64,000 bases of DNA from Bacteroidota bacterium (GTDB taxonomy: Bacteria; Bacteroidota; Bacteroidia; Bacteroidales; UBA12077), in NCBI GenBank assembly GCA_020444275.1, contig JAHLLG010000005.1:1-64000 (forward strand), written 5' to 3'. Positions 1 through 64,000 of this stretch are shown piece by piece (within the stretch, counting starts at the first letter, position 1; the number at the start of each line of letters is the position of its first letter). The notes under the pieces are model-generated. The model made no database searches. It was not told where the DNA came from and saw only the letters and a program-made list of their open reading frames with translations. Both the position numbers and the translations under genes were made by a program.

Positions 1-27
1 GCTGCCTAGCCACTCGGCCACGCGACC
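1..27 (-). tRNA. tRNA 5' part, cut by window edge (tRNA-Cys likely)
   Basis: The minus strand reads GGTCGCGTGGCCGAGTGGCT and continues AGGCAGC. This fits a 7-nt acceptor strand, TG at positions 8-9, a GCC/GGC D stem and a D loop with GG. The anticodon and the 3' half lie outside the window, so the isotype cannot be read. The short D arm ending in TAGGCAGC resembles bacterial tRNA-Cys more than tRNA-Ser, but that is from memory. Confidence 0.7.
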
Positions 28-100
28 GTTTTTATTCGGACAGCAAAAATAGAAATTATTTTGACAATACTCAAATCTTTTATTGAAATTTCGCTTTTAT

Positions 101-451
101 TTAACGACATAGCGTTACACTTACGCGTTCCATTTTTCCTCCCATAGGCGGATTCATTTTCGAAACTTTTACCGTTGCCTTTTTTATGGTGGTGAAATTA
201 TCGTATAAAGAGTCAAGTATTCGCCCGGCAATGTGTTCTAATAAATGCGATTTCGATTGCATTTCTTCTTTTACCACATTATAGGCCACCTGGTAATTTA
301 ATGCGTCATTTAAATCATCCGATTTTGCCGGAACCTGCATATCCGTTTCTATGGTTAAATCTACCAAAAAGCGATTGCCAACAATTTGCTCTTCTTTAAA
401 ATGCCCATGATAGGCATAAAACTCCATATTTTCAATCTGAATCAGTCCCAT
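101..451 (-). CDS. folB: Dihydroneopterin aldolase
   Basis: A 116-aa protein of the usual FolB length. FolB converts 7,8-dihydroneopterin to 6-hydroxymethyl-dihydropterin and glycolaldehyde in cytosolic folate synthesis. The N-terminus (IENMEFYAYHGHFKEEQ) carries the family's YAYHG segment, and the C-terminal part has the conserved K-x-NPPMGGKMERVSV stretch. It diverges from glnS and lies between glnS and the cut tRNA. Start is the ATG at 451, followed upstream by an AT-rich spacer. Confident call. Confidence 0.93.
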   Translation of the reverse strand: MGLIQIENMEFYAYHGHFKEEQIVGNRFLVDLTIETDMQVPAKSDDLNDALNYQVAYNVVKEEMQSKSHLLEHIAGRILDSLYDNFTTIKKATVKVSKMNPPMGGKMERVSVTLCR

Positions 452-548
452 ACGAGTAATATCTTTGAAATTATTTTCAAATTTAAATTTATAAAATCAG
501 TTTTACACATTTTTAGGCTCAATTTATACAGCATTGGATAAAATCCTG

Positions 549-556
549 TACTTTTG
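549..556 (+). promoter_or_regulatory. Bacteroidota -7 promoter element of glnS
   Basis: TACTTTTG is an exact match to the Bacteroidota -7 consensus TAnnTTTG and lies 44 nt before the glnS ATG. A weak -33 candidate (TTTA at 523-526) sits 22 nt upstream. Confidence 0.45.
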
Positions 557-600
557 TATGTTCAATTAGTAAAGACCGAAAATAAAATTATTTGTTTGTT

Positions 601-2304
601 ATGACAGAAAACAACGAAAACGAAGGAAAGAAATCTTTAAATTTCATTGAAAGTATTATTGAAGAAGATTTAAAAAATAACAAAAACAATGGCATTGTAT
701 ATACCCGTTTCCCGCCAGAACCCAATGGATATTTGCATATAGGCCATGCCAAGTCGATCTGTTTAAATTTCGGTCTTGCCCAGAAATACAACGGAAAAAC
801 AAATTTGCGTTTCGATGATACAAACCCAAGTAAAGAAGAGGTTGAATATGTAGATTCTATTAAAGAAGATGTACGTTGGTTAGGATTTGAGTGGGAAGGC
901 GAACCACATTTTGCATCAGACTATTTCGATCAGTTGTACGAGTGGGCAATAAAAATCATTAAAAACGGGAAAGCTTATGTTGATGACCAAGCACCTGACC
1001 TTATAAGTCAGCAGCGTGGTACACCAACAAATCCGGGAACCGAAAGTCCATACAGAAATCGTTCGGTTGAGGAAAACCTGGATTTGTTCGAGCGAATGAA
1101 AAATGGAGAGTTTGAGGAAGGTGAAAGAGTTCTTCGTGCTAAAATAGATATGGCTTCGCCTAACATGCATATGCGCGATCCAATTATGTATCGTGTATTA
1201 CGTAAGGCACATCATAGAACTGGAGATAAATGGTGCATTTATCCAATGTATGACTTTGCACACGGACAATCGGATTATATCGAAGGAATAACGCATTCGG
1301 TTTGTACTTTAGAGTTTGAAGTGCACAGACCATTGTACGAATGGTTCCTGGAAAATGTGTACACTGAAGGTACCGTTAAGCCAAGACAGATTGAATTTGC
1401 TCGTTTAAACCTGAGTTATACCATAATGAGTAAGCGTAAACTTCTTGAGTTGGTGCAAAAAAATATTGTCAATGGTTGGGACGATCCTCGTATGCCAACA
1501 ATTACCGGATTACGAAGAAGAGGTTATACGCCTGCATCAATCAGGAAATTTGCGGATACGATAGGTGTTGCAAAGCGCGATAATGTGATTGATGTAGCGT
1601 TGCTTGAACACAGTTTGCGTGATGATTTAAATAAAAAATCTCCTCGCGTAATGGCAGTCTTAAATCCGCTAAAAATTGTAATTACGAATTATCCAGAAGA
1701 TAAGGAGGAATGGGTAAGCATCGATAATAATCCGGAAGATGAATCTATGGGAACTCGTGAAATGCCATTCTCGCGTGAAATTTATATTGAGCAAGATGAT
1801 TTTATGGAAGATGCTCCAAAGAAATTTTTCCGACTTGCTCCGGATAAAGAGGTTCGATTAAAAGCGGCATATATTATCAAATGTGAGGAAGTTATTAAAG
1901 ATAGTGATGGTAATATTACAGAATTGCGTTGTACATACGATCCCGATTCGAAAAGTGGCAGTGGGACAGAGGCCAGCAAGCGTAAGGTAAAAGGAACATT
2001 ACATTGGGTATCAGCAAAGCATGCTATTGATGCAGAGGTGCGTTTATATGATCGTTTATTTAATGATGAGGATCCGGCAGGACATAAGGATAAGGATTTT
2101 AAGGAATTCATAAACCCTGAATCGTTGCAGATTCTTACCAACTGTAAACTCGAACCAAGTTTAAAAGATGCTGAACCAGAATCTAAATACCAGTTCCAAC
2201 GTTTAGGTTATTTCTGTACCGACAGGCGCGATTCAAAGCCAGGGCATTTGGTTTTTAATAGGACAGTTCCGTTAAAAGATTCCTGGAGTAAGAAAAATAA
2301 ATAA
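601..2304 (+). CDS. glnS: Glutaminyl-tRNA synthetase
   Basis: A 567-aa class I aminoacyl-tRNA synthetase that charges tRNA-Gln with glutamine. The HIGH signature is at residues 46-49 inside [16 protein letters not shown], and the KMSKS equivalent is IMSKRKL, the GlnRS rather than GltX form. The C-terminal half is the two-barrel anticodon-binding region. I chose the ATG at 601 over an in-frame TTG at 592 because it gives MTENNENEG and standard spacing from the -7 element. The window also has gltX, so Gln-tRNA is presumably made directly and not only by amidation. Convergent with cysK. Confidence 0.97.
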
Positions 2305-2329
2305 TAAAAGTATTATTGATTTGCATTGA

Positions 2330-2367
2330 AAATCCGTCTAACCGTTAAGAATCGGCTTGACGGATTT
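2330..2367. terminator. Possible bidirectional terminator between glnS and cysK
   Basis: A 9-bp perfect inverted repeat, AAATCCGTC at 2330-2338 and GACGGATTT at 2359-2367, with a 20-nt loop that can itself pair CCG with CGG. T-rich sequence is short on both sides, so termination strength is uncertain. It lies between two convergent genes. Confidence 0.45.
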
Positions 2368-2372
2368 CTAAT

Positions 2373-3287
2373 TTAAAAATTATACAATCCTTCTACAGAT
2401 AAATATCTTTCACCAGTATCATATGCAAAAGTTAAAATTTTTGATCCTTGAGGTATTTCATCTAATTTCTGATAAATTGCAGCTAACGATGCTCCTGTTG
2501 AAATTCCAACAAATAATCCTTCTTCCTTTGCTACTTGCTGCGCAAAAGAAAATGCATCTTTATGATTTACCTGAATCGTTCCGTTCAAAATATCTATATT
2601 TAAATTCCCGGGAATAAAACCGGCTCCGATTCCCTGAATTTTGTGTGGTCCAGGATCACCTCCATTTATAACGGGCGAATTTGTTGGTTCTACAGCAAAT
2701 ACTTTCAATTTATTAAATTTGGATTTCAGTATTTCACCCACTCCGGTGATATGTCCGCCAGAACCAACACCCGTTATCATATAATCAAATCCTTCGGGAA
2801 AATCATTTAAGATTTCTTTGGCTGTTGTCTTTCGGTGAATATCGGGATTTGCCTTATTTTCAAACTGCAAAGGCATCCATGAGTTCGGAATCTCATTTAA
2901 AAGCTCTTCTGATTTTTGAATAGCACCTTTCATTCCCAGTTCTTTGGGTGTCAATACAAATTCTGCTCCGTAAGCTGCCATGATTTGTCTGCGCTCTTTT
3001 GACATCGATTCGGGCATAACAAGTATTAACCGGTAATTTTTTACGGCTGCCACAATAGCCAATCCAATACCCGTATTCCCTGATGTAGGTTCAATAATAG
3101 TGCTGCCAGATTTTATTATTCCGTTCTTTTCAGCATCTTCTATCATTGAAAGGGCAATTCGGTCTTTTATGCTAGCTCCGGGGTTGTTTTTTTCTAACTT
3201 GATCCATACTTCATGATCAGGAAACAAATTGCCTAATCTTAAATGTGTTGTATTTCCTATGGTTTGTAAAATATTTTCTGCTTTCAT
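2373..3287 (-). CDS. cysK: Cysteine synthase (O-acetylserine sulfhydrylase)
   Basis: A 304-aa PLP enzyme of fold type II. It makes cysteine from O-acetylserine and sulfide. The Schiff-base lysine is K41 in [10 protein letters not shown]; the PLP phosphate loop [10 protein letters not shown] and the glycine loop [10 protein letters not shown] are both present. It follows cysE with a 15-bp gap, so enzyme and substrate supply are co-transcribed, and the two proteins commonly form the cysteine synthase complex. CysK and CysM are hard to separate by eye; length and context favour a CysK-type enzyme. Expression is probably set by the attenuator at 4160-4292. Confidence 0.92.
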
Positions 3288-3302
3288 ATGCTTTATAAAA
3301 AT

Positions 3303-4142
3303 TTAAATCGTAAAATTAATCGGTTCGGAACTTCTCTCAATTCCATTTTTTACACGTATTTCACTTTTATTATAAACTGTTGAATATGGTTCCAGGCTTT
3401 GTGTTAGCCACACGTTTCCTCCAACCACGCTATCATGCCCTATGGTTGTATTACCACCCAGAATTGTAGTTCCCGAATAAATAATCACATGGTCTTCTAT
3501 AGTAGGATGTCTTTTGGTCTTTGCTTCTTCCTTTCGTACGTTTAATGCTCCCAGTGTTACTCCCTGGTAAATTTTAACATGATCGCCAATTATGGTGGTT
3601 TCTCCAATTACAATTCCAGTTCCGTGATCAATAAAAAAGGATTTACCAATCTGTGCACCCGGATTAATGTCTATTCCGGTATTGGTATGTGCATACTCCG
3701 TGAATAATCGTGGTAAAATCGGAATACCAAAATTGTACAAAGGATGTGCTAAACGATAGATCATAATGGCCTGAAAGCCGGGATAAGCCAAAACTATCTC
3801 TTCAATGGAGTGAGCTGCCGGATCAAACTCATAGATTGCTTTTGCATCCAACAATAATTGATCATAGATATCCGGAATTAAGTTAAAATAGTCATTCACT
3901 ATTTCATCTTCGTCTTGTTTTAAAAATGGTTTTAAAGGCATCAATAGTTCTATAAGTTGCAGCTTTAGATGTTCCCATTCAACATCAATTTTTCCCGGAT
4001 TTATAGTAACCTCTTTTCTAACCGGGAAAAGAAAATTAGATAACTGCTTCAAAAAATCCTGAGTCATTATCTTGGTAGGATAATTTCTGGACATTTGAGT
4101 GTTGTTATCGTACAACCTTTTTAAAAATTCTTTCATAGCCAT
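3303..4142 (-). CDS. cysE: Serine O-acetyltransferase
   Basis: A 279-aa acetyltransferase making O-acetylserine from serine and acetyl-CoA, the committed step of cysteine synthesis. The C-terminal half is a left-handed beta-helix of hexapeptide repeats (GAQIGKSFFIDHGTGIVIGE, then VKIYQGVTLGALNV), typical of SAT. The N-terminal 140 residues are the longer helical domain seen in EpsC-type SATs. The start is ATG at 4142; an in-frame ATG two codons later is an alternative. The start codon lies only about 20 nt after the U-run of the leader terminator, which ties this gene to the attenuator upstream. Confidence 0.93.
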   Translation of the reverse strand: MAMKEFLKRLYDNNTQMSRNYPTKIMTQDFLKQLSNFLFPVRKEVTINPGKIDVEWEHLKLQLIELLMPLKPFLKQDEDEIVNDYFNLIPDIYDQLLLDAKAIYEFDPAAHSIEEIVLAYPGFQAIMIYRLAHPLYNFGIPILPRLFTEYAHTNTGIDINPGAQIGKSFFIDHGTGIVIGETTIIGDHVKIYQGVTLGALNVRKEEAKTKRHPTIEDHVIIYSGTTILGGNTTIGHDSVVGGNVWLTQSLEPYSTVYNKSEIRVKNGIERSSEPINFTI

Positions 4143-4159
4143 ATCTAAATATTATTCAT

Positions 4160-4189
4160 AAAAAAAGCCTCTCCATAAAGGAAAGGCTT
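4160..4189 (-). terminator. Leader terminator (attenuator) before cysE-cysK
   Basis: On the minus strand, AAGCCTTTCC (4189-4180), loop TTTAT (4179-4175) and GGAGAGGCTT (4174-4165) form a 10-bp hairpin with two G-U pairs, followed by five U (4164-4160). It lies between the Cys-rich leader ORF and the cysE start. It would stop transcription before the structural genes unless the 5' arm is captured by the copy at 4238-4229. Confidence 0.85.
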
Positions 4190-4220
4190 CAATATATTTT
4201 TCGTTTAAATTATATCTCAA

Positions 4221-4292
4221 CTATATAAAAACCTCTCCTGCAGTGAAAAAATCACAACAACAACAGTTCTTATATAATTTAAAGTTTCTCAT
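4221..4292 (-). CDS. Cysteine-rich leader peptide of the cysE-cysK attenuator
   Basis: A 23-codon ORF, ATG at 4292-4290 and TAG at 4223-4221. It begins MRNFKLYKN, then has four consecutive TGT Cys codons (codons 10-13, 4265-4254), then DFFTAGEVFI. Codons 19-22 contain GGAGAGGTTT (4238-4229), a near-copy of the terminator's 3' arm. A ribosome stalled at the Cys codons would leave that segment free to pair with AAGCCTTTCC (4189-4180), preventing the terminator. A ribosome reaching the stop codon would cover it, letting the terminator form. The peptide itself is probably without function. No convincing promoter was found in the 50 nt between tcdA and this ORF, so the device may act on read-through from the upstream operon. 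Confidence 0.8.
   Translation of the reverse strand: MRNFKLYKNCCCCDFFTAGEVFI
4229..4238 (-). promoter_or_regulatory. Antiterminator arm inside the leader ORF
   Basis: GGAGAGGTTT repeats the terminator 3' arm GGAGAGGCTT with one C-to-T change. Both can pair over 10 bp with AAGCCTTTCC; here one G-C pair becomes G-U. The intervening loop would be 39 nt (4228-4190). Confidence 0.75.
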
Positions 4293-4342
4293 ACTGTTTG
4301 TAACAAATCTTGGTAAAAGTAGTTCAAATAATTTTAACTTAT

Positions 4343-5068
4343 TTATTCTTCATCAATTAAATCTCGAATAACCACCGAGGCGCAGAAACAGCCATAAATA
4401 GGAGGCATGTATGAAATGGTTCCCACGGTAGATTTTTTGTTTTCTCCCGGTTCGTCAACAACAACCGCTGTTTCATCTGCTTTATCTTCTGAGAATACCA
4501 CTTTAAAACCCTTGTTAATTCCCAGTTTTCGTAATCGTTTTCTTAATAAAAAACCCAATCGGCAATTGTACGATTTGGATATATCTTTAATGGTAACTTT
4601 TGTAGGATCAAGTCTGGCTCCTGACCCAAGAGAACTAACAATTTTTAAGCCTTTTTGAATACTATGATAGATTAGATAAACTTTGGGAGAAAGCGTATCA
4701 ATGGCATCCACTACATAATCGAATGGTTTGTCTAAAATCTCAATCATTCGATCGTCTTTGATGTACTCCTGAATAATATTGAGTTTCAAATTTGGGTTGA
4801 TATCCTTTAAACGTTGCCCGATTATTTCTGCCTTAGGTTTGTCCATAGTGCTATCCAATGCAGCAATTTGCCTGTTCTTATTCGAAATGTGCAAAAGATC
4901 TCCATCAACAATGGTTAGTTCTCCGATTCCTGCACGACAAAGATTTTCGGCAGCATATCCTCCAACACCTCCCAATCCCACAACTAATACGTGCGATTGA
5001 GCAAGTTTATTAACCTTTTTTTTACCTATCAACAATTCCGTTCTTTCCTGCCAGTTTTCACTACTCAT
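4343..5068 (-). CDS. tcdA: tRNA threonylcarbamoyladenosine dehydratase (TcdA/CsdL family)
   Basis: A 241-aa E1-like ThiF-fold protein that, in its family, ATP-dependently cyclizes t6A37 of tRNA to ct6A. The nucleotide-binding loop VLVVGLGGVGGYAAENLCRA is near residue 27, followed by VDGD and the N-x-N-R-Q stretch (ISNKNRQ) typical of TcdA. It is slightly shorter than the E. coli protein. It overlaps tatD by 8 bp, so the two are translationally coupled. MoeB/ThiF are alternatives, but no ThiS/MoaD partner is nearby and the overall pattern fits TcdA. tsaE, also of the t6A pathway, is elsewhere in this window. Confidence 0.88.
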   Translation of the reverse strand: MSSENWQERTELLIGKKKVNKLAQSHVLVVGLGGVGGYAAENLCRAGIGELTIVDGDLLHISNKNRQIAALDSTMDKPKAEIIGQRLKDINPNLKLNIIQEYIKDDRMIEILDKPFDYVVDAIDTLSPKVYLIYHSIQKGLKIVSSLGSGARLDPTKVTIKDISKSYNCRLGFLLRKRLRKLGINKGFKVVFSEDKADETAVVVDEPGENKKSTVGTISYMPPIYGCFCASVVIRDLIDEE

Positions 5069-5738
5069 TGATCAACTTCTTTAAATTTTTTATCAGCTGT
5101 TTTCTTAATTCTTGATCTGGTATATTAAATTTTTTGCTTGCAACTTTATATAAATTCTTTATATCTACATTAAAATCATCGGTTTCTAAGAATATCTTGT
5201 CAATGGGTAATTCTCCTAAATATTGACTTAATCTTGAATTACCATTATCGATATGATAACTTAGCGATAAATAAAACCCATGATCAATTAAATCCAATGC
5301 CTGTTGCTTACTTCCGTTAAAATGATGTAATACCCAAGGCACGTTGGAATTTAGATCGATCTTCAATTTTAATATTTCGTTGTGTGTTTTTACTGAATGT
5401 ACAATAACCGGAAGACTATACTTTTCGGCTACTTTAATATGAGCTTTAAAAACTCTTTCCTGTGTTTCTAAATCTGGTCCTTTCAATTTATCGAGTCCGG
5501 CTTCGCCAACTGCAATAATAGATTTTGTTTCAATTAACTTCGTTAACTTATATTCTATTTCTTTTACTGACAATTGATTCGCATGCCAGGGGTGTAGTCC
5601 GGAAGTAAAAAAAATCTTATCACTTTTGGGAGTGATAAGATTATCATGTAAAAACAGACTTTGAATAACAATCTCGTCATCAGCAGGTTCTTGCTTATGC
5701 GCATGAAAATTTAAATACAAATTTTCTGAGATATTCAT
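5061..5738 (-). CDS. TatD family metal-dependent hydrolase
   Basis: A 225-aa amidohydrolase-fold protein, somewhat shorter than the usual TatD of about 260 aa. Metal ligands expected for the family are visible: H-A-H near residue 12, the Glu in VGEAGLDK, His in VIVHSVKTH, His in WVLHHFNGS, and Asp in LETDDFNV. TatD enzymes are reported as DNases or D-aminoacyl-tRNA/peptide hydrolases; the substrate here cannot be told. It lies between gltX (16-bp gap) and tcdA (8-bp overlap). Confidence 0.85.
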   Translation of the reverse strand: MNISENLYLNFHAHKQEPADDEIVIQSLFLHDNLITPKSDKIFFTSGLHPWHANQLSVKEIEYKLTKLIETKSIIAVGEAGLDKLKGPDLETQERVFKAHIKVAEKYSLPVIVHSVKTHNEILKLKIDLNSNVPWVLHHFNGSKQQALDLIDHGFYLSLSYHIDNGNSRLSQYLGELPIDKIFLETDDFNVDIKNLYKVASKKFNIPDQELRKQLIKNLKKLINE

Positions 5739-5754
5739 TATTCATCTTAGTTTA

Positions 5755-7284
5755 TTATTTCTTGATGTTATCGATTCCTGCCTGGATTCGTTTTAATGTT
5801 TCCTCTTTTCCTAAAAGCTCGGCAATGTCTAAAACGCCAGGACCAATTCCGGCTCCAACCAGTGTTAATCGAAGCGGATTCATAACCTGTCCCATGCCAA
5901 ACTCTTTTCCTTCCAGAAAATCCTGAACAGCTTTCTCCAAAGTTGTGTGATCAAAGTTTTCCAGCTTTTCAAATTGCTCTTTTAATTCCGACAATATTTC
6001 GGGAGTTTGTTCTTTCCAACGCTTTTTTACCACCTTGGCATCGTATTCTGTGGGTGCCTGGAAAAAGAAATAGGATTGATCCCAGAATTCAGAAACAAAG
6101 GTTACTCTTTCTTTAATTAACTTAACTACACTTATTGCATAACTGTCTTCAACTTTTATTCCTTTGTCTCTTAAAATTTCCTGATACAATCTCGCCAGTT
6201 TCTCATCTGATCTGCTCGATAAATATTTATGATTAAACCATTTAGCCTTTTCGTGATCAAATTTTGCTCCAGATTTATGCACTTTCTCAATATCAAATGA
6301 TGAGATTAGATCACGCATGGATAAAATTTCTTTTTCGGTACCCGGATTCCAGCCTAACAGTGCAAGCATGTTAACAAAAGCTTCGGGGAAATAACCATCT
6401 TCGCGATATCCTCTGGAAACTTCACCGGTTTTTGGATCGGTCCATTCTAAAGGAAATAACGGAAATCCTAATGCATCACCATCTCGTTTACTTAGCTTTC
6501 CTTTACCACTTGGTTTTAATAATAATGGTAAGTGTGCAAACTCGGGCATAGTTTCTTCCCAACCAAATGCTCTGTAAAGCATTACATGCAATGGTAGTGA
6601 AGGTAACCACTCTTCGCCACGAATCACATGCGAAATTTTCATTAAATGATCATCAACTACGTTGGCTAAATGATACGTTGGCATACCGTCTGACTTAAAT
6701 AAAACCTTGTCGTCCAGCTGATTGGTGTTTACCTTAACAGTACCTCGAACAATATCCTCTACAACAACCTCTTGGTCTTCAGGCATTTTAAAACGAACAA
6801 CAAAAGGTGATTCTTCCAATAATTTATTGGTTTCATCTTCAGATAAAGTAAGAGAATTTTTCATCTCGCTTCTTGTAAGTGCATTATATTGCTGAACGCT
6901 ACTCTTTTGTTCTTTCAATCTTTCGCGCATGGCTTCCAGATCTTCAGGAGTATCGAAAGCATAATAAGCATGTCCAGCTTCAATTAATCTTTCCGCAAAT
7001 TCTTTGTAAATCTCTTTACGATCAGATTGTCTGTACGGACCATAGGGGCCTCCCTCTTCAATACCTTCATCCAATTCAATTCCACACCATTTTAATGATG
7101 CAAGAATATAATCTTCAGCACCATCCACATATCTTGTTTGATCCGTATCTTCTATACGAAGGATAAACTTTCCATGGTTTTTCCGTGCAAAAAGGTAATT
7201 AAATAATGCTGTTCGAACACCTCCCATATGCAATGGTCCGGTCGGACTTGGTGCGAAACGCACTCTTACTTCTCTGTTGTTCAT
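5755..7284 (-). CDS. gltX: Glutamyl-tRNA synthetase
   Basis: A 509-aa class I synthetase charging tRNA-Glu. The HIGH motif is HMGG at residues 19-22 in APSPTGPLHMGG, and KMSKS reads KLSKRDGD. The C-terminal helical anticodon-binding domain is complete. It starts 11 bp after tdh ends and runs into tatD, in a tight leftward operon. Confidence 0.97.
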   Translation of the reverse strand: MNNREVRVRFAPSPTGPLHMGGVRTALFNYLFARKNHGKFILRIEDTDQTRYVDGAEDYILASLKWCGIELDEGIEEGGPYGPYRQSDRKEIYKEFAERLIEAGHAYYAFDTPEDLEAMRERLKEQKSSVQQYNALTRSEMKNSLTLSEDETNKLLEESPFVVRFKMPEDQEVVVEDIVRGTVKVNTNQLDDKVLFKSDGMPTYHLANVVDDHLMKISHVIRGEEWLPSLPLHVMLYRAFGWEETMPEFAHLPLLLKPSGKGKLSKRDGDALGFPLFPLEWTDPKTGEVSRGYREDGYFPEAFVNMLALLGWNPGTEKEILSMRDLISSFDIEKVHKSGAKFDHEKAKWFNHKYLSSRSDEKLARLYQEILRDKGIKVEDSYAISVVKLIKERVTFVSEFWDQSYFFFQAPTEYDAKVVKKRWKEQTPEILSELKEQFEKLENFDHTTLEKAVQDFLEGKEFGMGQVMNPLRLTLVGAGIGPGVLDIAELLGKEETLKRIQAGIDNIKK

Positions 7285-7295
7285 TTTATTTGTTT

Positions 7296-8330
7296 TTATT
7301 CCCAGTTTAAAATCACTTTACCACAGTTTCCTTCATCCATAATTTGGAATCCTTTTTCAAACTCATCAATTGGGAATTGATGCGTTATCATTGGAGATAA
7401 GTCAAGGCCAGAATGTAACATTTGTTCCATCTGATACCAGGTTTCGAACATCTCTCTGCCATAAATTCCTTTTAATGTTAAGCCTTTAAATATTACTTTA
7501 TCCCAGTTAATTCCTGTTTTTGGAGGTAAGATTCCTAATAAGGATATTTTTCCGGAATTGTACATAGTATCTAACATATCGTTGAAAGCATGTGGAGAAC
7601 CCGAACACTCTAATCCGATATCAAAACCTATCATTCCCAACTCTTTCATAACATCATTTAGGTTTTCTTTTAGTGGATTTACTACCCTTGTTGCTCCCAT
7701 CTTTTTAGCTAACTCTATTCTATATTCATTCGTTTCTGTTGCAACAACATAACGAGCTCCTGCAAATTTAGCTATGGCTACGCACATACTGCCAATCAGG
7801 CCGGCTCCGGTAACCAACACATCTTCGCCAAGAAGTGGCCACGAAAGAGCAGTGTGTGCTGCATTACCAAATGGATCCATAATCGCCAGCATATCATCAG
7901 GGATAGCAGGATTCATTTTCATTACATTTTGTACAGGAACTTTTACATATTCCGCAAATGAGCCATTTATATTAACTCCGATTCCAACGGTATTTTCACA
8001 GATATGTTTGCGACCTCTTCTGCAGTTTCTGCAATGTCCACAGGCGATATGACCTTCACCTGTAACTCTGTCGCCAATTTCGAAACCTGTAACACCTTCG
8101 CCCATTTTAGCAACTGTTCCTACATATTCGTGTCCTATGGTCATGCCTGGTTTAATTGTATTTTGTGACCATTCGTCCCAACGATAAATATGTAGATCGG
8201 TTCCACAGATAGCTGATTTTTTAACCTTGATAAGTATATCGTTAACACCAATTTCAGGTATATCAACTTCTTCCATCCATAAACCTTTTTCAGGTTTTGA
8301 TTTAACGAGGGCTTTCATTTTATTTGCCAT
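7296..8330 (-). CDS. tdh: L-threonine 3-dehydrogenase, zinc MDR type
   Basis: A 344-aa zinc alcohol-dehydrogenase-family enzyme oxidizing threonine with NAD+ to 2-amino-3-ketobutyrate. Catalytic-zinc residues C42, H67 and E68 and structural-zinc cysteines C97, C100, C103 and C111 are present. The segments [16 protein letters not shown] and [20 protein letters not shown] match the Tdh subfamily rather than generic alcohol dehydrogenases. It is first in the leftward run into gltX. It diverges from a second, non-homologous threonine dehydrogenase at 8509. Confidence 0.92.
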
Positions 8331-8364
8331 ATAATTAGATCTTTAAATTGTTTTTATTTTTTAG

Positions 8365-8372
8365 CAAAAATA
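8365..8372 (-). promoter_or_regulatory. Bacteroidota -7 element of tdh
   Basis: The minus strand reads TATTTTTG, an exact TAnnTTTG match, 34 nt before the tdh start. No clear -33 TTTG was found at standard spacing. Confidence 0.4.
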
Positions 8373-8449
8373 AGGCATTCTTACATGATATTAAAATGCG
8401 TAAATAGTTTTATTGATATAACTATTAGATGTTTTAAAACAAAAGAGGT

Positions 8450-8483
8450 TTTGAGATGTAGAAATAAAAGTTTTGTAACTTTC
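8450..8483 (+). promoter_or_regulatory. Promoter of the SDR-type threonine dehydrogenase
   Basis: TTTG at 8450-8453 and TAACTTTC at 8476-8483 (one mismatch to TAnnTTTG) are separated by 22 nt, close to the usual 19-21. The predicted transcript start is about 20 nt before the ATG at 8509. Confidence 0.4.
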
Positions 8484-8508
8484 AAAAGTATTTAAAAAAT
8501 AAATTATT

Positions 8509-9459
8509 ATGTCTAAAATATTGATTATTGGTGCATCGGGGCAAATAGGTTCGGATTTAACGGTTGAACTTAGAAAAAAGTATGGTTCAGAAAATGTTCT
8601 TGCAACTGACATTAAAAATGCTACACAGGAAGTAATGGACGGAGGTCCTTTTGAAATACTGGATGTAATGGATAAAAACCGTATAGCTGAAATAGCAGAT
8701 AAATATCAGATTGATACTATTTATCACCTGGCAGCTATTCTTTCTGGTAATGCTGAGAAAAAGCCGAAGATGGGATGGGATATTAATATGAATAGTCTTT
8801 TTAATGTCTTGGATGTTAGCAGAGATAAGAAAATTAAGAAGATTTTCTGGCCAAGCTCAATGGGAGCGTTCGGACCAACCACTCCTGATCAAAATACACC
8901 GCAACTAACTATAATGGAACCAACAACAGTTTACGGAATTAGTAAATTGGCAGGTGAACGTTGGTGTGAATATTATTATAACAAGTATGGCTTAGATATA
9001 AGAAGTTTGCGTTATCCTGGTTTAATTAGCTGGAAGACTGAAGCAGGAGGTGGAACAACTGATTATGCTGTGGAAATATTTTATGCTGCTCTGGAAAATG
9101 GAAAGTATGAATGCTTTTTGTCAAATGATATAGCTTTGCCGATGATGTATATGGATGATGCTGTTAACGCCACAATTCAACTAATGGAGGCAGATTCAAA
9201 TAATATAAAAGTTAGATCAAGCTATAATTTAGGTGGGATTAGTTTTACTCCTGAACAAATTGCACAGGAAATTCGAAAGTATATTCCTGAATTAGAAGTT
9301 GCTTACAAACCTGATTTCCGACAGGAGATTGCAGAATCCTGGCCAAGAAGCATTAGCGATAAAGCTGCTTTTGATGATTGGGGTTGGAAGCATGAATATG
9401 ATTTGGAAAAGATGACTAAAGTGATGATTGAGAACATTCGAAAAAAACTTAATAAATAA
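8509..9459 (+). CDS. L-threonine 3-dehydrogenase, short-chain/epimerase type
   Basis: A 316-aa extended short-chain dehydrogenase. The NAD-binding loop GASGQIG is at residues 8-14, serine S116/S117 in WPSSMGAFGP, and the YxxxK pair Y142/K146 in VYGISK. The pattern (NENTP-like QNTPQLTIMEPTTVYGISK, then RYPGLISW, PGGGTTDYAV-like GGGTTDYAV, and MMYMDDA) fits the SDR-type threonine dehydrogenases known from Flavobacterium and others. Both this and tdh at 7296 would give 2-amino-3-ketobutyrate. A related NAD-dependent epimerase is possible but less likely. Confidence 0.82.
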   Translation: MSKILIIGASGQIGSDLTVELRKKYGSENVLATDIKNATQEVMDGGPFEILDVMDKNRIAEIADKYQIDTIYHLAAILSGNAEKKPKMGWDINMNSLFNVLDVSRDKKIKKIFWPSSMGAFGPTTPDQNTPQLTIMEPTTVYGISKLAGERWCEYYYNKYGLDIRSLRYPGLISWKTEAGGGTTDYAVEIFYAALENGKYECFLSNDIALPMMYMDDAVNATIQLMEADSNNIKVRSSYNLGGISFTPEQIAQEIRKYIPELEVAYKPDFRQEIAESWPRSISDKAAFDDWGWKHEYDLEKMTKVMIENIRKKLNK

Positions 9460-9460
9460 A

Positions 9461-9488
9461 AGAAAACCCGGTGTGAGCCGGGTTTTCT
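9461..9488. terminator. Bidirectional intrinsic terminator
   Basis: An 11-bp perfect stem, AGAAAACCCGG (9461-9471) and CCGGGTTTTCT (9478-9488), with loop TGTGAG. A-rich and T-rich tracts lie on each side. It serves convergent genes ending at 9459 and 9546. Confidence 0.85.
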
Positions 9489-9545
9489 GAACACTACCGT
9501 GTGTTCTGTCATTTTGCAATATTTAAAATAAAACTAGTGAGCTTT

Positions 9546-12128
9546 TTATCCGCATTTGGAGTGTCCGCAATCCTGACAGATTAAGCAGCCTTCCTGATAA
9601 ACTACACTTTCCGAGCCGCATTCAGCACATTTTGTTCCTGCTTTTGGTTTTGTTCCGTCAGGTATATATCTCTTTAATGCACGTTCAACACCATTTTTCC
9701 AGGTATTAATTGTTTCGCTATCTAATCGTAACGACTGAACTAAATGAACAACATCTGGTATTGGCATTCCATGGCGTAAAACACCTGAGATTAATTTAGC
9801 ATAGTTCCAGAATTCTTTTTGGAACATATGAGATAATCCTCCCAATGTATTTTCGTAACCATACTTATCGATATATTGAAAATCGTATCGGCTTTTGCCT
9901 TCTCTATCCTTAACTTTAAGAATCTTACCTCTTTTTATTGATTTAGGAATTGGGAACATCTCTTCATCAGCAATACCTGTAAATATCTCATAAGGTCTAT
10001 CGTCCTTAATGCCAACAAAAGCAATCCACTTTTCATCGTTGTTGTTAAAACGAATAATTTCAGCATTCAATACTTTCGGGCGCTTGTTGCTTGTTTGTTC
10101 TTCTTCTTTTTTCTCTTTTTTATTTGAAACTAAGACCCCTGATCGTGAACCTTCGCGATATACAGTTACTCCTTTGCACCCACTTTCCCAGGCTGTAACA
10201 TATAATTCGCCTACTAGTTCTTCCGTAGCATCTGCCGGTAAATTTATGGTAACGCTGATGGAATGATCAACCCATTTTTGAATTCTTCCCTGCATTTTTA
10301 CTTTGCTTACCCAGTCTACATCATTCGATGTAGCTTTATAGTAAGGAGTTTTCTCAATAATAGTATTAATTTCATCATCCGATATAGTTTTAACTTCTTC
10401 AGGATTATATCCATTAATTTTCAACCAGTCTATAAATTTGTGATGAAATACATTATACTCTTCCCACGAATCACCAACCTCATCGATAAATGAGACTGTA
10501 GTGTCCGGATCATTAGGGTTTACTTTTCTTCGTCTCTTATATACTGGCATAAATACTGGTTCGATACCAGATGTGGTTTGAGTCATTAAACTGGTGGTGC
10601 CGGTAGGAGCAATGGTTAATAATGCAATATTTCTTCTGCCGTACTGAACCATATCAGCATACAGTTGTTCATCATTTTCTTTTAATCGTAATATAAAAGG
10701 ATTATCTTTTTCCTTTTGTGCATCATAAATATCAAAAGCACCTCTCTCTTTTGCCATATCAACAGAAGAACGATATGCAGATAGAGCAACTGTTTTATGT
10801 ACCTCCTCAGAAAAGTCGACAGCAATTTCACTACCATATCGTAATCCTAAAGCAGCTAACATATCGCCTTCAGCAGTTATACCAACACCTGTTCTACGTC
10901 CTTCTACGGCTTTTTTACGGATATTTCTCCATAATTTATCTTCAACCATTTTAACTTCGTAGTCTTCAGGGTCATTTTCTATTTTTGCTAAAATTGCATC
11001 TATTTTTTCTAGTTCTAGGTCGATGATATCATCCATTATTCTTTGTGCGTATCCAACATGTTTTTTAAACAGGTCGAAATCAAATTTTGCATCAGGTGTA
11101 AATGGGTTCTCCACATAGCTAAATAAATTAATAGCTAATAAACGACAGCTATCGTAAGGACATAATGGTATCTCGCCACAAGGATTTGTTGAAACGGTTT
11201 TATATCCTAAATCGGCATAACTATCGGCAACTGACTCCCGGGTTATGGTATCCCAAAATAGAATGCCGGGTTCTGCCGATTTCCATGCATTATGAACAAT
11301 TTTTTTCCATATTTTACCTGCATCAACCTCTTGCTTAAAGGCTGGTTCTTTAGCTTCTACAGGGTATTGCTGCGTATATGGTTTATTACTAACAATTGAC
11401 CTCATAAACTCATCGTCGATACGAACGGAAACATTCGCTCCGGTAACTTTACCCGCTTCTAGTTTTGCATCAATAAATTTTTCTGCATCAGGATGTTTGC
11501 TCGATATACTAAGCATTAAAGCTCCTCTACGTCCATCTTGTGCTACCTCACGTGTAGAGTTTGAATATCGTTCCATAAACGGTACAACACCTGTTGATGT
11601 TAGTGCGCTATTTAATACAGGACTTCCTTGTGGTCGTATATGCGATAAGTCATGACCTACACCACCACGGCGTTTCATTAGCTGAACCTGCTCCTGGTCA
11701 ATTTTCATGATTCCTCCATATGAGTCGGCAGGATTTTTATGCCCAATAACAAAGCAGTTCGATAATGAAGCTATTTGGTATTTATTGCCAATTCCGGACA
11801 TTGGTCCGCCTTGTGGGATAATATATCTAAATCCTTGGAAAAGCTTATATATTGCGTCTTCTTTTAATGGATTTGGGTACCTTTTTTCGATTCTTGCCAC
11901 TTCTTTAGCAAGTCTCCTATGCATTTCATCAGGATTTTTTTCGAATAAATTCCCATACGAATCTTTTAATGCATATTTATTAGCCCAAACACGTGCAGCT
12001 AATTCATCACCTCCAAAATATTCTTTTGAACTTTTAAATGCTTCATCGAACGTATATGTTCGTTGTTTTACTTTTTCTTGCGAAACCTCGCTTATTTTTC
12101 CATCTGTAGCCATTCCTTTTACATCCAT
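9546..12128 (-). CDS. nrdJ: Adenosylcobalamin-dependent (class II) ribonucleotide reductase
   Basis: An 860-aa single-chain class II RNR that reduces ribonucleotides using a B12-derived radical, independent of oxygen. The active-site segment STNPCGEIPLCPYDSC holds the N-C-E residues of the family, and APTGTTSLMTQTTSGIEP is the conserved phosphate-binding part. The C-terminus is a small zinc ribbon with Cys pairs (CAECGSESV and CLICQDCG), frequent in NrdJ. No nrdA/B or nrdD is in the window. No cobalamin riboswitch was recognized upstream. Confidence 0.95.
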   Translation of the reverse strand: MDVKGMATDGKISEVSQEKVKQRTYTFDEAFKSSKEYFGGDELAARVWANKYALKDSYGNLFEKNPDEMHRRLAKEVARIEKRYPNPLKEDAIYKLFQGFRYIIPQGGPMSGIGNKYQIASLSNCFVIGHKNPADSYGGIMKIDQEQVQLMKRRGGVGHDLSHIRPQGSPVLNSALTSTGVVPFMERYSNSTREVAQDGRRGALMLSISSKHPDAEKFIDAKLEAGKVTGANVSVRIDDEFMRSIVSNKPYTQQYPVEAKEPAFKQEVDAGKIWKKIVHNAWKSAEPGILFWDTITRESVADSYADLGYKTVSTNPCGEIPLCPYDSCRLLAINLFSYVENPFTPDAKFDFDLFKKHVGYAQRIMDDIIDLELEKIDAILAKIENDPEDYEVKMVEDKLWRNIRKKAVEGRRTGVGITAEGDMLAALGLRYGSEIAVDFSEEVHKTVALSAYRSSVDMAKERGAFDIYDAQKEKDNPFILRLKENDEQLYADMVQYGRRNIALLTIAPTGTTSLMTQTTSGIEPVFMPVYKRRRKVNPNDPDTTVSFIDEVGDSWEEYNVFHHKFIDWLKINGYNPEEVKTISDDEINTIIEKTPYYKATSNDVDWVSKVKMQGRIQKWVDHSISVTINLPADATEELVGELYVTAWESGCKGVTVYREGSRSGVLVSNKKEKKEEEQTSNKRPKVLNAEIIRFNNNDEKWIAFVGIKDDRPYEIFTGIADEEMFPIPKSIKRGKILKVKDREGKSRYDFQYIDKYGYENTLGGLSHMFQKEFWNYAKLISGVLRHGMPIPDVVHLVQSLRLDSETINTWKNGVERALKRYIPDGTKPKAGTKCAECGSESVVYQEGCLICQDCGHSKCG

Positions 12129-12522
12129 TTTTTAAGCAGATTTATAATGAGTTTATGTTTAACTGAGTATGTTTTGTAACACTTTTTAGAAAAGGTAATG
12201 CTAAATTACTCATAGTTACTTTTGGGAACAAGAGGTAATCAATCGTATTTTTCAACATTATTTAATAGTTATTAACTTCGGCTTCTAATGTGTTGTATTC
12301 CTTGATATTAAAGGAATGTAGCGCCATAACTAAAAAAAAGAAGATTTAAAAATTTTGTTCAGATTATATTTTCACATGGATTGTTAATAACGTCAAAAAC
12401 CTTGAAACGAATAAGGATTGCAACGGGGGTATTATTTATTAACATAGATATTAACCATGCACCGAATGGGTGTTAAGTTGTTTTATATTAGTGTTTTGTA
12501 TAAGGAGTCCTATTAATTATTT
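12129..12522. other. 394-bp intergenic region upstream of nrdJ
   Basis: The region is AT-rich and holds no ORF of usual size. On the minus strand there is a 21-codon ORF (12327-12262, starting MALHSFNIKEY) with a small hairpin, ATTCCTT/AAGGAAT. I saw no B12 box, no NrdR-like repeat, no clean TAnnTTTG element and no strong terminator after the phosphodiesterase gene. Its length suggests nrdJ has its own long leader. Confidence 0.4.
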
Positions 12523-13743
12523 TTACTTTAACATATGAGAGGTTTTCTCTGGCGTTCCATCTACTTTTGCTGGTTTTATGTCTAATATCTTACATATTAA
12601 TGGATAGATATCAATGTTGTTTATTGCTTTATTTTTATAATTTTTCTTAAATGCTGGACCATAGGCATAAAATATAGCATGCATATCCTTGTTACTATTG
12701 TCGTATCCATGAGTGCCTCCACTATATGCTTTTTTTCCAGAACTAACTAAAAGGCTCCAACTACTATCAGCTACCACAACAAAATCTTTTACTCTTTTAC
12801 TTTTCCCAAAATGTAATCTCTCCGGAACGTCTTTTTTTCTCCAGGTTTGCACATGAGCTGTATGGGTAAGTTTTTTAAATAGAGTGTCATAAAACTCGTT
12901 TTTTGCTTCTATTGAATAGACCGGGTTTGCTCCATCAATATATTGCACCCAACTGGTATCAATAATTTCATCCAGAAATAGTGTTTTCTCTTTACTTATT
13001 TCTCCCATTCCATGATCAGAGGTAATAATTACATTGATTTTATGATGAAATGGTAGTTCATTTATTTTGTTGTAAAACACACCAACTAAACTATCTAAAT
13101 AGGAAATCATATGCAATGTTTCTTGACCATTTGGGCCAACATTATGACCAATACCATCGGGCTCCTGTATATACCACATAATGAGATGTGGTCTTTCTTT
13201 TTCTGGTAGTTTTAGCAAATTAATAACACCATCCAATCTTCTTTCGAATGAAACAGATTCATCGTAAGCATAGTTATAGGTTGGAAAAATATTTTCGTGA
13301 GAAGCTTCAGAACCAACCCAAAAGTAAGAAGCGCTCTTTACTCCCTGTTTTTCAGCTGTTACCCAAATTGGTTCACCAAAATAGAAAGATGAATCTCTAA
13401 CTGACACTCGGTTGCCTACAGCATATTTTTTTGCTAAATCAGTTGCAAAAAACCGATTAAAAATTATACCATGATTGTCAGGATATAAACCAGTGGCAAT
13501 AGAGTAGTGATTAGGAAACGTTTTTGTTGGAAAACAAGGAATGCTTGCATCAGCACGAACTCCAATTTTTTCAATAGAATCCAGGTTCGGAGTATTTGCT
13601 TTTTCAGGATAATCCCAACGAAAACCATCCATTGATAGCATTACAACATATGGTTTATCTGCTAAACTGTTTTTCTGGGAAGGTTGATTATTACAACCAA
13701 CAACTACTATAAGTAAGAAGAAAAGTAATTTAGACTTAGCCAT
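12523..13743 (-). CDS. NPP-type nucleotide pyrophosphatase/phosphodiesterase lipoprotein
   Basis: A 406-aa alkaline-phosphatase-superfamily protein. A lipoprotein signal ends at C17 (LLIVVVGC), so it is exported and lipid-anchored. The catalytic Thr is in CFPTKTFPNHYS, with metal ligands in MLSMDGFRWD, EPDGIGHNVGP, TSDHGMGE and GTHGYDN. This set is characteristic of ectonucleotide pyrophosphatase/phosphodiesterases, which cleave phosphodiester or pyrophosphate bonds; the natural substrate is unknown. It stands alone between nrdJ and the TonB receptor pair, downstream of a terminator. Confidence 0.88.
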   Translation of the reverse strand: MAKSKLLFFLLIVVVGCNNQPSQKNSLADKPYVVMLSMDGFRWDYPEKANTPNLDSIEKIGVRADASIPCFPTKTFPNHYSIATGLYPDNHGIIFNRFFATDLAKKYAVGNRVSVRDSSFYFGEPIWVTAEKQGVKSASYFWVGSEASHENIFPTYNYAYDESVSFERRLDGVINLLKLPEKERPHLIMWYIQEPDGIGHNVGPNGQETLHMISYLDSLVGVFYNKINELPFHHKINVIITSDHGMGEISKEKTLFLDEIIDTSWVQYIDGANPVYSIEAKNEFYDTLFKKLTHTAHVQTWRKKDVPERLHFGKSKRVKDFVVVADSSWSLLVSSGKKAYSGGTHGYDNSNKDMHAIFYAYGPAFKKNYKNKAINNIDIYPLICKILDIKPAKVDGTPEKTSHMLK

Positions 13744-13792
13744 GTCTTATATTTTAAATCTAAATACAAAATAAGAAATTATTAATATAAAT

Positions 13793-13822
13793 AAAAAGGG
13801 CTGCCTTTTTAGACAGCCCCCT
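13793..13822 (-). terminator. Terminator after the TonB receptor-lipoprotein operon
   Basis: On the minus strand, GGGCTGTC, loop TAAAAA and GGCAGCCC form an 8-bp stem with one G-U pair, followed by TTTTTAT. It lies 19 nt past the stop at 13841. Confidence 0.8.
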
Positions 13823-13840
13823 TCTATAATTGAGATTTTA

Positions 13841-15679
13841 TTATAATAATGTAGTAGATTCTTCAACAAATGTGAATGTTGGACCTTCTTCAACTTTAAA
13901 TTTCATCGAATAAGTACCAGCAGCACCGCTATATGTAGCAAATACAACCTTATAATACATTTGTACACCGTTAACTAGAACAGTTGCATTAGGATAATTA
14001 TCTGGCAATACTATTGTACTAATAGCATCGGCAACAGCTTCTTCCCAATCATCAAATTCTTCTGAGTTAAAGTTTCTTAAATCAAAATTATCATAGTAAT
14101 AACTTGCACCATAATAGTATTCTGAATCATCATAAGTGCTTTCATCTTTATCAGCAAAGTTTGCTTTAACATATTCAACTACCGCTTGATAGTCTTCTGA
14201 GGTCATTGTATAAGTTTCAGTTGGATCGAACACCCATAGTTCTGTATTTGCAGAAACTGCAAATTGTCCTGTTTGTTGTTGAACATAACTATATGAAGAA
14301 ACCCATTCACCTGCAGTTAAGGTATATTCATCTGCTAAAGTCATAGTAGTTCCTGCATAATATTTATAAATAACAATAGCACTTTGACCATCACCTGCAG
14401 TTGGATACATATTATCCAAATACTTAGGTATATAATCTTGAGGTAATTCTGAATCAGAGAAATTATCATAAGATCCTGGAGCTCCCATTGCATTGTAATC
14501 TTTAGGATTTAAATAATGCACATTAGAAGCTTTTTCCCACATACCATTGCTAAATTCATAAATGTCATTTAATTCATAAGGTTCTCCTTCAATAATTTTT
14601 TCTCCTTCTGTTACTTGTATCTCAGAGATTTCCCAAGTTGCAGCATTAGTTGAACTAGATAAATATTTAAATGCAATATTGATTGTTTCGCCTTCATAGT
14701 CATTTAAACTTACATCTCCAGATTCTACAAATGTCCAAGAATCCCCGGTTGGCATATTAATATCTGCTTTAATTGAAGTCCAGTTAGCAGTAGTAACATC
14801 TCCAGCGTAATCAGTCGAAATTAAAATGTCGATTTGTTCAGTTTCATCATTAAGATAATTGATTGCTTGAGTAATATTTAAAAATATATTTACTCCTGTA
14901 CCTAGAGTAATATCAGGAGTAACAAGCCAATCTTCATTTTCCTGAGCACCTCCACTATAGCCTGACATTTTAGCATAAGTGTCTGATCCATAAGAGTCAA
15001 ATTCCCATTTTTGATCATCTCCGACAATACTAAATGTATCAACAGCACTAAGATCCGCTGTAAATTCTTCTGAATAAACTTCAACAGGTGGTGTTTCTGG
15101 CACAACAGGAACTATATCTGAATACATGTAATTAATTCTATATAGGTCTCCATTTTCTGCATCAGTAATCAAATCAGGAAGTATTTCTGGTAAGAAAGCA
15201 TCAGGACTATATCCTTCAAAAAAGTAACTAACTTCACCAACTAATGCACCTACCATAGTGTAATCAGCTGCATCAAGTTCATATTTTGATGCTTCTGCAT
15301 ACATTGCTAAATCCGCTGGCATATCACCATTATAATTATAGGTGATTTTAGCTGTAGAACCAGGGCCTAACCAAGGATATTCTTCATTTAAGAAATAAGG
15401 AACGTAATCTTGGATTGATATTTCATCAGTAAAGAATTCGTTGGCTGCAATAAATTGTCCATTAATTGAGTCTGATGGATTTGTAGCCATTATAGCATCA
15501 AGAATAGTAGCATAATCGTCAGATGTTAGTGTATATTCTACATCAGCAACTGCAGGTATTTCTGCATCATCTATTTCGTCGTAGATGTCTCCAACAGGAT
15601 CACATGCATTTAAAATGATGAATCCCAGTAAAATAAATATTGAAAATATTTTTTTCATAATTGATATATTTTTCTTCAT
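13841..15679 (-). CDS. TonB-receptor partner lipoprotein with choice-of-anchor J-like domain
   Basis: A 612-aa lipoprotein with lipobox IILNAC (C26). The centre (about 200-345: EEFTADLSAVDTF, WLVTPDI, then TWEISEIQV) looks like a choice-of-anchor J/DUF5017-type beta-sandwich. Flanking parts share repeated YTLTSDDY/YTMTSEDY and QDYVPYFL/QDYIPKYL segments, suggesting an internal duplication around it. Its ATG overlaps the receptor's stop as TAATG, so the genes are translationally coupled. It occupies the place of a SusD-like partner but does not look like SusD. Start could also be Met8 (15658). Ligand unknown. Confidence 0.75.
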   Translation of the reverse strand: MKKNISIMKKIFSIFILLGFIILNACDPVGDIYDEIDDAEIPAVADVEYTLTSDDYATILDAIMATNPSDSINGQFIAANEFFTDEISIQDYVPYFLNEEYPWLGPGSTAKITYNYNGDMPADLAMYAEASKYELDAADYTMVGALVGEVSYFFEGYSPDAFLPEILPDLITDAENGDLYRINYMYSDIVPVVPETPPVEVYSEEFTADLSAVDTFSIVGDDQKWEFDSYGSDTYAKMSGYSGGAQENEDWLVTPDITLGTGVNIFLNITQAINYLNDETEQIDILISTDYAGDVTTANWTSIKADINMPTGDSWTFVESGDVSLNDYEGETINIAFKYLSSSTNAATWEISEIQVTEGEKIIEGEPYELNDIYEFSNGMWEKASNVHYLNPKDYNAMGAPGSYDNFSDSELPQDYIPKYLDNMYPTAGDGQSAIVIYKYYAGTTMTLADEYTLTAGEWVSSYSYVQQQTGQFAVSANTELWVFDPTETYTMTSEDYQAVVEYVKANFADKDESTYDDSEYYYGASYYYDNFDLRNFNSEEFDDWEEAVADAISTIVLPDNYPNATVLVNGVQMYYKVVFATYSGAAGTYSMKFKVEEGPTFTFVEESTTLL

Positions 15680-18318
15680 TAAAATCTAATTTTTAAACCA
15701 ACTGACCATGAGCGTCCCCAGCCATAGTAAACAGTAGCAGTCTGCCATGAGTGGTCTCCGCCATCGTTTGCGTCAGAAATATATTCAGTATCCAGTAGGT
15801 TATTTACATTAAGGTATAGACTTGCATCTAAATCTGATACTTCAAAGTTATAACGTAAATTAAGATCTACTAAGTTGTAAGCTGGTAATTCCCAGGAATC
15901 TGGATTGGTATCACCTTCTTTTGTTCCTCTGCCAAGAATGTCAAAGTCAGCATAAATATTATCATAGTAGTTCCAGTCAGCACCAAATTTTAAACCCTTC
16001 AATAATTCATAGTCAAGGCCTAAAGCAGCAGTAGTTTGTGCAGCATCACCAACTTTAATATCTTTTACATAAAGATCTACAGTACCTACCTGATTTTGGT
16101 TTTCATCAAATACTCCAACATCTTCAATATCATTTAACCATCTCCAGTCGCCTAGAGAAACAAAACCAGAAATTTCTAATTTGCTAATTGGTTTAGCAAC
16201 AAAATCCAATTCAACTCCCATGTGTTGAGCATCAACACCTAGGATATTTGCTATGAAATATTGTCTGTCACCAGTATCCTGATTAACTTCTGAGAATGAT
16301 TGAGTAAATGTTTTGTCTCCCCACTTGGTATAATATGCATTTAAATTTGCAGAGATAATGCTTGAACGATATCCATAACCTAATTCGAAACTAAATACTT
16401 TTTCATTTACTGCATCTTTGTTTAGAAGGTTGATGTAGTTTAGATAAACCGCATCAAAATCAGGTTGACGTTCGAAATAACCAGTATTGAAGAATACATT
16501 ATGATTATCTGTTAAGTTGTAGTTAGCACCACCTTTAATCATATAACCAAAGAAATTAGCCCAATCTGTTTCCTGGCCTTTCATTGCTTCGTTAAAAGTA
16601 CTTTGACCTAATTCATTGATATAATATTGTTGTAATGATGGATCAGCATTGATTGCCGCAATTTTATCATCTGTGAAGTAGTTGAAATAATCAACTCTTT
16701 TGTATGATTTATCTGAAATAGATAAAGAAACAAACGATGATAAATCACCAATTTTGTATTCAGCTTGTCCGAATAATCCTGCCCATGCTACAAGACCATC
16801 GTTATAATAATCAATTACATCGCCATTTTTAGCAACTTTGTTAAGGTCATTAACATCTACGCCTTGGTCTACAAAGAATTCACCACCTAATAGATCAACA
16901 ACATCGCGATAGTGTTCTCCTTTATAATATCTTCCATCAATACCAGCTAAAATTTCTAAATCGCCTAATTCCTTGGTAACTGTGGATATAATTCCATACC
17001 AATTATGGTTGTTGTTAGATGATCGCATGATTGATTCAGATCCTAAAGCAGCATCCCTGGCAATGTTTTCATCTACGATTCTGTCAAAGTCAACTTGTCC
17101 TTCTCTTAAATATGAGTAAAATTTAGAAGTTTCGCCATAAGGGCCTGTTCCGCCACCTGTACCTATAGAAGCGTAGATTGCAGTGCTCATAAACATACTT
17201 TCGTTAATGGTATAAAAGTGGTTTAAGATGGCCTGAGGCTTATGATAGAAGTTTTTTCTCAGGTAATAAATTTCGCCATTTTTGTAACCCCAGTCTGAGT
17301 TGTAGCGGATTCCTTCTTCTTTGAAAGTTTTAATAGGATGATCCGAAGAACGTTGACCGTGCCACTGTGGAGCACCAAAGATAGAGAATGCTAATGTGTG
17401 TTTATCATTAATTCGTTTTGAGATATTAGCAAAATATGAATACGACTCAAATTGTGTTCCGTCAACATAACCGTCACCTTCTGATTTGGCAAGAGAGATT
17501 GTTGCTGCCCAATTATTTTCTGATAAACCAGTAGATAATGTGAACCCGTATTTTTTGTAACCATCTTGTCCAACTGTAGTGAAAGCAGAACCACCGCGTT
17601 CAGCATCTGTTGTTTTAGTAAGAATATTTACAGTACCACCTAACGAAGGTACAGCAACTTTAGATGCTCCAAGACCACGCTGAACCTGCATTGAACGAGT
17701 AACATCGGCTAAACCAGCCCAGTTCGACCAATATACCCAGCCATTTTCCATATCGTTAACAGGTACACCGTTAATCATGGTTGCTGTGTTTCTTTGATCG
17801 AAACCACGAATGTTAATTCTTGAATCACCGAATGCACCACCTTGCTTTGTTGCATAAACACCAGGAGTTGATTTTAATATCTCAGGATATTCCTGTGTTC
17901 CCAGTTTTTCAGCAATTTGCATTGGTGGAATAGTTGAAACTGCAACAGGTGTTTCTCTCTGAATTGCTACTGAAGCAACAACTTTTACTTCGTTAATATT
18001 CACAGCATCCGATTCTAACTCAATTTTTCCTATATTAAGCTCTTCACCTGTAGCATTAACATCTACTAGTTTTTCAAGATAACCAACATAGGTTAAAAGA
18101 AGTTTTTGTTCTCCTGATGGAACAGTAATTTTAAACGATCCATCAAGTCCGGTAGCTGTACCAATAGTTGTGCCATCAACAACTACAGAAGCACCAATAA
18201 GTACCTCGCCTGTTTGCGCATCAAGGAGGGTACCCTTTACCAAAGTTTGACTAATCGATGCAAACGAAACAAGCATCAAAGCCAACATTAGAAATTTAAT
18301 TTTTAAGATTTTCATCAT
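15679..18318 (-). CDS. TonB-dependent outer membrane receptor
   Basis: An 879-aa protein. After a signal peptide ending near SFASISQ comes a carboxypeptidase-regulatory-like domain (LVKGTLLDAQTGEVLIGASV), then the plug (LKSTPGVYATKQGGAFGD, INIRGFDQRNTATMINGVP) and a 22-strand-type barrel ending in an aromatic KIRF terminus, as expected for BamA-dependent insertion. It imports an unknown ligand using TonB energy. The downstream lipoprotein is likely its surface-exposed partner. It lacks obvious SusC hallmarks, so a polysaccharide substrate should not be assumed. Confidence 0.92.
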   Translation of the reverse strand: MMKILKIKFLMLALMLVSFASISQTLVKGTLLDAQTGEVLIGASVVVDGTTIGTATGLDGSFKITVPSGEQKLLLTYVGYLEKLVDVNATGEELNIGKIELESDAVNINEVKVVASVAIQRETPVAVSTIPPMQIAEKLGTQEYPEILKSTPGVYATKQGGAFGDSRINIRGFDQRNTATMINGVPVNDMENGWVYWSNWAGLADVTRSMQVQRGLGASKVAVPSLGGTVNILTKTTDAERGGSAFTTVGQDGYKKYGFTLSTGLSENNWAATISLAKSEGDGYVDGTQFESYSYFANISKRINDKHTLAFSIFGAPQWHGQRSSDHPIKTFKEEGIRYNSDWGYKNGEIYYLRKNFYHKPQAILNHFYTINESMFMSTAIYASIGTGGGTGPYGETSKFYSYLREGQVDFDRIVDENIARDAALGSESIMRSSNNNHNWYGIISTVTKELGDLEILAGIDGRYYKGEHYRDVVDLLGGEFFVDQGVDVNDLNKVAKNGDVIDYYNDGLVAWAGLFGQAEYKIGDLSSFVSLSISDKSYKRVDYFNYFTDDKIAAINADPSLQQYYINELGQSTFNEAMKGQETDWANFFGYMIKGGANYNLTDNHNVFFNTGYFERQPDFDAVYLNYINLLNKDAVNEKVFSFELGYGYRSSIISANLNAYYTKWGDKTFTQSFSEVNQDTGDRQYFIANILGVDAQHMGVELDFVAKPISKLEISGFVSLGDWRWLNDIEDVGVFDENQNQVGTVDLYVKDIKVGDAAQTTAALGLDYELLKGLKFGADWNYYDNIYADFDILGRGTKEGDTNPDSWELPAYNLVDLNLRYNFEVSDLDASLYLNVNNLLDTEYISDANDGGDHSWQTATVYYGWGRSWSVGLKIRF

Positions 18319-18374
18319 AGAATTGTTTTAAGGTTTGGGTTTATAATTATTAATATTAAAAATTAACAAGATTG

Positions 18375-18382
18375 CAAAACTA
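18375..18382 (-). promoter_or_regulatory. Bacteroidota -7 element of the TonB receptor gene
   Basis: The minus strand reads TAGTTTTG, an exact TAnnTTTG match, 56 nt before the start codon. A TTTG lies upstream but at a short 16-nt spacing. Confidence 0.4.
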
Positions 18383-18574
18383 AATAATATTGGAATATCA
18401 AATATATCGAAAATATTAAGTTATAGTTAAATTATCATATGTAACATATTAACATCTTTTAACATTTCTATTTTTTTTAATAGCCGTATTAATGGGGGTT
18501 TCATCATAAGAATAATATGGTAATTCACAATTGTTAATAACTTGCTTGTTAAAAATGAAACTTGAATAGTATGA

Positions 18575-19813
18575 TTAATCCATTTTTATTGCATTTAATA
18601 TATGCGCTGTTGCGCCTCTGTTTTGCTCAACATATTTTGAAGATATTTTACCTGATTCTTTAATTCTTTCCTGGTTGCTTAGAAAGGAATCTAACTTTGA
18701 TTTTAATTCATCATAATTTTTAATTGTAAAAGCACCTTTTAATTTTATTAGTTCGATAGCTTCTTTAAATTTTAGATAGTTGGGGCCGAAAAGTATAGGT
18801 AATCCAAATGTGGCTGCTTCTAATATGTTATGAATGCCTTTACCAAACCCACCTCCAATATAAGCTATGTTTCCATATTTGTAAACAGAAGATAAAATCC
18901 CAATAGAATCTATAATTAATACATCGGCCTTATGAATATTCGTTTTGTTAGCTTCTGAAAACTTAAGAATCTTTTTTGAGTCAGAAATAGTTTTTTCAAT
19001 TCTGGTGATATTTTCTTTATGAATTTCGTGGGGCGCAATAATCAGTTTAAATTGATGTGTACTTTCGTTAAAATATTTAAGTAATAATTCTTCATCGGCT
19101 TTCCAGGAACTTCCTGCTATTAAAACGATTTCATCCTTTGTAAACGATTCGATCAAAGGTAACGATTTTGCTTTTTGTGTAATGTCGTAAACCCTGTCAA
19201 AACGTGTGTCACCTGCAACAGATACATTCGTAATGTTAATTGATTGCAAAAGTTCCTTGGACTCTTCGTTTTGCACAAAGAAGTGGGTAAACCATTTTAG
19301 CATTTTTCTTGACTTAATTCCATTCGGTTTAAAAAAACGCTGATTTTTTCTAAATATTCCTGAAACCAGATATAGTGGAATGTTACGTTTATTGATTTCC
19401 CGTAAAAAGAAATACCAGAACTCATATTTTACAAAAAATACAGCCTGAGGTTTAACCATTTCTACAAAATGTTTTGCATTTAAAGGTGTGTCTAATGGTA
19501 AATAATAAACATAATCTGCATGCTCATAGTTTTTCCTGATTTCATATCCTGATGGTGAGTAAAAGGTTAACAGAATTTTGTATTGAGGATATGCATTTTT
19601 TAAGGCTTCTATTAATGGCCTGCCTTGTTCAAATTCGCCTAACGAAGCACAATGAATCCAGTATATTTTTTCGTTAGAGTCTACATTTTGTTTTAACGAC
19701 TTGAAAATTGTTTTGCGTCCTTTTAGCCATAATTTGGCTTTTGAGTTAAAAGGCGAAGCAAGTAGCACTAATATCTGAAAAATTCGTATTCCTAATAAAT
19801 ATAAAATGGTCAT
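18575..19813 (-). CDS. waaA: 3-deoxy-D-manno-octulosonic acid (Kdo) transferase
   Basis: A 412-aa GT30-family enzyme that adds Kdo from CMP-Kdo to lipid A precursor at the inner membrane. A hydrophobic N-terminal anchor (LLGIRIFQILVLLASPF) is followed by the N-domain with WIHCASLGEFEQGRPL, and the C-domain has LIAGSSWKADEEL and GGGFGKGIHNILEAATFGLP, all typical of KdtA/WaaA. It stands alone, with the divergent outer-membrane protein gene upstream. Its presence indicates a Kdo-containing LPS. Confidence 0.94.
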   Translation of the reverse strand: MTILYLLGIRIFQILVLLASPFNSKAKLWLKGRKTIFKSLKQNVDSNEKIYWIHCASLGEFEQGRPLIEALKNAYPQYKILLTFYSPSGYEIRKNYEHADYVYYLPLDTPLNAKHFVEMVKPQAVFFVKYEFWYFFLREINKRNIPLYLVSGIFRKNQRFFKPNGIKSRKMLKWFTHFFVQNEESKELLQSINITNVSVAGDTRFDRVYDITQKAKSLPLIESFTKDEIVLIAGSSWKADEELLLKYFNESTHQFKLIIAPHEIHKENITRIEKTISDSKKILKFSEANKTNIHKADVLIIDSIGILSSVYKYGNIAYIGGGFGKGIHNILEAATFGLPILFGPNYLKFKEAIELIKLKGAFTIKNYDELKSKLDSFLSNQERIKESGKISSKYVEQNRGATAHILNAIKMD

Positions 19814-19838
19814 TCTGTTTATGGTTGTATCAACAATA

Positions 19839-19846
19839 CAAATTTA
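19839..19846 (-). promoter_or_regulatory. Bacteroidota -7 element of waaA
   Basis: The minus strand reads TAAATTTG, an exact TAnnTTTG match, 25 nt before the waaA start. Confidence 0.4.
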
Positions 19847-20015
19847 ATGGTCTGATTTCGTTTTTTTATCTTTTTTCAGTGTTTTTATTTTACGCAAATG
19901 GTAATATGCAGTAGGTTAATTTTTTATGCACTATTATTTAGTGTGAGTATATGGTAGAATATGAATAAAAAACTAATAAATATCATCATTTTTCTTGTTT
20001 TTTAAAGATTTTTTA

Positions 20016-20106
20016 TATTTTTAGCCATCAATATGGATTTCTTGATACCCTAACCCTAAAATTTAAACCCAAAGGTCTTCGTTCAAAGAAGGCCTTTCTT
20101 TTTTAT
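20016..20106 (+). ncRNA. Candidate short terminated transcript (small RNA or leader)
   Basis: TTG (19995-19997) and TATTTTTA (20016-20023, one mismatch to TAnnTTTG) are 18 nt apart and could start a transcript near 20028. It would form a small hairpin (ATCAA 20027-20031 / TTGAT 20042-20046) and end at the strong hairpin 20071-20097. It could be an independent small RNA or an attenuated leader of the gene at 20186. No conserved RNA family was recognized. Confidence 0.3.
20071..20106 (+). terminator. Intrinsic terminator in front of the large outer-membrane protein gene
   Basis: AAAGGTCTTC (20071-20080), loop GTTCAAA, and GAAGGCCTTT (20088-20097) give a 10-bp stem with one G-U pair, followed by CTTTTTT. 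It points rightward, although the nearest upstream gene (waaA) runs leftward, so some rightward transcript must begin within 19814-20070. Confidence 0.75.
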
Positions 20107-20185
20107 TTTACCTTCCATTTTTCAACATTTACAAATATTTTCCGTTCTTTAATTGCTTATATTTAGACTACCAAAATATACGGAT

Positions 20186-23100
20186 TTGCGGAAAATATTA
20201 TTCTTCATACTATTTATACTGATTTGGTTTGCTGTAAAATCGCAAAATCTGAATAATGTTCGATCAAAAAACATTGATCTGATTTCTGATACTTTAAAAC
20301 TTGATAGTTTATTGATAGTTCCTGGTTCTGAGATTTTAACAAGTGGTATGGGTACTATAATCCCAGACACCCTATATTACATAAATTATTCTGAATCATT
20401 TCTTATTCTTGATAAAGATATTACTGATGTGAAATCGCCTGTTAAAATTATTTATCGGGTTTTCCCCTCAGATTTTTCTAAATCAGCATATAGCAGAAAA
20501 AAGGAAAATATCGTAATTGCAGGGCCGGTTATGACTAAAGCATCAACAACTTTTGGTAATAAAAATAACTTTTTTAATGATAATCAACTGGATAAGCGAG
20601 GGAGTATAGCTCGAGGTATTACAGTGGGTAATAATCAGGATGCTGTAATTAATTCTAACTTAAATCTACAAGTATCAGGAAAAATCAGCAACGAAATGCA
20701 AATAATGGCAGCCATTTCCGATGAAAATATTCCCATTCAACCTGATGGAAACTCACAGCAAATCCAGGATTTCGATAAAGTATTCATTCAAATTTACAAT
20801 GATAACACTAAACTTATAGCAGGCGATTTTGAGATTACTAAACCCACAGGTTATTTTATGAATGTAAATAAAAAAGCCCAGGGAGGGTTGTTAAATACAA
20901 ATTTGAGAAGTAAAAAGGATAGTGCTCGAAATTTCGAAACTACAATTAGCGGAGCGGTATCGAAAGGTAAATATTGCAGAAAAACATTTCAGGGTCAGGA
21001 AGGAAATCAGGGGCCATATAAGTTAACAGGTTGTGAAAACGAGCAGTATATTATTGTTTTAGCTGGAACTGAAAATGTATTTATTGATGGCAAACAGATA
21101 ATGCGAGGTAAGGATAACGATTATGTTATTGATTATAATACCGGTGAGCTTACTTTTACAGCAAATCGTCCAATTACCAAAGATTCAAGAATTGCTGTTG
21201 AGTTTGAGTATACCGAAAGAAGTTATGCTCGTTTTGCTGTTTATTCAACCAATGAGTTTACTACCAATAAAGGAAAGTTTTGGTTAAATATTTTTTCAGA
21301 GCAGGATAGCAAGAACCAACCCATAAATCAGGATTTAACATCAGAACAAAAACAACTTTTATCCGAAGCAGGAGATAGTATTGCAAATGCTTATATCGAA
21401 AATGCCGATAGTGTAAATTTCAGAAGTGATTATGTGCTTTACGAAAAGCTCGATACCATATTTAATGGTACTAATTATACTATTTATAAATATTCTACTG
21501 ATCCAACCAGGGCCATTTATCAGGTTGGATTTAACCTGGTGGGCGTTAATAAAGGAAACTATATCAAAATTCAAAGTGCAGCCAACGGAAAAGTTTATGA
21601 GTGGGTAGCTCCGGAATCAGGAGTGCCCCAGGGTAATTACGAACCGGTGCGATTACTTATAAGTCCGAAAAAACAACAGATGGTTTCGTTGGGTAGTGAA
21701 TATAATTTGGGAGATTTTACAAAAACATATTTCGAAGTTGCACTAAGCAATTATGATGTAAATACATTTTCGTCAAAGGATGCTGCTGATAATGTTGGAT
21801 ATGCAGCCAAGTTTAATGTCAGTACGCATATCTTAAAATCTGATACAATACGGAATGTACTGAAAACAAAAATAGCATATCAACTCATAAATAAGCATTT
21901 TACTGCTATTGAAAGGTTTCGAAGTGTTGAGTTCGAACGAGACTGGAATTTACAAATGCCTTTTGCAACTGATGAACATAATGCTAATATTGGCTTATAC
22001 TATAGACATAAAAACAAGTTGCATAGTAATTATACTTTTGCCCTTTTACGAGATGAAAATACTTACGAAGGGTACAGGCATTTGTTGAATACAAGAATTG
22101 ATAAACAGGGATATGCTTTTAGTTTTAATTCCAGTTTACTGAATACTGATTCGGAGCTAAATAGCACGCAATTTATTCGTTATCTGGCGAACTTCTCTAA
22201 GTCCATCAGGCAAATGGAGATAGGAATTGAGAACGAACTGGAACAGAATCTGTGGAATGATAAAACATCTGATAGTCTTTTGAATAATAGCTTCAGGTTT
22301 AATTCTTACCGGTTTTACTTGCAAAACTCTGATTCTACAGTGAACAGGTATACGTTAAGTTACAAGCTTCGAAACGATTATTTGCCGATGCAGAATAGTT
22401 TAAAACAGGCTACACATGCAGAAGATTTTCAACTTGGGTTTGATTTATTAAAAAATCCATCGAGCGTGTTACGAACAAAAGCGACTTATCGCAGACTTGA
22501 GGTTTTAGACACAACCTTAATTTCTGATAAAGAGGAAAATACCATAACAGGAAGATTAGACTATACGTTACGAATATTTAAAGGAGCCATAAGTTCATCA
22601 ACATTCTACGAGGCAGGATCGGGACTGGAACCTAAGCGAGAGTATTCCTATTTAAAAGTAGCTAATGGTCAGGGTATTTACAATTGGGAAGATTATAATA
22701 ATAATGGTATTGCCGAACTTGATGAGTTTGAAATTGCTCAATTCCAGGATCAGGCTTCATATATAAGAGTTTACACCCCGGGAAGTGAATATTTAAAAAC
22801 CTATACCAATGAATTTAGTCAGGTAATTAACATCCGGCCGGAAACCATCTGGAGATCAAAATCAGGAATAAGAAAAGTTATGTCAAGATTTTCGAATAAC
22901 CTGGCATACCAGGTTAATCAAAAATCAACCGACGATATGTTGGAACATAGTCTGAATCCTTTTTACTCTTCAAATGCAGATACAACCGTAATTAACTTAA
23001 ATCAAAACGTAAGAAATACGTTGTCGTTTAATCGTACAAGTTCAAAATTCGGGGTTGATTATATTTTTCAACAGAGCTCGAGTAAGGTGCTGCTTTCTAA

Positions 23101-23638
23101 TGGTTTTGATAATCGTGAAAAACAGCTTAGCGGAATTAGGCTACGATGGAATTTTATTTCTGATTTTATTATTCAGAACTATTTTGAATGGGGAAATAAG
23201 GAGTACATTTCTGAATATTTTAGTGTAAAAAACTATGATCTTTTACAACGGATGAATGAGGTTAAGCTACAATATGAGCCAGGTTTTCAGGCAAAGGTGG
23301 AACTGAATTATACATACAAAGAAAAATCGAATCAATTGGCCAGTGAGGAAAGCTTCTCAAATGATCTGGGATTAGAAATAAATTACAGTTTAACCAATAA
23401 AGGAAATGTATTAGCACAAGCGAATTATCTTAATATAAAGTACAATGCAGATTCGAACACTTCTATTGCTTACGAAATGTTGCAAGGACTTAAGCCCGGG
23501 AACAATGCAACATGGAATTTAACTTTTCAGAGAAAACTTGCCGGATTTGTTGAAATGAATCTAATATATAATGGTCGTTGGTCTGAGGGTTATTCAACAA
23601 TTCACATGGGGAGTATTCAACTAAGAGCTTTTTTTTAG
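20186..23638 (+). CDS. Large predicted outer-membrane protein, function unknown
   Basis: About 1150 aa. No ATG is available near the N-terminus: an in-frame stop lies at 20150 and the first internal ATG is too late. I chose TTG at 20186 because it gives RKILFFILFILIWFAVKSQ, a clean signal peptide; TTG at 20153 is the alternative. Residues about 140-220 (RGITVGNNQDAVINSNLNLQ, then AAISDENIPIQPDGNSQQIQ and IAGDFEITKP) form a segment I recognize from unnamed surface proteins common in Bacteroidota. The rest is beta-rich with YTLSYKL-type strands and ends in ...IQLRAFF, consistent with an outer-membrane barrel. It resembles SprA only loosely. Convergent with plsC with a 1-bp gap. Confidence 0.7.
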   Translation: MRKILFFILFILIWFAVKSQNLNNVRSKNIDLISDTLKLDSLLIVPGSEILTSGMGTIIPDTLYYINYSESFLILDKDITDVKSPVKIIYRVFPSDFSKSAYSRKKENIVIAGPVMTKASTTFGNKNNFFNDNQLDKRGSIARGITVGNNQDAVINSNLNLQVSGKISNEMQIMAAISDENIPIQPDGNSQQIQDFDKVFIQIYNDNTKLIAGDFEITKPTGYFMNVNKKAQGGLLNTNLRSKKDSARNFETTISGAVSKGKYCRKTFQGQEGNQGPYKLTGCENEQYIIVLAGTENVFIDGKQIMRGKDNDYVIDYNTGELTFTANRPITKDSRIAVEFEYTERSYARFAVYSTNEFTTNKGKFWLNIFSEQDSKNQPINQDLTSEQKQLLSEAGDSIANAYIENADSVNFRSDYVLYEKLDTIFNGTNYTIYKYSTDPTRAIYQVGFNLVGVNKGNYIKIQSAANGKVYEWVAPESGVPQGNYEPVRLLISPKKQQMVSLGSEYNLGDFTKTYFEVALSNYDVNTFSSKDAADNVGYAAKFNVSTHILKSDTIRNVLKTKIAYQLINKHFTAIERFRSVEFERDWNLQMPFATDEHNANIGLYYRHKNKLHSNYTFALLRDENTYEGYRHLLNTRIDKQGYAFSFNSSLLNTDSELNSTQFIRYLANFSKSIRQMEIGIENELEQNLWNDKTSDSLLNNSFRFNSYRFYLQNSDSTVNRYTLSYKLRNDYLPMQNSLKQATHAEDFQLGFDLLKNPSSVLRTKATYRRLEVLDTTLISDKEENTITGRLDYTLRIFKGAISSSTFYEAGSGLEPKREYSYLKVANGQGIYNWEDYNNNGIAELDEFEIAQFQDQASYIRVYTPGSEYLKTYTNEFSQVINIRPETIWRSKSGIRKVMSRFSNNLAYQVNQKSTDDMLEHSLNPFYSSNADTTVINLNQNVRNTLSFNRTSSKFGVDYIFQQSSSKVLLSNGFDNREKQLSGIRLRWNFISDFIIQNYFEWGNKEYISEYFSVKNYDLLQRMNEVKLQYEPGFQAKVELNYTYKEKSNQLASEESFSNDLGLEINYSLTNKGNVLAQANYLNIKYNADSNTSIAYEMLQGLKPGNNATWNLTFQRKLAGFVEMNLIYNGRWSEGYSTIHMGSIQLRAFF

Positions 23639-23639
23639 A

Positions 23640-24344
23640 TTATAATCCGGTTTCAATTATCTTATATAGTTTATCTGAAAAAGCATTAGCCTGCGTGTCT
23701 TCATTTTTTGGATTAACTGGTGGGTGAATAATTATATGGATTACTCCAGGAGATATACGCTTGTTTTGTTCGTAACGTAAATAGGAGTTTTGAATGGTTA
23801 CAGGTACAATCTCAATTTGATGTTCAACCAGCAATTTTAAACCGCCGGTTTTGAATTGTTGCATTGTGCGGCTTTTACTTCTGGTACCTTCCGGAAAAAT
23901 AAGCAATGGATTATTGTTTTGAATATTTAGTATTCTTTGCTCAACTTTTTTGATAGATTCCTTTGGTTTTTTCCGGTTTATAAACACACACCCGATTTTG
24001 TCCATCCACACTCGAAGTGGTAAATATTTTTGAAGTTCCATTTTTGCAATAAAACCAATAATCATCGGTATGGAAACAATAACGCACGCTATGTCATAAT
24101 TACTTTGGTGATTACTTACAAAACATACTTTTTCATGTTGTGGAATATTATCAGCGCCCGTTATGTTTATTTTAACACCTCCAATTCTGAGGATATTTCT
24201 GGCCCACCATTGTACAAGCATTAATAGTATTTTCTTTTTGCGCTTAGGGAAAACCAATGAAATCAACTCAAAAAAACCATAAATAAACAGAGACAGTATT
24301 AAAAATGTCCAGAAGTAAACAAAGAAAATGATGGTTCTAATCAT
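23640..24344 (-). CDS. plsC: 1-acyl-sn-glycerol-3-phosphate acyltransferase
   Basis: A 234-aa membrane acyltransferase making phosphatidic acid. An N-terminal hydrophobic helix (residues 1-30) precedes the HX4D catalytic motif in SNHQSNYD and the acceptor-binding FPEGTRS motif. It follows ald by 9 bp in the leftward run. Confidence 0.92.
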   Translation of the reverse strand: MIRTIIFFVYFWTFLILSLFIYGFFELISLVFPKRKKKILLMLVQWWARNILRIGGVKINITGADNIPQHEKVCFVSNHQSNYDIACVIVSIPMIIGFIAKMELQKYLPLRVWMDKIGCVFINRKKPKESIKKVEQRILNIQNNNPLLIFPEGTRSKSRTMQQFKTGGLKLLVEHQIEIVPVTIQNSYLRYEQNKRISPGVIHIIIHPPVNPKNEDTQANAFSDKLYKIIETGL

Positions 24345-24353
24345 GATTATTTT

Positions 24354-25574
24354 CTAGAAAGCAGCCATCAATAAATCAATATCTTTTGAAGGAATTCCGA
24401 AATGATTCCCAATACGATCGTTTGTAAGAATGCCATTGTAAATGTATACTCCGTGTCGAAGTCCCACATCTTGTTTTAGCTGCTTTTGTACTCCGCCAGT
24501 TTCGGCTATACTTAACAAAATTGGATTAAAAACATTACTTAATGCTATGGATGCAGTTCTGGCTACACGAGATGCAATATTTGGAACTCCATAATGAAGT
24601 ACGCCGTGTTTTGTATAAACCGGATCAAGATGAGTTCGACATTCTGAAGTTTCAATGCATCCTCCCTGGTCAATGCTCAGATCAATAATGACTGAACCTT
24701 TTTTCATCTTTTTTATCATCTCTTCGGTAATCAAAAACTGTGGTCCTTTATCGCCTAAATGCATTGCTCCAATAACCACATCAGCCGACTTCAAGTGCTT
24801 TTCCATTACTCTCGGATGAAATACAGATGTAAACAAACGCGAAGATAAATTGGTCTGTATTCGTTTTAATTTGCTTACCGAGAAATCGAAAACCTTAATA
24901 AATGCTCCTAAACCGATAGCCGCTCTTGCGGCATGCTCGGCTGCTGTTCCGGCTCCCAGAATAACAACTTCGGTAGGTGTTATTCCGCTTACTCCGCCTA
25001 ATAGCACACCTTTACCGTCGTTTACATTACTTAAATATTCCGAAGCAATTAAGATAGAAGTTATTCCTGCAATTTCGCTCATTGAGCGAACAACAGGATA
25101 ACAATTTTCTTTATCTTTTAACCCTTCGAATGAAATAGCAGTAATTCTTTTTTGCATCAGTTTGCGAATATATTCTTCCGACTGCGAAGGGAAATGCAAT
25201 GATGATAAAAGTACCAGGTTGTTTTTAAAAAGTTCAATTTCTTCAATTGTAGGAGGGGCAATTTTTAAAATTATATCACACTGAAAAACGTCTGATTTAT
25301 TACTCATGATTTGAGCTCCGTTTTCACTATAATTTGTATCCGTATAGTTTGCAGCTTTACCGGCATCTTTCTCAATTAACACCTCGTGTCCATTGTTTAC
25401 CAGTATCTCAACTGCTTCCGGAGTTAGTCCAACCCTGCTTTCGTATTTCTTATTTTCCTTTGGTATGCCAATTACAAGTTTTTGTGCTTTTTTACCAATC
25501 TCAAGCATCTCTTCCTGAGGCAAAAAGCCTGTGCTTCCAAATGCGTATCCTGATTTTTCCTTTTTATCTGTCAT
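24354..25574 (-). CDS. ald: Alanine dehydrogenase
   Basis: A 406-aa NAD-dependent enzyme interconverting alanine and pyruvate plus ammonia. The N-terminal domain has IGIPKENKKYESRVGLTP with the substrate-binding Arg, the Rossmann domain has VVILGAGTAAEHAARAAIGL, and VVIGAMHLGDKGP follows. It carries an extra 30-residue N-terminal part (SGYAFGSTGFLPQEEML) that I associate with the Bacteroidota form. Transhydrogenase PntA is related, but the length and single-chain layout fit Ald. It lies between tsaE and plsC. Confidence 0.92.
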   Translation of the reverse strand: MTDKKEKSGYAFGSTGFLPQEEMLEIGKKAQKLVIGIPKENKKYESRVGLTPEAVEILVNNGHEVLIEKDAGKAANYTDTNYSENGAQIMSNKSDVFQCDIILKIAPPTIEEIELFKNNLVLLSSLHFPSQSEEYIRKLMQKRITAISFEGLKDKENCYPVVRSMSEIAGITSILIASEYLSNVNDGKGVLLGGVSGITPTEVVILGAGTAAEHAARAAIGLGAFIKVFDFSVSKLKRIQTNLSSRLFTSVFHPRVMEKHLKSADVVIGAMHLGDKGPQFLITEEMIKKMKKGSVIIDLSIDQGGCIETSECRTHLDPVYTKHGVLHYGVPNIASRVARTASIALSNVFNPILLSIAETGGVQKQLKQDVGLRHGVYIYNGILTNDRIGNHFGIPSKDIDLLMAAF

Positions 25575-25626
25575 AATTTACTCTGCTTAGGGTCTAATAA
25601 CACAAAGAGGGCATACAAAATAATAC

Positions 25627-25651
25627 AAATACTTGGTATTTTCAAGTATTT
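25627..25651 (-). terminator. Inverted repeat after tsaE, weak terminator
   Basis: A 9-bp perfect repeat, AAATACTTG (25627-25635) and CAAGTATTT (25643-25651), lies between tsaE and ald. On the minus strand it is followed by GTATTATTTT rather than a pure U-run, so it may be partial or an operator for ald. Confidence 0.35.
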
Positions 25652-25675
25652 TATTCTGTTCTTTAATTTTATAAA

Positions 25676-26092
25676 TTATCGAATATTAATTGTTCTTGAT
25701 CCATCTTCGTTTTCTATCATCTGCACAAAAACAATATTTTCGGGAAGAATTTCTGCAACTTTATCGGGCCATTCAATAAAACAGTAGTTGCCGGAGAAAA
25801 AATAATCTTCATATCCAAAGTCAAAAACCTCTTCAATTTTTTCAATTCTGTAAAAATCAAAATGATAAATTGCTTCACCACTGCTTGTCTGATATTCATT
25901 TACTAGTGCAAATGTTGGACTTGTTACTATTTCTACAACGCCCAACTCATTACATAAAGCTTTAATAAAAGTTGTTTTACCAACTCCCATTGGGCCAAAA
26001 AAAGCGAATATCTTTTTATCCCGGGTAAGATGCAGGAATTTATCTGCAATAACATTTAAATCTGAAAGAGATTTAAGACTCAATGTATCCAT
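25676..26092 (-). CDS. tsaE: tRNA threonylcarbamoyladenosine biosynthesis ATPase
   Basis: A 138-aa P-loop ATPase; with TsaB and TsaD it installs t6A37 on tRNAs reading ANN codons. Walker A is GPMGVGKT at residues 33-40, followed by the conserved TSPTFALVNEY and FDFYR segments and CFIEWPDKV. Normal length. It follows porX by 23 bp. Confidence 0.95.
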   Translation of the reverse strand: MDTLSLKSLSDLNVIADKFLHLTRDKKIFAFFGPMGVGKTTFIKALCNELGVVEIVTSPTFALVNEYQTSSGEAIYHFDFYRIEKIEEVFDFGYEDYFFSGNYCFIEWPDKVAEILPENIVFVQMIENEDGSRTINIR

Positions 26093-26115
26093 ATATGCAA
26101 TTTAAGCATTTTTTA

Positions 26116-27669
26116 TTAAAAATTTGGTTTTAATTTGATGAAAGGTATAATCATTTCTTCCATTGAGATTCCGCCATGTTGGAAAGTGTTTTTGTAATAG
26201 TTTACGTAGTAATTATAATTGTTAGGGTAAGCCAAAAAATCATCATTATAGGCAAAAATATAACTTGTGCTGATATTTGATTTTGGTAAATGTACTTTTT
26301 GTGGATCACGAACTTCATATACTTCTTTAGGATTATAATTTAAGTTTCTTCCACATTTATAGCGTAAGTTGGTAGATGTATTTCTGTCGCCAACCACTTT
26401 AACCGGATTTTGAACCCTTACGGTACCATGGTCTGTTGTAATTATTAACTTAATATTTTCTTGTTGTAATTCTTTAATCAAAGAAAACAGCGGAGAATGT
26501 TTAAACCACGAAAGGGTTAACGATCGATATGCCGGTTCATCGTTGGCTAATTCACGTATCATTTCAATTTCGGTACGTGCATGCGAAAGCATATCAATAT
26601 AGTTATAAACTAGCACGTTAAGTTGATTGTTAAGCAAGTCCTGAATATTTTCTACTAGCTTTTCACCAGTTTTTAACTGACTTACTTTTTCGTAAAACAA
26701 CTTGTATTTTTTACTGTTTCTTGTTAGTTGTGTTTTTAGCAACTCTTCTTCGTTCATATTCTTGCCGCCCTCATCATCATCGTTGAGCCATAGTTGTGGG
26801 TATAATTTATCTATATCGTAAGGCATTAAACCGGCAAATATTGCATTACGAGCATATTGTGTTGCTGTTGGGAGAATGCTGCTGTACAGCTCTTCTGATT
26901 CTACTGTAAAATATTCGGCGATTAACGGCTGCACTAATTTCCATTGATCATAACGGAAATTATCGATAACTAAAACAAACACTTTTTCACCTTGGTCTAA
27001 CAATGGAAAGATTCGTTCCTTAAATAAGTTAGGCGATAGTAAAGGTTTACTATCCGAATCGGAAAACCAGCTTTCGTAATTGCTTTTTATAAAACGGGCA
27101 AATCCTTTATTAGCATCAGATTTTTGCATGTGGAATACTTCGTGCATTCCGGTATCTTGATTTTGTTCCAGCTCAAGTTCCCAGTAAACCAGTTTTTTGT
27201 ACAGATCAACCCAGTCGTTAAACGATCTTGCTTCGGAAATTTTAATTCCAATTTTTCCAAACTCCGACTGATAATCAGATAACGTTTTTTCAGATACTAA
27301 TCTTTTGGTATCGATATTTTTTTTTATGCTTAGCAGAATTTGTTTTGGATTAACAGGTTTGATTAAATAATCGGCAATCTTGGAACCGATTGCTTCGTCC
27401 ATGATATCTTCTTCTTCGCTCTTGGTAATCATTATTACCGGAACATCAGGTTTTAATTCTTTTATATAAGTTAACGTTTGCAATCCACTTAATCCGGGCA
27501 TGTTTTCATCAAGAAAAACAAGATCAAAATCTTGTTTTCTAACCATTTCAATGGCATCGTCGCCATTACTGGCTGTTGAAAGCTCAAAACCTTTTTCTTC
27601 TAAAAATAATATATGTGGTTTTAATAAATCTATTTCATCATCAGTCCACAAAATCCTAACTTTTCTCAT
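26116..27669 (-). CDS. porX: PorX: response regulator with PglZ phosphatase-like domain
   Basis: A 517-aa regulator of the type IX secretion system. The receiver domain (1-120) has acidic residues D10 and D11, phosphoacceptor D54 in VFLDENMPG and K104 in YLIKPVN. The C-terminal part (about 200-517) is a PglZ/alkaline-phosphatase-like domain with VLVIDNFRYDQWK, YIDMLSHARTE and ITTDHGTVRVQNP, matching PorX of Porphyromonas and Flavobacterium. It does not carry a DNA-binding domain. It sits directly after the sprE/porW-type gene, 40 bp away, in the same operon. Confidence 0.95.
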   Translation of the reverse strand: MRKVRILWTDDEIDLLKPHILFLEEKGFELSTASNGDDAIEMVRKQDFDLVFLDENMPGLSGLQTLTYIKELKPDVPVIMITKSEEEDIMDEAIGSKIADYLIKPVNPKQILLSIKKNIDTKRLVSEKTLSDYQSEFGKIGIKISEARSFNDWVDLYKKLVYWELELEQNQDTGMHEVFHMQKSDANKGFARFIKSNYESWFSDSDSKPLLSPNLFKERIFPLLDQGEKVFVLVIDNFRYDQWKLVQPLIAEYFTVESEELYSSILPTATQYARNAIFAGLMPYDIDKLYPQLWLNDDDEGGKNMNEEELLKTQLTRNSKKYKLFYEKVSQLKTGEKLVENIQDLLNNQLNVLVYNYIDMLSHARTEIEMIRELANDEPAYRSLTLSWFKHSPLFSLIKELQQENIKLIITTDHGTVRVQNPVKVVGDRNTSTNLRYKCGRNLNYNPKEVYEVRDPQKVHLPKSNISTSYIFAYNDDFLAYPNNYNYYVNYYKNTFQHGGISMEEMIIPFIKLKPNF

Positions 27670-27709
27670 TCTCTCGCAGATTTAAAATTAAAAAAAGAAG
27701 ACACAAAAA

Positions 27710-30445
27710 TTATTCCTGATAATTCTTGTTATAAAATAAAAGATAATCACGAACCATTTTTTCATCCATTAAGGTTTCCAGGTTTTTTTCTGAAATAACA
27801 AATGTTTGATAATCACTGGTTTCTACATCATTAAAAATCCGTTGAAGCTCGCTTTTAAACTTATCCGAATAGGCCAGCGATTCTTTAGCATTTTTGAATT
27901 GTTTAATAGTTACAATGGTAAAGAACTCGTTTAGCTCTTTGTTTTCAATGTCGTAACTCTTTTCAATAAAAAAGTCTAAGTTGAAGTTTATGATATTAAA
28001 TTTCAGCTGGTTAATATTTGCATTTTTATCAATTACAATAGCCACGTAATGCTTAGTTTCTGGCATATAGCTGTACATTTTTTCAATTTCTGCCATGGTT
28101 TTCTGAACAACTTCATCTGAAGGAGTTGCAGCTCCGGTTGTTGTATCCGTTTTTTCGGCAATATTGATATCTTTTAACGATTTTAGCTCATTTTGTTTGA
28201 TCGATGCTAACAGGTTTTCTGCCTCGTTCGATACCGGATCTGTTTTATAGTTTTCAATAACCTTCTCTAATTCAGATTTTAATACCGTAACACCATAAAC
28301 TTCACCCATAGCCAGTGCTCTTAAATAACTATATTTTGGCAAATACTCAGGTTCATTATATTTGTTTAATCCTACATTGCATCTACGTATAACATTACTA
28401 AATTTTTTCTGCTTGTATAATTCCAGGGTTTGAGCATAATATTCTTTACGTTCTTTTTCTTCTTCCTCAAATTGTTTAAAGTAGTTGGGGTCAAGTAAAA
28501 CTTTGGCATATTTTGTTTCAGGATAATTGCGAATTATCATATTTCGGTATACCTCGGATTGAGCCAGGTCGCCTTTGTCTCTATACACTTTGTATAAATT
28601 ATAATATGCCGGAACTTTGTATTCGCTTTCAGGATATCTTTCAATCAAATCTTTATAGGCATCGATGGCCATTGAGTACTCTTTTAGGTCATTCTTGTAA
28701 ACTTCACCAACATTAAATAAAGCAGTCTGTATTTTTTCGTGAGATTTTACCATTGCCGAATCGGTGAGTGGGAGGTCAACCATATAATAATCAGGTGATT
28801 TATTATCCAATCCTGCTTTGTTATCAATTACTTCATCAGAAAAGTCAGATTCTGCGATCTGCTCAACCCCCATCATTTGCTTATTTTTTCGTCGCCAGTT
28901 ATCTTCCAGCTTACGGTTACCCCAACGTCTTCTAAACTCGGGTTGTCCGAAACTTTTGGCAGAGGGATTATAAAAATACCATTTGCCTCCTTGATCTATG
29001 GATGTGGATGGACGAGTAGACCTTCCCAAATCGTTCAGGTCTCTAGTCTCTTCGTTTCTTTGACGCTCTCTTTCTTCAGCTTCCTTTTCTCTGATATTTT
29101 GAATAATCTGCTGAATAAACAGATCTCTTTCTTTTTCGGGCATTTGAGCTACCATTTGTAAGCTATCCTGTGTTTCAACAATTCTCAGGTTTTTAACTAA
29201 CTTAGACAGATACCGGTTTTTCCTGGCTAGTTCAATATATCCCGGGAAATCAGGATCTAACGAAACCACAGCACTATCGAAATAGGCTTGCGATTCAGTA
29301 TATTCAGTTCTATCGAAAAATATATTTGCCAGTGCAAGATAGGTTAGTCCTTTTTGGTTGGTATTTGAGATATTTGTACTTGCTGATAGCTGATAATAAG
29401 CAATGGCCTGATTAATATTCATATTTTTCATTTCGAGCTCACCCAATGCATAATAGATCTGATCCTGATAATCGATATTTTTATCATCTTTAAGCATTTT
29501 GAGTAACTCAACCTCTATCGATTTTATTGATTTTCCTCCGGTAAACAGGGTAGCTCTTTTTATTTTGGCATTAAACGCCATTTCGTACGAAGGATTCATT
29601 TTTATTACGCTTTCGTACAAATCGGATGCAACATTGTAATTTCCTAGTTCTTCGTTTAATTGAGCATAAATAAAAGTTAATCGGATTTTTTGTTTTTTCT
29701 TCCTAACTAGTTCCAGTGCTTCTGCCACATAAGGTTCGGCTTGTGTAAACTGTTGTTGTTTTAAATAAAAATCGGCAATTGTTCGGTTCAGCTCGTAATT
29801 CAATTTTTCAGGATAGTCCATGTCGCTTACTAAAAAATCGATGAGGTTTTGAGCTTCACGGAAATCTTTAATTTCAACATTTGATCTTACCAGCCAATTA
29901 TAAGCCATATATTTTGTCTTTTCATCATCATATTGTTTGATAATAAAATTAAAAATACGAATAGCACTAGCATAGTCTGATTGATAAAAAAAAGCTTTTC
30001 CCATTAAGAGATATGCATCGTCGATAAATATATTGTACTCATTTTTGTTATAGAACTGCTTGTCTTTTTCAGACATGTTATCCTTTTCTTGTGGCTTTTT
30101 GGTAATTGAATGTAAACGAATGGATTTGGTTGATTTATCAATGGTTCGGTCCATTTGAGGTTTAATTCCTGCTGCAATCTCTTCTTCTCCATAAACAAAT
30201 ACAGGTAAAACTTGTGAGTAGTCGTCTTCATAAGCGTCCTCGTACTTTGTTTTACCTTCTTTGAAACTTTCAGAACCATTAAACAGGATATTGTATTTGG
30301 TAGTTAAACCATGATAAAATCTTGTTAATGCAGTGTTTTTCTTAGTAGAACACGAAAAACTTAATAGCAAGAATAAAATTAAAATTAAATGTATTGTGTT
30401 TTTCCGACTCACACTTCCAATATTTATAAATAATCTTTCTTTCAT
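27710..30445 (-). CDS. sprE: T9SS-associated TPR lipoprotein (SprE/PorW family)
   Basis: A 911-aa lipoprotein with lipid-anchor Cys at residue 32 (LLLSFSCSTKKNT). The sequence after the anchor (CSTKKNTALTRFYHGL, TKYNILFNG) is characteristic of SprE/PorW, a periplasmic lipoprotein needed for type IX secretion and gliding. Many TPR-like helical repeats follow (about 130-440 and 570-740), with a charged low-complexity stretch near 440-480. The neighbouring porX supports the assignment. Confidence 0.85.
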   Translation of the reverse strand: MKERLFINIGSVSRKNTIHLILILFLLLSFSCSTKKNTALTRFYHGLTTKYNILFNGSESFKEGKTKYEDAYEDDYSQVLPVFVYGEEEIAAGIKPQMDRTIDKSTKSIRLHSITKKPQEKDNMSEKDKQFYNKNEYNIFIDDAYLLMGKAFFYQSDYASAIRIFNFIIKQYDDEKTKYMAYNWLVRSNVEIKDFREAQNLIDFLVSDMDYPEKLNYELNRTIADFYLKQQQFTQAEPYVAEALELVRKKKQKIRLTFIYAQLNEELGNYNVASDLYESVIKMNPSYEMAFNAKIKRATLFTGGKSIKSIEVELLKMLKDDKNIDYQDQIYYALGELEMKNMNINQAIAYYQLSASTNISNTNQKGLTYLALANIFFDRTEYTESQAYFDSAVVSLDPDFPGYIELARKNRYLSKLVKNLRIVETQDSLQMVAQMPEKERDLFIQQIIQNIREKEAEERERQRNEETRDLNDLGRSTRPSTSIDQGGKWYFYNPSAKSFGQPEFRRRWGNRKLEDNWRRKNKQMMGVEQIAESDFSDEVIDNKAGLDNKSPDYYMVDLPLTDSAMVKSHEKIQTALFNVGEVYKNDLKEYSMAIDAYKDLIERYPESEYKVPAYYNLYKVYRDKGDLAQSEVYRNMIIRNYPETKYAKVLLDPNYFKQFEEEEKERKEYYAQTLELYKQKKFSNVIRRCNVGLNKYNEPEYLPKYSYLRALAMGEVYGVTVLKSELEKVIENYKTDPVSNEAENLLASIKQNELKSLKDINIAEKTDTTTGAATPSDEVVQKTMAEIEKMYSYMPETKHYVAIVIDKNANINQLKFNIINFNLDFFIEKSYDIENKELNEFFTIVTIKQFKNAKESLAYSDKFKSELQRIFNDVETSDYQTFVISEKNLETLMDEKMVRDYLLFYNKNYQE

Positions 30446-30622
30446 TTAACCAAATTTTCACAGAAATATTATATAAGTTCTGTCATATTTTAAATCTAAA
30501 ATTACGATTCTTCTGCACTTTATAAGGTAAAAATCTCAAGTTTATAAGCGTTTTATAACCTGTTGTAAAAATATAATTTTAATTCTAAATATAATCAATG
30601 TAACCAGATCGGTTAATAATCG

Positions 30623-32557
30623 TTATTTTTCAAGAGGTATTGTAAAGCTAAATGTACTGCCTTTGTCTAATTCACTGCTTATCTCGAGTTTGCCTCCATG
30701 GTTTTTTATAAAGTTTTGCGCTAATATTAATCCCAGACCGGTACCTTTTTCTTCTTTTGTACCATAGGTAGTAAAAAAATGATTTGTTGAAAGAATCTTT
30801 TTAATGTTTTGTGGATCTATTCCAACACCATTATCTTTTATGTTGATCTTAACCCGATCTTGTACTATTGAATGAAAAATTTCCACTTTTCCACCTATAT
30901 GGTTATATTTAATAGCATTTACAACTAAATTTCGAATGATTGTTGAAAGTTGATTTCTATCTGCTTTAACGGTCAAATCTTGAGGGATAGAATTTATACA
31001 TTGAATGTTTTTTTCATTAGCCAGGGGAGCAGTAAGTTCCATTATTTCTGTTATTAAACTCGAAATATGAATTACTTCGGGTTTATTTACAAGCTTTTTA
31101 TTTATGCTATTCGACCAGGTTAATAAATCTTCCAACAAATCATAGGTTTTTTCTGTTGGGCGTTTCAATATATTAATGAATTTGTCTTTTTGGGATTCAT
31201 TGCAATCATTCAATGTATGGACAATTTGTTTAATTGTTCCCATCGGTCCACGCAGATCATGTGCTATGATAGAGAATAGCATATCTTTTGTTTGATTGGC
31301 CTCACGCAATTTTTTTTGATTAAGTATAAAAAAGACAATAAAACCAATAGAAAAAAACAAAATAATTACAACGAGCGCAATGATGATGTTCTGCAGCCTA
31401 ATTCTTTTTGCATTTAATCTGATTTTTTCTTCTTGTAATTTTTTTTCAGTTTTCATTACAAGTAGCTCTTTCTCTTTTTTATCAGCATCATACTTTATTT
31501 TTAGTTCATTAATATAAAGTCGATTTGATAAATCATTTAGTTTATCCTTTTCTAAAACATAATTTTTATAAGCCATTAGCGCGTTTTGGTACTTTCGGTT
31601 TTTAATATAATGTTCCGAAAGAAGCAAATAAATGATTGGCTTTTCTTTCATTTCACCAATCTGGTTAGCAACCGAAATGCTTTTATCAAAATATTCTATT
31701 GCCTTTTTATCTTGATTTGTTAAACTATATGTTTGTGCTAATGAGTAATATATAAAAGGGAAAGCAGATTGGTATTTTGTCTTTTTTTCTACTTCTAAAG
31801 CTTCCAATAGACATGTTAATGCTTTTTCAGTATTTCCCTGATACATATGGGCTTCGCCAATATTTGCAAGGTTGATACCTATATTAATATTGTTTTTTAG
31901 TTTTTTATTAATCTGAAGGGATTTATTATAATATGATATCGCTTTTTCATAATTGTTTTGAAAAAAAGACATGGCACCTTTCTGATTAAAGATTTCAGCT
32001 AAGGTTATACTGTCATTTCTATGTTGAGCCTGTGTTAATATTTTTTTATATATTGTATTTGCCTGATCAAAATCTCCTAAATCAGTTAATACCTGGCCCA
32101 TTAAGAGAGAAGCGGTAATTAAGTTCGCAGTATCATTAATTTCTGTAAAAATCTTCTCTGCCTGGATGCAATATTCTAAAGATTTCGTATTGTTAGCTAG
32201 CCTATAAAACGAATTGGATAAGCCGAGAGAACCGTTTCCTTTAAACCCGGGGTTGTTGATCTTACTTGACAGGATAATTGCTTCATAATATGCATTAATA
32301 GATTTATCATATTTGCTTAGTAATTGACTGATTATGCCTTTATCTAACAAGCCTTTAATAATTTCAACAGTATCTTTCCTTATTGATGCTGTTTCAATTT
32401 TATGATTAATCTGATTAAAGTCGGCTGGTTTTAAACCCTTACTTTGGAAGAAAGTTAGCTGTTTACTGAAGTTATAAGTGTCCTGTCCGTATCCAATATT
32501 GGTATTACTGAATATAAAAAGTAACACCAATATTGAATAAGACAGGATTTTTCTCAT
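30623..32557 (-). CDS. TPR-containing sensor histidine kinase
   Basis: A 644-aa membrane kinase. A signal peptide (ending near IGYGQ) leads to a periplasmic sensor of TPR repeats (about 60-330; for example YEKAISYYNKSLQINKKL), then a coiled coil, one membrane helix (about 393-415, IIIALVVIILFFSIGF), the H-box DMLFSIIAHDLRGPMG and an ATPase domain with NLVVNAIKYN, DNGVGI and GTGLGLILAQNF. No response regulator is adjacent; PorX, about 3 kb downstream on the same strand, is a candidate partner but this is inference. Confidence 0.88.
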   Translation of the reverse strand: MRKILSYSILVLLFIFSNTNIGYGQDTYNFSKQLTFFQSKGLKPADFNQINHKIETASIRKDTVEIIKGLLDKGIISQLLSKYDKSINAYYEAIILSSKINNPGFKGNGSLGLSNSFYRLANNTKSLEYCIQAEKIFTEINDTANLITASLLMGQVLTDLGDFDQANTIYKKILTQAQHRNDSITLAEIFNQKGAMSFFQNNYEKAISYYNKSLQINKKLKNNINIGINLANIGEAHMYQGNTEKALTCLLEALEVEKKTKYQSAFPFIYYSLAQTYSLTNQDKKAIEYFDKSISVANQIGEMKEKPIIYLLLSEHYIKNRKYQNALMAYKNYVLEKDKLNDLSNRLYINELKIKYDADKKEKELLVMKTEKKLQEEKIRLNAKRIRLQNIIIALVVIILFFSIGFIVFFILNQKKLREANQTKDMLFSIIAHDLRGPMGTIKQIVHTLNDCNESQKDKFINILKRPTEKTYDLLEDLLTWSNSINKKLVNKPEVIHISSLITEIMELTAPLANEKNIQCINSIPQDLTVKADRNQLSTIIRNLVVNAIKYNHIGGKVEIFHSIVQDRVKINIKDNGVGIDPQNIKKILSTNHFFTTYGTKEEKGTGLGLILAQNFIKNHGGKLEISSELDKGSTFSFTIPLEK

Positions 32558-32631
32558 GTGAATAACCTTAAGATTTTAGGTATAAAATTACATTTTAATT
32601 GTTACCCACAAAATCGATTTTGATTTTAAAA

Positions 32632-32877
32632 TTATGCTGAAACTACCTCTTTAATTTCCGGTATTTGTTTTTTAACAGCTTGTTCAACACCATTTTTTAG
32701 TGTTTGTAAACTATATGGGCATGATCCACATGCTCCTAATAATTGTACTTTAACTACCATATCGTCGGTTAATTCAACAAACTGAATATCACCACCATCA
32801 GCAACCAGATAAGGTCTTACCATTTCGATAGTGTCAGCTACTCTTTTCTCAAGATCTTTTCTTTTCGCTTCGTCCAT
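32632..32877 (-). CDS. NifU-like Fe-S scaffold protein
   Basis: An 81-aa protein made only of the NifU C-terminal (Nfu) domain. The cluster-binding CxxC is C50/C53 in LLGACGSCPYS, and VADGGDIQFV is conserved. It follows mrp by 23 bp, so the two probably act together in building or delivering Fe-S clusters. Confidence 0.92.
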   Translation of the reverse strand: MDEAKRKDLEKRVADTIEMVRPYLVADGGDIQFVELTDDMVVKVQLLGACGSCPYSLQTLKNGVEQAVKKQIPEIKEVVSA

Positions 32878-32900
32878 TTTTAATTTCTTTAGTTAATTGA

Positions 32901-34016
32901 TTATTTTGTTTTTATTTCAACTCTTTTGGTTGGTTCTAAATTATTATTTCGTTCTTCAACAGCTTTGATAACTGCTGCCGATAGCTCTTTAAACGATTTC
33001 TCAACTATTGATCCTTCGTTTAAAGAAGCTGGGTTACCATAATCACCACCTTCACGAATGCTTTGAACAATAGGGATTTGTCCTAACAAAGGAATATTCT
33101 CTTTTTCGGCCAATGTTTTGCAACCATCTTTGCCAAAGATATAATATTTGTTATCAGGCAATTCTTCCGGAGTAAACCACGACATATTCTCAATTAAACC
33201 AAGTACAGGAACATTGATATGTTTTCCTGTAAACATTTTAATACCTTTAATTGCATCGGCAAGAGCTACATCTTGCGGAGTACTAACAATTATTGCTCCC
33301 GTAACGGATGTTTCCTGAACTAAAGTTAAGTGAATATCGCTTGTTCCCGGAGGAAGATCAATAACCAAATAATCCAGTTCGCCCCACTCTGCCTGGTGTA
33401 TTAATTGTTTTAGTGCACTTGTAGCCATTGCGCCACGCCATACTAAAGCATCTTCGGGATTAATGAAAAAACCAATGGAAAGTATTTTCACTCCATAATT
33501 TTCAACCGGAGTGATCATATCCACATCGCCCACTTTTTTAACGTAAGGACGTTGTCCTTCAACGTTAAACATCTTAGGAATAGACGGGCCATAAATATCG
33601 GCATCGATTAAACCAACTTTAGCTCCTGTTTTTGCTAACGAAATAGCAAGGTTTGTAGCTACAGTCGATTTTCCAACTCCGCCTTTACCAGAGGCAACTG
33701 CGATAATATTCTTTACATCTTTTAGCGTTTCTGCATTCTGCTTTTCGGCAGGAGCTTTTCGTTCAGGAACTTTAACTTTTATATTTCCGGTAAAATCAAC
33801 GTCTTTACCTAATTCCTGCTCCAGGATCTGCATGCAAACTTTTTGCATAGAGTTCATAAATGGATCGTTAGGTTTTTTAAAGCTTAAAGTAAAACCCGCT
33901 TTATTTCCTTCGATCCAAATGTCGTCAACCATTCCCATAGAAACTATGTCTTGGGCAGTTTCCGGGTGCTTAACCTTTCGTAATGCTTCTAATATGTGTT
34001 TTTTTGAGTAAGACAT
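32901..34016 (-). CDS. mrp: Mrp/NBP35-type Fe-S cluster carrier ATPase
   Basis: A 371-aa protein with an N-terminal MIP18/DUF59 domain (1-85) and a P-loop ATPase domain. The deviant Walker A GKGGVGKST is at residues 110-118, followed by DADIYGPSIP and VIDLPPGTSD. The CPxC pair that usually bridges a cluster in the dimer is absent: after ENMSWFTPEELP there is no Cys pair, a form I recall from other Bacteroidota. Operon with the NifU-like gene. Confidence 0.92.
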   Translation of the reverse strand: MSYSKKHILEALRKVKHPETAQDIVSMGMVDDIWIEGNKAGFTLSFKKPNDPFMNSMQKVCMQILEQELGKDVDFTGNIKVKVPERKAPAEKQNAETLKDVKNIIAVASGKGGVGKSTVATNLAISLAKTGAKVGLIDADIYGPSIPKMFNVEGQRPYVKKVGDVDMITPVENYGVKILSIGFFINPEDALVWRGAMATSALKQLIHQAEWGELDYLVIDLPPGTSDIHLTLVQETSVTGAIIVSTPQDVALADAIKGIKMFTGKHINVPVLGLIENMSWFTPEELPDNKYYIFGKDGCKTLAEKENIPLLGQIPIVQSIREGGDYGNPASLNEGSIVEKSFKELSAAVIKAVEERNNNLEPTKRVEIKTK

Positions 34017-34055
34017 ATCTATATTCTTATTTTTATTTAATTTAAATTAACGCGA

Positions 34056-34063
34056 CAAAGATA
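34056..34063 (-). promoter_or_regulatory. Bacteroidota -7 element of mrp
   Basis: The minus strand reads TATCTTTG, an exact TAnnTTTG match, 39 nt before the mrp start. A TTTG lies 26 nt upstream of it, slightly too far. Confidence 0.45.
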
Positions 34064-34130
34064 ATAATTTAGTCGTATAGTTCTGTGTTCAAAGTTGAAA
34101 GTTTTTTTTGACTGCAATTCGAAAAGTGAG

Positions 34131-34895
34131 TTAATTTTTTAAATACTCTTTAACTGCTTTTCTGTAACTGCGACCTATAGTTAGAGGCACGTCATCTACT
34201 GTAACTTCATCGTATGAAATGTTTTTTATTCTTTCGGTATTTATAATAAACGATCGATGAATCCGTAAAAAAATCTCCGGTAGTCTCGATGCCAGATTGC
34301 TAATTTTTTCCTTACTAATAATTTGATCTTTTACAGTAATAATTTTAATATAATCCGATAAACTTTCAATGTAAATAATATCGTCGTATGGTATTTTGGC
34401 AATTTTTCGGTTAGACATAATTTCAAGAAACGATTTTTTCATTTTCTCTTTTTCGTCTAAAAGGTTTTGAATTACTTGTCGATTTTCAACTATTTGACGC
34501 ATCATTAATAAAAACGAACCTATAAATACCAATAGATACAATATTACAGCCAATAAAATCACTTGTGTAGCATTCGGACTCAGTTTATCAAAATCTAAAT
34601 TGACCAGGTAAACAAAGGAAAAAACCAAAACAATCATCTCAAGATATAATGAAACAACAGCAGTGCAAAAACTGTAAAATGCAAATTTCCCATACCTTTT
34701 AGTGAGGTAATATTTAGGTACAAGTACGTAATTAAAAAAATAGGATGTTCCTAAAACAATAGGAAGGAGCATACAAACAAAGTAAAATGCTGCCGTATTA
34801 TTTCCCCATGAAGATCCGAAAACTAATGTTAAAACGATTATAACAAAAATCCAATATGCGATATGGTAATATGGGTTTTTTGATTTTATATGCAT
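34131..34895 (-). CDS. Membrane-anchored LytTR transcription regulator
   Basis: A 254-aa protein. Four predicted membrane helices occupy residues about 10-130, then a short coiled coil (VENRQVIQNLLDEKEKM) and a LytTR DNA-binding domain (about 158-254) with IYIESLSDYIKI, FLRIHRSFIINTERI and IGRSYRKAVKEYL. There is no receiver domain, so sensing probably occurs through the membrane part. It diverges from the small membrane gene at 35045, a likely target. Confidence 0.88.
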   Translation of the reverse strand: MHIKSKNPYYHIAYWIFVIIVLTLVFGSSWGNNTAAFYFVCMLLPIVLGTSYFFNYVLVPKYYLTKRYGKFAFYSFCTAVVSLYLEMIVLVFSFVYLVNLDFDKLSPNATQVILLAVILYLLVFIGSFLLMMRQIVENRQVIQNLLDEKEKMKKSFLEIMSNRKIAKIPYDDIIYIESLSDYIKIITVKDQIISKEKISNLASRLPEIFLRIHRSFIINTERIKNISYDEVTVDDVPLTIGRSYRKAVKEYLKN

Positions 34896-34932
34896 TTTTT
34901 CAATATTTTCAGGCTAATTTCGATAAAAATAT

Positions 34933-34940
34933 CAAATTTA
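34933..34940 (-). promoter_or_regulatory. Bacteroidota -7 element of the LytTR gene
   Basis: The minus strand reads TAAATTTG, an exact TAnnTTTG match, 37 nt before the start codon. Confidence 0.4.
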
Positions 34941-35044
34941 CAATTTAGTGTCGACAAACAACATACTTAGAAGTGGATTTGACCTTGATGAATTTGGTTA
35001 ACTCAACTAATTTGGCAGAAGTATTAATCTAAAACAAAATTATT

Positions 35045-35437
35045 ATGAAAGATTTATTTTTTATGGGAGGTCCAAAGTATATGGCTATCCTAACAGTATT
35101 ATTTATTATTACAACTGCCTGGATTATATATCATTTTATTGTTGCATATAAGTCTAAGGAGACAAAACCGGAAAAATTATTACGTAAGATTGGTTATGGT
35201 AAATCAATGGGTTTATTTACCATGATAGTTGGAATTACGGGTCAAATGTCAGGCTTCTTCTGCATGTTTTCTTCAATTGAAGAAGCAATACAAAGAGGTG
35301 AGGAAGTTATCCCAGAACTGGTTTATGGAGGGATAAAAGTTACAATGATTGTAACCATTTATGGATTGTTTATTTATCTTTTTTCATTGTTGTTGTGGTT
35401 TATAGCTAGCATTCTAATTGAAAAGAAATTTAAGTAA
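35045..35437 (+). CDS. Small MotA/TolQ/ExbB-like membrane protein
   Basis: A 130-aa protein with three predicted membrane helices (about 12-34, 50-76 and 95-125). The second and third helices, with a glycine-rich turn (FTMIVGITGQMSGFFCMF, then IKVTMIVTIYGLFIYL), resemble the core of ExbB/TolQ/MotA proton-channel subunits, but the large cytoplasmic part is missing and no ExbD/TolR partner is adjacent. Function unknown. Divergent from the LytTR regulator and followed by its own terminator, so it is a single-gene unit. Confidence 0.65.
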   Translation: MKDLFFMGGPKYMAILTVLFIITTAWIIYHFIVAYKSKETKPEKLLRKIGYGKSMGLFTMIVGITGQMSGFFCMFSSIEEAIQRGEEVIPELVYGGIKVTMIVTIYGLFIYLFSLLLWFIASILIEKKFK

Positions 35438-35497
35438 CAATAGCTGCAACTTATTGAACTGATTTGTTTAAAAAAGTTGTCAGTAAGAAACCTAAAG

Positions 35498-35524
35498 GAG
35501 GCTTGCAACAAGCCTCTTTTTTTA
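35498..35524 (+). terminator. Terminator of the ExbB-like gene
   Basis: GAGGCTTG (35498-35505), loop CAA, and CAAGCCTC (35509-35516) form a perfect 8-bp stem followed by a run of T. Confidence 0.85.
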
Positions 35525-35555
35525 GCATATAGCTGTAAGGAAATATATGCAAAAT

Positions 35556-35897
35556 CTATAATTCTTGGGAAGGATCCCAAAAGTACTTTTGAAAATCTAC
35601 AATCTTATCATTTTCAACTTTTATTCCTTCGTTTTCAAGTAACTGTTTCATAGTATTTGAGTTTCCAAAATGATGCTTTCCGGTTAAAACACCGTTTCGG
35701 TTTACTACTCTATGTGCAGGAATATATTCTGTATGTTGATGCGAATCGTTCATAGCCCAACCCACTACTCTTGCAGATTGCACCGAACCCAGGTATTTGG
35801 CTATAGCACCATAGCTCGTTACTCGCCCAAATGGTATATGTTGAGCAACCTCATACACTTGTTTGAAAAAGCCACTATTTTTCTTCTGGTTCTCCAA
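35556..35897 (-). CDS. Alkyltransferase-like (MGMT-family) protein without the active cysteine
   Basis: A 113-aa protein equal to the C-terminal domain of O6-alkylguanine-DNA methyltransferase. The arginine finger region (VYEVAQHIPFGRVTSYGAIA) is kept, but the PCHR active-site motif reads PAHRVV, so it cannot accept an alkyl group. That matches alkyltransferase-like (ATL) proteins, which bind O6-alkylguanine lesions and direct them to nucleotide excision repair. It overlaps trmB by 23 bp. Confidence 0.85.
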   Translation of the reverse strand: MENQKKNSGFFKQVYEVAQHIPFGRVTSYGAIAKYLGSVQSARVVGWAMNDSHQHTEYIPAHRVVNRNGVLTGKHHFGNSNTMKQLLENEGIKVENDKIVDFQKYFWDPSQEL

Positions 35898-36570
35898 GTT
35901 GTTTCAGTTTATCTAATTTAAATCTGATATAATGTATTGGTTTACCTTGCTCTAAAAATTGCTGCTCGTAAAACGTTTTAATAGAAAGTATTTCATCAAC
36001 TATACCCGAGTGGTATAAATTATCGGTATCGGTTAAAATTTCAAGATCATTTAATTTTACAAGATCTCTCGTATATTGGAAAAGATCAGCATTGTCGGTT
36101 TTTAAGTTAACCACGCCATTTTCTGAAATAATTTTTTGATAATAACCTAAAAAGCGGCTCGAAGTTAGTCGTTTATAATATTTTTTGGGTTGAGGATCAG
36201 GAAATGTAACCCAGATTTCGGCAACCTCTTCACTGGCAAAGAAAGAATTTATTAAATCAACTCTTGTTCTTAAAAAACCAACATTATGAATATTTTCGGT
36301 AACAGCTGTTTTTGCACCTCGCCACATTCGTGCCCCTTTAATATCAATCCCGATAAAATTTCTGTTAGGATATTGTCTGGCCAGACCAATTGTGTATTCG
36401 CCTTTACCACACCCCAGCTCAAGTACGATAGGATTTTCATTTTTAAAAAAATCTTTACTCCAATTACCTTTCAGTTTATAATCTTTTTTAAAGACCTCAT
36501 CGAACGAAGGTTGTATAACATGATGAAAGGTTTCCATTTCGGCAAACCTTTGTAATTTCTTCTTTCCCAC
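35875..36570 (-). CDS. trmB: tRNA (guanine-N7-)-methyltransferase
   Basis: A 231-aa SAM enzyme methylating G46 of tRNAs. The SAM site is VLELGCGKGEYTIGLA, followed by FIGIDIKGARMW, and the TrmB signature VTFPDPQPKKYYKRLT is present. It is in the holB-ricT-gldH-trmB-atl run, 21 bp after gldH. Confidence 0.95.
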   Translation of the reverse strand: MGKKKLQRFAEMETFHHVIQPSFDEVFKKDYKLKGNWSKDFFKNENPIVLELGCGKGEYTIGLARQYPNRNFIGIDIKGARMWRGAKTAVTENIHNVGFLRTRVDLINSFFASEEVAEIWVTFPDPQPKKYYKRLTSSRFLGYYQKIISENGVVNLKTDNADLFQYTRDLVKLNDLEILTDTDNLYHSGIVDEILSIKTFYEQQFLEQGKPIHYIRFKLDKLKQLGEPEEK

Positions 36571-36591
36571 GGTTAAATGATTATTTTGATC

Positions 36592-37074
36592 TTAGCGAAT
36601 TTCAACTTTCTCTATTCTTAGTCCAATATCTGATATATATTCCAGTTTTTCTGTGCGCATGGCTTGCACATATTCAAACTGATAATTTCCTGAAATCGGG
36701 AATCGAATATTTTGTTTATATAAAAATTGATTGTCGTAAATATCGCCCCATCCACTTCCCGTCCATTTCCCTCTGTCGTCGGCCAAATAGCATTCAAAAG
36801 TATCTACCAAAGCTGATCCGTTAGGAGAAGTGGTTGTTATGAACAGAAAAAGATTTTGCATTTTGTATTGCGATGTATTCCGGACATTTACATATATATT
36901 ATGCGGACTAACCGTGTCTTGAATGTTAACAGTAAAACGAACTACAGAATCTTTATGCCATGAGTAATCAGAAATTTCTTTGTTTTTTTCATATACCTGA
37001 TTAAAGTCACATGAAACAATTAAAAAAATGAATGCTACAATTAACCAGATGCTATGGTTTCTTCTTATTTTCAT
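36592..37074 (-). CDS. gldH: Gliding motility lipoprotein GldH
   Basis: A 160-aa lipoprotein with the lipid-anchor Cys at residue 22 (FIFLIVSCDFN). The body has the GldH pattern: NIYVNVRNTSQYKMQNLFLF, LADDRGKWTGSGWGDIYDN and FPISGNYQFEYVQAMR. GldH is required for gliding in Flavobacterium but also occurs in non-gliding relatives. It overlaps ricT by 23 bp, an arrangement I recall as conserved in the phylum. Confidence 0.92.
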   Translation of the reverse strand: MKIRRNHSIWLIVAFIFLIVSCDFNQVYEKNKEISDYSWHKDSVVRFTVNIQDTVSPHNIYVNVRNTSQYKMQNLFLFITTTSPNGSALVDTFECYLADDRGKWTGSGWGDIYDNQFLYKQNIRFPISGNYQFEYVQAMRTEKLEYISDIGLRIEKVEIR

Positions 37075-38212
37075 TTCTTGGTTTTCTTCGTTTAGGATTT
37101 CGTTTTTTCTTTCGTTTGTTCTTTTGTTTATCGAAGCGGGTTAAACTATCTTGTCCAACTTCATTTTTAAAATCAAGTGAGCTATTTACAACCACATTTG
37201 TAGTATCAACTAAAACATCAACTTTTTTGCCTTTTTTGTTAAGTTCTATTATTTCGTTAACACGCTCTACCGGAACTGCGGTAAAATTTACCATATTCAC
37301 CGGATCGAATGTATACCACATAATACCTCTAAAGATATCCGTTTTGGTATGATGCGCTTGTCCGGTTTTTGTTTCAAGAATAATGTCCTTTGAAGGAAAA
37401 TCTTTTTGGGCATCTATGTAACAGTCTAACTCATAATTCAAGCAACATTTCAGTTTACCACACTGCCCGGCAAGTTTTTGTGGGTTTAATGAAATTTCCT
37501 GGTGCCGTGCTGAATTAGTAGTGACCGAAACGAAGTTCGTTATCCACGTTGAGCAGCAAAGCTCTCTTCCACATGATCCTATTCCACCAATTCGTCCTGC
37601 TTCTTGTCTTGCACCTATCTGGCGCATCTCAATACGAATTTTAAACTTTTCAGCAAGTATCTTAATTAACTCTCTAAAGTCAACTCGTTCGTCGGCAATA
37701 TAATAGAATATGGCTTTGGTTTTATCACCTTGATATTCAACATCACCAATTTTCATATCCAGGTTTAAATCAGCTGCTATTTTTCGGGTTTCTAGCATGG
37801 TTGATTCTTCCAATGAGATGGCTTCGTGCCATTTTTCCAGGTCTGCAGGTTTGGCCTTTCGGTAAATTTTTTTAAACTCGTACTCCTCAGGATTTATATC
37901 TTGCTTTTTCAACTGAAAATTAACCAATTCGCCGGTAAGAGAAACAATGCCAATATCATGACCCGGTGATGCTTCTACTGCAACTATATCACCTTTGTTT
38001 AAACGCAGTGAGTTAGCATTAACAAAAAACTCTTTGCGGGTGTTTTTAAATCTTACCTCAACAATATCATACTTTTGTGTTGAACTGGGTATGTTATTTA
38101 ACCAATCGAATGTTTGTAATTTGCTGCATGCTTCAGTTCGTTTACAATTATCGCAAGTATTTATATTTGTTTCAGGCTGTATGCCTGATTTTTCTTTTTC
38201 CGTATTCTCCAT
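37052..38212 (-). CDS. ricT: RicT/YaaT family PSP1-domain protein
   Basis: A 386-aa protein with the PSP1 C-terminal domain (about 130-215). Cysteine motifs expected for Fe-S binding in RicT are visible: CDNCKRTEAC near the N-terminus, GSCGRELCCSTW and GQCGKLKCCLNYE. In Bacillus, RicT works with RicA/RicF in RNA processing; its role here is unknown. The tail is very basic (KRKKKRNPKRRKPRNENK), maybe RNA-binding. It lies between holB and gldH. Confidence 0.9.
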   Translation of the reverse strand: MENTEKEKSGIQPETNINTCDNCKRTEACSKLQTFDWLNNIPSSTQKYDIVEVRFKNTRKEFFVNANSLRLNKGDIVAVEASPGHDIGIVSLTGELVNFQLKKQDINPEEYEFKKIYRKAKPADLEKWHEAISLEESTMLETRKIAADLNLDMKIGDVEYQGDKTKAIFYYIADERVDFRELIKILAEKFKIRIEMRQIGARQEAGRIGGIGSCGRELCCSTWITNFVSVTTNSARHQEISLNPQKLAGQCGKLKCCLNYELDCYIDAQKDFPSKDIILETKTGQAHHTKTDIFRGIMWYTFDPVNMVNFTAVPVERVNEIIELNKKGKKVDVLVDTTNVVVNSSLDFKNEVGQDSLTRFDKQKNKRKKKRNPKRRKPRNENKKKP

Positions 38213-38292
38213 AACTCAATTGTTATTCACTACAAAATCACTCTCAGGGAAATATACATAGTATAATTTCCAGTATGCAAAAGTAATGATTT

Positions 38293-39420
38293 TTACTTTC
38301 TTATCAATTTAATAATTTTTAGTCCTAAATCTAAAAAGACTAATTTATTATATGCGTTCATTTCAATGTCGGAATGAGCCTTGTTTAATGCTTCATATAG
38401 CTGGTAAACATTTTCCTGGTTAATAAACTGAGAAAATTTTTCGGAAAACTCCATCTCTTTATGAGTTAAATACACAATTTCCTTACGTTTTATGTTCAGC
38501 ATGAAGTTTTCTCTAATTAATCGAATTGCATAAGCCAGGAAGCTTTTCTGCTTTTCGCGGCCAATACGTGCAATTTCATCTACCCAGTTTATTACTTCAA
38601 TTACTTTTCGCTGATAGGCTAATCGCATAAGTAATGTGAATTGCTCAAAATTAAAGAAGTCATCTTCAGTTGAATCTAAAAGATTTTGAGCTTTAAAATA
38701 ATTGCCATTGGCCAAATGTACTATGTCTTCAGCATTTTCGGGCGATAAACCAAATCTGTCACAAAGCGCATTGCGCATACTTTCGTTGTCAATTCTTGGT
38801 ATCTTAATTAATTGGGTCCGTGAAAGGATGGTGGGCAGCATTTGTTCAGAATTTTCAGAAACCATTAAAAAAAGTGTTTTTGCAGGAGGTTCTTCTATTA
38901 ATTTTAATAGTTTATTTGCTGCAAAAGCATTCATTTTTTCAGGTAACCAAATAATCATAATTTTATATTCCGACTCAAAAGTTTTAAGATTTAACTTTTT
39001 TATAATCTCATAACTTTCGTTTTTACTTATAATACCTTGCTTGTTTTCAACATCAATGATCTGATACCATTTGTTTTGATTGATGTATGGATTTTCAATG
39101 ATTGTCTCTCTCCAGGATTCAATATAATCATCGCTTACCGGATCTTTTTTTACAGTTTTCGATGTCGAAACCGGATAGATAAAATGCAGGTCGGGATGAG
39201 CTAGTTTTTTAAATTTTACACATGATTTACAGACTCCGCATGAATCGCCATCTTGTTTATTTTCGCATGAAATATATTGTGCATATGCTATAGCCAAAGC
39301 CAAATTGCCTGATCCTTCAGGTCCTAAAAAAAGCTGGGCATGACTAACCCTGTTTTCTTTCGTGGTATGAACTAATTTCTGCTTTATGTCATGATGACCA
39401 ACAACTTCCTTAAATTGCAT
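38293..39420 (-). CDS. holB: DNA polymerase III delta' subunit (clamp loader)
   Basis: A 375-aa AAA+ clamp-loader subunit. The N-terminal part (VSHAQLFLGPEGSGNLALAI) has a degenerate P-loop, as expected for delta', the zinc module has four Cys (residues near C52 and GVCKSCVKF), and LLKLIEEPPAKTLFLMVSEN precedes the SRC-like SRTQ. First gene of the run to trmB. Confidence 0.92.
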   Translation of the reverse strand: MQFKEVVGHHDIKQKLVHTTKENRVSHAQLFLGPEGSGNLALAIAYAQYISCENKQDGDSCGVCKSCVKFKKLAHPDLHFIYPVSTSKTVKKDPVSDDYIESWRETIIENPYINQNKWYQIIDVENKQGIISKNESYEIIKKLNLKTFESEYKIMIIWLPEKMNAFAANKLLKLIEEPPAKTLFLMVSENSEQMLPTILSRTQLIKIPRIDNESMRNALCDRFGLSPENAEDIVHLANGNYFKAQNLLDSTEDDFFNFEQFTLLMRLAYQRKVIEVINWVDEIARIGREKQKSFLAYAIRLIRENFMLNIKRKEIVYLTHKEMEFSEKFSQFINQENVYQLYEALNKAHSDIEMNAYNKLVFLDLGLKIIKLIRK

Positions 39421-39464
39421 ATTTACCCTATAATTTCAGTTTGTCTTGCTTCTTAGTTAAATAA

Positions 39465-39472
39465 CAAAAATA
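39465..39472 (-). promoter_or_regulatory. Bacteroidota -7 element of holB
   Basis: The minus strand reads TATTTTTG, an exact TAnnTTTG match, 44 nt before the holB start. Confidence 0.4.
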
Positions 39473-39565
39473 AGAATAAACCAAATAGAAATCACAATTT
39501 CCAAAGTACTGAAAAAAATGTTTTCCTAACAAATTGAAAAATAGGGAATAACTATTTGGTTTACA

Positions 39566-39597
39566 TTTGATCTTATTTTTAATAGAAAATATATTTC
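39566..39597 (+). promoter_or_regulatory. Promoter of the tandem phosphoglycerate kinase gene
   Basis: TTTG (39566-39569), a 20-nt spacer and TATATTTC (39590-39597, one mismatch to TAnnTTTG) give the best two-part Bacteroidota promoter in the window. It lies 35 nt before the ATG at 39633 and argues against the in-frame TTG at 39567 as start. Confidence 0.55.
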
Positions 39598-39632
39598 TAT
39601 CTTTAACACTTGATCTAAAAAAATTATCCAAA

Positions 39633-42017
39633 ATGTATTCAATCGACAACTATAATTTTACCAATAAGAAAGTGCTCATGCGGGTTGACTTTAATGTTCC
39701 GCTCAATGATGATTTGGAGATTACAGACGATACGAGAATTATTACCGCTATTCCAACCATTCAAAAAATAATTGCCGAAGGAGGATCAATCATTCTTTTA
39801 ACGCATTTAGGCAGACCCAAAGGGAAGTTCAACAAAAAAATGTCTCTAAAAATTATTTTGCCTTATCTTAAAAAAGTATTAGATCGAGATGTAAAGTTTG
39901 CTCCAGATTGTATAGGAGAGGAAGCTCAGGAGATGGCAAATAACTTAAAGGCAGGCGAAATTCTTCTGCTCGAAAACCTAAGATTTCACAAGGAAGAAAC
40001 CGATGGCGATGATCATTTTGCAAAGCAGTTAGCCCAACTTGGTGATGTTTATGTGAACAATGCATTTGGAACAGCCCACAGAGCGCATGCTTCAACATTT
40101 AATATAGCAAAGCATTTTCCTGCCAAAAGTATGTTTGGATACCTGGTGGAAAGTGAAATAAAAAACATTGATAAAATTCTGCATCAACCCATACATCCAT
40201 TTACTGCTGTTTTGGGAGGATCAAAAGTTTCAACAAAGATTCATATTATTGAGTCATTAATTGAAAAGGTCGATAATTTAATTATTGCAGGAGGTATTGG
40301 ATTTACTTTTGCTAAAGCAATGGGTGGTAAGATAGGTAATTCATTGGTTGAAGATGAATTTTTAGATTTTGCAAAAAGTATAATTGCTAAGGCCGAAAAG
40401 AATAAGGTAAAACTATATTTACCAACCGACTGTGTTGTAGCCGATGAATTTAAAAATGATGCCAATATTGACCATTGCAATATTATGGAAATTCCTGATG
40501 GATATATGGGGTTGGATATTGGAATTAAGTCGGCCAATCGATTTGCTGAAGTAATAGAAAATTCGAAGAAAATTTTATGGAATGGCCCAATTGGTGTTTT
40601 TGAGATGCCCAGCTTTGCTATGGGAACACTAAAAGTGGCTATGTCTGTTGCTCGTGCTACAGATAAAGGAGCATATTCTTTAATAGGAGGTGGCGATTCA
40701 ATTGCTGCAGTTAACAAATATAATCTTGCGCATAAAATAAGTTATATTTCTACTGCAGGAGGAGCATTGCTTGAATATTTAGAAGGTAAAGAATTGCCAA
40801 GTATAAAAGCAATAAAACAAAACCTTACAATTGATCGATACAATTTTGAAGGTAAAAAAGTGTTAATGCGTGTTGATTTTAATGTTCCGCTCAATGATGA
40901 AAATGAAATAACCGATAATACAAGAATTGTAACGGCATTACCAACTGTTCGAAAAATTTTAGCAGAAGGAGGTTCTGTAATATTTTTAACGCATTTGGGC
41001 AGACCAAAAGGGAAATATGATGAAAAATATTCACTAAAGCATATCTTACCTTTTTTATCCAAATCGCTCGATGGAAAAGTAAAATTTATTGATGATTGCG
41101 TTGGAGAGAAAGCTATTATTGCTGCAACAGTTTTAAAACCAGGTGAATGTTTGTTACTTGAAAATTTGCGATTTCATAAAGAAGAAACAGATGCGGATGA
41201 AAATTTTGCGAAACAACTTTCAGAGCTTGGTGATGCCTATGTTTTCAATGCGTTTGGAACAGCACACAGGGCACATGCATCTACCTATACCATTACGAAA
41301 TTTTTCCCGGAAGATAAGATGTTTGGATATTTGGTTGAGAACGAGATCAATAATATCGATAAAGTGGTTAAGCGTGGAAAGAAGCCTTTTACTGCTGTTT
41401 TGGGAGGATCAAAAGTATCTACTAAAATACATATTATAGAGGCTTTGCTTGAAAAGGTTGATAATCTGATAATTGGCGGAGGAATTGCATATACTTTCTC
41501 CAAAGCGAAAGGTGGTAAAATTGGAAACTCTCTGGTAGAAGATGATTTTATTGATGTTGCTAAACAAATCATGAAAAAGGCAGAGGAAAGAGGAGTAAAT
41601 TTATATTTACCAACCGATTGTATTATTGCCGATGATTTTAAAAATGATGCCAATATTGAGCACAGTGAAATTGATAATATCAAGGATGGCTGGATGGGGC
41701 TAGATATCGGAATAAAATCGGCCAATGAGTTTACAGAGGTTATTGAAAAATCGGAAACGATTTTATGGAATGGACCCATTGGAGTTTTTGAAATGTCGAA
41801 CTATTCTATGGGAACACTTAAGATTGCGATGTCTATTGCTCGTGCAACAGACAAGGGAGCATTCTCCTTAATAGGTGGTGGCGATTCAATCTCGGCCGTT
41901 AATAAATTTAGTTTAGCACATAAAATAAGTTATATCTCAACCGCCGGTGGAGCACTACTGGAATATATCGAAGGGAAACAATTGCCAGCATTAAAAGCGA
42001 TAACAGAAGATGTTTAA
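39633..42017 (+). CDS. Tandem-fused phosphoglycerate kinase (two complete PGK domains)
   Basis: A 794-aa protein of two full-length PGK domains, residues 1-397 and 398-794, joined without a visible linker. PGK is normally about 400 aa. Each half has MRVDFNVPLND, THLGRPKGK, LLLENLRFHKEETD, GTAHRAHAST, AVLGGSKVSTKIHII, ILWNGPIGVFEM, SLIGGGDSI and ISYISTAGGALLEY. Substrate-binding Arg, both Lys of the ATP loop and the GVFE Glu are kept in both. Shared deviations from usual PGK: NDAF reads NNAF in half 1 and FNAF in half 2, and STGGGA reads STAGGA. The halves agree at most positions by eye, suggesting an in-frame duplication. Role: 1,3-bisphosphoglycerate plus ADP to 3-phosphoglycerate plus ATP. 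Convergent with the FISUMP gene; the stop codons overlap. Confidence 0.93.
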   Translation: MYSIDNYNFTNKKVLMRVDFNVPLNDDLEITDDTRIITAIPTIQKIIAEGGSIILLTHLGRPKGKFNKKMSLKIILPYLKKVLDRDVKFAPDCIGEEAQEMANNLKAGEILLLENLRFHKEETDGDDHFAKQLAQLGDVYVNNAFGTAHRAHASTFNIAKHFPAKSMFGYLVESEIKNIDKILHQPIHPFTAVLGGSKVSTKIHIIESLIEKVDNLIIAGGIGFTFAKAMGGKIGNSLVEDEFLDFAKSIIAKAEKNKVKLYLPTDCVVADEFKNDANIDHCNIMEIPDGYMGLDIGIKSANRFAEVIENSKKILWNGPIGVFEMPSFAMGTLKVAMSVARATDKGAYSLIGGGDSIAAVNKYNLAHKISYISTAGGALLEYLEGKELPSIKAIKQNLTIDRYNFEGKKVLMRVDFNVPLNDENEITDNTRIVTALPTVRKILAEGGSVIFLTHLGRPKGKYDEKYSLKHILPFLSKSLDGKVKFIDDCVGEKAIIAATVLKPGECLLLENLRFHKEETDADENFAKQLSELGDAYVFNAFGTAHRAHASTYTITKFFPEDKMFGYLVENEINNIDKVVKRGKKPFTAVLGGSKVSTKIHIIEALLEKVDNLIIGGGIAYTFSKAKGGKIGNSLVEDDFIDVAKQIMKKAEERGVNLYLPTDCIIADDFKNDANIEHSEIDNIKDGWMGLDIGIKSANEFTEVIEKSETILWNGPIGVFEMSNYSMGTLKIAMSIARATDKGAFSLIGGGDSISAVNKFSLAHKISYISTAGGALLEYIEGKQLPALKAITEDV

Positions 42018-44593
42018 TCTTTAATGCAACGCACAGAATTACCATCTAATTTATTATTATTTTTCCTGAACACTTGATCATTTCCTGAATCCAGACTGCG
42101 GAATATAGCACGATCGATATTATACTCCGTTGAACTCCATATTACACAGCTATGCAGTAAATCATAAAATGGCCCATCTTGATCTCTATAAGCGCCAGGA
42201 AGGAAGGAAAGGCCGCTACTATTCGTTCCATTTCCATTATTATCCCATCCAAAGGTTGATTTTAATTGTAATCCCTGATTGGTTCCACGCCATTCTTCTG
42301 CATCAGCATCAGCCTGGCTCATTCCAAGTGCCATTTCCAGTTCTTTCCATTCGGCATCACTTGGTAAATGCCAACCATCTGGACATACTCCTTGCACTCC
42401 ACTTGGATTGGAAATACTACTCGCCGTACCATTCATTGCTGCAGCCCAGTTGTAAAGAGCTCCATATGTATCTCCATTAGCATCTGAATTATCATAATAA
42501 CAATAAGCTTTATCAGAAGTTGTAAGAGTTCCCCATGAGTTTTCTTCAAGTAGAATTTCTGTTCCGTCAGCATAATGTGTAGTTTTTAAATTCTCGGCCA
42601 TCCACTCCTGGTCACCAATTAATACCGTGTAATATACATTTCCATCATAATCATTTACTGTTGAATTATACGTTTTAAAACTAGTCTCATAACCATATGA
42701 AGTTCCCATACTATTTATTGCATAAGCTTTTACGTAATAAGTAGTTGAAGGGGAAAGACCGTTAAGGTTAGTTGTATATGTTCCTTGTCCCGCTCCAATA
42801 TGAACCTTTGTACCTGTAGATTCTGGATTTTTTGAGGTGCCATAGTAAATACCTAACTCTGACACAGCTCTGCCACCATTAGAACTAACATAACTACCAA
42901 CTGTAGCTGAAGAAACACCTATATCAGTAACTTCTATTGTTGCAACGGTAGGCGCAGCAGGTCCATAAATACAACGTATACTATATCCTCTATCAGCACC
43001 AACACCATCTCTTCCAATTTTTCCTTTATCAAATTTTAACCATCGATCTACACATTGCAAATCATAGGGTTCAATTCCTGCCCAAAAATGGGTGTAATTA
43101 TAAATATCTTCAAAAATTTCACCATTTCTCCAACCTGCCGGATAAATAGAGAAACCTATTTCATCTGTTCCATTCCCTCCCGATGCCCACTCACTGGTCG
43201 ATTTTAATTTGCTTCCTTCATCTGTTCCTCTCATCCCAAAATCATTGGCTTCTGCTTCGCTCATTCCTAACTCCATCTCAAGCTCTAACCAATCTTCATC
43301 AGATGGCATGCGCCAATGAGTTGGGCAAGCTCCCTGGATTTTAAAAGCATATTCAACATCCTGCGCTGGAGTATTCATTGCAGCTGCCCAAGTATATAAA
43401 CGGCCAAAAGTTTCTACATAAGAATCATTATCATTATATGAAAAATAATATTGCGTAGTTGTATCACCCCAAATTGCGCCAACCCCAGTTCCATCAACCA
43501 TGGGTTCTCCACTTGAATAATGAGTTGTTTTTAAATTTTCGGCCATCCAAATTTGATCTCCTACAATAACCACATCATATTCATTGTTATCATAATCCAC
43601 TATATCAGTAAAGAATTTTAATTCTTCACCATAAGCTGTTCCAATTTCATTGCTTGCATAGGCGCGTAAATAATATTTTGTTCCTATAACTATCCCTTCA
43701 ATATTACTTTGGAAGCTACCTGTTCCAGAACCATTAGTGGTGTGACTATCATCTATAGTTGGGATAGCCTCTGTACTATAACATACTCCTCTTGCTAAAA
43801 TAGAAAACCCACCGTCATCTGTTATATTGCCACCACTTATAGCAGTAGAGGTTGTTATATCCGTAATTTCTGCTGTAGTTAATTCAGGCAATCCATCTTC
43901 TGTGTTGAAATTAACCTCATTACTATAAGATGTACCCACTTCATTTGTTGCATATGCTCTGATATAATAGGTTGTATCTGGGGTAAGATTATTTAATGAA
44001 CAACTATATGTTCCAGTACCACCATCATTATCCTGAACTTTGCTATCATTGATTGTAGGATTTTGAGAAACATCGTAGCAAATCCCTCTTTCTACAATTT
44101 CACTGCCTCCATCATCACTTATAGTTACTCCGACAGAAGCAGTTTTAGCAGTTATGTTTGAGGGTTCCGATGTTGATAATGTTATGTTTCCATTTTCAGT
44201 TGTAAATGTTAACTCTTCACCATAACCTATTCCAACACTATTGCTTGCAAATGCTTTAAAATAATACTTTTTATCTGGATAAAGGTCAGTAATTTGCGTG
44301 CCAAAATTACTATTGGTTGCTTGTAAATCTATAATTTGTTTGTTATCTGATATTGTTGGATTACTGGTATTTGACCAGCAAAAACCAAACTCGGTTACTT
44401 CATAATCATTAATTTTAATAAATTCTCCTATTACATTTGCTGTTGTAGCCGTAGCACTTTCAACCTGCACTGTTTTTACTGAAGGTTTTTTTAACAATTC
44501 ATTTTTCTCACATCCTATGATATACAAGACAACAATACAAACTAAAAGTATAATTACAGGAAAAAGCTTATTGTATTTTGTTTTAGTTTGCAT
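42014..44593 (-). CDS. Surface lipoprotein with fibronectin-III-like repeats and two FISUMP domains
   Basis: An 859-aa lipoprotein with lipid-anchor Cys at 28 (VVLYIIGCEKN). Three fibronectin-III-like repeats follow, each with the YYxKAYAxNxxGxxYGxExxFxT pattern (for example YYIRAYATNEVGTSYSNEVN). Then come a FISUMP domain (starting DYDNNEYDVVIVGDQIWMAE), a fourth repeat and a second FISUMP domain (DYDGNVYYTVLIGDQEWMAE). FISUMP domains are common in Fibrobacter and Bacteroidota surface proteins; function is unclear. I chose the ATG at 44593, which puts a normal signal peptide first; a longer in-frame reading from 44653 would lack it. It overlaps the region just after the caspase stop at 44604, so they are one operon. 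Confidence 0.85.
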   Translation of the reverse strand: MQTKTKYNKLFPVIILLVCIVVLYIIGCEKNELLKKPSVKTVQVESATATTANVIGEFIKINDYEVTEFGFCWSNTSNPTISDNKQIIDLQATNSNFGTQITDLYPDKKYYFKAFASNSVGIGYGEELTFTTENGNITLSTSEPSNITAKTASVGVTISDDGGSEIVERGICYDVSQNPTINDSKVQDNDGGTGTYSCSLNNLTPDTTYYIRAYATNEVGTSYSNEVNFNTEDGLPELTTAEITDITTSTAISGGNITDDGGFSILARGVCYSTEAIPTIDDSHTTNGSGTGSFQSNIEGIVIGTKYYLRAYASNEIGTAYGEELKFFTDIVDYDNNEYDVVIVGDQIWMAENLKTTHYSSGEPMVDGTGVGAIWGDTTTQYYFSYNDNDSYVETFGRLYTWAAAMNTPAQDVEYAFKIQGACPTHWRMPSDEDWLELEMELGMSEAEANDFGMRGTDEGSKLKSTSEWASGGNGTDEIGFSIYPAGWRNGEIFEDIYNYTHFWAGIEPYDLQCVDRWLKFDKGKIGRDGVGADRGYSIRCIYGPAAPTVATIEVTDIGVSSATVGSYVSSNGGRAVSELGIYYGTSKNPESTGTKVHIGAGQGTYTTNLNGLSPSTTYYVKAYAINSMGTSYGYETSFKTYNSTVNDYDGNVYYTVLIGDQEWMAENLKTTHYADGTEILLEENSWGTLTTSDKAYCYYDNSDANGDTYGALYNWAAAMNGTASSISNPSGVQGVCPDGWHLPSDAEWKELEMALGMSQADADAEEWRGTNQGLQLKSTFGWDNNGNGTNSSGLSFLPGAYRDQDGPFYDLLHSCVIWSSTEYNIDRAIFRSLDSGNDQVFRKNNNKLDGNSVRCIKD

Positions 44594-44603
44594 TGTAGGA
44601 GTT

Positions 44604-45758
44604 TTATGGATTACGTAAAATAAATATAAAATCACCTCCTTCGTCACCCACATTCTTAATTACACCATACTGGGGCAAAGCTTCGCTATTATTAATTACG
44701 GCTATTCTAAAACTACTAAAAAGTTGTTCTGCCGAAAGAAACTGTTTTTCGTTTTTGTCCAATCTGTCAATAAAATATTTGACAAAAATACTTTCATCAG
44801 GCACTTCAGTTAGTGAACCGCTAGTCATAGCTTTTCTGCTAGGTAGCTCATATAATTTTTTAATGGCAACTGAAGTTCCTGTGCTAATACTACGTGCATT
44901 AAAAATGCTACCACTAAAACAAGCATCAGTTACTAATAACATGTGTTTTGCTTTTATCTCTTTTAAATAGTCCTGTACTGTGCTATTTCTTACCCAACGT
45001 ACTTTACTTGTCTTATCTGCGTCTGCAGGCAACCAATAACCAATGTTTGCATCTTTGTCCCACCAACCATGTCCGGCATAAAAAACCAACAAATTATCAT
45101 TCTCCGTTAATTCTTGCGAAAGTTTGTCAAAAGAATTGATAACTTCATCTCTGGTTGGATTTGTTAAAAGATTGATGTTATCTGAATCAAACAAGTATTT
45201 GGTTGTAAGTACTTCCTTTAATGCGGTTGCATCATACACCGGATTTTGCAGGTTAAACAGCTTTGGATGTTGGTATTCTTCAACGGCAATTAGTAATGCA
45301 TAATAATCGCCTTTTACATCAATGTTTTCAGTATATTCATAAGTTGGTGAATATTCAATATTGACTGTTTTTTCTGAAATATTTTCTTCTAAATCGATGG
45401 CAATAATATTTACTTTATTAATGCCTTTCTTTAAGTCAATCTCTTGCTTAAAAAGTCCACTAGAACTTGGAATAACATTCTTTGAATTAACTAAAAGAGT
45501 TAATCCTCCTGAATTATCAGAAGTTTTTCCAATTAGAGTAAATTTTTCTTGATCCGTTTTAAACACATTTCCTTCTTTAACATGGGGAGAAATTAAATGA
45601 ATTGTAGGGGAGATCGTATCAAGTAATACTTTGGTTTCAACCTTTTTATTGTTAATATGTATTTTTGACCATTCGCTTTCAACAACTTGTGATTGCAGTT
45701 GGAAGGGCATTGTCATAATAAGTATAAAAAATACTATATGCAATATTCTTTTATTCAT
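44604..45758 (-). CDS. Secreted caspase-family (C14) cysteine peptidase
   Basis: A 384-aa exported protein with a signal peptide ending near FQLQSQ. An Ig-like or bacterial beta-sandwich region (about 48-138: SPTIHLISPHVKEGN, KKGINKVNIIAIDLEEN) precedes the caspase-like domain (about 150-384). The catalytic pair is visible: H230 in LLVFYAGHGWWD and C280 in LLVTDACFSGS. Such metacaspase-like domains cleave after basic or acidic residues; the specificity here is unknown. It sits between a DUF5683-like gene (2-bp gap) and the FISUMP lipoprotein gene. Confidence 0.9.
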   Translation of the reverse strand: MNKRILHIVFFILIMTMPFQLQSQVVESEWSKIHINNKKVETKVLLDTISPTIHLISPHVKEGNVFKTDQEKFTLIGKTSDNSGGLTLLVNSKNVIPSSSGLFKQEIDLKKGINKVNIIAIDLEENISEKTVNIEYSPTYEYTENIDVKGDYYALLIAVEEYQHPKLFNLQNPVYDATALKEVLTTKYLFDSDNINLLTNPTRDEVINSFDKLSQELTENDNLLVFYAGHGWWDKDANIGYWLPADADKTSKVRWVRNSTVQDYLKEIKAKHMLLVTDACFSGSIFNARSISTGTSVAIKKLYELPSRKAMTSGSLTEVPDESIFVKYFIDRLDKNEKQFLSAEQLFSSFRIAVINNSEALPQYGVIKNVGDEGGDFIFILRNP

Positions 45759-45760
45759 AA

Positions 45761-46513
45761 TTATAAATTTAACCGAATTCCGAAAGCAACTGAAGAATTT
45801 TTATCTCCTAAGTTTACAGGAGATAACTGCAGACTATATTTCTGCGAGTAAGAGTTAACTTTTGCACGATTGGGCATTACTGCAACCCAAACTAAATTGA
45901 TAGCCCAAATCCCAATTGCGGAATAGGCAAGTATTCTTGAGGTATTATCAAGGCTCACTGATTCATCATAATATTTTTCACTATCTGCAAATGACATTGC
46001 AGTTACATATTTATCATAACTTTCCAGCGATTTCTGATTATACACATAGGATCCAGCAATGCAAGCTACTCCGGCAAATCCAACGATCCAGTAAGGCTTC
46101 CCTTTTGTGAGTTTTGTTTGACCCCATCCGGGCCAAACCGTTGACTGCATCAGTAATATTCCTTTATTGTATTTTTTAGCTGTTACATTACCAACAATTC
46201 TGACAGATATATCTTCGTCTAAAAAGATATTGTCTTGAGTTAAATTCCAAATGATGGTCTTATCATCTCCAGCCTTTACACTTGGCCCTAGATCCCCACT
46301 TAACGCACTTGCGTTAATTTTTACACCCGAAGAATTAATAATTTCAATATCTATGGTATAATCATAATCACTATTATTAAGATCATAGGTTATAAACAGT
46401 TGACCATTATTAACGATTAAATTTGGCTTATCAATTTTTATATTTCCTTGCCCAAATACACAATATGAAAAAAGAAAAAAGAAAATAATATGCAAGAACC
46501 TAAGCTCTTTCAT
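45761..46513 (-). CDS. Exported DUF5683-like membrane protein
   Basis: A 250-aa protein with a signal peptide (ending VFGQ), a beta-rich region (25-105), then MQSTVWPGWGQTKLTKGKP, a PGWGQ signature I associate with DUF5683, and two further hydrophobic segments (about 142-160 and 193-211). The C-terminus (LQLSPVNLGDKNSSVAFGIRLNL) looks like a short beta part. First gene of the caspase operon; function unknown. Confidence 0.65.
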   Translation of the reverse strand: MKELRFLHIIFFFLFSYCVFGQGNIKIDKPNLIVNNGQLFITYDLNNSDYDYTIDIEIINSSGVKINASALSGDLGPSVKAGDDKTIIWNLTQDNIFLDEDISVRIVGNVTAKKYNKGILLMQSTVWPGWGQTKLTKGKPYWIVGFAGVACIAGSYVYNQKSLESYDKYVTAMSFADSEKYYDESVSLDNTSRILAYSAIGIWAINLVWVAVMPNRAKVNSYSQKYSLQLSPVNLGDKNSSVAFGIRLNL

Positions 46514-46776
46514 TGCAGTTCTAATATCTGAGTTTTATGCAAGTTAATGATTTATTACATGTATATCAACAATAACATCATGTTTTTCAGAACTTAACAT
46601 ATTAGGATTTATCTTATCCTAAATTTTTGTCACAAACGTTTTCAATCAGACCTTTATTAAAGATTTATTAATTCATTACACGAGACTATTAAGATATCTC
46701 TACTAAATTCTTTTGCTAAAGAAACAATTTTGGATTAAATTGTGTTTCCATTCTTATATGCTAATTCAAAAAAAAC

Positions 46777-46782
46777 AGGAGG
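46777..46782 (+). promoter_or_regulatory. Strong Shine-Dalgarno AGGAGG before the divergent PGK gene
   Basis: AGGAGG is 4 nt from the ATG at 46787. Such a perfect ribosome binding site is rare in this window and fixes the start at 46787 rather than the in-frame GTG at 46742. Confidence 0.6.
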
Positions 46783-46786
46783 TTTT

Positions 46787-48073
46787 ATGCTCGATAAATA
46801 TAACATTCCATCCATACAGGATGCAGACTTAAACGGGAAAGTAGTATTGGTTCGTGTTGACCATAATGTGGTTAAAAAAGGAATAATTCATGATCCGTAC
46901 CGAATTGATGCAACGATAGGTACATTATACCACATTAATGCTAAGGGTGGTAAGATTATTCTAATGACACATGTGGGTCGTCCGAAAGATAAAAAAACCG
47001 GAGATATTAAAATTAGTAAAGACACATCGGTTGAACCTATTGTTGAGTATTTAAGAAATAAGCTTCACATTAACATGAAGGTGCCGGATTTTTATCCACA
47101 CGAGAACAAAGGATATATTGGAATTGAAACTTCCATAAATCACCATATCCGTGAATTGAAAGAAGGAAAAATTGATGGTATTTATTTACCTAACACTCGC
47201 TGGTTCCAGGGTGAAGAAGCAAAAGGTGCTGATCAGGACCGCTTTGCAAATCAGTTGGCAGGATTGGCCGATATCTTTGTTAACGATGCTTTTGGATCGT
47301 GGCAGCCACATGCATCTACAGTGGGAGTGAATAAATATTTACCGGCATATGCTGGTTTCTTAATGCAGAAGGAAATCGAAAATCTTGAGCGAATTTATAG
47401 TCCGCAATCACCGTTTATTGCTGTTGTAGCCGGATCAAAATTCGATACAAAAATTGATTCACTGTATGCTTTAATCAAAAAAGCCGATTACTTGGTACTG
47501 GGTGGTGTTATTTATAATGCCTATTTATGTGCAAAATACGGAATAGAAATAAAAGGAATTTCCGAAGATGATATGACGCATGCTAAAGAATTTGTTGAGT
47601 TTAGCAAGCAATATCCTGGAAAATTAATCGAATTGCCATTTATTGTTGAATCAGATACCATGGATGGTAAAATTAAAGGTAAAAACCGTGTGCATAATAT
47701 TCATGAGTTAAAACCCGGAACAAAGTTGAATTATGTTCTGGATGTAGCAAAAGAATCATTCTATGAAGATAAAATTCATAAAATTTTCTCTACGGCACGC
47801 ACAATTTTCGTAAATGCTGTTATGGGATTTACTCCGCATTTTAACGAAGGAACTATTGCTTTAGATGAATTAATAGATGAAAATGTTGAAGCAGTAAAAT
47901 TATATGGTGGAGGAGATACCATGCAGGAGTTAAAAAGACTGCTGCCGGGATTATATATTGTTGCCTTAGATAGCCCTAAATATTACATATTTACAGGAGG
48001 TGGAGCGGTTTTAAAGGCAATTCAGGAAGGAACGACTTTAGGAATTGAACCCGTAAAAGCTTTAACAAAATAA
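46787..48073 (+). CDS. Divergent phosphoglycerate kinase-like protein
   Basis: A 428-aa PGK-fold protein only distantly similar to the fused PGK. Kept: VLVRVDHNV, YRID, THVGRPKD, PNTRWFQGEE, NDAFG, VAGSKFDTKI (both Lys), LYGGGDT and FTGGGAVLKAI. Changed: the GTAHRAHAS segment reads GSWQPHAS, so the substrate-binding Arg is lost; WNGPxGVFE reads VNAVMGFTPHF, so the ATP-site Glu is lost. It could be a PGK with altered properties or a phosphotransferase for another acid. It is followed after a terminator by a phosphohexomutase gene. Confidence 0.8.
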   Translation: MLDKYNIPSIQDADLNGKVVLVRVDHNVVKKGIIHDPYRIDATIGTLYHINAKGGKIILMTHVGRPKDKKTGDIKISKDTSVEPIVEYLRNKLHINMKVPDFYPHENKGYIGIETSINHHIRELKEGKIDGIYLPNTRWFQGEEAKGADQDRFANQLAGLADIFVNDAFGSWQPHASTVGVNKYLPAYAGFLMQKEIENLERIYSPQSPFIAVVAGSKFDTKIDSLYALIKKADYLVLGGVIYNAYLCAKYGIEIKGISEDDMTHAKEFVEFSKQYPGKLIELPFIVESDTMDGKIKGKNRVHNIHELKPGTKLNYVLDVAKESFYEDKIHKIFSTARTIFVNAVMGFTPHFNEGTIALDELIDENVEAVKLYGGGDTMQELKRLLPGLYIVALDSPKYYIFTGGGAVLKAIQEGTTLGIEPVKALTK

Positions 48074-48106
48074 AAAAAAGTTGCATTTTTGCAGATATAA
48101 ACAATA

Positions 48107-48141
48107 AGGAAGTCAGTTAGAAATTCTGGCTTCTTTTCTTT
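48107..48141 (+). terminator. Terminator after the divergent PGK gene
   Basis: GAAGTCAG (48109-48116), a 9-nt loop and CTGGCTTC (48126-48133) form an 8-bp stem with one G-U pair, followed by TTTTCTTTC. It ends 36 nt before the phosphohexomutase start. Confidence 0.75.
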
Positions 48142-48176
48142 CTAATATTATCTGACATTAAAACGAAATATACATT

Positions 48177-49514
48177 ATGAAAGCATTTAAGGCATATGAC
48201 ATTCGAGGTGTTTATAACGAAGATTTTACTAAAGAAGATGCATACAAGATTGGATACTTTCTTCCGGAATTGTTGCAAGCCGATAATGTATTAGTGGGAA
48301 GAGACGCCCGAATCTCATCCGATGAAATTTTTGAACATTTGGCGCAGGGAATTATTGATAGTGGTGCAAACGTTTATAATATTGGATTATCTACAACACC
48401 AATGGTTTATTACATAACTGCAAAGCATAAATTTGCAGCATCTGTGCAGATTACAGCATCACATAACTCACGCGAATATAATGGAATGAAAATCTCTAAG
48501 TTTAATGCATTACCCGTAGGATTCGATACCGGTTTGAATAAACTTAAAGAGATGATGGAAACACGGGAGATTTATATTGCCGATAAAAAGGGTAAAATTG
48601 TTGATTACAAAGTAAAGGATGAGTATCTGGAGTTCCTTAAAACATATGTTCAAGATTACTCTAATATTAAAATGGCCGTTGATTGCTCCAATGGAATGGC
48701 CGGATTGTTAATTAAAAAACTCCTGGGTAAAAAGCCGGTTTATTTATATGAAGAGATTGATGGTAGCTTCCCGAATCATGAACCAAATCCTCTAATTGAA
48801 GAAAATGTTAAAGATCTTAAAAAGACTGTAGTTGAAGAAAAATGTGATATCGGAATCATTTTCGATGGTGACGCCGACAGGGTAATGTTTGTGGATGAAA
48901 AAGGTAAGTTTATTTCTCCTGATTTGATGATTGGATTTATGGCTCACTATTTTCTTGAGAATGAGAAGGGATCAGTATTAGAAGATATTCGAACATCAAA
49001 AGCTGTAAAAGAGTACGTTGAAAATTTAGGTGGCAAAATGCATACCTGGCGAGTTGGAAGAGCATATGCTTCGCCAAAGTTGAGAGAGATTAAAGGGATT
49101 TATGGTGGCGAATTAGCAGGGCATTATTATTTCCGTGATTTCTTCTATTCTGATTCAGGAATCCTTGCCTCGCTTATCGTTTTAAATCTTCTGTCTAAAT
49201 TTAAAAAAGAGGGTAAGTCGTTGTCGGAATTGATTTCTGAAATTGGTAAATATGCAAATTCAGGCGAAATCAATTTTAAAATTGAACAGAAGAAAGAAGC
49301 AATGGAAGCCTTAAAGGATTATTTTGTAACAGAGGAGGAACCTATGGAAATTCTTGATTTTGATGGCTATCGCCTTGAATTTAAAGATTGGTGGTTTAAT
49401 GTGCGGCCTTCAAACACTGAACCTTATTTGAGATTTTTGGCAGAAGCCAATACGCAGGAGATTTTGGATAAAAAAGTTAAAGAGGTAAATACGATTCTAA
49501 AGAAATTTAAATAA
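48177..49514 (+). CDS. Phosphomannomutase/phosphoglucomutase
   Basis: A 445-aa alpha-D-phosphohexomutase interconverting hexose 1- and 6-phosphates, supplying sugar nucleotides for the polysaccharide genes nearby. The phosphoserine loop is QITASHNSREYNGMKIS, the metal loop IIFDGDADRVMFVDE, the sugar loop GGELAGHYYFRD, and the phosphate loop VRPSNTEPYLRF. Full length. ManB versus Pgm specificity cannot be told; the GELAGHYYF loop fits the bifunctional PMM/PGM group. Confidence 0.92.
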   Translation: MKAFKAYDIRGVYNEDFTKEDAYKIGYFLPELLQADNVLVGRDARISSDEIFEHLAQGIIDSGANVYNIGLSTTPMVYYITAKHKFAASVQITASHNSREYNGMKISKFNALPVGFDTGLNKLKEMMETREIYIADKKGKIVDYKVKDEYLEFLKTYVQDYSNIKMAVDCSNGMAGLLIKKLLGKKPVYLYEEIDGSFPNHEPNPLIEENVKDLKKTVVEEKCDIGIIFDGDADRVMFVDEKGKFISPDLMIGFMAHYFLENEKGSVLEDIRTSKAVKEYVENLGGKMHTWRVGRAYASPKLREIKGIYGGELAGHYYFRDFFYSDSGILASLIVLNLLSKFKKEGKSLSELISEIGKYANSGEINFKIEQKKEAMEALKDYFVTEEEPMEILDFDGYRLEFKDWWFNVRPSNTEPYLRFLAEANTQEILDKKVKEVNTILKKFK

Positions 49515-49515
49515 A

Positions 49516-49540
49516 GAACAGGCTTTCGGGCCTGTTTCTT
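49516..49540. terminator. Terminator between phosphohexomutase and flippase genes
   Basis: AACAGGC (49517-49523), loop TTTCGG and GCCTGTT (49530-49536) form a 7-bp stem with TCTT after it. It lies between two convergent genes and is probably used mainly rightward. Confidence 0.7.
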
Positions 49541-50981
49541 AATCTCCATTTTTTAATAAATCAAACAGAACCCGTAAATTGATTAATCTTAAAATAAAGG
49601 CAAATAGCAAAGAAATCACCAAGATTCCAACAAACTTATATATCCAAATAATATCTAAGGGAAGGGACCATTTTGAAATAGCAAAAACCCCTGAAGCAAA
49701 TAATATTAGAGCTGATATTCTTCTTATACTAATTCCAAAATGAAATATCTTTTTAGCAATTAAAATTTGAATAATGGCTGTAGCTGATTGTGTAACCAGG
49801 CTGGCAATTGCCGAACCTAAGGCATAGTATTTAGGAATTAAGATCAGATTTAATAAAACATTAATTAGTACACCACCGGCAGCTATAAGATTCAGCGCCT
49901 TTAAATTATCATTAGCCGTAAGCAGTGTGCCAAAAATGTAGCTTGTTGCTATTCCGATAAAACATAATATGAGTACCCCAAATACCATCGACGATGATTC
50001 AACATGATGATGATACAGTAAATCCATGATCTCAACACGGTAAAAAAAAGCAGCAAAGGTAACCGCCAAAACGGGAACAATTAACAATAAAAATGAAAAT
50101 ACAGTAAGCTGATTAACAGGTTGTTTTTGCTTAATCATTTTAGAGTAAATCGGTAATAAGAGAACGGCAAACAAGAAAGCAAACATGGCAGCAGCATCCA
50201 GTATTCTAAAGCCCTGAGCATAAATACCTGCTTGTTCTTTTCCGTTGGGAAGCATTCTCTCCAGCATTACTGAATCAACGCGATAATAAAATACCATGAG
50301 CAAGGCCAACAATGCATATGGATAACTTTTTTTCAGGGTTACAATAAAATAGGATCTGTCGAATTGTAATTTTAGCGATTCCGCATTGCTATATACCAAT
50401 ATTAACGTAATGAGCAAGGTCAATGTGTAAGCGAATGTTTGCGCGTAAACAAACCATTCAATCTGAAATGTTGTTTCGGTAACTCCGCCCCAAAGTAGGA
50501 TACTACAAATAATGATCATGAGAGTACGGTCTAAAACAGAGACAATACTATCGGTTTTAAAAAGATGCAGGCCACTCAAATTTGATCGGAGATACAAAAT
50601 AAACGAACTCATAAACTGATTAATAATCAGAAAAAACAAGATGTAAAATTGTCGCCAGTCGTATCCTACAATAAAGCCTGCTGCAATAGTAACTATCGCA
50701 TATACAAAAGCTAACAGGATTTTTAGACCAATAATGTTTGATAACGATTTACTTAAGATCTGCTCATTTTGGGCAATATTCTTGTTGTTATAATTGGTAA
50801 TGCCTAAATCCAGCAGCATATTTAACAAAAGCGAGAAGTTAAAAAGCGAAAAGTACAAACCATACTCTTCGGCACCAACAACATTCTGCACTGTGCGGTC
50901 TATACCAAAAATCCAGAATGGTTTAAACAACAAGTTTAGTAGTACAAGTAACGAAAGATTTGTGAAAAATTTCCTTCTCAA
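49539..50981 (-). CDS. Polysaccharide flippase (MATE/Wzx-like membrane protein)
   Basis: A 480-aa membrane protein with about 12-14 predicted helices and no large soluble domain. The N-terminus (LVLLNLLFKPFWIFGIDR, then GAEEYGLYFSLFNFSLL) and the charged RVDSVMLERML segment are typical of O-antigen/polysaccharide exporters of the MOP superfamily. It probably flips a lipid-linked oligosaccharide across the inner membrane. FkbM methyltransferase precedes it by 31 bp. Confidence 0.88.
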   Translation of the reverse strand: MRRKFFTNLSLLVLLNLLFKPFWIFGIDRTVQNVVGAEEYGLYFSLFNFSLLLNMLLDLGITNYNNKNIAQNEQILSKSLSNIIGLKILLAFVYAIVTIAAGFIVGYDWRQFYILFFLIINQFMSSFILYLRSNLSGLHLFKTDSIVSVLDRTLMIIICSILLWGGVTETTFQIEWFVYAQTFAYTLTLLITLILVYSNAESLKLQFDRSYFIVTLKKSYPYALLALLMVFYYRVDSVMLERMLPNGKEQAGIYAQGFRILDAAAMFAFLFAVLLLPIYSKMIKQKQPVNQLTVFSFLLLIVPVLAVTFAAFFYRVEIMDLLYHHHVESSSMVFGVLILCFIGIATSYIFGTLLTANDNLKALNLIAAGGVLINVLLNLILIPKYYALGSAIASLVTQSATAIIQILIAKKIFHFGISIRRISALILFASGVFAISKWSLPLDIIWIYKFVGILVISLLFAFILRLINLRVLFDLLKNGD

Positions 50982-51012
50982 AATTCGATCAATTAATGGT
51001 ATTGTAAAGTTA

Positions 51013-51759
51013 CTAAAGTTTCAGGTTATCGCAACGTTCAGCAGGAATAAAGAAAAAATTCTGAAATCCCTTTTGATCATTAAATATTTTTAGGCTTTTC
51101 CTCTGATTTATAAATACTTTATAGTTTAATTTGCTAACGAAGTTTAAACTTTGAGTTCTGTTTTCACTATCCCAAAGCTCACAATAGATCATTGGCCTGT
51201 TATTTTGTATAAGGTTCTCGGCTCCACATAAAACCTGGTATTCATGTTCTTCCACATCAATTTTTATGGCATTAATTCTGGTGTCTTTAAATTCATCCAG
51301 GTCATCTAATTTCTTAATTTCTACAGAATATGTGTTTCCTTTGTTTTCATAATTTTCTTTTTTTACATGACTTAAGCCGTGAAAATATACTTTGTTAGTT
51401 TCAGGCATAATCATGTTTACTTTGCCGTTTTCATTGCCCAAAGCAAAAGCATAGGTGCTTACATTATATAGTTTAAAATTTTGTTTTACTCTTAATAGTA
51501 CATTGTGATTTTCGGGTATAGGCTCAAAGGAATGAATAAAGGAATGAGGTAACTTTTTCGAGAAATAGTATGTCATTACACCAATATTGGCACCAATATC
51601 CAGAATATGATGTCCATCTTCAATCAATTCAATAAATCGTAAAAAGTCTCTTTCGTTTTTCGAATAAGGCAATTTAAGAATCACAAAATGCGCAAATAGA
51701 TATAAGTAATTGCGCAGCCCGAGAATTTTTTGGAGAAAGTATTTTATAAAGTTTTTCAA
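51013..51759 (-). CDS. FkbM-family SAM-dependent methyltransferase
   Basis: A 248-aa methyltransferase. The SAM loop ILDIGANIGVMTYYFS is near residue 53, followed by HSFEPIPENH, and the FkbM-type segment INAIKIDVEEHEYQVLCGAE is present. FkbM proteins methylate hydroxyls, often of glycans; with the flippase and glycosyltransferase this suggests O-methylation of a surface polysaccharide sugar. Confidence 0.87.
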   Translation of the reverse strand: MKNFIKYFLQKILGLRNYLYLFAHFVILKLPYSKNERDFLRFIELIEDGHHILDIGANIGVMTYYFSKKLPHSFIHSFEPIPENHNVLLRVKQNFKLYNVSTYAFALGNENGKVNMIMPETNKVYFHGLSHVKKENYENKGNTYSVEIKKLDDLDEFKDTRINAIKIDVEEHEYQVLCGAENLIQNNRPMIYCELWDSENRTQSLNFVSKLNYKVFINQRKSLKIFNDQKGFQNFFFIPAERCDNLKL

Positions 51760-51778
51760 TTTTTTAGCATCTTTGCTA

Positions 51779-51786
51779 CAAAGATA
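51779..51786 (-). promoter_or_regulatory. Bacteroidota -7 element of the FkbM gene
   Basis: The minus strand reads TATCTTTG, an exact TAnnTTTG match, 19 nt before the start codon. Confidence 0.35.
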
Positions 51787-51813
51787 TGATAATCCATTAA
51801 ATCTGTTTCCTTT

Positions 51814-52941
51814 TTGAATATAGCTGTTAACACACGGATTTTACTAAATAACAAACTGGAAGGTATTGGTTGGTTTACTTACGAAACCATGAGGCGCATT
51901 ACGCGAGCCCATCCAGAGCATACCTTTTATTTTATATTCGATCGTCCGTATCATCATGATTTTATTTTTGCAGATAATGTAAAACCAATTGTGATAGGGC
52001 CTCCGGCACGTCATCCGGTACTTTTTTACTATTGGTTTGAAAAGAAGATTCCTGGTGTTTTACAACGAATACATGCAGATCTGTTTATTTCTCCCGACGG
52101 ATATTTATCGCTTACTACCAATGTAAAATCAATTCCGGTTATTCATGATATAAGTTTTATGCATAATCCAAAAGATTTTCCTTTTGGTATACGTAATTAT
52201 TACCACTATTTTTTCCCGCGGTTTGCTAAGAAAGCCGACAGAATTGTTACTGTTTCAGAGTTTTCAAGGAACGATATTTCAGAAACTTTTAGTATTCCGC
52301 CAGATAATATTGATGTGGTTTTTAATGGTTCTAAATCGGTTTATAAGCCGCTATCTATCGAAGAAATAAATCAAACGAAAGATAAACATTCCGAAGGAAG
52401 AGATTTTTTTCTTTTTGTAGGTGCTTTAAGTCCTAGAAAAAATGTAGCAAACCTTCTCAAAGCATTTGATCATTTTAAACAAAAGACCAAAAGTAAATTT
52501 AAGTTGGTTATTGTGGGCGAGAAAATGTTTAAAACAAAAGATATTAAATCATCATTTAATCAGATGAAATATAAAGATGATGTGGTTTTTGCAGGCAGAT
52601 TAAAGCCTGAGGAATTAAGGAAATTTTACGGGTCGGCTTATGCCTTAACGTTTGTTCCCTATTTTGAAGGATTTGGTATTCCTATAGTTGAGGCGATGAA
52701 TTGTGAAACAGCAGTAATAACCTCTAATGTTACATCAATGCCCGAGGTGGCAGGAAATGCTGCGCTGCTTGTAGATCCCTTTTCTGTAAACTCTATTTCT
52801 GATGCTATGATTGAGGTTGCCGAAAATTCACATGTAAGGAAAAGTTTGATTGAAAGAGGAAAGGTACAAAGGCAAAAATTTAGCTGGGATAAAACCGCAG
52901 AAAAATTCTGGAATTCGATTGAAAAAGTGTTGCATGAGTAA
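51814..52941 (+). CDS. GT4-family glycosyltransferase, TTG start
   Basis: A 375-aa GT-B enzyme. The start codon is TTG: it gives [19 protein letters not shown], the expected N-terminus of this family, and no ATG is available nearby. The C-domain has [18 protein letters not shown] and the nucleotide-sugar site [20 protein letters not shown] followed by SMPEVAG. Sugar donor unknown. It overlaps rnhB by 8 bp. Confidence 0.9.
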
Positions 52942-53548
52942 AAAAGAGTCTTTACAAAGTTATTTCAAAAAAGGTGTTGTTGAAGTTGGTTGCGACGAGG
53001 CCGGACGAGGTTGCCTTGCAGGACCAGTTGTGGCTGCGGCTGTAATATTACCGGCAGATTTTACGCATCCTTTGTTAAACGACTCAAAAACGATTAGTGA
53101 AAAAAACAGGTATTTGCTTCGGACCGAAATAGAGCAATCAGCTTTGGCCTTTGGCATAGGAATACTCGATAATAAAAAAATAGATGAAGTTAATATTCTG
53201 AAAGCATCAATTTTAGCAATGCATAAAGCTATTGATGCCTTAAAAACAATTCCTGAGCACATCATTATTGATGGGAACAAATTTATTAACTATAGAAAAA
53301 TCCCGCATCAGTGCATTGTGAAAGGTGATTCAAAATATTATTCCATCGCAGCAGCATCTATCTTAGCCAAAACATATCGTGATGATATCATGAACGAATT
53401 ACACGAAAAGCATCCCGAATATAACTGGAAGAAAAACAAAGGATATCCTACCAAACAGCATCGTCAGGCAATTAAAGAATTTGGACCAACGCCATATCAT
53501 CGTATGTCGTTTCGATTAGTAGACGAACAATTAAGCTTAAATTTTTAA
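52934..53548 (+). CDS. rnhB: Ribonuclease HII
   Basis: A 204-aa enzyme nicking RNA in RNA-DNA hybrids and removing single ribonucleotides. Active-site D21 and E22 are in [15 protein letters not shown]; the third carboxylate is in HIIIDGNKF and [15 protein letters not shown] is conserved. I chose the ATG at 52934, overlapping the glycosyltransferase stop as ATGAGTAA; longer in-frame readings only add residues from inside that gene. Convergent with rlmN, 2-bp gap. Confidence 0.95.
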
Positions 53549-53550
53549 TT

Positions 53551-54594
53551 CTATTTTTTCTTTTTACCGGCCAATTGCCCGCAAGCGGCATCAATATCCT
53601 GTCCTCGACTACGACGTACATTTACAACCAGATTTCTGCTTTTTAGAAAAGTAACAAAAGCATCAAAATTTTCATTGGACGATTTTTTGAATTGCTTATC
53701 GCTTGTACTGTTATATTCAATGATATTAATTTTTACAGGAAAACTTTTGCAGTACTCAGCAAATTCTTCGGCATCCTTTAGAGAATCATTAATGCCATCC
53801 ATCAATAAATATTCAAAAGTGATTCTTTGCCCGGTTTTCTGGTTAAAATATATTAATGAATCTCGCAGAGCATCTAAATCGTTTTTTCTGTTAACGGGCA
53901 TAAACTCATTACGCTTTTTGTTGTTTGCAGAGTGCAATGAAACAGCCAGGTTAAACTTAACCTGATCATCAGCCAGTTTTTTAATCATTCTGGGTAAACC
54001 AACCGTAGAAAGCGTAATTCGTTGTGGCGACATTCCTAGTCCATTTTCCGACGATACCATTTCCATAGCTTGCAGAACATTGTCGTAATTAAGTAGTGGT
54101 TCGCCCATGCCCATAAGTACAATATTGGTCAGTGATAATCCGTATTTTTCATCTGCCAGATTCATGATTTCTACTACCTGTTGGTAGATTTCATCAGCCG
54201 TTAGGTTTCTTTTCAGACCTAATTTTCCTGTAGCACAAAATTCACATCCTAAATTACATCCAACTTGCGATGAAATGCAAGCTGTGGCTCTGTTTTCTGT
54301 TGGAATTAAAACACCTTCAATGAGATAACCATCAGACAACTCAAATGCAACTTTTATGGTTTTATCAGAACTAATCTGTAAATCTTTTATATTTATGTAA
54401 TTAATTGTGAATTTTTCATGCATTAATTGTCTTAGCGATTTGGAGAGATTGGTCATATCGTCGAAACTTTTAGCATGTTTTTTCCACAACCATTCGTATA
54501 TTTGCTTAGCCCTAAAAGGTTTTTCGCCATGTTCTTTTAAAAATGAGCTTATTTCGTTTAATGAATGAGAGAGAATATTAATTTTGTGTTGCAT
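53551..54594 (-). CDS. rlmN: Dual-specificity rRNA/tRNA adenine-C2 methyltransferase RlmN
   Basis: A 347-aa radical-SAM enzyme methylating A2503 of 23S rRNA and A37 of some tRNAs. The cluster motif CxxxCxxC is in SQVGCNLGCEFCATGK, GMGEPLLNYDNV is conserved, and the C-terminal mechanistic Cys is in DIDAACGQLAG. Complete length. Confidence 0.96.
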   Translation of the reverse strand: MQHKINILSHSLNEISSFLKEHGEKPFRAKQIYEWLWKKHAKSFDDMTNLSKSLRQLMHEKFTINYINIKDLQISSDKTIKVAFELSDGYLIEGVLIPTENRATACISSQVGCNLGCEFCATGKLGLKRNLTADEIYQQVVEIMNLADEKYGLSLTNIVLMGMGEPLLNYDNVLQAMEMVSSENGLGMSPQRITLSTVGLPRMIKKLADDQVKFNLAVSLHSANNKKRNEFMPVNRKNDLDALRDSLIYFNQKTGQRITFEYLLMDGINDSLKDAEEFAEYCKSFPVKINIIEYNSTSDKQFKKSSNENFDAFVTFLKSRNLVVNVRRSRGQDIDAACGQLAGKKKK

Positions 54595-54634
54595 AATCTT
54601 TTAGGTGTTGTTAAATGTGAACAAAATGATTCTG

Positions 54635-54642
54635 CAAAGGTA
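54635..54642 (-). promoter_or_regulatory. Bacteroidota -7 element of rlmN
   Basis: The minus strand reads TACCTTTG, an exact TAnnTTTG match, 40 nt before the rlmN start. Confidence 0.4.
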
Positions 54643-54751
54643 TATTAAATATGATTTTTTTAACAACAAATTAAACTTGTAGAATAAAATAGTATCTAAT
54701 AACCGGATATACTCAAAGTCAAATTATTATACAATTAAAATCAATAAGCAA

Positions 54752-56899
54752 ATGAAAAAGCTATTAACTATTTTTAGTGTTATTCTGCTTTTAAATGTAT
54801 CGTTAAAAGCGGATGAGGGGATGTGGTTACTGCCACTAATTCAGCAATTAAATATTGAAAAAATGCAACAAATGGGTTGCGAACTTTCTGCTGAAGAAAT
54901 TTACAGTATCAATCAAACCAGCCTAAAAGATGCCATCGTCATTTTTGGAAGAGGTTGTACAGGCGAGGTTATTTCCGATCAAGGATTAATTTTAACCAAT
55001 CACCACTGCGGATATGGAGCAATTCAGCAACATAGTACCACAGAAAATGATTATCTGAAAGATGGGTTCTGGGCCATGTCTAAGGATGAAGAAATACCTA
55101 CCCCGGGATTAACTGTAACATTCTTAGTGCGAATAGAAGATGTTACAGATCAGGTAAAAACTGCATTTACTGAAGATATGAAGGAATCAGCACGCGAGGA
55201 TTCAGCTCGTTCTGTTGGGAAAAGAATTGCTGACAAAGCAACTGAAGGAACTCATTACGAAGCAAGAGTGCAAGATTTTTATGGAGGAAATAAATATTAC
55301 CTAATGGTATATGAAAAGTTTACCGACGTAAGAATGGTAGGAGCTCCACCATCATCAATAGGTAAGTTTGGTGCTGATACCGATAACTGGATGTGGCCTC
55401 GTCATACGGGCGATTTCTCACTATTTAGAGTATATGCAAATAAAGATAACAAACCTGCAGATTATTCACCTGATAACGTACCTTATAAACCAAAACATCA
55501 CTTACCAATATCATTAAAAGGTGTTGAAAAGAACGATTTTTCGATGATTCTTGGTTATCCTGGTGGAACCGAAAGATATATGACATCTTTTGAAGTTGAT
55601 AACATGATAAACCTTGAGAATAAAAACCGAATTTACATCAGAGGCGTTAAGCAAGAGTTGTGGTTAGAAGATATGTTGGAAGATGACGCGGTTCGTATCA
55701 AGTATTCTTCAAAATATTCAGGATCTACCAATTATTGGAAAAATTCAATTGGTATGAACAAAGCATTAAAGCGGTTGAAAATTTATGATAAGAAGAAAGA
55801 AGAAGAAAAAGCCTTTATGGTATGGGTAAACGAAAACGCCGATCGTAAAGCAAAATATGGAGAAGCTTTAGCATTAATCGAAAAGGCTGAACATGATAAG
55901 AAAGAATATAGTCATGTAACACAGTATATTGGGGAAGCTTTACTGCGCGGTTCGGAAATCATGTATTTTGCTGCCAAAACAAAAAAATATGAAGAAATCT
56001 TTGAATCGGGAGATGAAGAAAAGATTAAAGAGGCGGTAGCTGAAATTAAAGAAAAAGCAAGAGAATTTTATAAAGATTATAATGCTCCTACAGATCAAAA
56101 AACATCGAAGGTAATGTTCGAAATCTTTGCCGAAAATGTTGATAAGAAATATCAACCAGATGTTTTTGAAATGATTGAGTCAAAATATAAAAATGATTAC
56201 TCAAAGTATATTGATAAGGCTTTTGAAAAGTCGATATTTACCGATTCTGTTAAATTATGGGCGTTCTTAGAAAATCCGTCTGCTAAGAAGCTTCAGAAAG
56301 ATCCGATTTATATAGCTTCTCAATCAATTTATGGCAAGTACAAAGAGTTGTATGGAAAATTGGATCCAATTTATGCTGATTTTGATAAAGGGCATAGATT
56401 ATATGTGGCAGGAATAATGGAAATGAACGAAGGAAAAGCTATGTATCCCGATGCCAACTTTACGATGCGGTTAACATATGGTGAAGTGCTAGATTATTAT
56501 CCTGCTGATGCCGTACATTACGAGTATATCACAACATTGAAAGGTGTTATGGAAAAAGAAGATCCGGATAACTGGGAGTTTGTTGTACCTGAAAAGCTGA
56601 AAGAGTTATTCAGAAATAAAGACTACGGACGATATGCAATGAAAACAGGAGAGATGCCGGTTGCATTTATTACTACCAACGATATTACGGGTGGTAATTC
56701 AGGAAGTCCTGTAATTAACGGTAAAGGAGAACTAATTGGTACTGCATTTGACGGTAACTGGGAAGCTATGAGCGGCGATATTGTTTTTGAAGATGAACTA
56801 CAAAGATGTATCAATGTGGATGCCCGGTATACATTATTTATTATTGATAAATTTGCAGGAGCAACTCATCTGATCGACGAGATGACTATTGTAGAATAA
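54752..56899 (+). CDS. S46 dipeptidyl-peptidase, DPP7-like
   Basis: A 715-aa periplasmic serine peptidase removing dipeptides from oligopeptide N-termini. A signal peptide (ending near LKADEG) precedes the chymotrypsin-like fold: catalytic H85 in LILTNHHCGYG, Asp in DTDNWMWPRHTGDF and Ser in DITGGNSGSPVI. The S1-pocket position reads Gly (TAFDGNWEAMSGD); Gly is the DPP7 state favouring hydrophobic residues, whereas DPP11 has Arg for Asp/Glu. It implies use of external peptides. Single gene with its own terminator. Confidence 0.94.
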   Translation: MKKLLTIFSVILLLNVSLKADEGMWLLPLIQQLNIEKMQQMGCELSAEEIYSINQTSLKDAIVIFGRGCTGEVISDQGLILTNHHCGYGAIQQHSTTENDYLKDGFWAMSKDEEIPTPGLTVTFLVRIEDVTDQVKTAFTEDMKESAREDSARSVGKRIADKATEGTHYEARVQDFYGGNKYYLMVYEKFTDVRMVGAPPSSIGKFGADTDNWMWPRHTGDFSLFRVYANKDNKPADYSPDNVPYKPKHHLPISLKGVEKNDFSMILGYPGGTERYMTSFEVDNMINLENKNRIYIRGVKQELWLEDMLEDDAVRIKYSSKYSGSTNYWKNSIGMNKALKRLKIYDKKKEEEKAFMVWVNENADRKAKYGEALALIEKAEHDKKEYSHVTQYIGEALLRGSEIMYFAAKTKKYEEIFESGDEEKIKEAVAEIKEKAREFYKDYNAPTDQKTSKVMFEIFAENVDKKYQPDVFEMIESKYKNDYSKYIDKAFEKSIFTDSVKLWAFLENPSAKKLQKDPIYIASQSIYGKYKELYGKLDPIYADFDKGHRLYVAGIMEMNEGKAMYPDANFTMRLTYGEVLDYYPADAVHYEYITTLKGVMEKEDPDNWEFVVPEKLKELFRNKDYGRYAMKTGEMPVAFITTNDITGGNSGSPVINGKGELIGTAFDGNWEAMSGDIVFEDELQRCINVDARYTLFIIDKFAGATHLIDEMTIVE

Positions 56900-56918
56900 C
56901 AAAAATTTAAGTTACATC

Positions 56919-56966
56919 AGACCTGATAGTCTTTAAAATTCTAAAGACTGCCAGGTCTTTTTTTTT
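56919..56966 (+). terminator. Terminator of the S46 peptidase gene
   Basis: A long interrupted hairpin: AGACCTG (56919-56925) with CAGGTCT (56952-56958), and inside it AGTCTTTA with TAAAGACT, followed by eight T. Confidence 0.88.
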
Positions 56967-56997
56967 GCTTAACTTTAAGGTTTAATTTTAATAGCAG

Positions 56998-57471
56998 ATG
57001 GCAACAAAGATTATTATTTATACCGATGGCGCAGCAAGAGGAAACCCGGGTCCCGGGGGGTATGGTATTGTTATGAAATCGGGTCAGCATAGAAAGGAAT
57101 TATCCGAGGGATTTCGTAAAACAACCAATAACCGAATGGAGCTTCTGGCTGTGATTGTAGCTTTGGAGCAACTTAAGTTTGCGAATAGTGAGGTTGAAAT
57201 ATATACCGATTCGAAATATGTAGCCGATGCTGTCGAAAAAGGTTGGGTTTTTGACTGGGAGAAAAAGCAGTTTAAAAAAAAGAAGAACCCTGATCTTTGG
57301 ATCCGATTTTTAAAGGTATACAGAAAACATCAGGTGAAATTTCACTGGGTAAAGGGCCATGCTAATATTCCGGAAAACGAACGATGCGATCAATTGGCAG
57401 TATTAGCATCTCAAAAAACAAACCTTCTTATCGATAAGGCATACGAAAGTTCTGACGAATCACTGTTTTAA
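56998..57471 (+). CDS. rnhA: Ribonuclease HI
   Basis: A 157-aa enzyme degrading the RNA strand of RNA-DNA hybrids. The four catalytic carboxylates are D10 (IIIYTDGAARGNPGPGGYG), E48 (NNRMELL), D71 (IYTDSKYV) and D131 (NERCDQLA); the basic handle region (WEKKQFKKKKNPDLW) is present. The window thus carries both RNase H types. Confidence 0.96.
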   Translation: MATKIIIYTDGAARGNPGPGGYGIVMKSGQHRKELSEGFRKTTNNRMELLAVIVALEQLKFANSEVEIYTDSKYVADAVEKGWVFDWEKKQFKKKKNPDLWIRFLKVYRKHQVKFHWVKGHANIPENERCDQLAVLASQKTNLLIDKAYESSDESLF

Positions 57472-57545
57472 TTTTAACCAAAAATAATTTTTTTAGAAGT
57501 AAGAAAAGTATTATATTAAAAGGGCTTTTTAGCAACCGGGTGATT

Positions 57546-58637
57546 ATGGAAATTAAGAAAGAGGACATTTATAAGTTTATTACACAAAATACAACAGATA
57601 TTGTGTATACTGTTGAATTAGATTCTACGATTAAATTCTATAATAAAGCCATTGAAAAGATCTTTGAAACTTCTATTGAGGAAATTGAACGGAATCACTA
57701 TACCGAAATGATGCTTCCTAAGGATAAGGAATTTGCAAGAAAACTTCACGAAGACAGGTTAAATGGCAAAAGTTCTCTGTTTGAACATGGTTTTGAAACT
57801 CCAAATGGTAAAATTGTATACCTGGAAATATCTGCAAATCCAATCTTTAATGACAAAGGGGAAGTAATTGCTTCACTGGGTATTGCAAGAGATATTACCG
57901 AGCGTCGTAAGGCACAGGATGAGTTAAAAAATAAAAAGCACGAATTAGAAGAGATGGTGAGAATGAAAGATAAATTTCTTTCCATAATAGCACATGATTT
58001 GCGAGATCCTTTTAATATCCTGATTGGCTACTCCGATTTAATATTGGAACAATTAGAAGATTATTCACCAGAAAAATTTGAAAAACATATACAAGCCATA
58101 AATGTTTCTTCAAATAATGCATATAATCTGCTAAATAATATATTAGACTGGTCAAAAGCAGAGTCTGGTAATATCTCGTATCGACCAGAAGAGGTAAATC
58201 TTAAAAAACTCATTGGTTTTATATTAACAAGTGCAAGCACTAATGCTTTAGCTAAAAATATTACATTAAAATCTTATATTCAGGATGATTATATTGCATC
58301 TATTGATGAAAACATGATTAAAACCGTTCTACGGAACTTAATAAACAATGCTATCAAATTTTCTTTTAAGAATAGCGATGTTGTTGTAGAAGTACTCAAT
58401 GAAAAACTACAATATATTATTCATGTTATAGATACGGGCATTGGAATTAAAGAAGATGTTTTACATCAAATATTTTCGCCTGAATTTAATACATCGGAGT
58501 CGGGAACAGCAAATGAACGAGGAACAGGTTTAGGATTAAAAATCTGCAAAGAGTTTGTGAATAAATGGGGAGGAAGAATTTGGGTAGAGAGTGAACACGG
58601 AAAAGGCAGTTCCTTTTCGTTTAGCATACCAAAATAA
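57546..58637 (+). CDS. PAS-domain sensor histidine kinase (cytosolic)
   Basis: A 363-aa kinase without membrane segments. A PAS/PAC domain occupies residues about 8-128 (ending IASLGIARDITERRKAQD), then a coiled coil, the H-box FLSIIAHDLRDPFNIL, and the ATPase domain with NLINNAIKFS, DTGIGI and GTGLGLKICKEFV. The ATG at 57546 is preferred over an in-frame GTG at 57540. No response regulator adjacent; orphan kinase. Confidence 0.88.
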   Translation: MEIKKEDIYKFITQNTTDIVYTVELDSTIKFYNKAIEKIFETSIEEIERNHYTEMMLPKDKEFARKLHEDRLNGKSSLFEHGFETPNGKIVYLEISANPIFNDKGEVIASLGIARDITERRKAQDELKNKKHELEEMVRMKDKFLSIIAHDLRDPFNILIGYSDLILEQLEDYSPEKFEKHIQAINVSSNNAYNLLNNILDWSKAESGNISYRPEEVNLKKLIGFILTSASTNALAKNITLKSYIQDDYIASIDENMIKTVLRNLINNAIKFSFKNSDVVVEVLNEKLQYIIHVIDTGIGIKEDVLHQIFSPEFNTSESGTANERGTGLGLKICKEFVNKWGGRIWVESEHGKGSSFSFSIPK

Positions 58638-58708
58638 AAATTTTGCATATGGCATATTTGCATAATTTTTGATATCATTTTTAGGATTCTTTTTTTACAT
58701 TTACTACC

Positions 58709-61700
58709 ATGAAAAGGAATTTTATTACACTTTATCTGGTTTTAATTTCTTTACAAGTTTTTTCGCAATTTGGTCAAAACAAAGTTATGTACGAGCGTTT
58801 TGACTTTGAAGTTTACAACACACCGCGATTTGAAATTCATAATTATTTAAAAAACGATACCGTAATTGCAAATCTTGGGCAATTGGCTGAAAGATGGTAC
58901 TTAAGGCACTTTGCCATGTTTGGCGATTCATTACAAGACAGTCCGATAATCCTGTATAATAATACAACTGATTTCAAGCAAACTACTGTTATTTCAGGCA
59001 TTATTGGTGTAGGAACCGGTGGTGTCACCGAAGGATTAAGAAGCAGGGTGGTTATTCCCGTCATGGTTTCGAATAAGGAAACAGATCATGTATTGGGCCA
59101 TGAAATGGTGCATGTTTTTCAGTACAATTTGGTTCGCGAAAGTGACAGTTTGTCTTTTCAGTCGCTGGCAAATACGCCATTATGGATGATAGAAGGCATG
59201 GCAGAGTTTCTTTCCATAGGTTCGTCTGATAACAGAACATCCATGTGGATGCGCGATGCAGTTATTCATGATGATGTTCCGTCGATTAAAGATATGACCC
59301 GAAGACCAGGCGAATATTTTCCTTACCGTTATGGTCATGCTTTTTGGTCTTACATTACTGGTGTCTGGGGCGATAATGTACTACAACCATTGTTTTACGA
59401 ATCACTGCGATATGGATTTGATCCCGCTTTCAGAAGAGTATTAGGTTTCGATTCTGATTCCTTGTCTGTTTTATGGCAAAATTCGGTTAAAAAACACTAT
59501 CAACAGTTTTTAAAAGATACCATTGCTCCGGTTGGCGAAGTGTTATTTAATGTTGAGAACGGTGGTGAAATTAATCTGTCTCCGGTATTAAGTAATGATG
59601 GGCAATATGTTACCTTTCTTTCAAATAAGGATGTTATTAATGTAGATTTGTTATTGGCCGATACAAAATCAGGAGAAATTATTTCTAAGCTTACATCATC
59701 ATTAAGAAAATCGCATATCGATGATTTTAATTATGTTGAAGATGCCGGATCCTGGTCGCCCGATGGGACACGGTACATTATGACCACGTTTACTAAGGGA
59801 ACCAATAAATTCCTGATAGTTAATCTTGAGAAAAATAAAGTAAAATCATCAGAGGAAATTAAGGTTGAAGGGATTGATTTGTTGATGAATCCGGAATGGT
59901 CGCCCGACGGGAAAACCATATTATTTAACGGATTGGTTCGTGGTAAAAGCGATTTGTATTTATATCATCTCGAAACAGGAAAAATAGAACAATTAACCGA
60001 TGATTTGCATTCTGACTTGCAACCATCGTGGTCGAGCGATGGTAGCGAAATTGCTTTTATTTCCGATCGAGGATCAGATTCTAACCTGGAAAAAGAGGTT
60101 TATGGCACTTATAAACTTTGTGTATTGAAAAGAGATACCAAACAGCTTTTAGTGTACAATCTTTTCCCTGGTGCAAATATTTTTAGTCCTCAATATTCGC
60201 CTAGTGATTCATCTCTATACTTTTTATCTAATGCCGATGGTTTCAGAAATTTGTATCGATATCATTTGCATACAGGAGAAGTTTTTAAGCTTACTAAATT
60301 CGCTACCGGAATAAGCGGAATAACAGATCTTGCACCGGCATATAGTGTAGCTCGTGAAACAGGCGATGTTGCATACACACTATTTCGCGATGATAAATAC
60401 GAAATTTATAAAGCCAAACCCGATGATTTTTTACAGATACCGGTAGATCCGGATATAGTTGATCTTAAAGCTGAAAAATTACCTCCTGGCGAAACACGTA
60501 TAGTAAATGTTGTTGATCATAACCTGGATTTTGTAAGAACTTGGCCCGAAGATTCGTTCAGAACGCAAGAGTATGATCCGAAGTTTGAACTGGAATATAT
60601 TGGATCCGGTGGTTTTGGAGTAGCACAAAGTACGTATGGAACCTTTGCATCGGGTGGAGTTAGTATGCTTTTTAGCGATATGCTTAAGTATCATCAGGTA
60701 TATACCATGTTAAATATTAATGGTGAAGTTTACGATTTTGGCGGACAGTTGGCATACATTAATTCTAAAAAACGCATTACCTGGGGTGGATCATTTTCGC
60801 ATTTTCCTTACAGAACAATGTACCTTAACTTTTTTAAAGATACAGCATCAGGTTACGATGTTGTAAATTATAGCTTAATCAGAATATTTGAAGAGAGTCT
60901 TTCCTTGTTTTCACAATATCCATTGTCGACAAAACTTCGATTCGAAGGTGGTTTTTCATATTCGCGATACAGTTACCGTATCGATAGTTTAAATTACTAC
61001 TATTATCCTAACCAATATCCGTATGGTTATGCTGGTCAAAATAAGGAACGTGCAAATGTAGAACCTCCGGCATTTAATGTAGGAAGTGCCTACCTGGCAT
61101 TTGTGGGCGACAACTCAAGTTTTGGAATAACATCCCCTATGATGGGATATCGCTATCGATTTCAGGTTGGTAAAATGTTTGATGAGTATGATATCTATAA
61201 TCTTTCGTTGGATGTTCGAAAATATTTCTTTTTAAAGCCCGTGAGTTTGGCCTTCAGGGCAATGCATTATGGTCGTTATGGCAAAGATGCCAACAAGCTG
61301 TATCCAATCTATCTCGGAAGTGAATATTTAATACATGGTTATAATTTTAATGCCTTTTATAGGGCAGAGGATTCATATACCGGAGGAGAGTACCTCAGTT
61401 CAAGCAATATTGCGGGGAGCAAAATTGTGGTGTTTAATTCAGAGTTAAGATTTCCATTTACAGGAGTAAAACGATTCTCTTTAATTAAATCCGGGTATTT
61501 CTATTCCGATATTGTACTCTTTTTCGATGCAGGTGTTTCGTGGAAAAAAGATCGGTTCCCCTGGCGCGAATCCAGTGATGTTCGATTCTACTGGAACCCT
61601 GACCCTGAATATTATACCCCTATTTATAGTTTAGGAGCTTCGTTGCGAATTAACTTATTTGGTTTTGCCATTCTCGAGCCCTACATTGCAATTCCATTTC

Positions 61701-61756
61701 AGTTAGAGGATGCAGGTTATTCTACCGGGTTCTTTATTAGCGGAGGAGGTTGGTAG
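58709..61756 (+). CDS. Peptidase-MA-like metalloprotease with TolB-type propeller and C-terminal barrel
   Basis: A 1015-aa exported protein with a signal peptide ending near LQVFSQ. The first part (to about 270) is a gluzincin-like metallopeptidase: HEMVH at 131-135 and the third ligand Glu162 in WMIEGMAEF. Next is a beta-propeller of WD40/PD40-type repeats (about 285-560; SWSPDGTRYIM, EWSPDGKTILFN, SWSSDGSEIAFIS). The last 380 residues are aromatic, beta-rich strands, likely an outer-membrane barrel (Omp85/surface-antigen-like). The three together suggest a barrel-anchored surface protease. Function unknown. Confidence 0.8.
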   Translation: MKRNFITLYLVLISLQVFSQFGQNKVMYERFDFEVYNTPRFEIHNYLKNDTVIANLGQLAERWYLRHFAMFGDSLQDSPIILYNNTTDFKQTTVISGIIGVGTGGVTEGLRSRVVIPVMVSNKETDHVLGHEMVHVFQYNLVRESDSLSFQSLANTPLWMIEGMAEFLSIGSSDNRTSMWMRDAVIHDDVPSIKDMTRRPGEYFPYRYGHAFWSYITGVWGDNVLQPLFYESLRYGFDPAFRRVLGFDSDSLSVLWQNSVKKHYQQFLKDTIAPVGEVLFNVENGGEINLSPVLSNDGQYVTFLSNKDVINVDLLLADTKSGEIISKLTSSLRKSHIDDFNYVEDAGSWSPDGTRYIMTTFTKGTNKFLIVNLEKNKVKSSEEIKVEGIDLLMNPEWSPDGKTILFNGLVRGKSDLYLYHLETGKIEQLTDDLHSDLQPSWSSDGSEIAFISDRGSDSNLEKEVYGTYKLCVLKRDTKQLLVYNLFPGANIFSPQYSPSDSSLYFLSNADGFRNLYRYHLHTGEVFKLTKFATGISGITDLAPAYSVARETGDVAYTLFRDDKYEIYKAKPDDFLQIPVDPDIVDLKAEKLPPGETRIVNVVDHNLDFVRTWPEDSFRTQEYDPKFELEYIGSGGFGVAQSTYGTFASGGVSMLFSDMLKYHQVYTMLNINGEVYDFGGQLAYINSKKRITWGGSFSHFPYRTMYLNFFKDTASGYDVVNYSLIRIFEESLSLFSQYPLSTKLRFEGGFSYSRYSYRIDSLNYYYYPNQYPYGYAGQNKERANVEPPAFNVGSAYLAFVGDNSSFGITSPMMGYRYRFQVGKMFDEYDIYNLSLDVRKYFFLKPVSLAFRAMHYGRYGKDANKLYPIYLGSEYLIHGYNFNAFYRAEDSYTGGEYLSSSNIAGSKIVVFNSELRFPFTGVKRFSLIKSGYFYSDIVLFFDAGVSWKKDRFPWRESSDVRFYWNPDPEYYTPIYSLGASLRINLFGFAILEPYIAIPFQLEDAGYSTGFFISGGGW

Positions 61757-61913
61757 AGAATAGTTTATTCGTTGTACTTTTAGATTTCTTAGTTTTTAAT
61801 TAAAAAAATAAATTATTCTGAGTATTCGTAAATCAGTTTTTATACAAATCTTGTTGCGATATTAAACAACAATAATAGAAAACTGTTACGTTAACTGATC
61901 TCTGCCCACTTTT

Positions 61914-62147
61914 CTAATCTACCTCTTCAAAATCCACATAATCACCTTCATCCTTATCTATTTTTTTCCTGTCGGGATGCTTCGTTTTTATGGTAACATC
62001 ACCTTCTCTCTTTTGATTGTAATTTTGTTGTTGATTTTCGAAGTTATTTCGCATCTTGCTGGCATATGAACGAAACAGAAAGCGTGTAACTACACGAATA
62101 ATGAAATATATTACCAGTAATATTAAAAGAAATCTAACCAAAACCAT
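61914..62147 (-). CDS. DUF4834 family small membrane protein
   Basis: A 77-aa protein starting MVLVRFLLILLVIYFIIR: one membrane helix near the N-terminus, then a charged tail (KTKHPDRKKIDKDEGDYVDF). It fits DUF4834, found in Bacteroidota and of unknown function. Start is ATG at 62147; a longer in-frame reading to 62210 only adds a basic segment. It diverges from trpS. Confidence 0.75.
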   Translation of the reverse strand: MVLVRFLLILLVIYFIIRVVTRFLFRSYASKMRNNFENQQQNYNQKREGDVTIKTKHPDRKKIDKDEGDYVDFEEVD

Positions 62148-62242
62148 TGTATTTTTTTTACTTCTGTTAAAGGGTTTACTTTTATTTAATCGGTATGTGT
62201 ATAAAAGCAAATCAAGAAGCCTAATTATTAATAAACATTTTT

Positions 62243-62250
62243 TACTTTTG
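62243..62250 (+). promoter_or_regulatory. Bacteroidota -7 element of trpS
   Basis: TACTTTTG is an exact TAnnTTTG match 34 nt before the trpS ATG; no -33 TTTG at standard spacing. Confidence 0.45.
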
Positions 62251-62284
62251 CAAAAATACTATAATCAATCAACAAAATAAAACT

Positions 62285-63274
62285 ATGGAAACGGTTGTTA
62301 GTGGAATAAGGCCTACAGGGAATCTTCATTTGGGAAATTACTTTGGAGCAATGAAGAATTTTTTAAAAATGCAACAAGAAAATAATTGCTATTTTTTTAT
62401 TGCAGATTATCATTCATTAACAACTCATCCTACACCTGCCGATTTGCACGGTAGCGTTAAACAGGTTTTAGCAGAATACCTGGCATGTGGACTGGACCCT
62501 GAAATTGCTACGATTTATTTGCAAAGTGATGTACCGGAAGTTACCGAACTTTACTTACTGTTAAATATGAATGCATACATCGGAGAGCTTGAGCGTACTA
62601 CATCCTTTAAAGATAAAGTAAGAAAGCAACCCGAAAATGTAAATGCCGGATTGTTAACGTATCCTGTTTTAATGGCTGCCGATATTATTATTCATAATGC
62701 AGCAAAGGTTCCGGTAGGAAAAGATCAGGAGCAAAATCTTGAAATGGCCCGAAAGTTTGCACGTCGTTTTAATAATATTTACAAGGTTGATTATTTTAGA
62801 GAGCCGCAACCATACAACTTTGGGGAGGCTTTAATTAAAATTCCAGGACTTGATGGTACCGGCAAAATGGGGAAATCGGAAGGTAACGGTATTTTCTTAG
62901 TCGATAACGAAAAACAAATTAAGAAAAAGGTGATGCGTGCGGTTACAGATAGCGGACCAACAGAAATGAACGCTGAAATGCCTGAGCCCATTCAGAATTT
63001 GTTTACTTTAATGAATGTGGTTTCTGAACAAAGCACTATTGATTTCTTTAAAGAAAAATATGCTAAATGTGAAATCCGATACGGCGATTTAAAGAAACAG
63101 CTGGCAGAAGACATTAATATGTTTGTAGCTCCAATAAGAGAGAAAATTAATGATATTAAAGCCAACGATGATTATCTTCGAAAAGTAGCTAAAGAGGGTG
63201 CAGAGAAAGCTCGCGAAAGTGCAATAAAAACTGTAAAAGAGGTTCGAGAGATTATTGGGTTTAAGCCGTTCTAA
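62285..63274 (+). CDS. trpS: Tryptophanyl-tRNA synthetase
   Basis: A 329-aa class I synthetase charging tRNA-Trp. HIGH reads HLGN at residues 15-18 in RPTGNLHLGNYFGA; KMSKS reads KMGKSEGN; VGKDQEQNLEMAR is the conserved tryptophan-site segment. Complete, with its own terminator. No leader peptide or T-box is visible upstream. Confidence 0.96.
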   Translation: METVVSGIRPTGNLHLGNYFGAMKNFLKMQQENNCYFFIADYHSLTTHPTPADLHGSVKQVLAEYLACGLDPEIATIYLQSDVPEVTELYLLLNMNAYIGELERTTSFKDKVRKQPENVNAGLLTYPVLMAADIIIHNAAKVPVGKDQEQNLEMARKFARRFNNIYKVDYFREPQPYNFGEALIKIPGLDGTGKMGKSEGNGIFLVDNEKQIKKKVMRAVTDSGPTEMNAEMPEPIQNLFTLMNVVSEQSTIDFFKEKYAKCEIRYGDLKKQLAEDINMFVAPIREKINDIKANDDYLRKVAKEGAEKARESAIKTVKEVREIIGFKPF

Positions 63275-63299
63275 ATTTCTTCAACAATTTAATATAAAT

Positions 63300-63336
63300 A
63301 CATCCGAAGTTTCAAATACTTTGGATGTTTCTTTTT
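63300..63336 (+). terminator. Terminator of trpS
   Basis: ACATCCGAAGT (63300-63310), loop TTCAAAT and ACTTTGGATGT (63318-63328) form an 11-bp stem with one G-T pair, followed by TTCTTTTT. Confidence 0.88.
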
Positions 63337-63349
63337 ATAGATTCTTTGC

Positions 63350-64000
63350 TTAAATAAAAAGTAACAAACTTACAGCCATTACCATCATTCCCAGTACCAG
63401 GCCATAAATTGAAAGGTGATGTTCGCCATATTCTCGTGCAGCTGGTAAAAGCTCATCAATTGAGATAAATACCATGATGCCTGCAACACCGGCAAATAAA
63501 ATACCGAATATCGTATCGCTCATAAATGGCATTAAGATGAGGTAACCTATCAGTGCTCCAACAGGTTCTGCCAGTCCGGATAAGAAGGAGTTCCAGAATG
63601 CTTTTTTCCTGCTTCCTGTTGCATAGTAAATTGGAACCGAAACTGCAATTCCTTCAGGAATATTATGAATGGAGATGGCCACAGCAATGGCTATACCTAA
63701 ACTTGGGTCGGTAAGAGCAGCCGTAAAGGTAGCCAGTCCTTCAGGAAAGTTGTGAATTGCAATGGCTAATGCAGTGAACATACCCATTTTCATAAGTTTT
63801 TTATTTTTGTGAGCTGTTTTAGCTGCTTCGTCCATTTCTTCAACCATTCTAATTTCATGAGGGTTCTCAACAGAAGGGATCAATTTATCGATAAGTGCAA
63901 TGAAAAATATGCCACCAAAAAAAGAAGCAACAGTAATCCATGATCCCATTTTTTCACCTAACTCGGCAACTAGAGAATCTTTAGCTTTAAAAAAGATTTC
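63350..64000 (-). CDS. zupT: ZIP-family metal transporter, 5' end outside window
   Basis: The visible 216 residues (199 from an internal Met at 63949 plus 17 in-frame codons up to the edge, reading [17 protein letters not shown]) match the ZupT divalent-metal importer from about residue 50 on. The metal-site helices are present: [16 protein letters not shown] and [16 protein letters not shown], then [12 protein letters not shown]. The N-terminal helix or helices lie beyond position 64000. It imports zinc and possibly other divalent metals. Confidence 0.9.

Follow-up and report, generated by a model that had tools for sequence, protein, structure and literature searches.

Ribosome-mediated attenuators are established for the trp, his, leu and pheA operons. 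The leader described here lies upstream of cysE-cysK in a 64,000-nt stretch of Bacteroidota DNA (the whole analyzed stretch is hereafter called the window). Like those systems it has repeated codons for the amino acid that the pathway makes, predicted alternative hairpins (1:2, 2:3 and 3:4) and an intrinsic terminator ahead of the first gene; it differs from them in the amino acid that would be sensed (cysteine), in its target (cysE-cysK) and in its host (Bacteroidota).

Cysteine codons in short leader ORFs have been described elsewhere. In Rhodobacterales, uORFC-8-2 upstream of cysS is a predicted Cys-codon attenuator that likewise places the Cys codons in the first of two stems and ends in a terminator, but it belongs to α-proteobacteria, precedes cysS and carries two tandem Cys codons, compared with four Cys codons ahead of cysE here (PMC8632094). 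Mycobacteria carry leaderless polycysteine short ORFs, cysteine-responsive to judge from the title of the original work (Canestrari 2020, cited in PMC13236596). These and the actinobacterial Cys leaders share with the present case a short ORF with a Cys run upstream of cysteine-synthesis genes (PMC13236596, PMC1262725); the mycobacterial ORFs, however, are called leaderless and are cited as translation attenuation, whereas a terminator and an antiterminator are predicted here (PMC13236596). Within the phylum, short ORFs or structured 5′ regions have been noted upstream of amino-acid biosynthesis operons in Flavobacterium psychrophilum (PMC9723704) and as leader-peptide clues in Bacteroides thetaiotaomicron (PMC7366714), and the available excerpts of both papers name no cysteine leader. 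Among the matches listed in the leader-peptide literature, whose coverage is incomplete, there was no Cys attenuator from Bacteroidota. The type of mechanism is thus already known, while its Cys version in Bacteroidota is apparently new, although an earlier description is possible. The locus would provide cysE-cysK of Bacteroidota with a specific candidate sensor of cysteine that follows a narrow spacing rule, and would bring sulfur assimilation under leader-peptide attenuation in a group without Shine-Dalgarno sequences, as stated for F. psychrophilum mRNAs (PMC9723704).

The cysE-cysK leader and its neighborhood

All features discussed below are on the minus strand. The serine O-acetyltransferase gene cysE (3303..4142) passes the EpsC-type model NF041874 and scores under the TIGR01172 cut-off; it is followed by cysK (2373..3287), encoding cysteine synthase A (TIGR01139). 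The upstream neighbor (4343..5068) encodes a TcdA-like protein of the ThiF family; L134 has such a gene 5′ of its leader too, as does L195 by eye. Between ThiF and cysE, a 23-codon ORF (4221..4292; MRNFKLYKNCCCCDFFTAGEVFI) runs from an ATG at 4292 to a TAG stop at 4223-4221, and its assignment draws on the sequence and on same-place leaders in relatives. Four TGT Cys codons (4254..4265) are the proposed site of ribosome stalling, and a Cys run is kept in all five same-genus genomes that have a matching cysE. The ORF is followed by an intrinsic terminator hairpin (segments 3 and 4; 4164..4190) with a predicted energy of −16.6 kcal/mol (z −4.7), whose arms AAGCCTTTCC (4189-4180) and GGAGAGGCTT (4174-4165) enclose TTTAT and lead into a T run (4160..4166) ending at 4160. 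An earlier reading of this DNA, made from the sequence only, had proposed a Cys leader-peptide attenuator with a 23-codon ORF, TGT codons at 4265-4254 and a 10-bp terminator at 4189-4165 plus U-run; all of these are present as described, at the positions given.

Leader-peptide control of cysE through translation initiation or Rho, as proposed for actinobacterial Cys leaders, is the most probable of the alternatives and still a very improbable one. Cys leaders without conserved intrinsic terminators have indeed been described in Actinobacteria (PMC1262725); the cysE leader, by comparison, has one, a strong hairpin with a T run that recurs in relatives.

Upstream of the ORF, TACTTTTA (4314..4321) is a tentative candidate for a −7 promoter element, picked by eye against the Bacteroidota −7 consensus TAnnTTTG; TAATTTAA in L005 and TACATTTG in L006 stand in matching context. 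The longer stretch TTTGAACTACTTTTACC (window 4330-4310), 5′ of the leader, is partly kept in both L005 and L006, and is perhaps a promoter.

In the 4.22-Mb genome that carries the window, TGTTGTTGTTGT has three occurrences, both strands counted, and runs of four TGY codons occur at 51 places; 21 of 22 inspected four-TGY loci (some overlapping) fall within an open frame of at least 80 codons, the sole exception being the cysE leader. Searched with an RNA model at E up to 5, the same genome gave 31 matches; the cysE leader site is among them, and the best 7 (L163-L169) of the 30 others are without a Cys leader that would mark a second copy. None of the families of Rfam 15, including T-box, SAM riboswitches and leaders, matched the window at its gathering threshold, Phe_leader, whose gathering score is 55, reaching 21.6 bits.

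Alternative pairings and modelled ribosome states

In the predicted folds, the leader has the full 1:2, 2:3 and 3:4 layout, which is the plan of a classical attenuator, and as a whole it folds at z −5.3 relative to shuffles. The 1:2 hairpin (4219..4279; 61 nt, −22.2 kcal/mol, z −6.6) has a 15-bp outer stem (4279-4265 with 4233-4219); it encloses the Cys codons, which lie in the 5′ half, and sequesters segment 2 in its 3′ arm. Segment 2 (4221..4238; GGAGAGGTTTTTATATAG), the predicted 5′ arm of the antiterminator, begins 15 nt past the last Cys codon and contains GGAGAGGTTT (4238-4229) within the leader ORF. The sequence-only reading had the 5′ arm of the terminator pairing with 4238-4229 over 10 bp. 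It does so, and the pairing in fact extends to 16 bp: 11 bp between 4238-4228 and segment 3 (4180..4190, thus also the 3′ arm of the antiterminator), plus 5 bp between 4226-4222 and a predicted extension of segment 3 (4192..4196), with an energy of −15.1 kcal/mol (z −2.7). The predicted antiterminator and the terminator are mutually exclusive, and the 5′ arm of the former lies 3′ of the proposed stall codons. The 1:2 hairpin, which competes with the antiterminator, is the part that the earlier reading lacked; as a block to the antiterminator it is predicted in the window and has mixed support among relatives.

Very probably, then, the element is a ribosome-mediated transcription attenuator in which the supply of Cys-tRNA sets read-through into cysE-cysK. 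RNA polymerase would make the leader RNA with a ribosome translating the 23-codon peptide at the same time. Under a shortage of Cys-tRNA, this ribosome would stall on the four TGT codons and open the 1:2 hairpin, leaving segment 2 free from 4238 onwards; segment 2 would then pair with segment 3 (4190-4180), no terminator would form and cysE-cysK would be transcribed. When Cys-tRNA is plentiful, the ribosome would reach the stop codon at 4223 and either cover segment 2 or, after release, allow the 1:2 hairpin to re-form; with segment 2 unavailable, the 3:4 terminator would end transcription at about 4160, some 17 nt 5′ of the cysE ATG. Sequence and comparison establish the ORF with its Cys run, the terminator, the two competing pairings, the gene context and the return of these parts in relatives; translation of the leader, stalling on its Cys codons and read-through that tracks cysteine supply are what we infer from this arrangement.

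The spacing of these parts was compared across a set of leaders, 34 of which were submitted and 31 analyzed, as L137 (a repeat of L062), L241 and L258 were dropped because the finder missed their terminators; L139, the site of L017 and containing only CC, was added to the set by hand. Over the 31 leaders, the first base of the stop codon lies 27.6 ± 3.8 nt (range 21-37) from the terminator and the last Cys codon 64.1 ± 8.2 nt, the former spacing being the tighter (Levene P 0.006, F 4.7). Placement is thus stricter for the stop codon than for the Cys run, in keeping with a mechanism in which the position of the ribosome matters. Beyond the stop codon, up to 12 nt are covered by a ribosome (PMC4833913).

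Ribosome states were represented by equilibrium partition-function models in which segment 4 is not yet made, the measure being the share of segment 3 that pairs with the segment-2 region. In the window, modelled 2:3 pairing comes to 0.98 if the ribosome is placed on the first Cys codon, 0.01 if it is placed at the stop codon and 0.78 if the RNA is naked; the corresponding medians over the 31 leaders are 0.73, 0.35 and 0.61, and 27 of them have more pairing in the stalled state than in the stop state, by a margin above 0.05. The proposal that a ribosome stalled on the Cys codons frees 4238-4229 agrees with the model of the window. Its counterpart, masking of segment 2 by a ribosome at the stop codon, agrees with the modelled value for the window but is not general: modelled 2:3 pairing remains at least 0.50 in 14/31 leaders, reaching 0.86 in L193, and ribosome transit or re-forming of 1:2 would need to contribute at those loci.

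When spacers were shuffled, mean 2:3 pairing in the stalled state was 0.47, compared with 0.72 for the actual sequences, with a combined P of 2e-12 that is uncorrected and overstates independence, since the leader sequences are related. Individually, 13/31 leaders reach P ≤ 0.05 in this comparison, and L220 and L238 fall below their shuffles; in the duplex comparison, 22/31 reach P ≤ 0.05. Leader folds average z −1.7, with 13/31 at z −2 or lower and several near 0.

Recurrence in relatives and at sulfur genes

A matching cysE is found in 5 of 20 same-genus genomes, and in all five the leader and terminator occupy the same position. In a sixth (G011, L195), a ThiF-like gene and the leader are present, and the contig ends about 70 nt past the match, before cysE. 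Counting the other same-genus genomes (G001-G019), a matching cysE occurs in only 4/19; several same-genus genomes are incomplete, so that loss and assembly gap are not separable there. By eye, the leader peptides of the genus have diverged along almost their whole length, apart from the Cys run. What is kept across relatives is a GGRRGG stretch inside the ORF and a CCYTTCC...GGRRGG terminator, so the co-occurrence of Cys run, in-ORF copy and terminator proposed as a check on the earlier reading is indeed observed. In minimum free energy folds of nine leaders, a comparable hairpin surrounds the Cys codons, by eye built from differing sequences, which suggests that the pairing is kept rather than the sequence.

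Genomes at the level of order, family, phylum and class were searched with two covariance models (R1 and R2). The leaders thus found mostly precede sulfur genes: cysE-cysK (L138, L141, L142, L235, L247 and L265), cysK (L145, L157, L203 and L208), sulfite reductase (L232, L233, L234, L245, L253 and L258) and metY (L220 and L244). The target of L241 is a distant cysK-like gene (28% identity), and that of L146 an OsmC-family gene. Targets are less clear for L204, L238 and L250, the last with an aldo/keto reductase gene between the leader and a sulfite reductase fragment. Four of these leaders (L203, L204, L208 and L220) come from genomes listed within the phylum but outside the class. A Cys motif is present in 34 of the 99 model-fetched loci that were scanned, out of 106 (7 short ones were skipped; L196-L202 and L261-L263 were outside the list). 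Many inspected matches are plain 3′ terminators, some scoring above 50 bits (L140, 57 bits; L143, 50 bits), so that model tallies are not attenuator counts. The Cys motif in L150 was judged a chance frame and discounted. By motif, L152, L153 and L200 resemble the ends of TPP riboswitches.

Since Cys leaders served to build the RNA models, whose matches lean towards Cys runs, gene-anchored scans were added in which loci were found by protein similarity, not by RNA model. A fixed rule was applied, requiring an ORF 10-45 codons long with 3 or more Cys in 5 residues and a terminator 15-45 nt past the stop, and the reverse strands and dinucleotide shuffles of the same upstream regions served as controls. 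At cysE, 8/109 loci pass (L092 having too little upstream sequence), compared with 0/109 reverse strands and 0/545 shuffles. At sulfite reductase 9/30 loci pass and at cysK 1/30, compared with 0/60 reverse strands and 0/300 shuffles for the two together; pooled over all scans, the controls give 0/169 and 0/845. The sulfite reductase query was taken from a model-found locus, and two of the nine passing loci had already been found by the models and are not independent (L278, from which the query was taken, and L300, which is the same site as L253). One further cysE case, L017, has a clear leader by eye, misses the rule and is left out of the 8/109; with it, the element is patchy, at about 9/109 cysE loci. 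Among the scannable named cysE loci, 1/79 (L062) has the element.

According to the earlier reading, relatives that keep the hairpin and lose the Cys run would speak against the attenuator. At cysE this pattern is not seen: where any short ORF is followed by a terminator, the leader is Cys-rich in 8/9 loci, and the ninth (L024) is probably a chance match within coding sequence. In the same set, the only residues reaching 3 in 5 are Cys (7 loci) and Asn (2 loci), in a count whose scanned region lies inside the gene for 28 late-matching loci. At sulfite reductase the picture is less clean, as 14/30 loci have a short ORF and terminator and 9 satisfy the Cys rule, leaving 5/14 that fail it. L286, L298, L299 and L306, each with a terminator and a possible Cys or Met leader, stand outside the count, and at L290 a terminator is present and no Cys run was seen. 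As far as its comparative predictions could be examined, they came out in favor of a Cys leader-peptide attenuator, which is thus supported at the level of sequence.

Recurrence also bears on the idea of a functional Cys-rich micropeptide, metal- or thiol-binding for example, with the hairpin as its own terminator. CCCC motifs can bind metal, and one leader (L146) lies between CusB-like and OsmC-family genes. By eye, however, the peptides share little beyond the Cys run even within the genus, the pairing and spacing are what recur, and the context is mostly sulfur amino-acid synthesis; moreover, Met stands beside Cys in leaders of metY and sulfite reductase, which is more in line with codon sensing than with peptide chemistry. 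We consider this explanation even less probable than control by translation initiation or Rho. The least credible alternative is an ordinary terminator of the upstream ThiF gene beside a chance Cys-rich ORF, for although the hairpin sits between two same-strand genes and many model matches inspected at other places are plain 3′ terminators, the Cys-run ORF is accompanied by the terminator in 5/5 same-genus genomes, the combination recurs at other sulfur genes and is absent from shuffles and reverse strands, and the stop-to-terminator distance is narrow.

Cys/Met-mixed and tandem leaders

Beyond the 30 sulfite reductase loci, seven further matches were scanned with a slightly looser rule, and 5/7 have Cys or Cys/Met leaders. 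Tandem leader-terminator pairs are found at seven sulfite reductase loci (L278, L279, L287, L291, L368, L369 and L373, the last with masked letters in its second leader), and these tandem leaders carry Cys and often Met codons. At metY, 4/29 loci have a leader by the looser rule, compared with 0/29 reverse strands and 0/145 shuffles; two of the four (L359 and L361) lie more than 300 nt upstream of metY. In the genome of the window itself, there is no sulfite reductase match at E 1e-60, and metY has no leader of this type by the looser rule.

The mean number of non-start Met residues lying no more than 4 residues from the Cys cluster is 0.5 for cysE/cysK (21 leaders), 2.5 for sulfite reductase (24 leaders) and 3.6 for metY (7 leaders; Mann-Whitney P 4e-8), a count that takes in leaders from the looser rule, which itself uses Met. 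The difference stays when only leaders found by the Cys-only rule are compared (8 vs 13 leaders, P 0.002). Sulfide feeds both Cys and Met, while cysE-cysK feeds Cys first, and the excess of Met at sulfite reductase and metY over cysE/cysK fits this pathway logic.

With moderate confidence, we propose a Bacteroidota sulfur amino-acid regulon controlled by leader-peptide attenuation over more than one class, with pure Cys sensors on cysE-cysK and cysK, mixed Cys/Met sensors, often in tandem, on sulfite reductase, and Met/Cys sensors on metY. If so, shortage of either product of sulfide fixation would open the shared supply step. Most novel in the finding are the Cys/Met-mixed and tandem leaders, which would show, in nature, signals from two amino acids being integrated by a single RNA device.

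Several single loci deserve mention in their own right. L146 (G279:C1:2798917-2799040, minus strand) has a Cys-rich leader and terminator 5′ of an OsmC-family gene and after a gene that, by eye, resembles CusB. L238 (G962:C246:11851-11967) has seven clustered Cys (CCVCCCCAC) 5′ of a 329-aa ORF, in which no Pfam match was found at 1e-5. The Cys leader and terminator of L204 (G455:C13:27674-27780) are followed, as first sizeable ORF, by a carbonic anhydrase (Pfam Pro_CA), which was unexpected. L206 (G578:C302:6699-6805, minus strand) was discounted as a Cys leader: another of its frames reads MNQKNIIVISIAAVVIYNSQETAF, the downstream gene is, by eye, like a branched-chain aminotransferase, and the locus is a candidate attenuator for branched-chain amino acids that uses the same platform. 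Similarly, L160 (G120:C23:1627-1747, minus strand) has a Met-run leader (MMMAMMM) and terminator 5′ of a metY-like gene that is 54% identical to the metY of L244, and is a candidate methionine attenuator of the same build.
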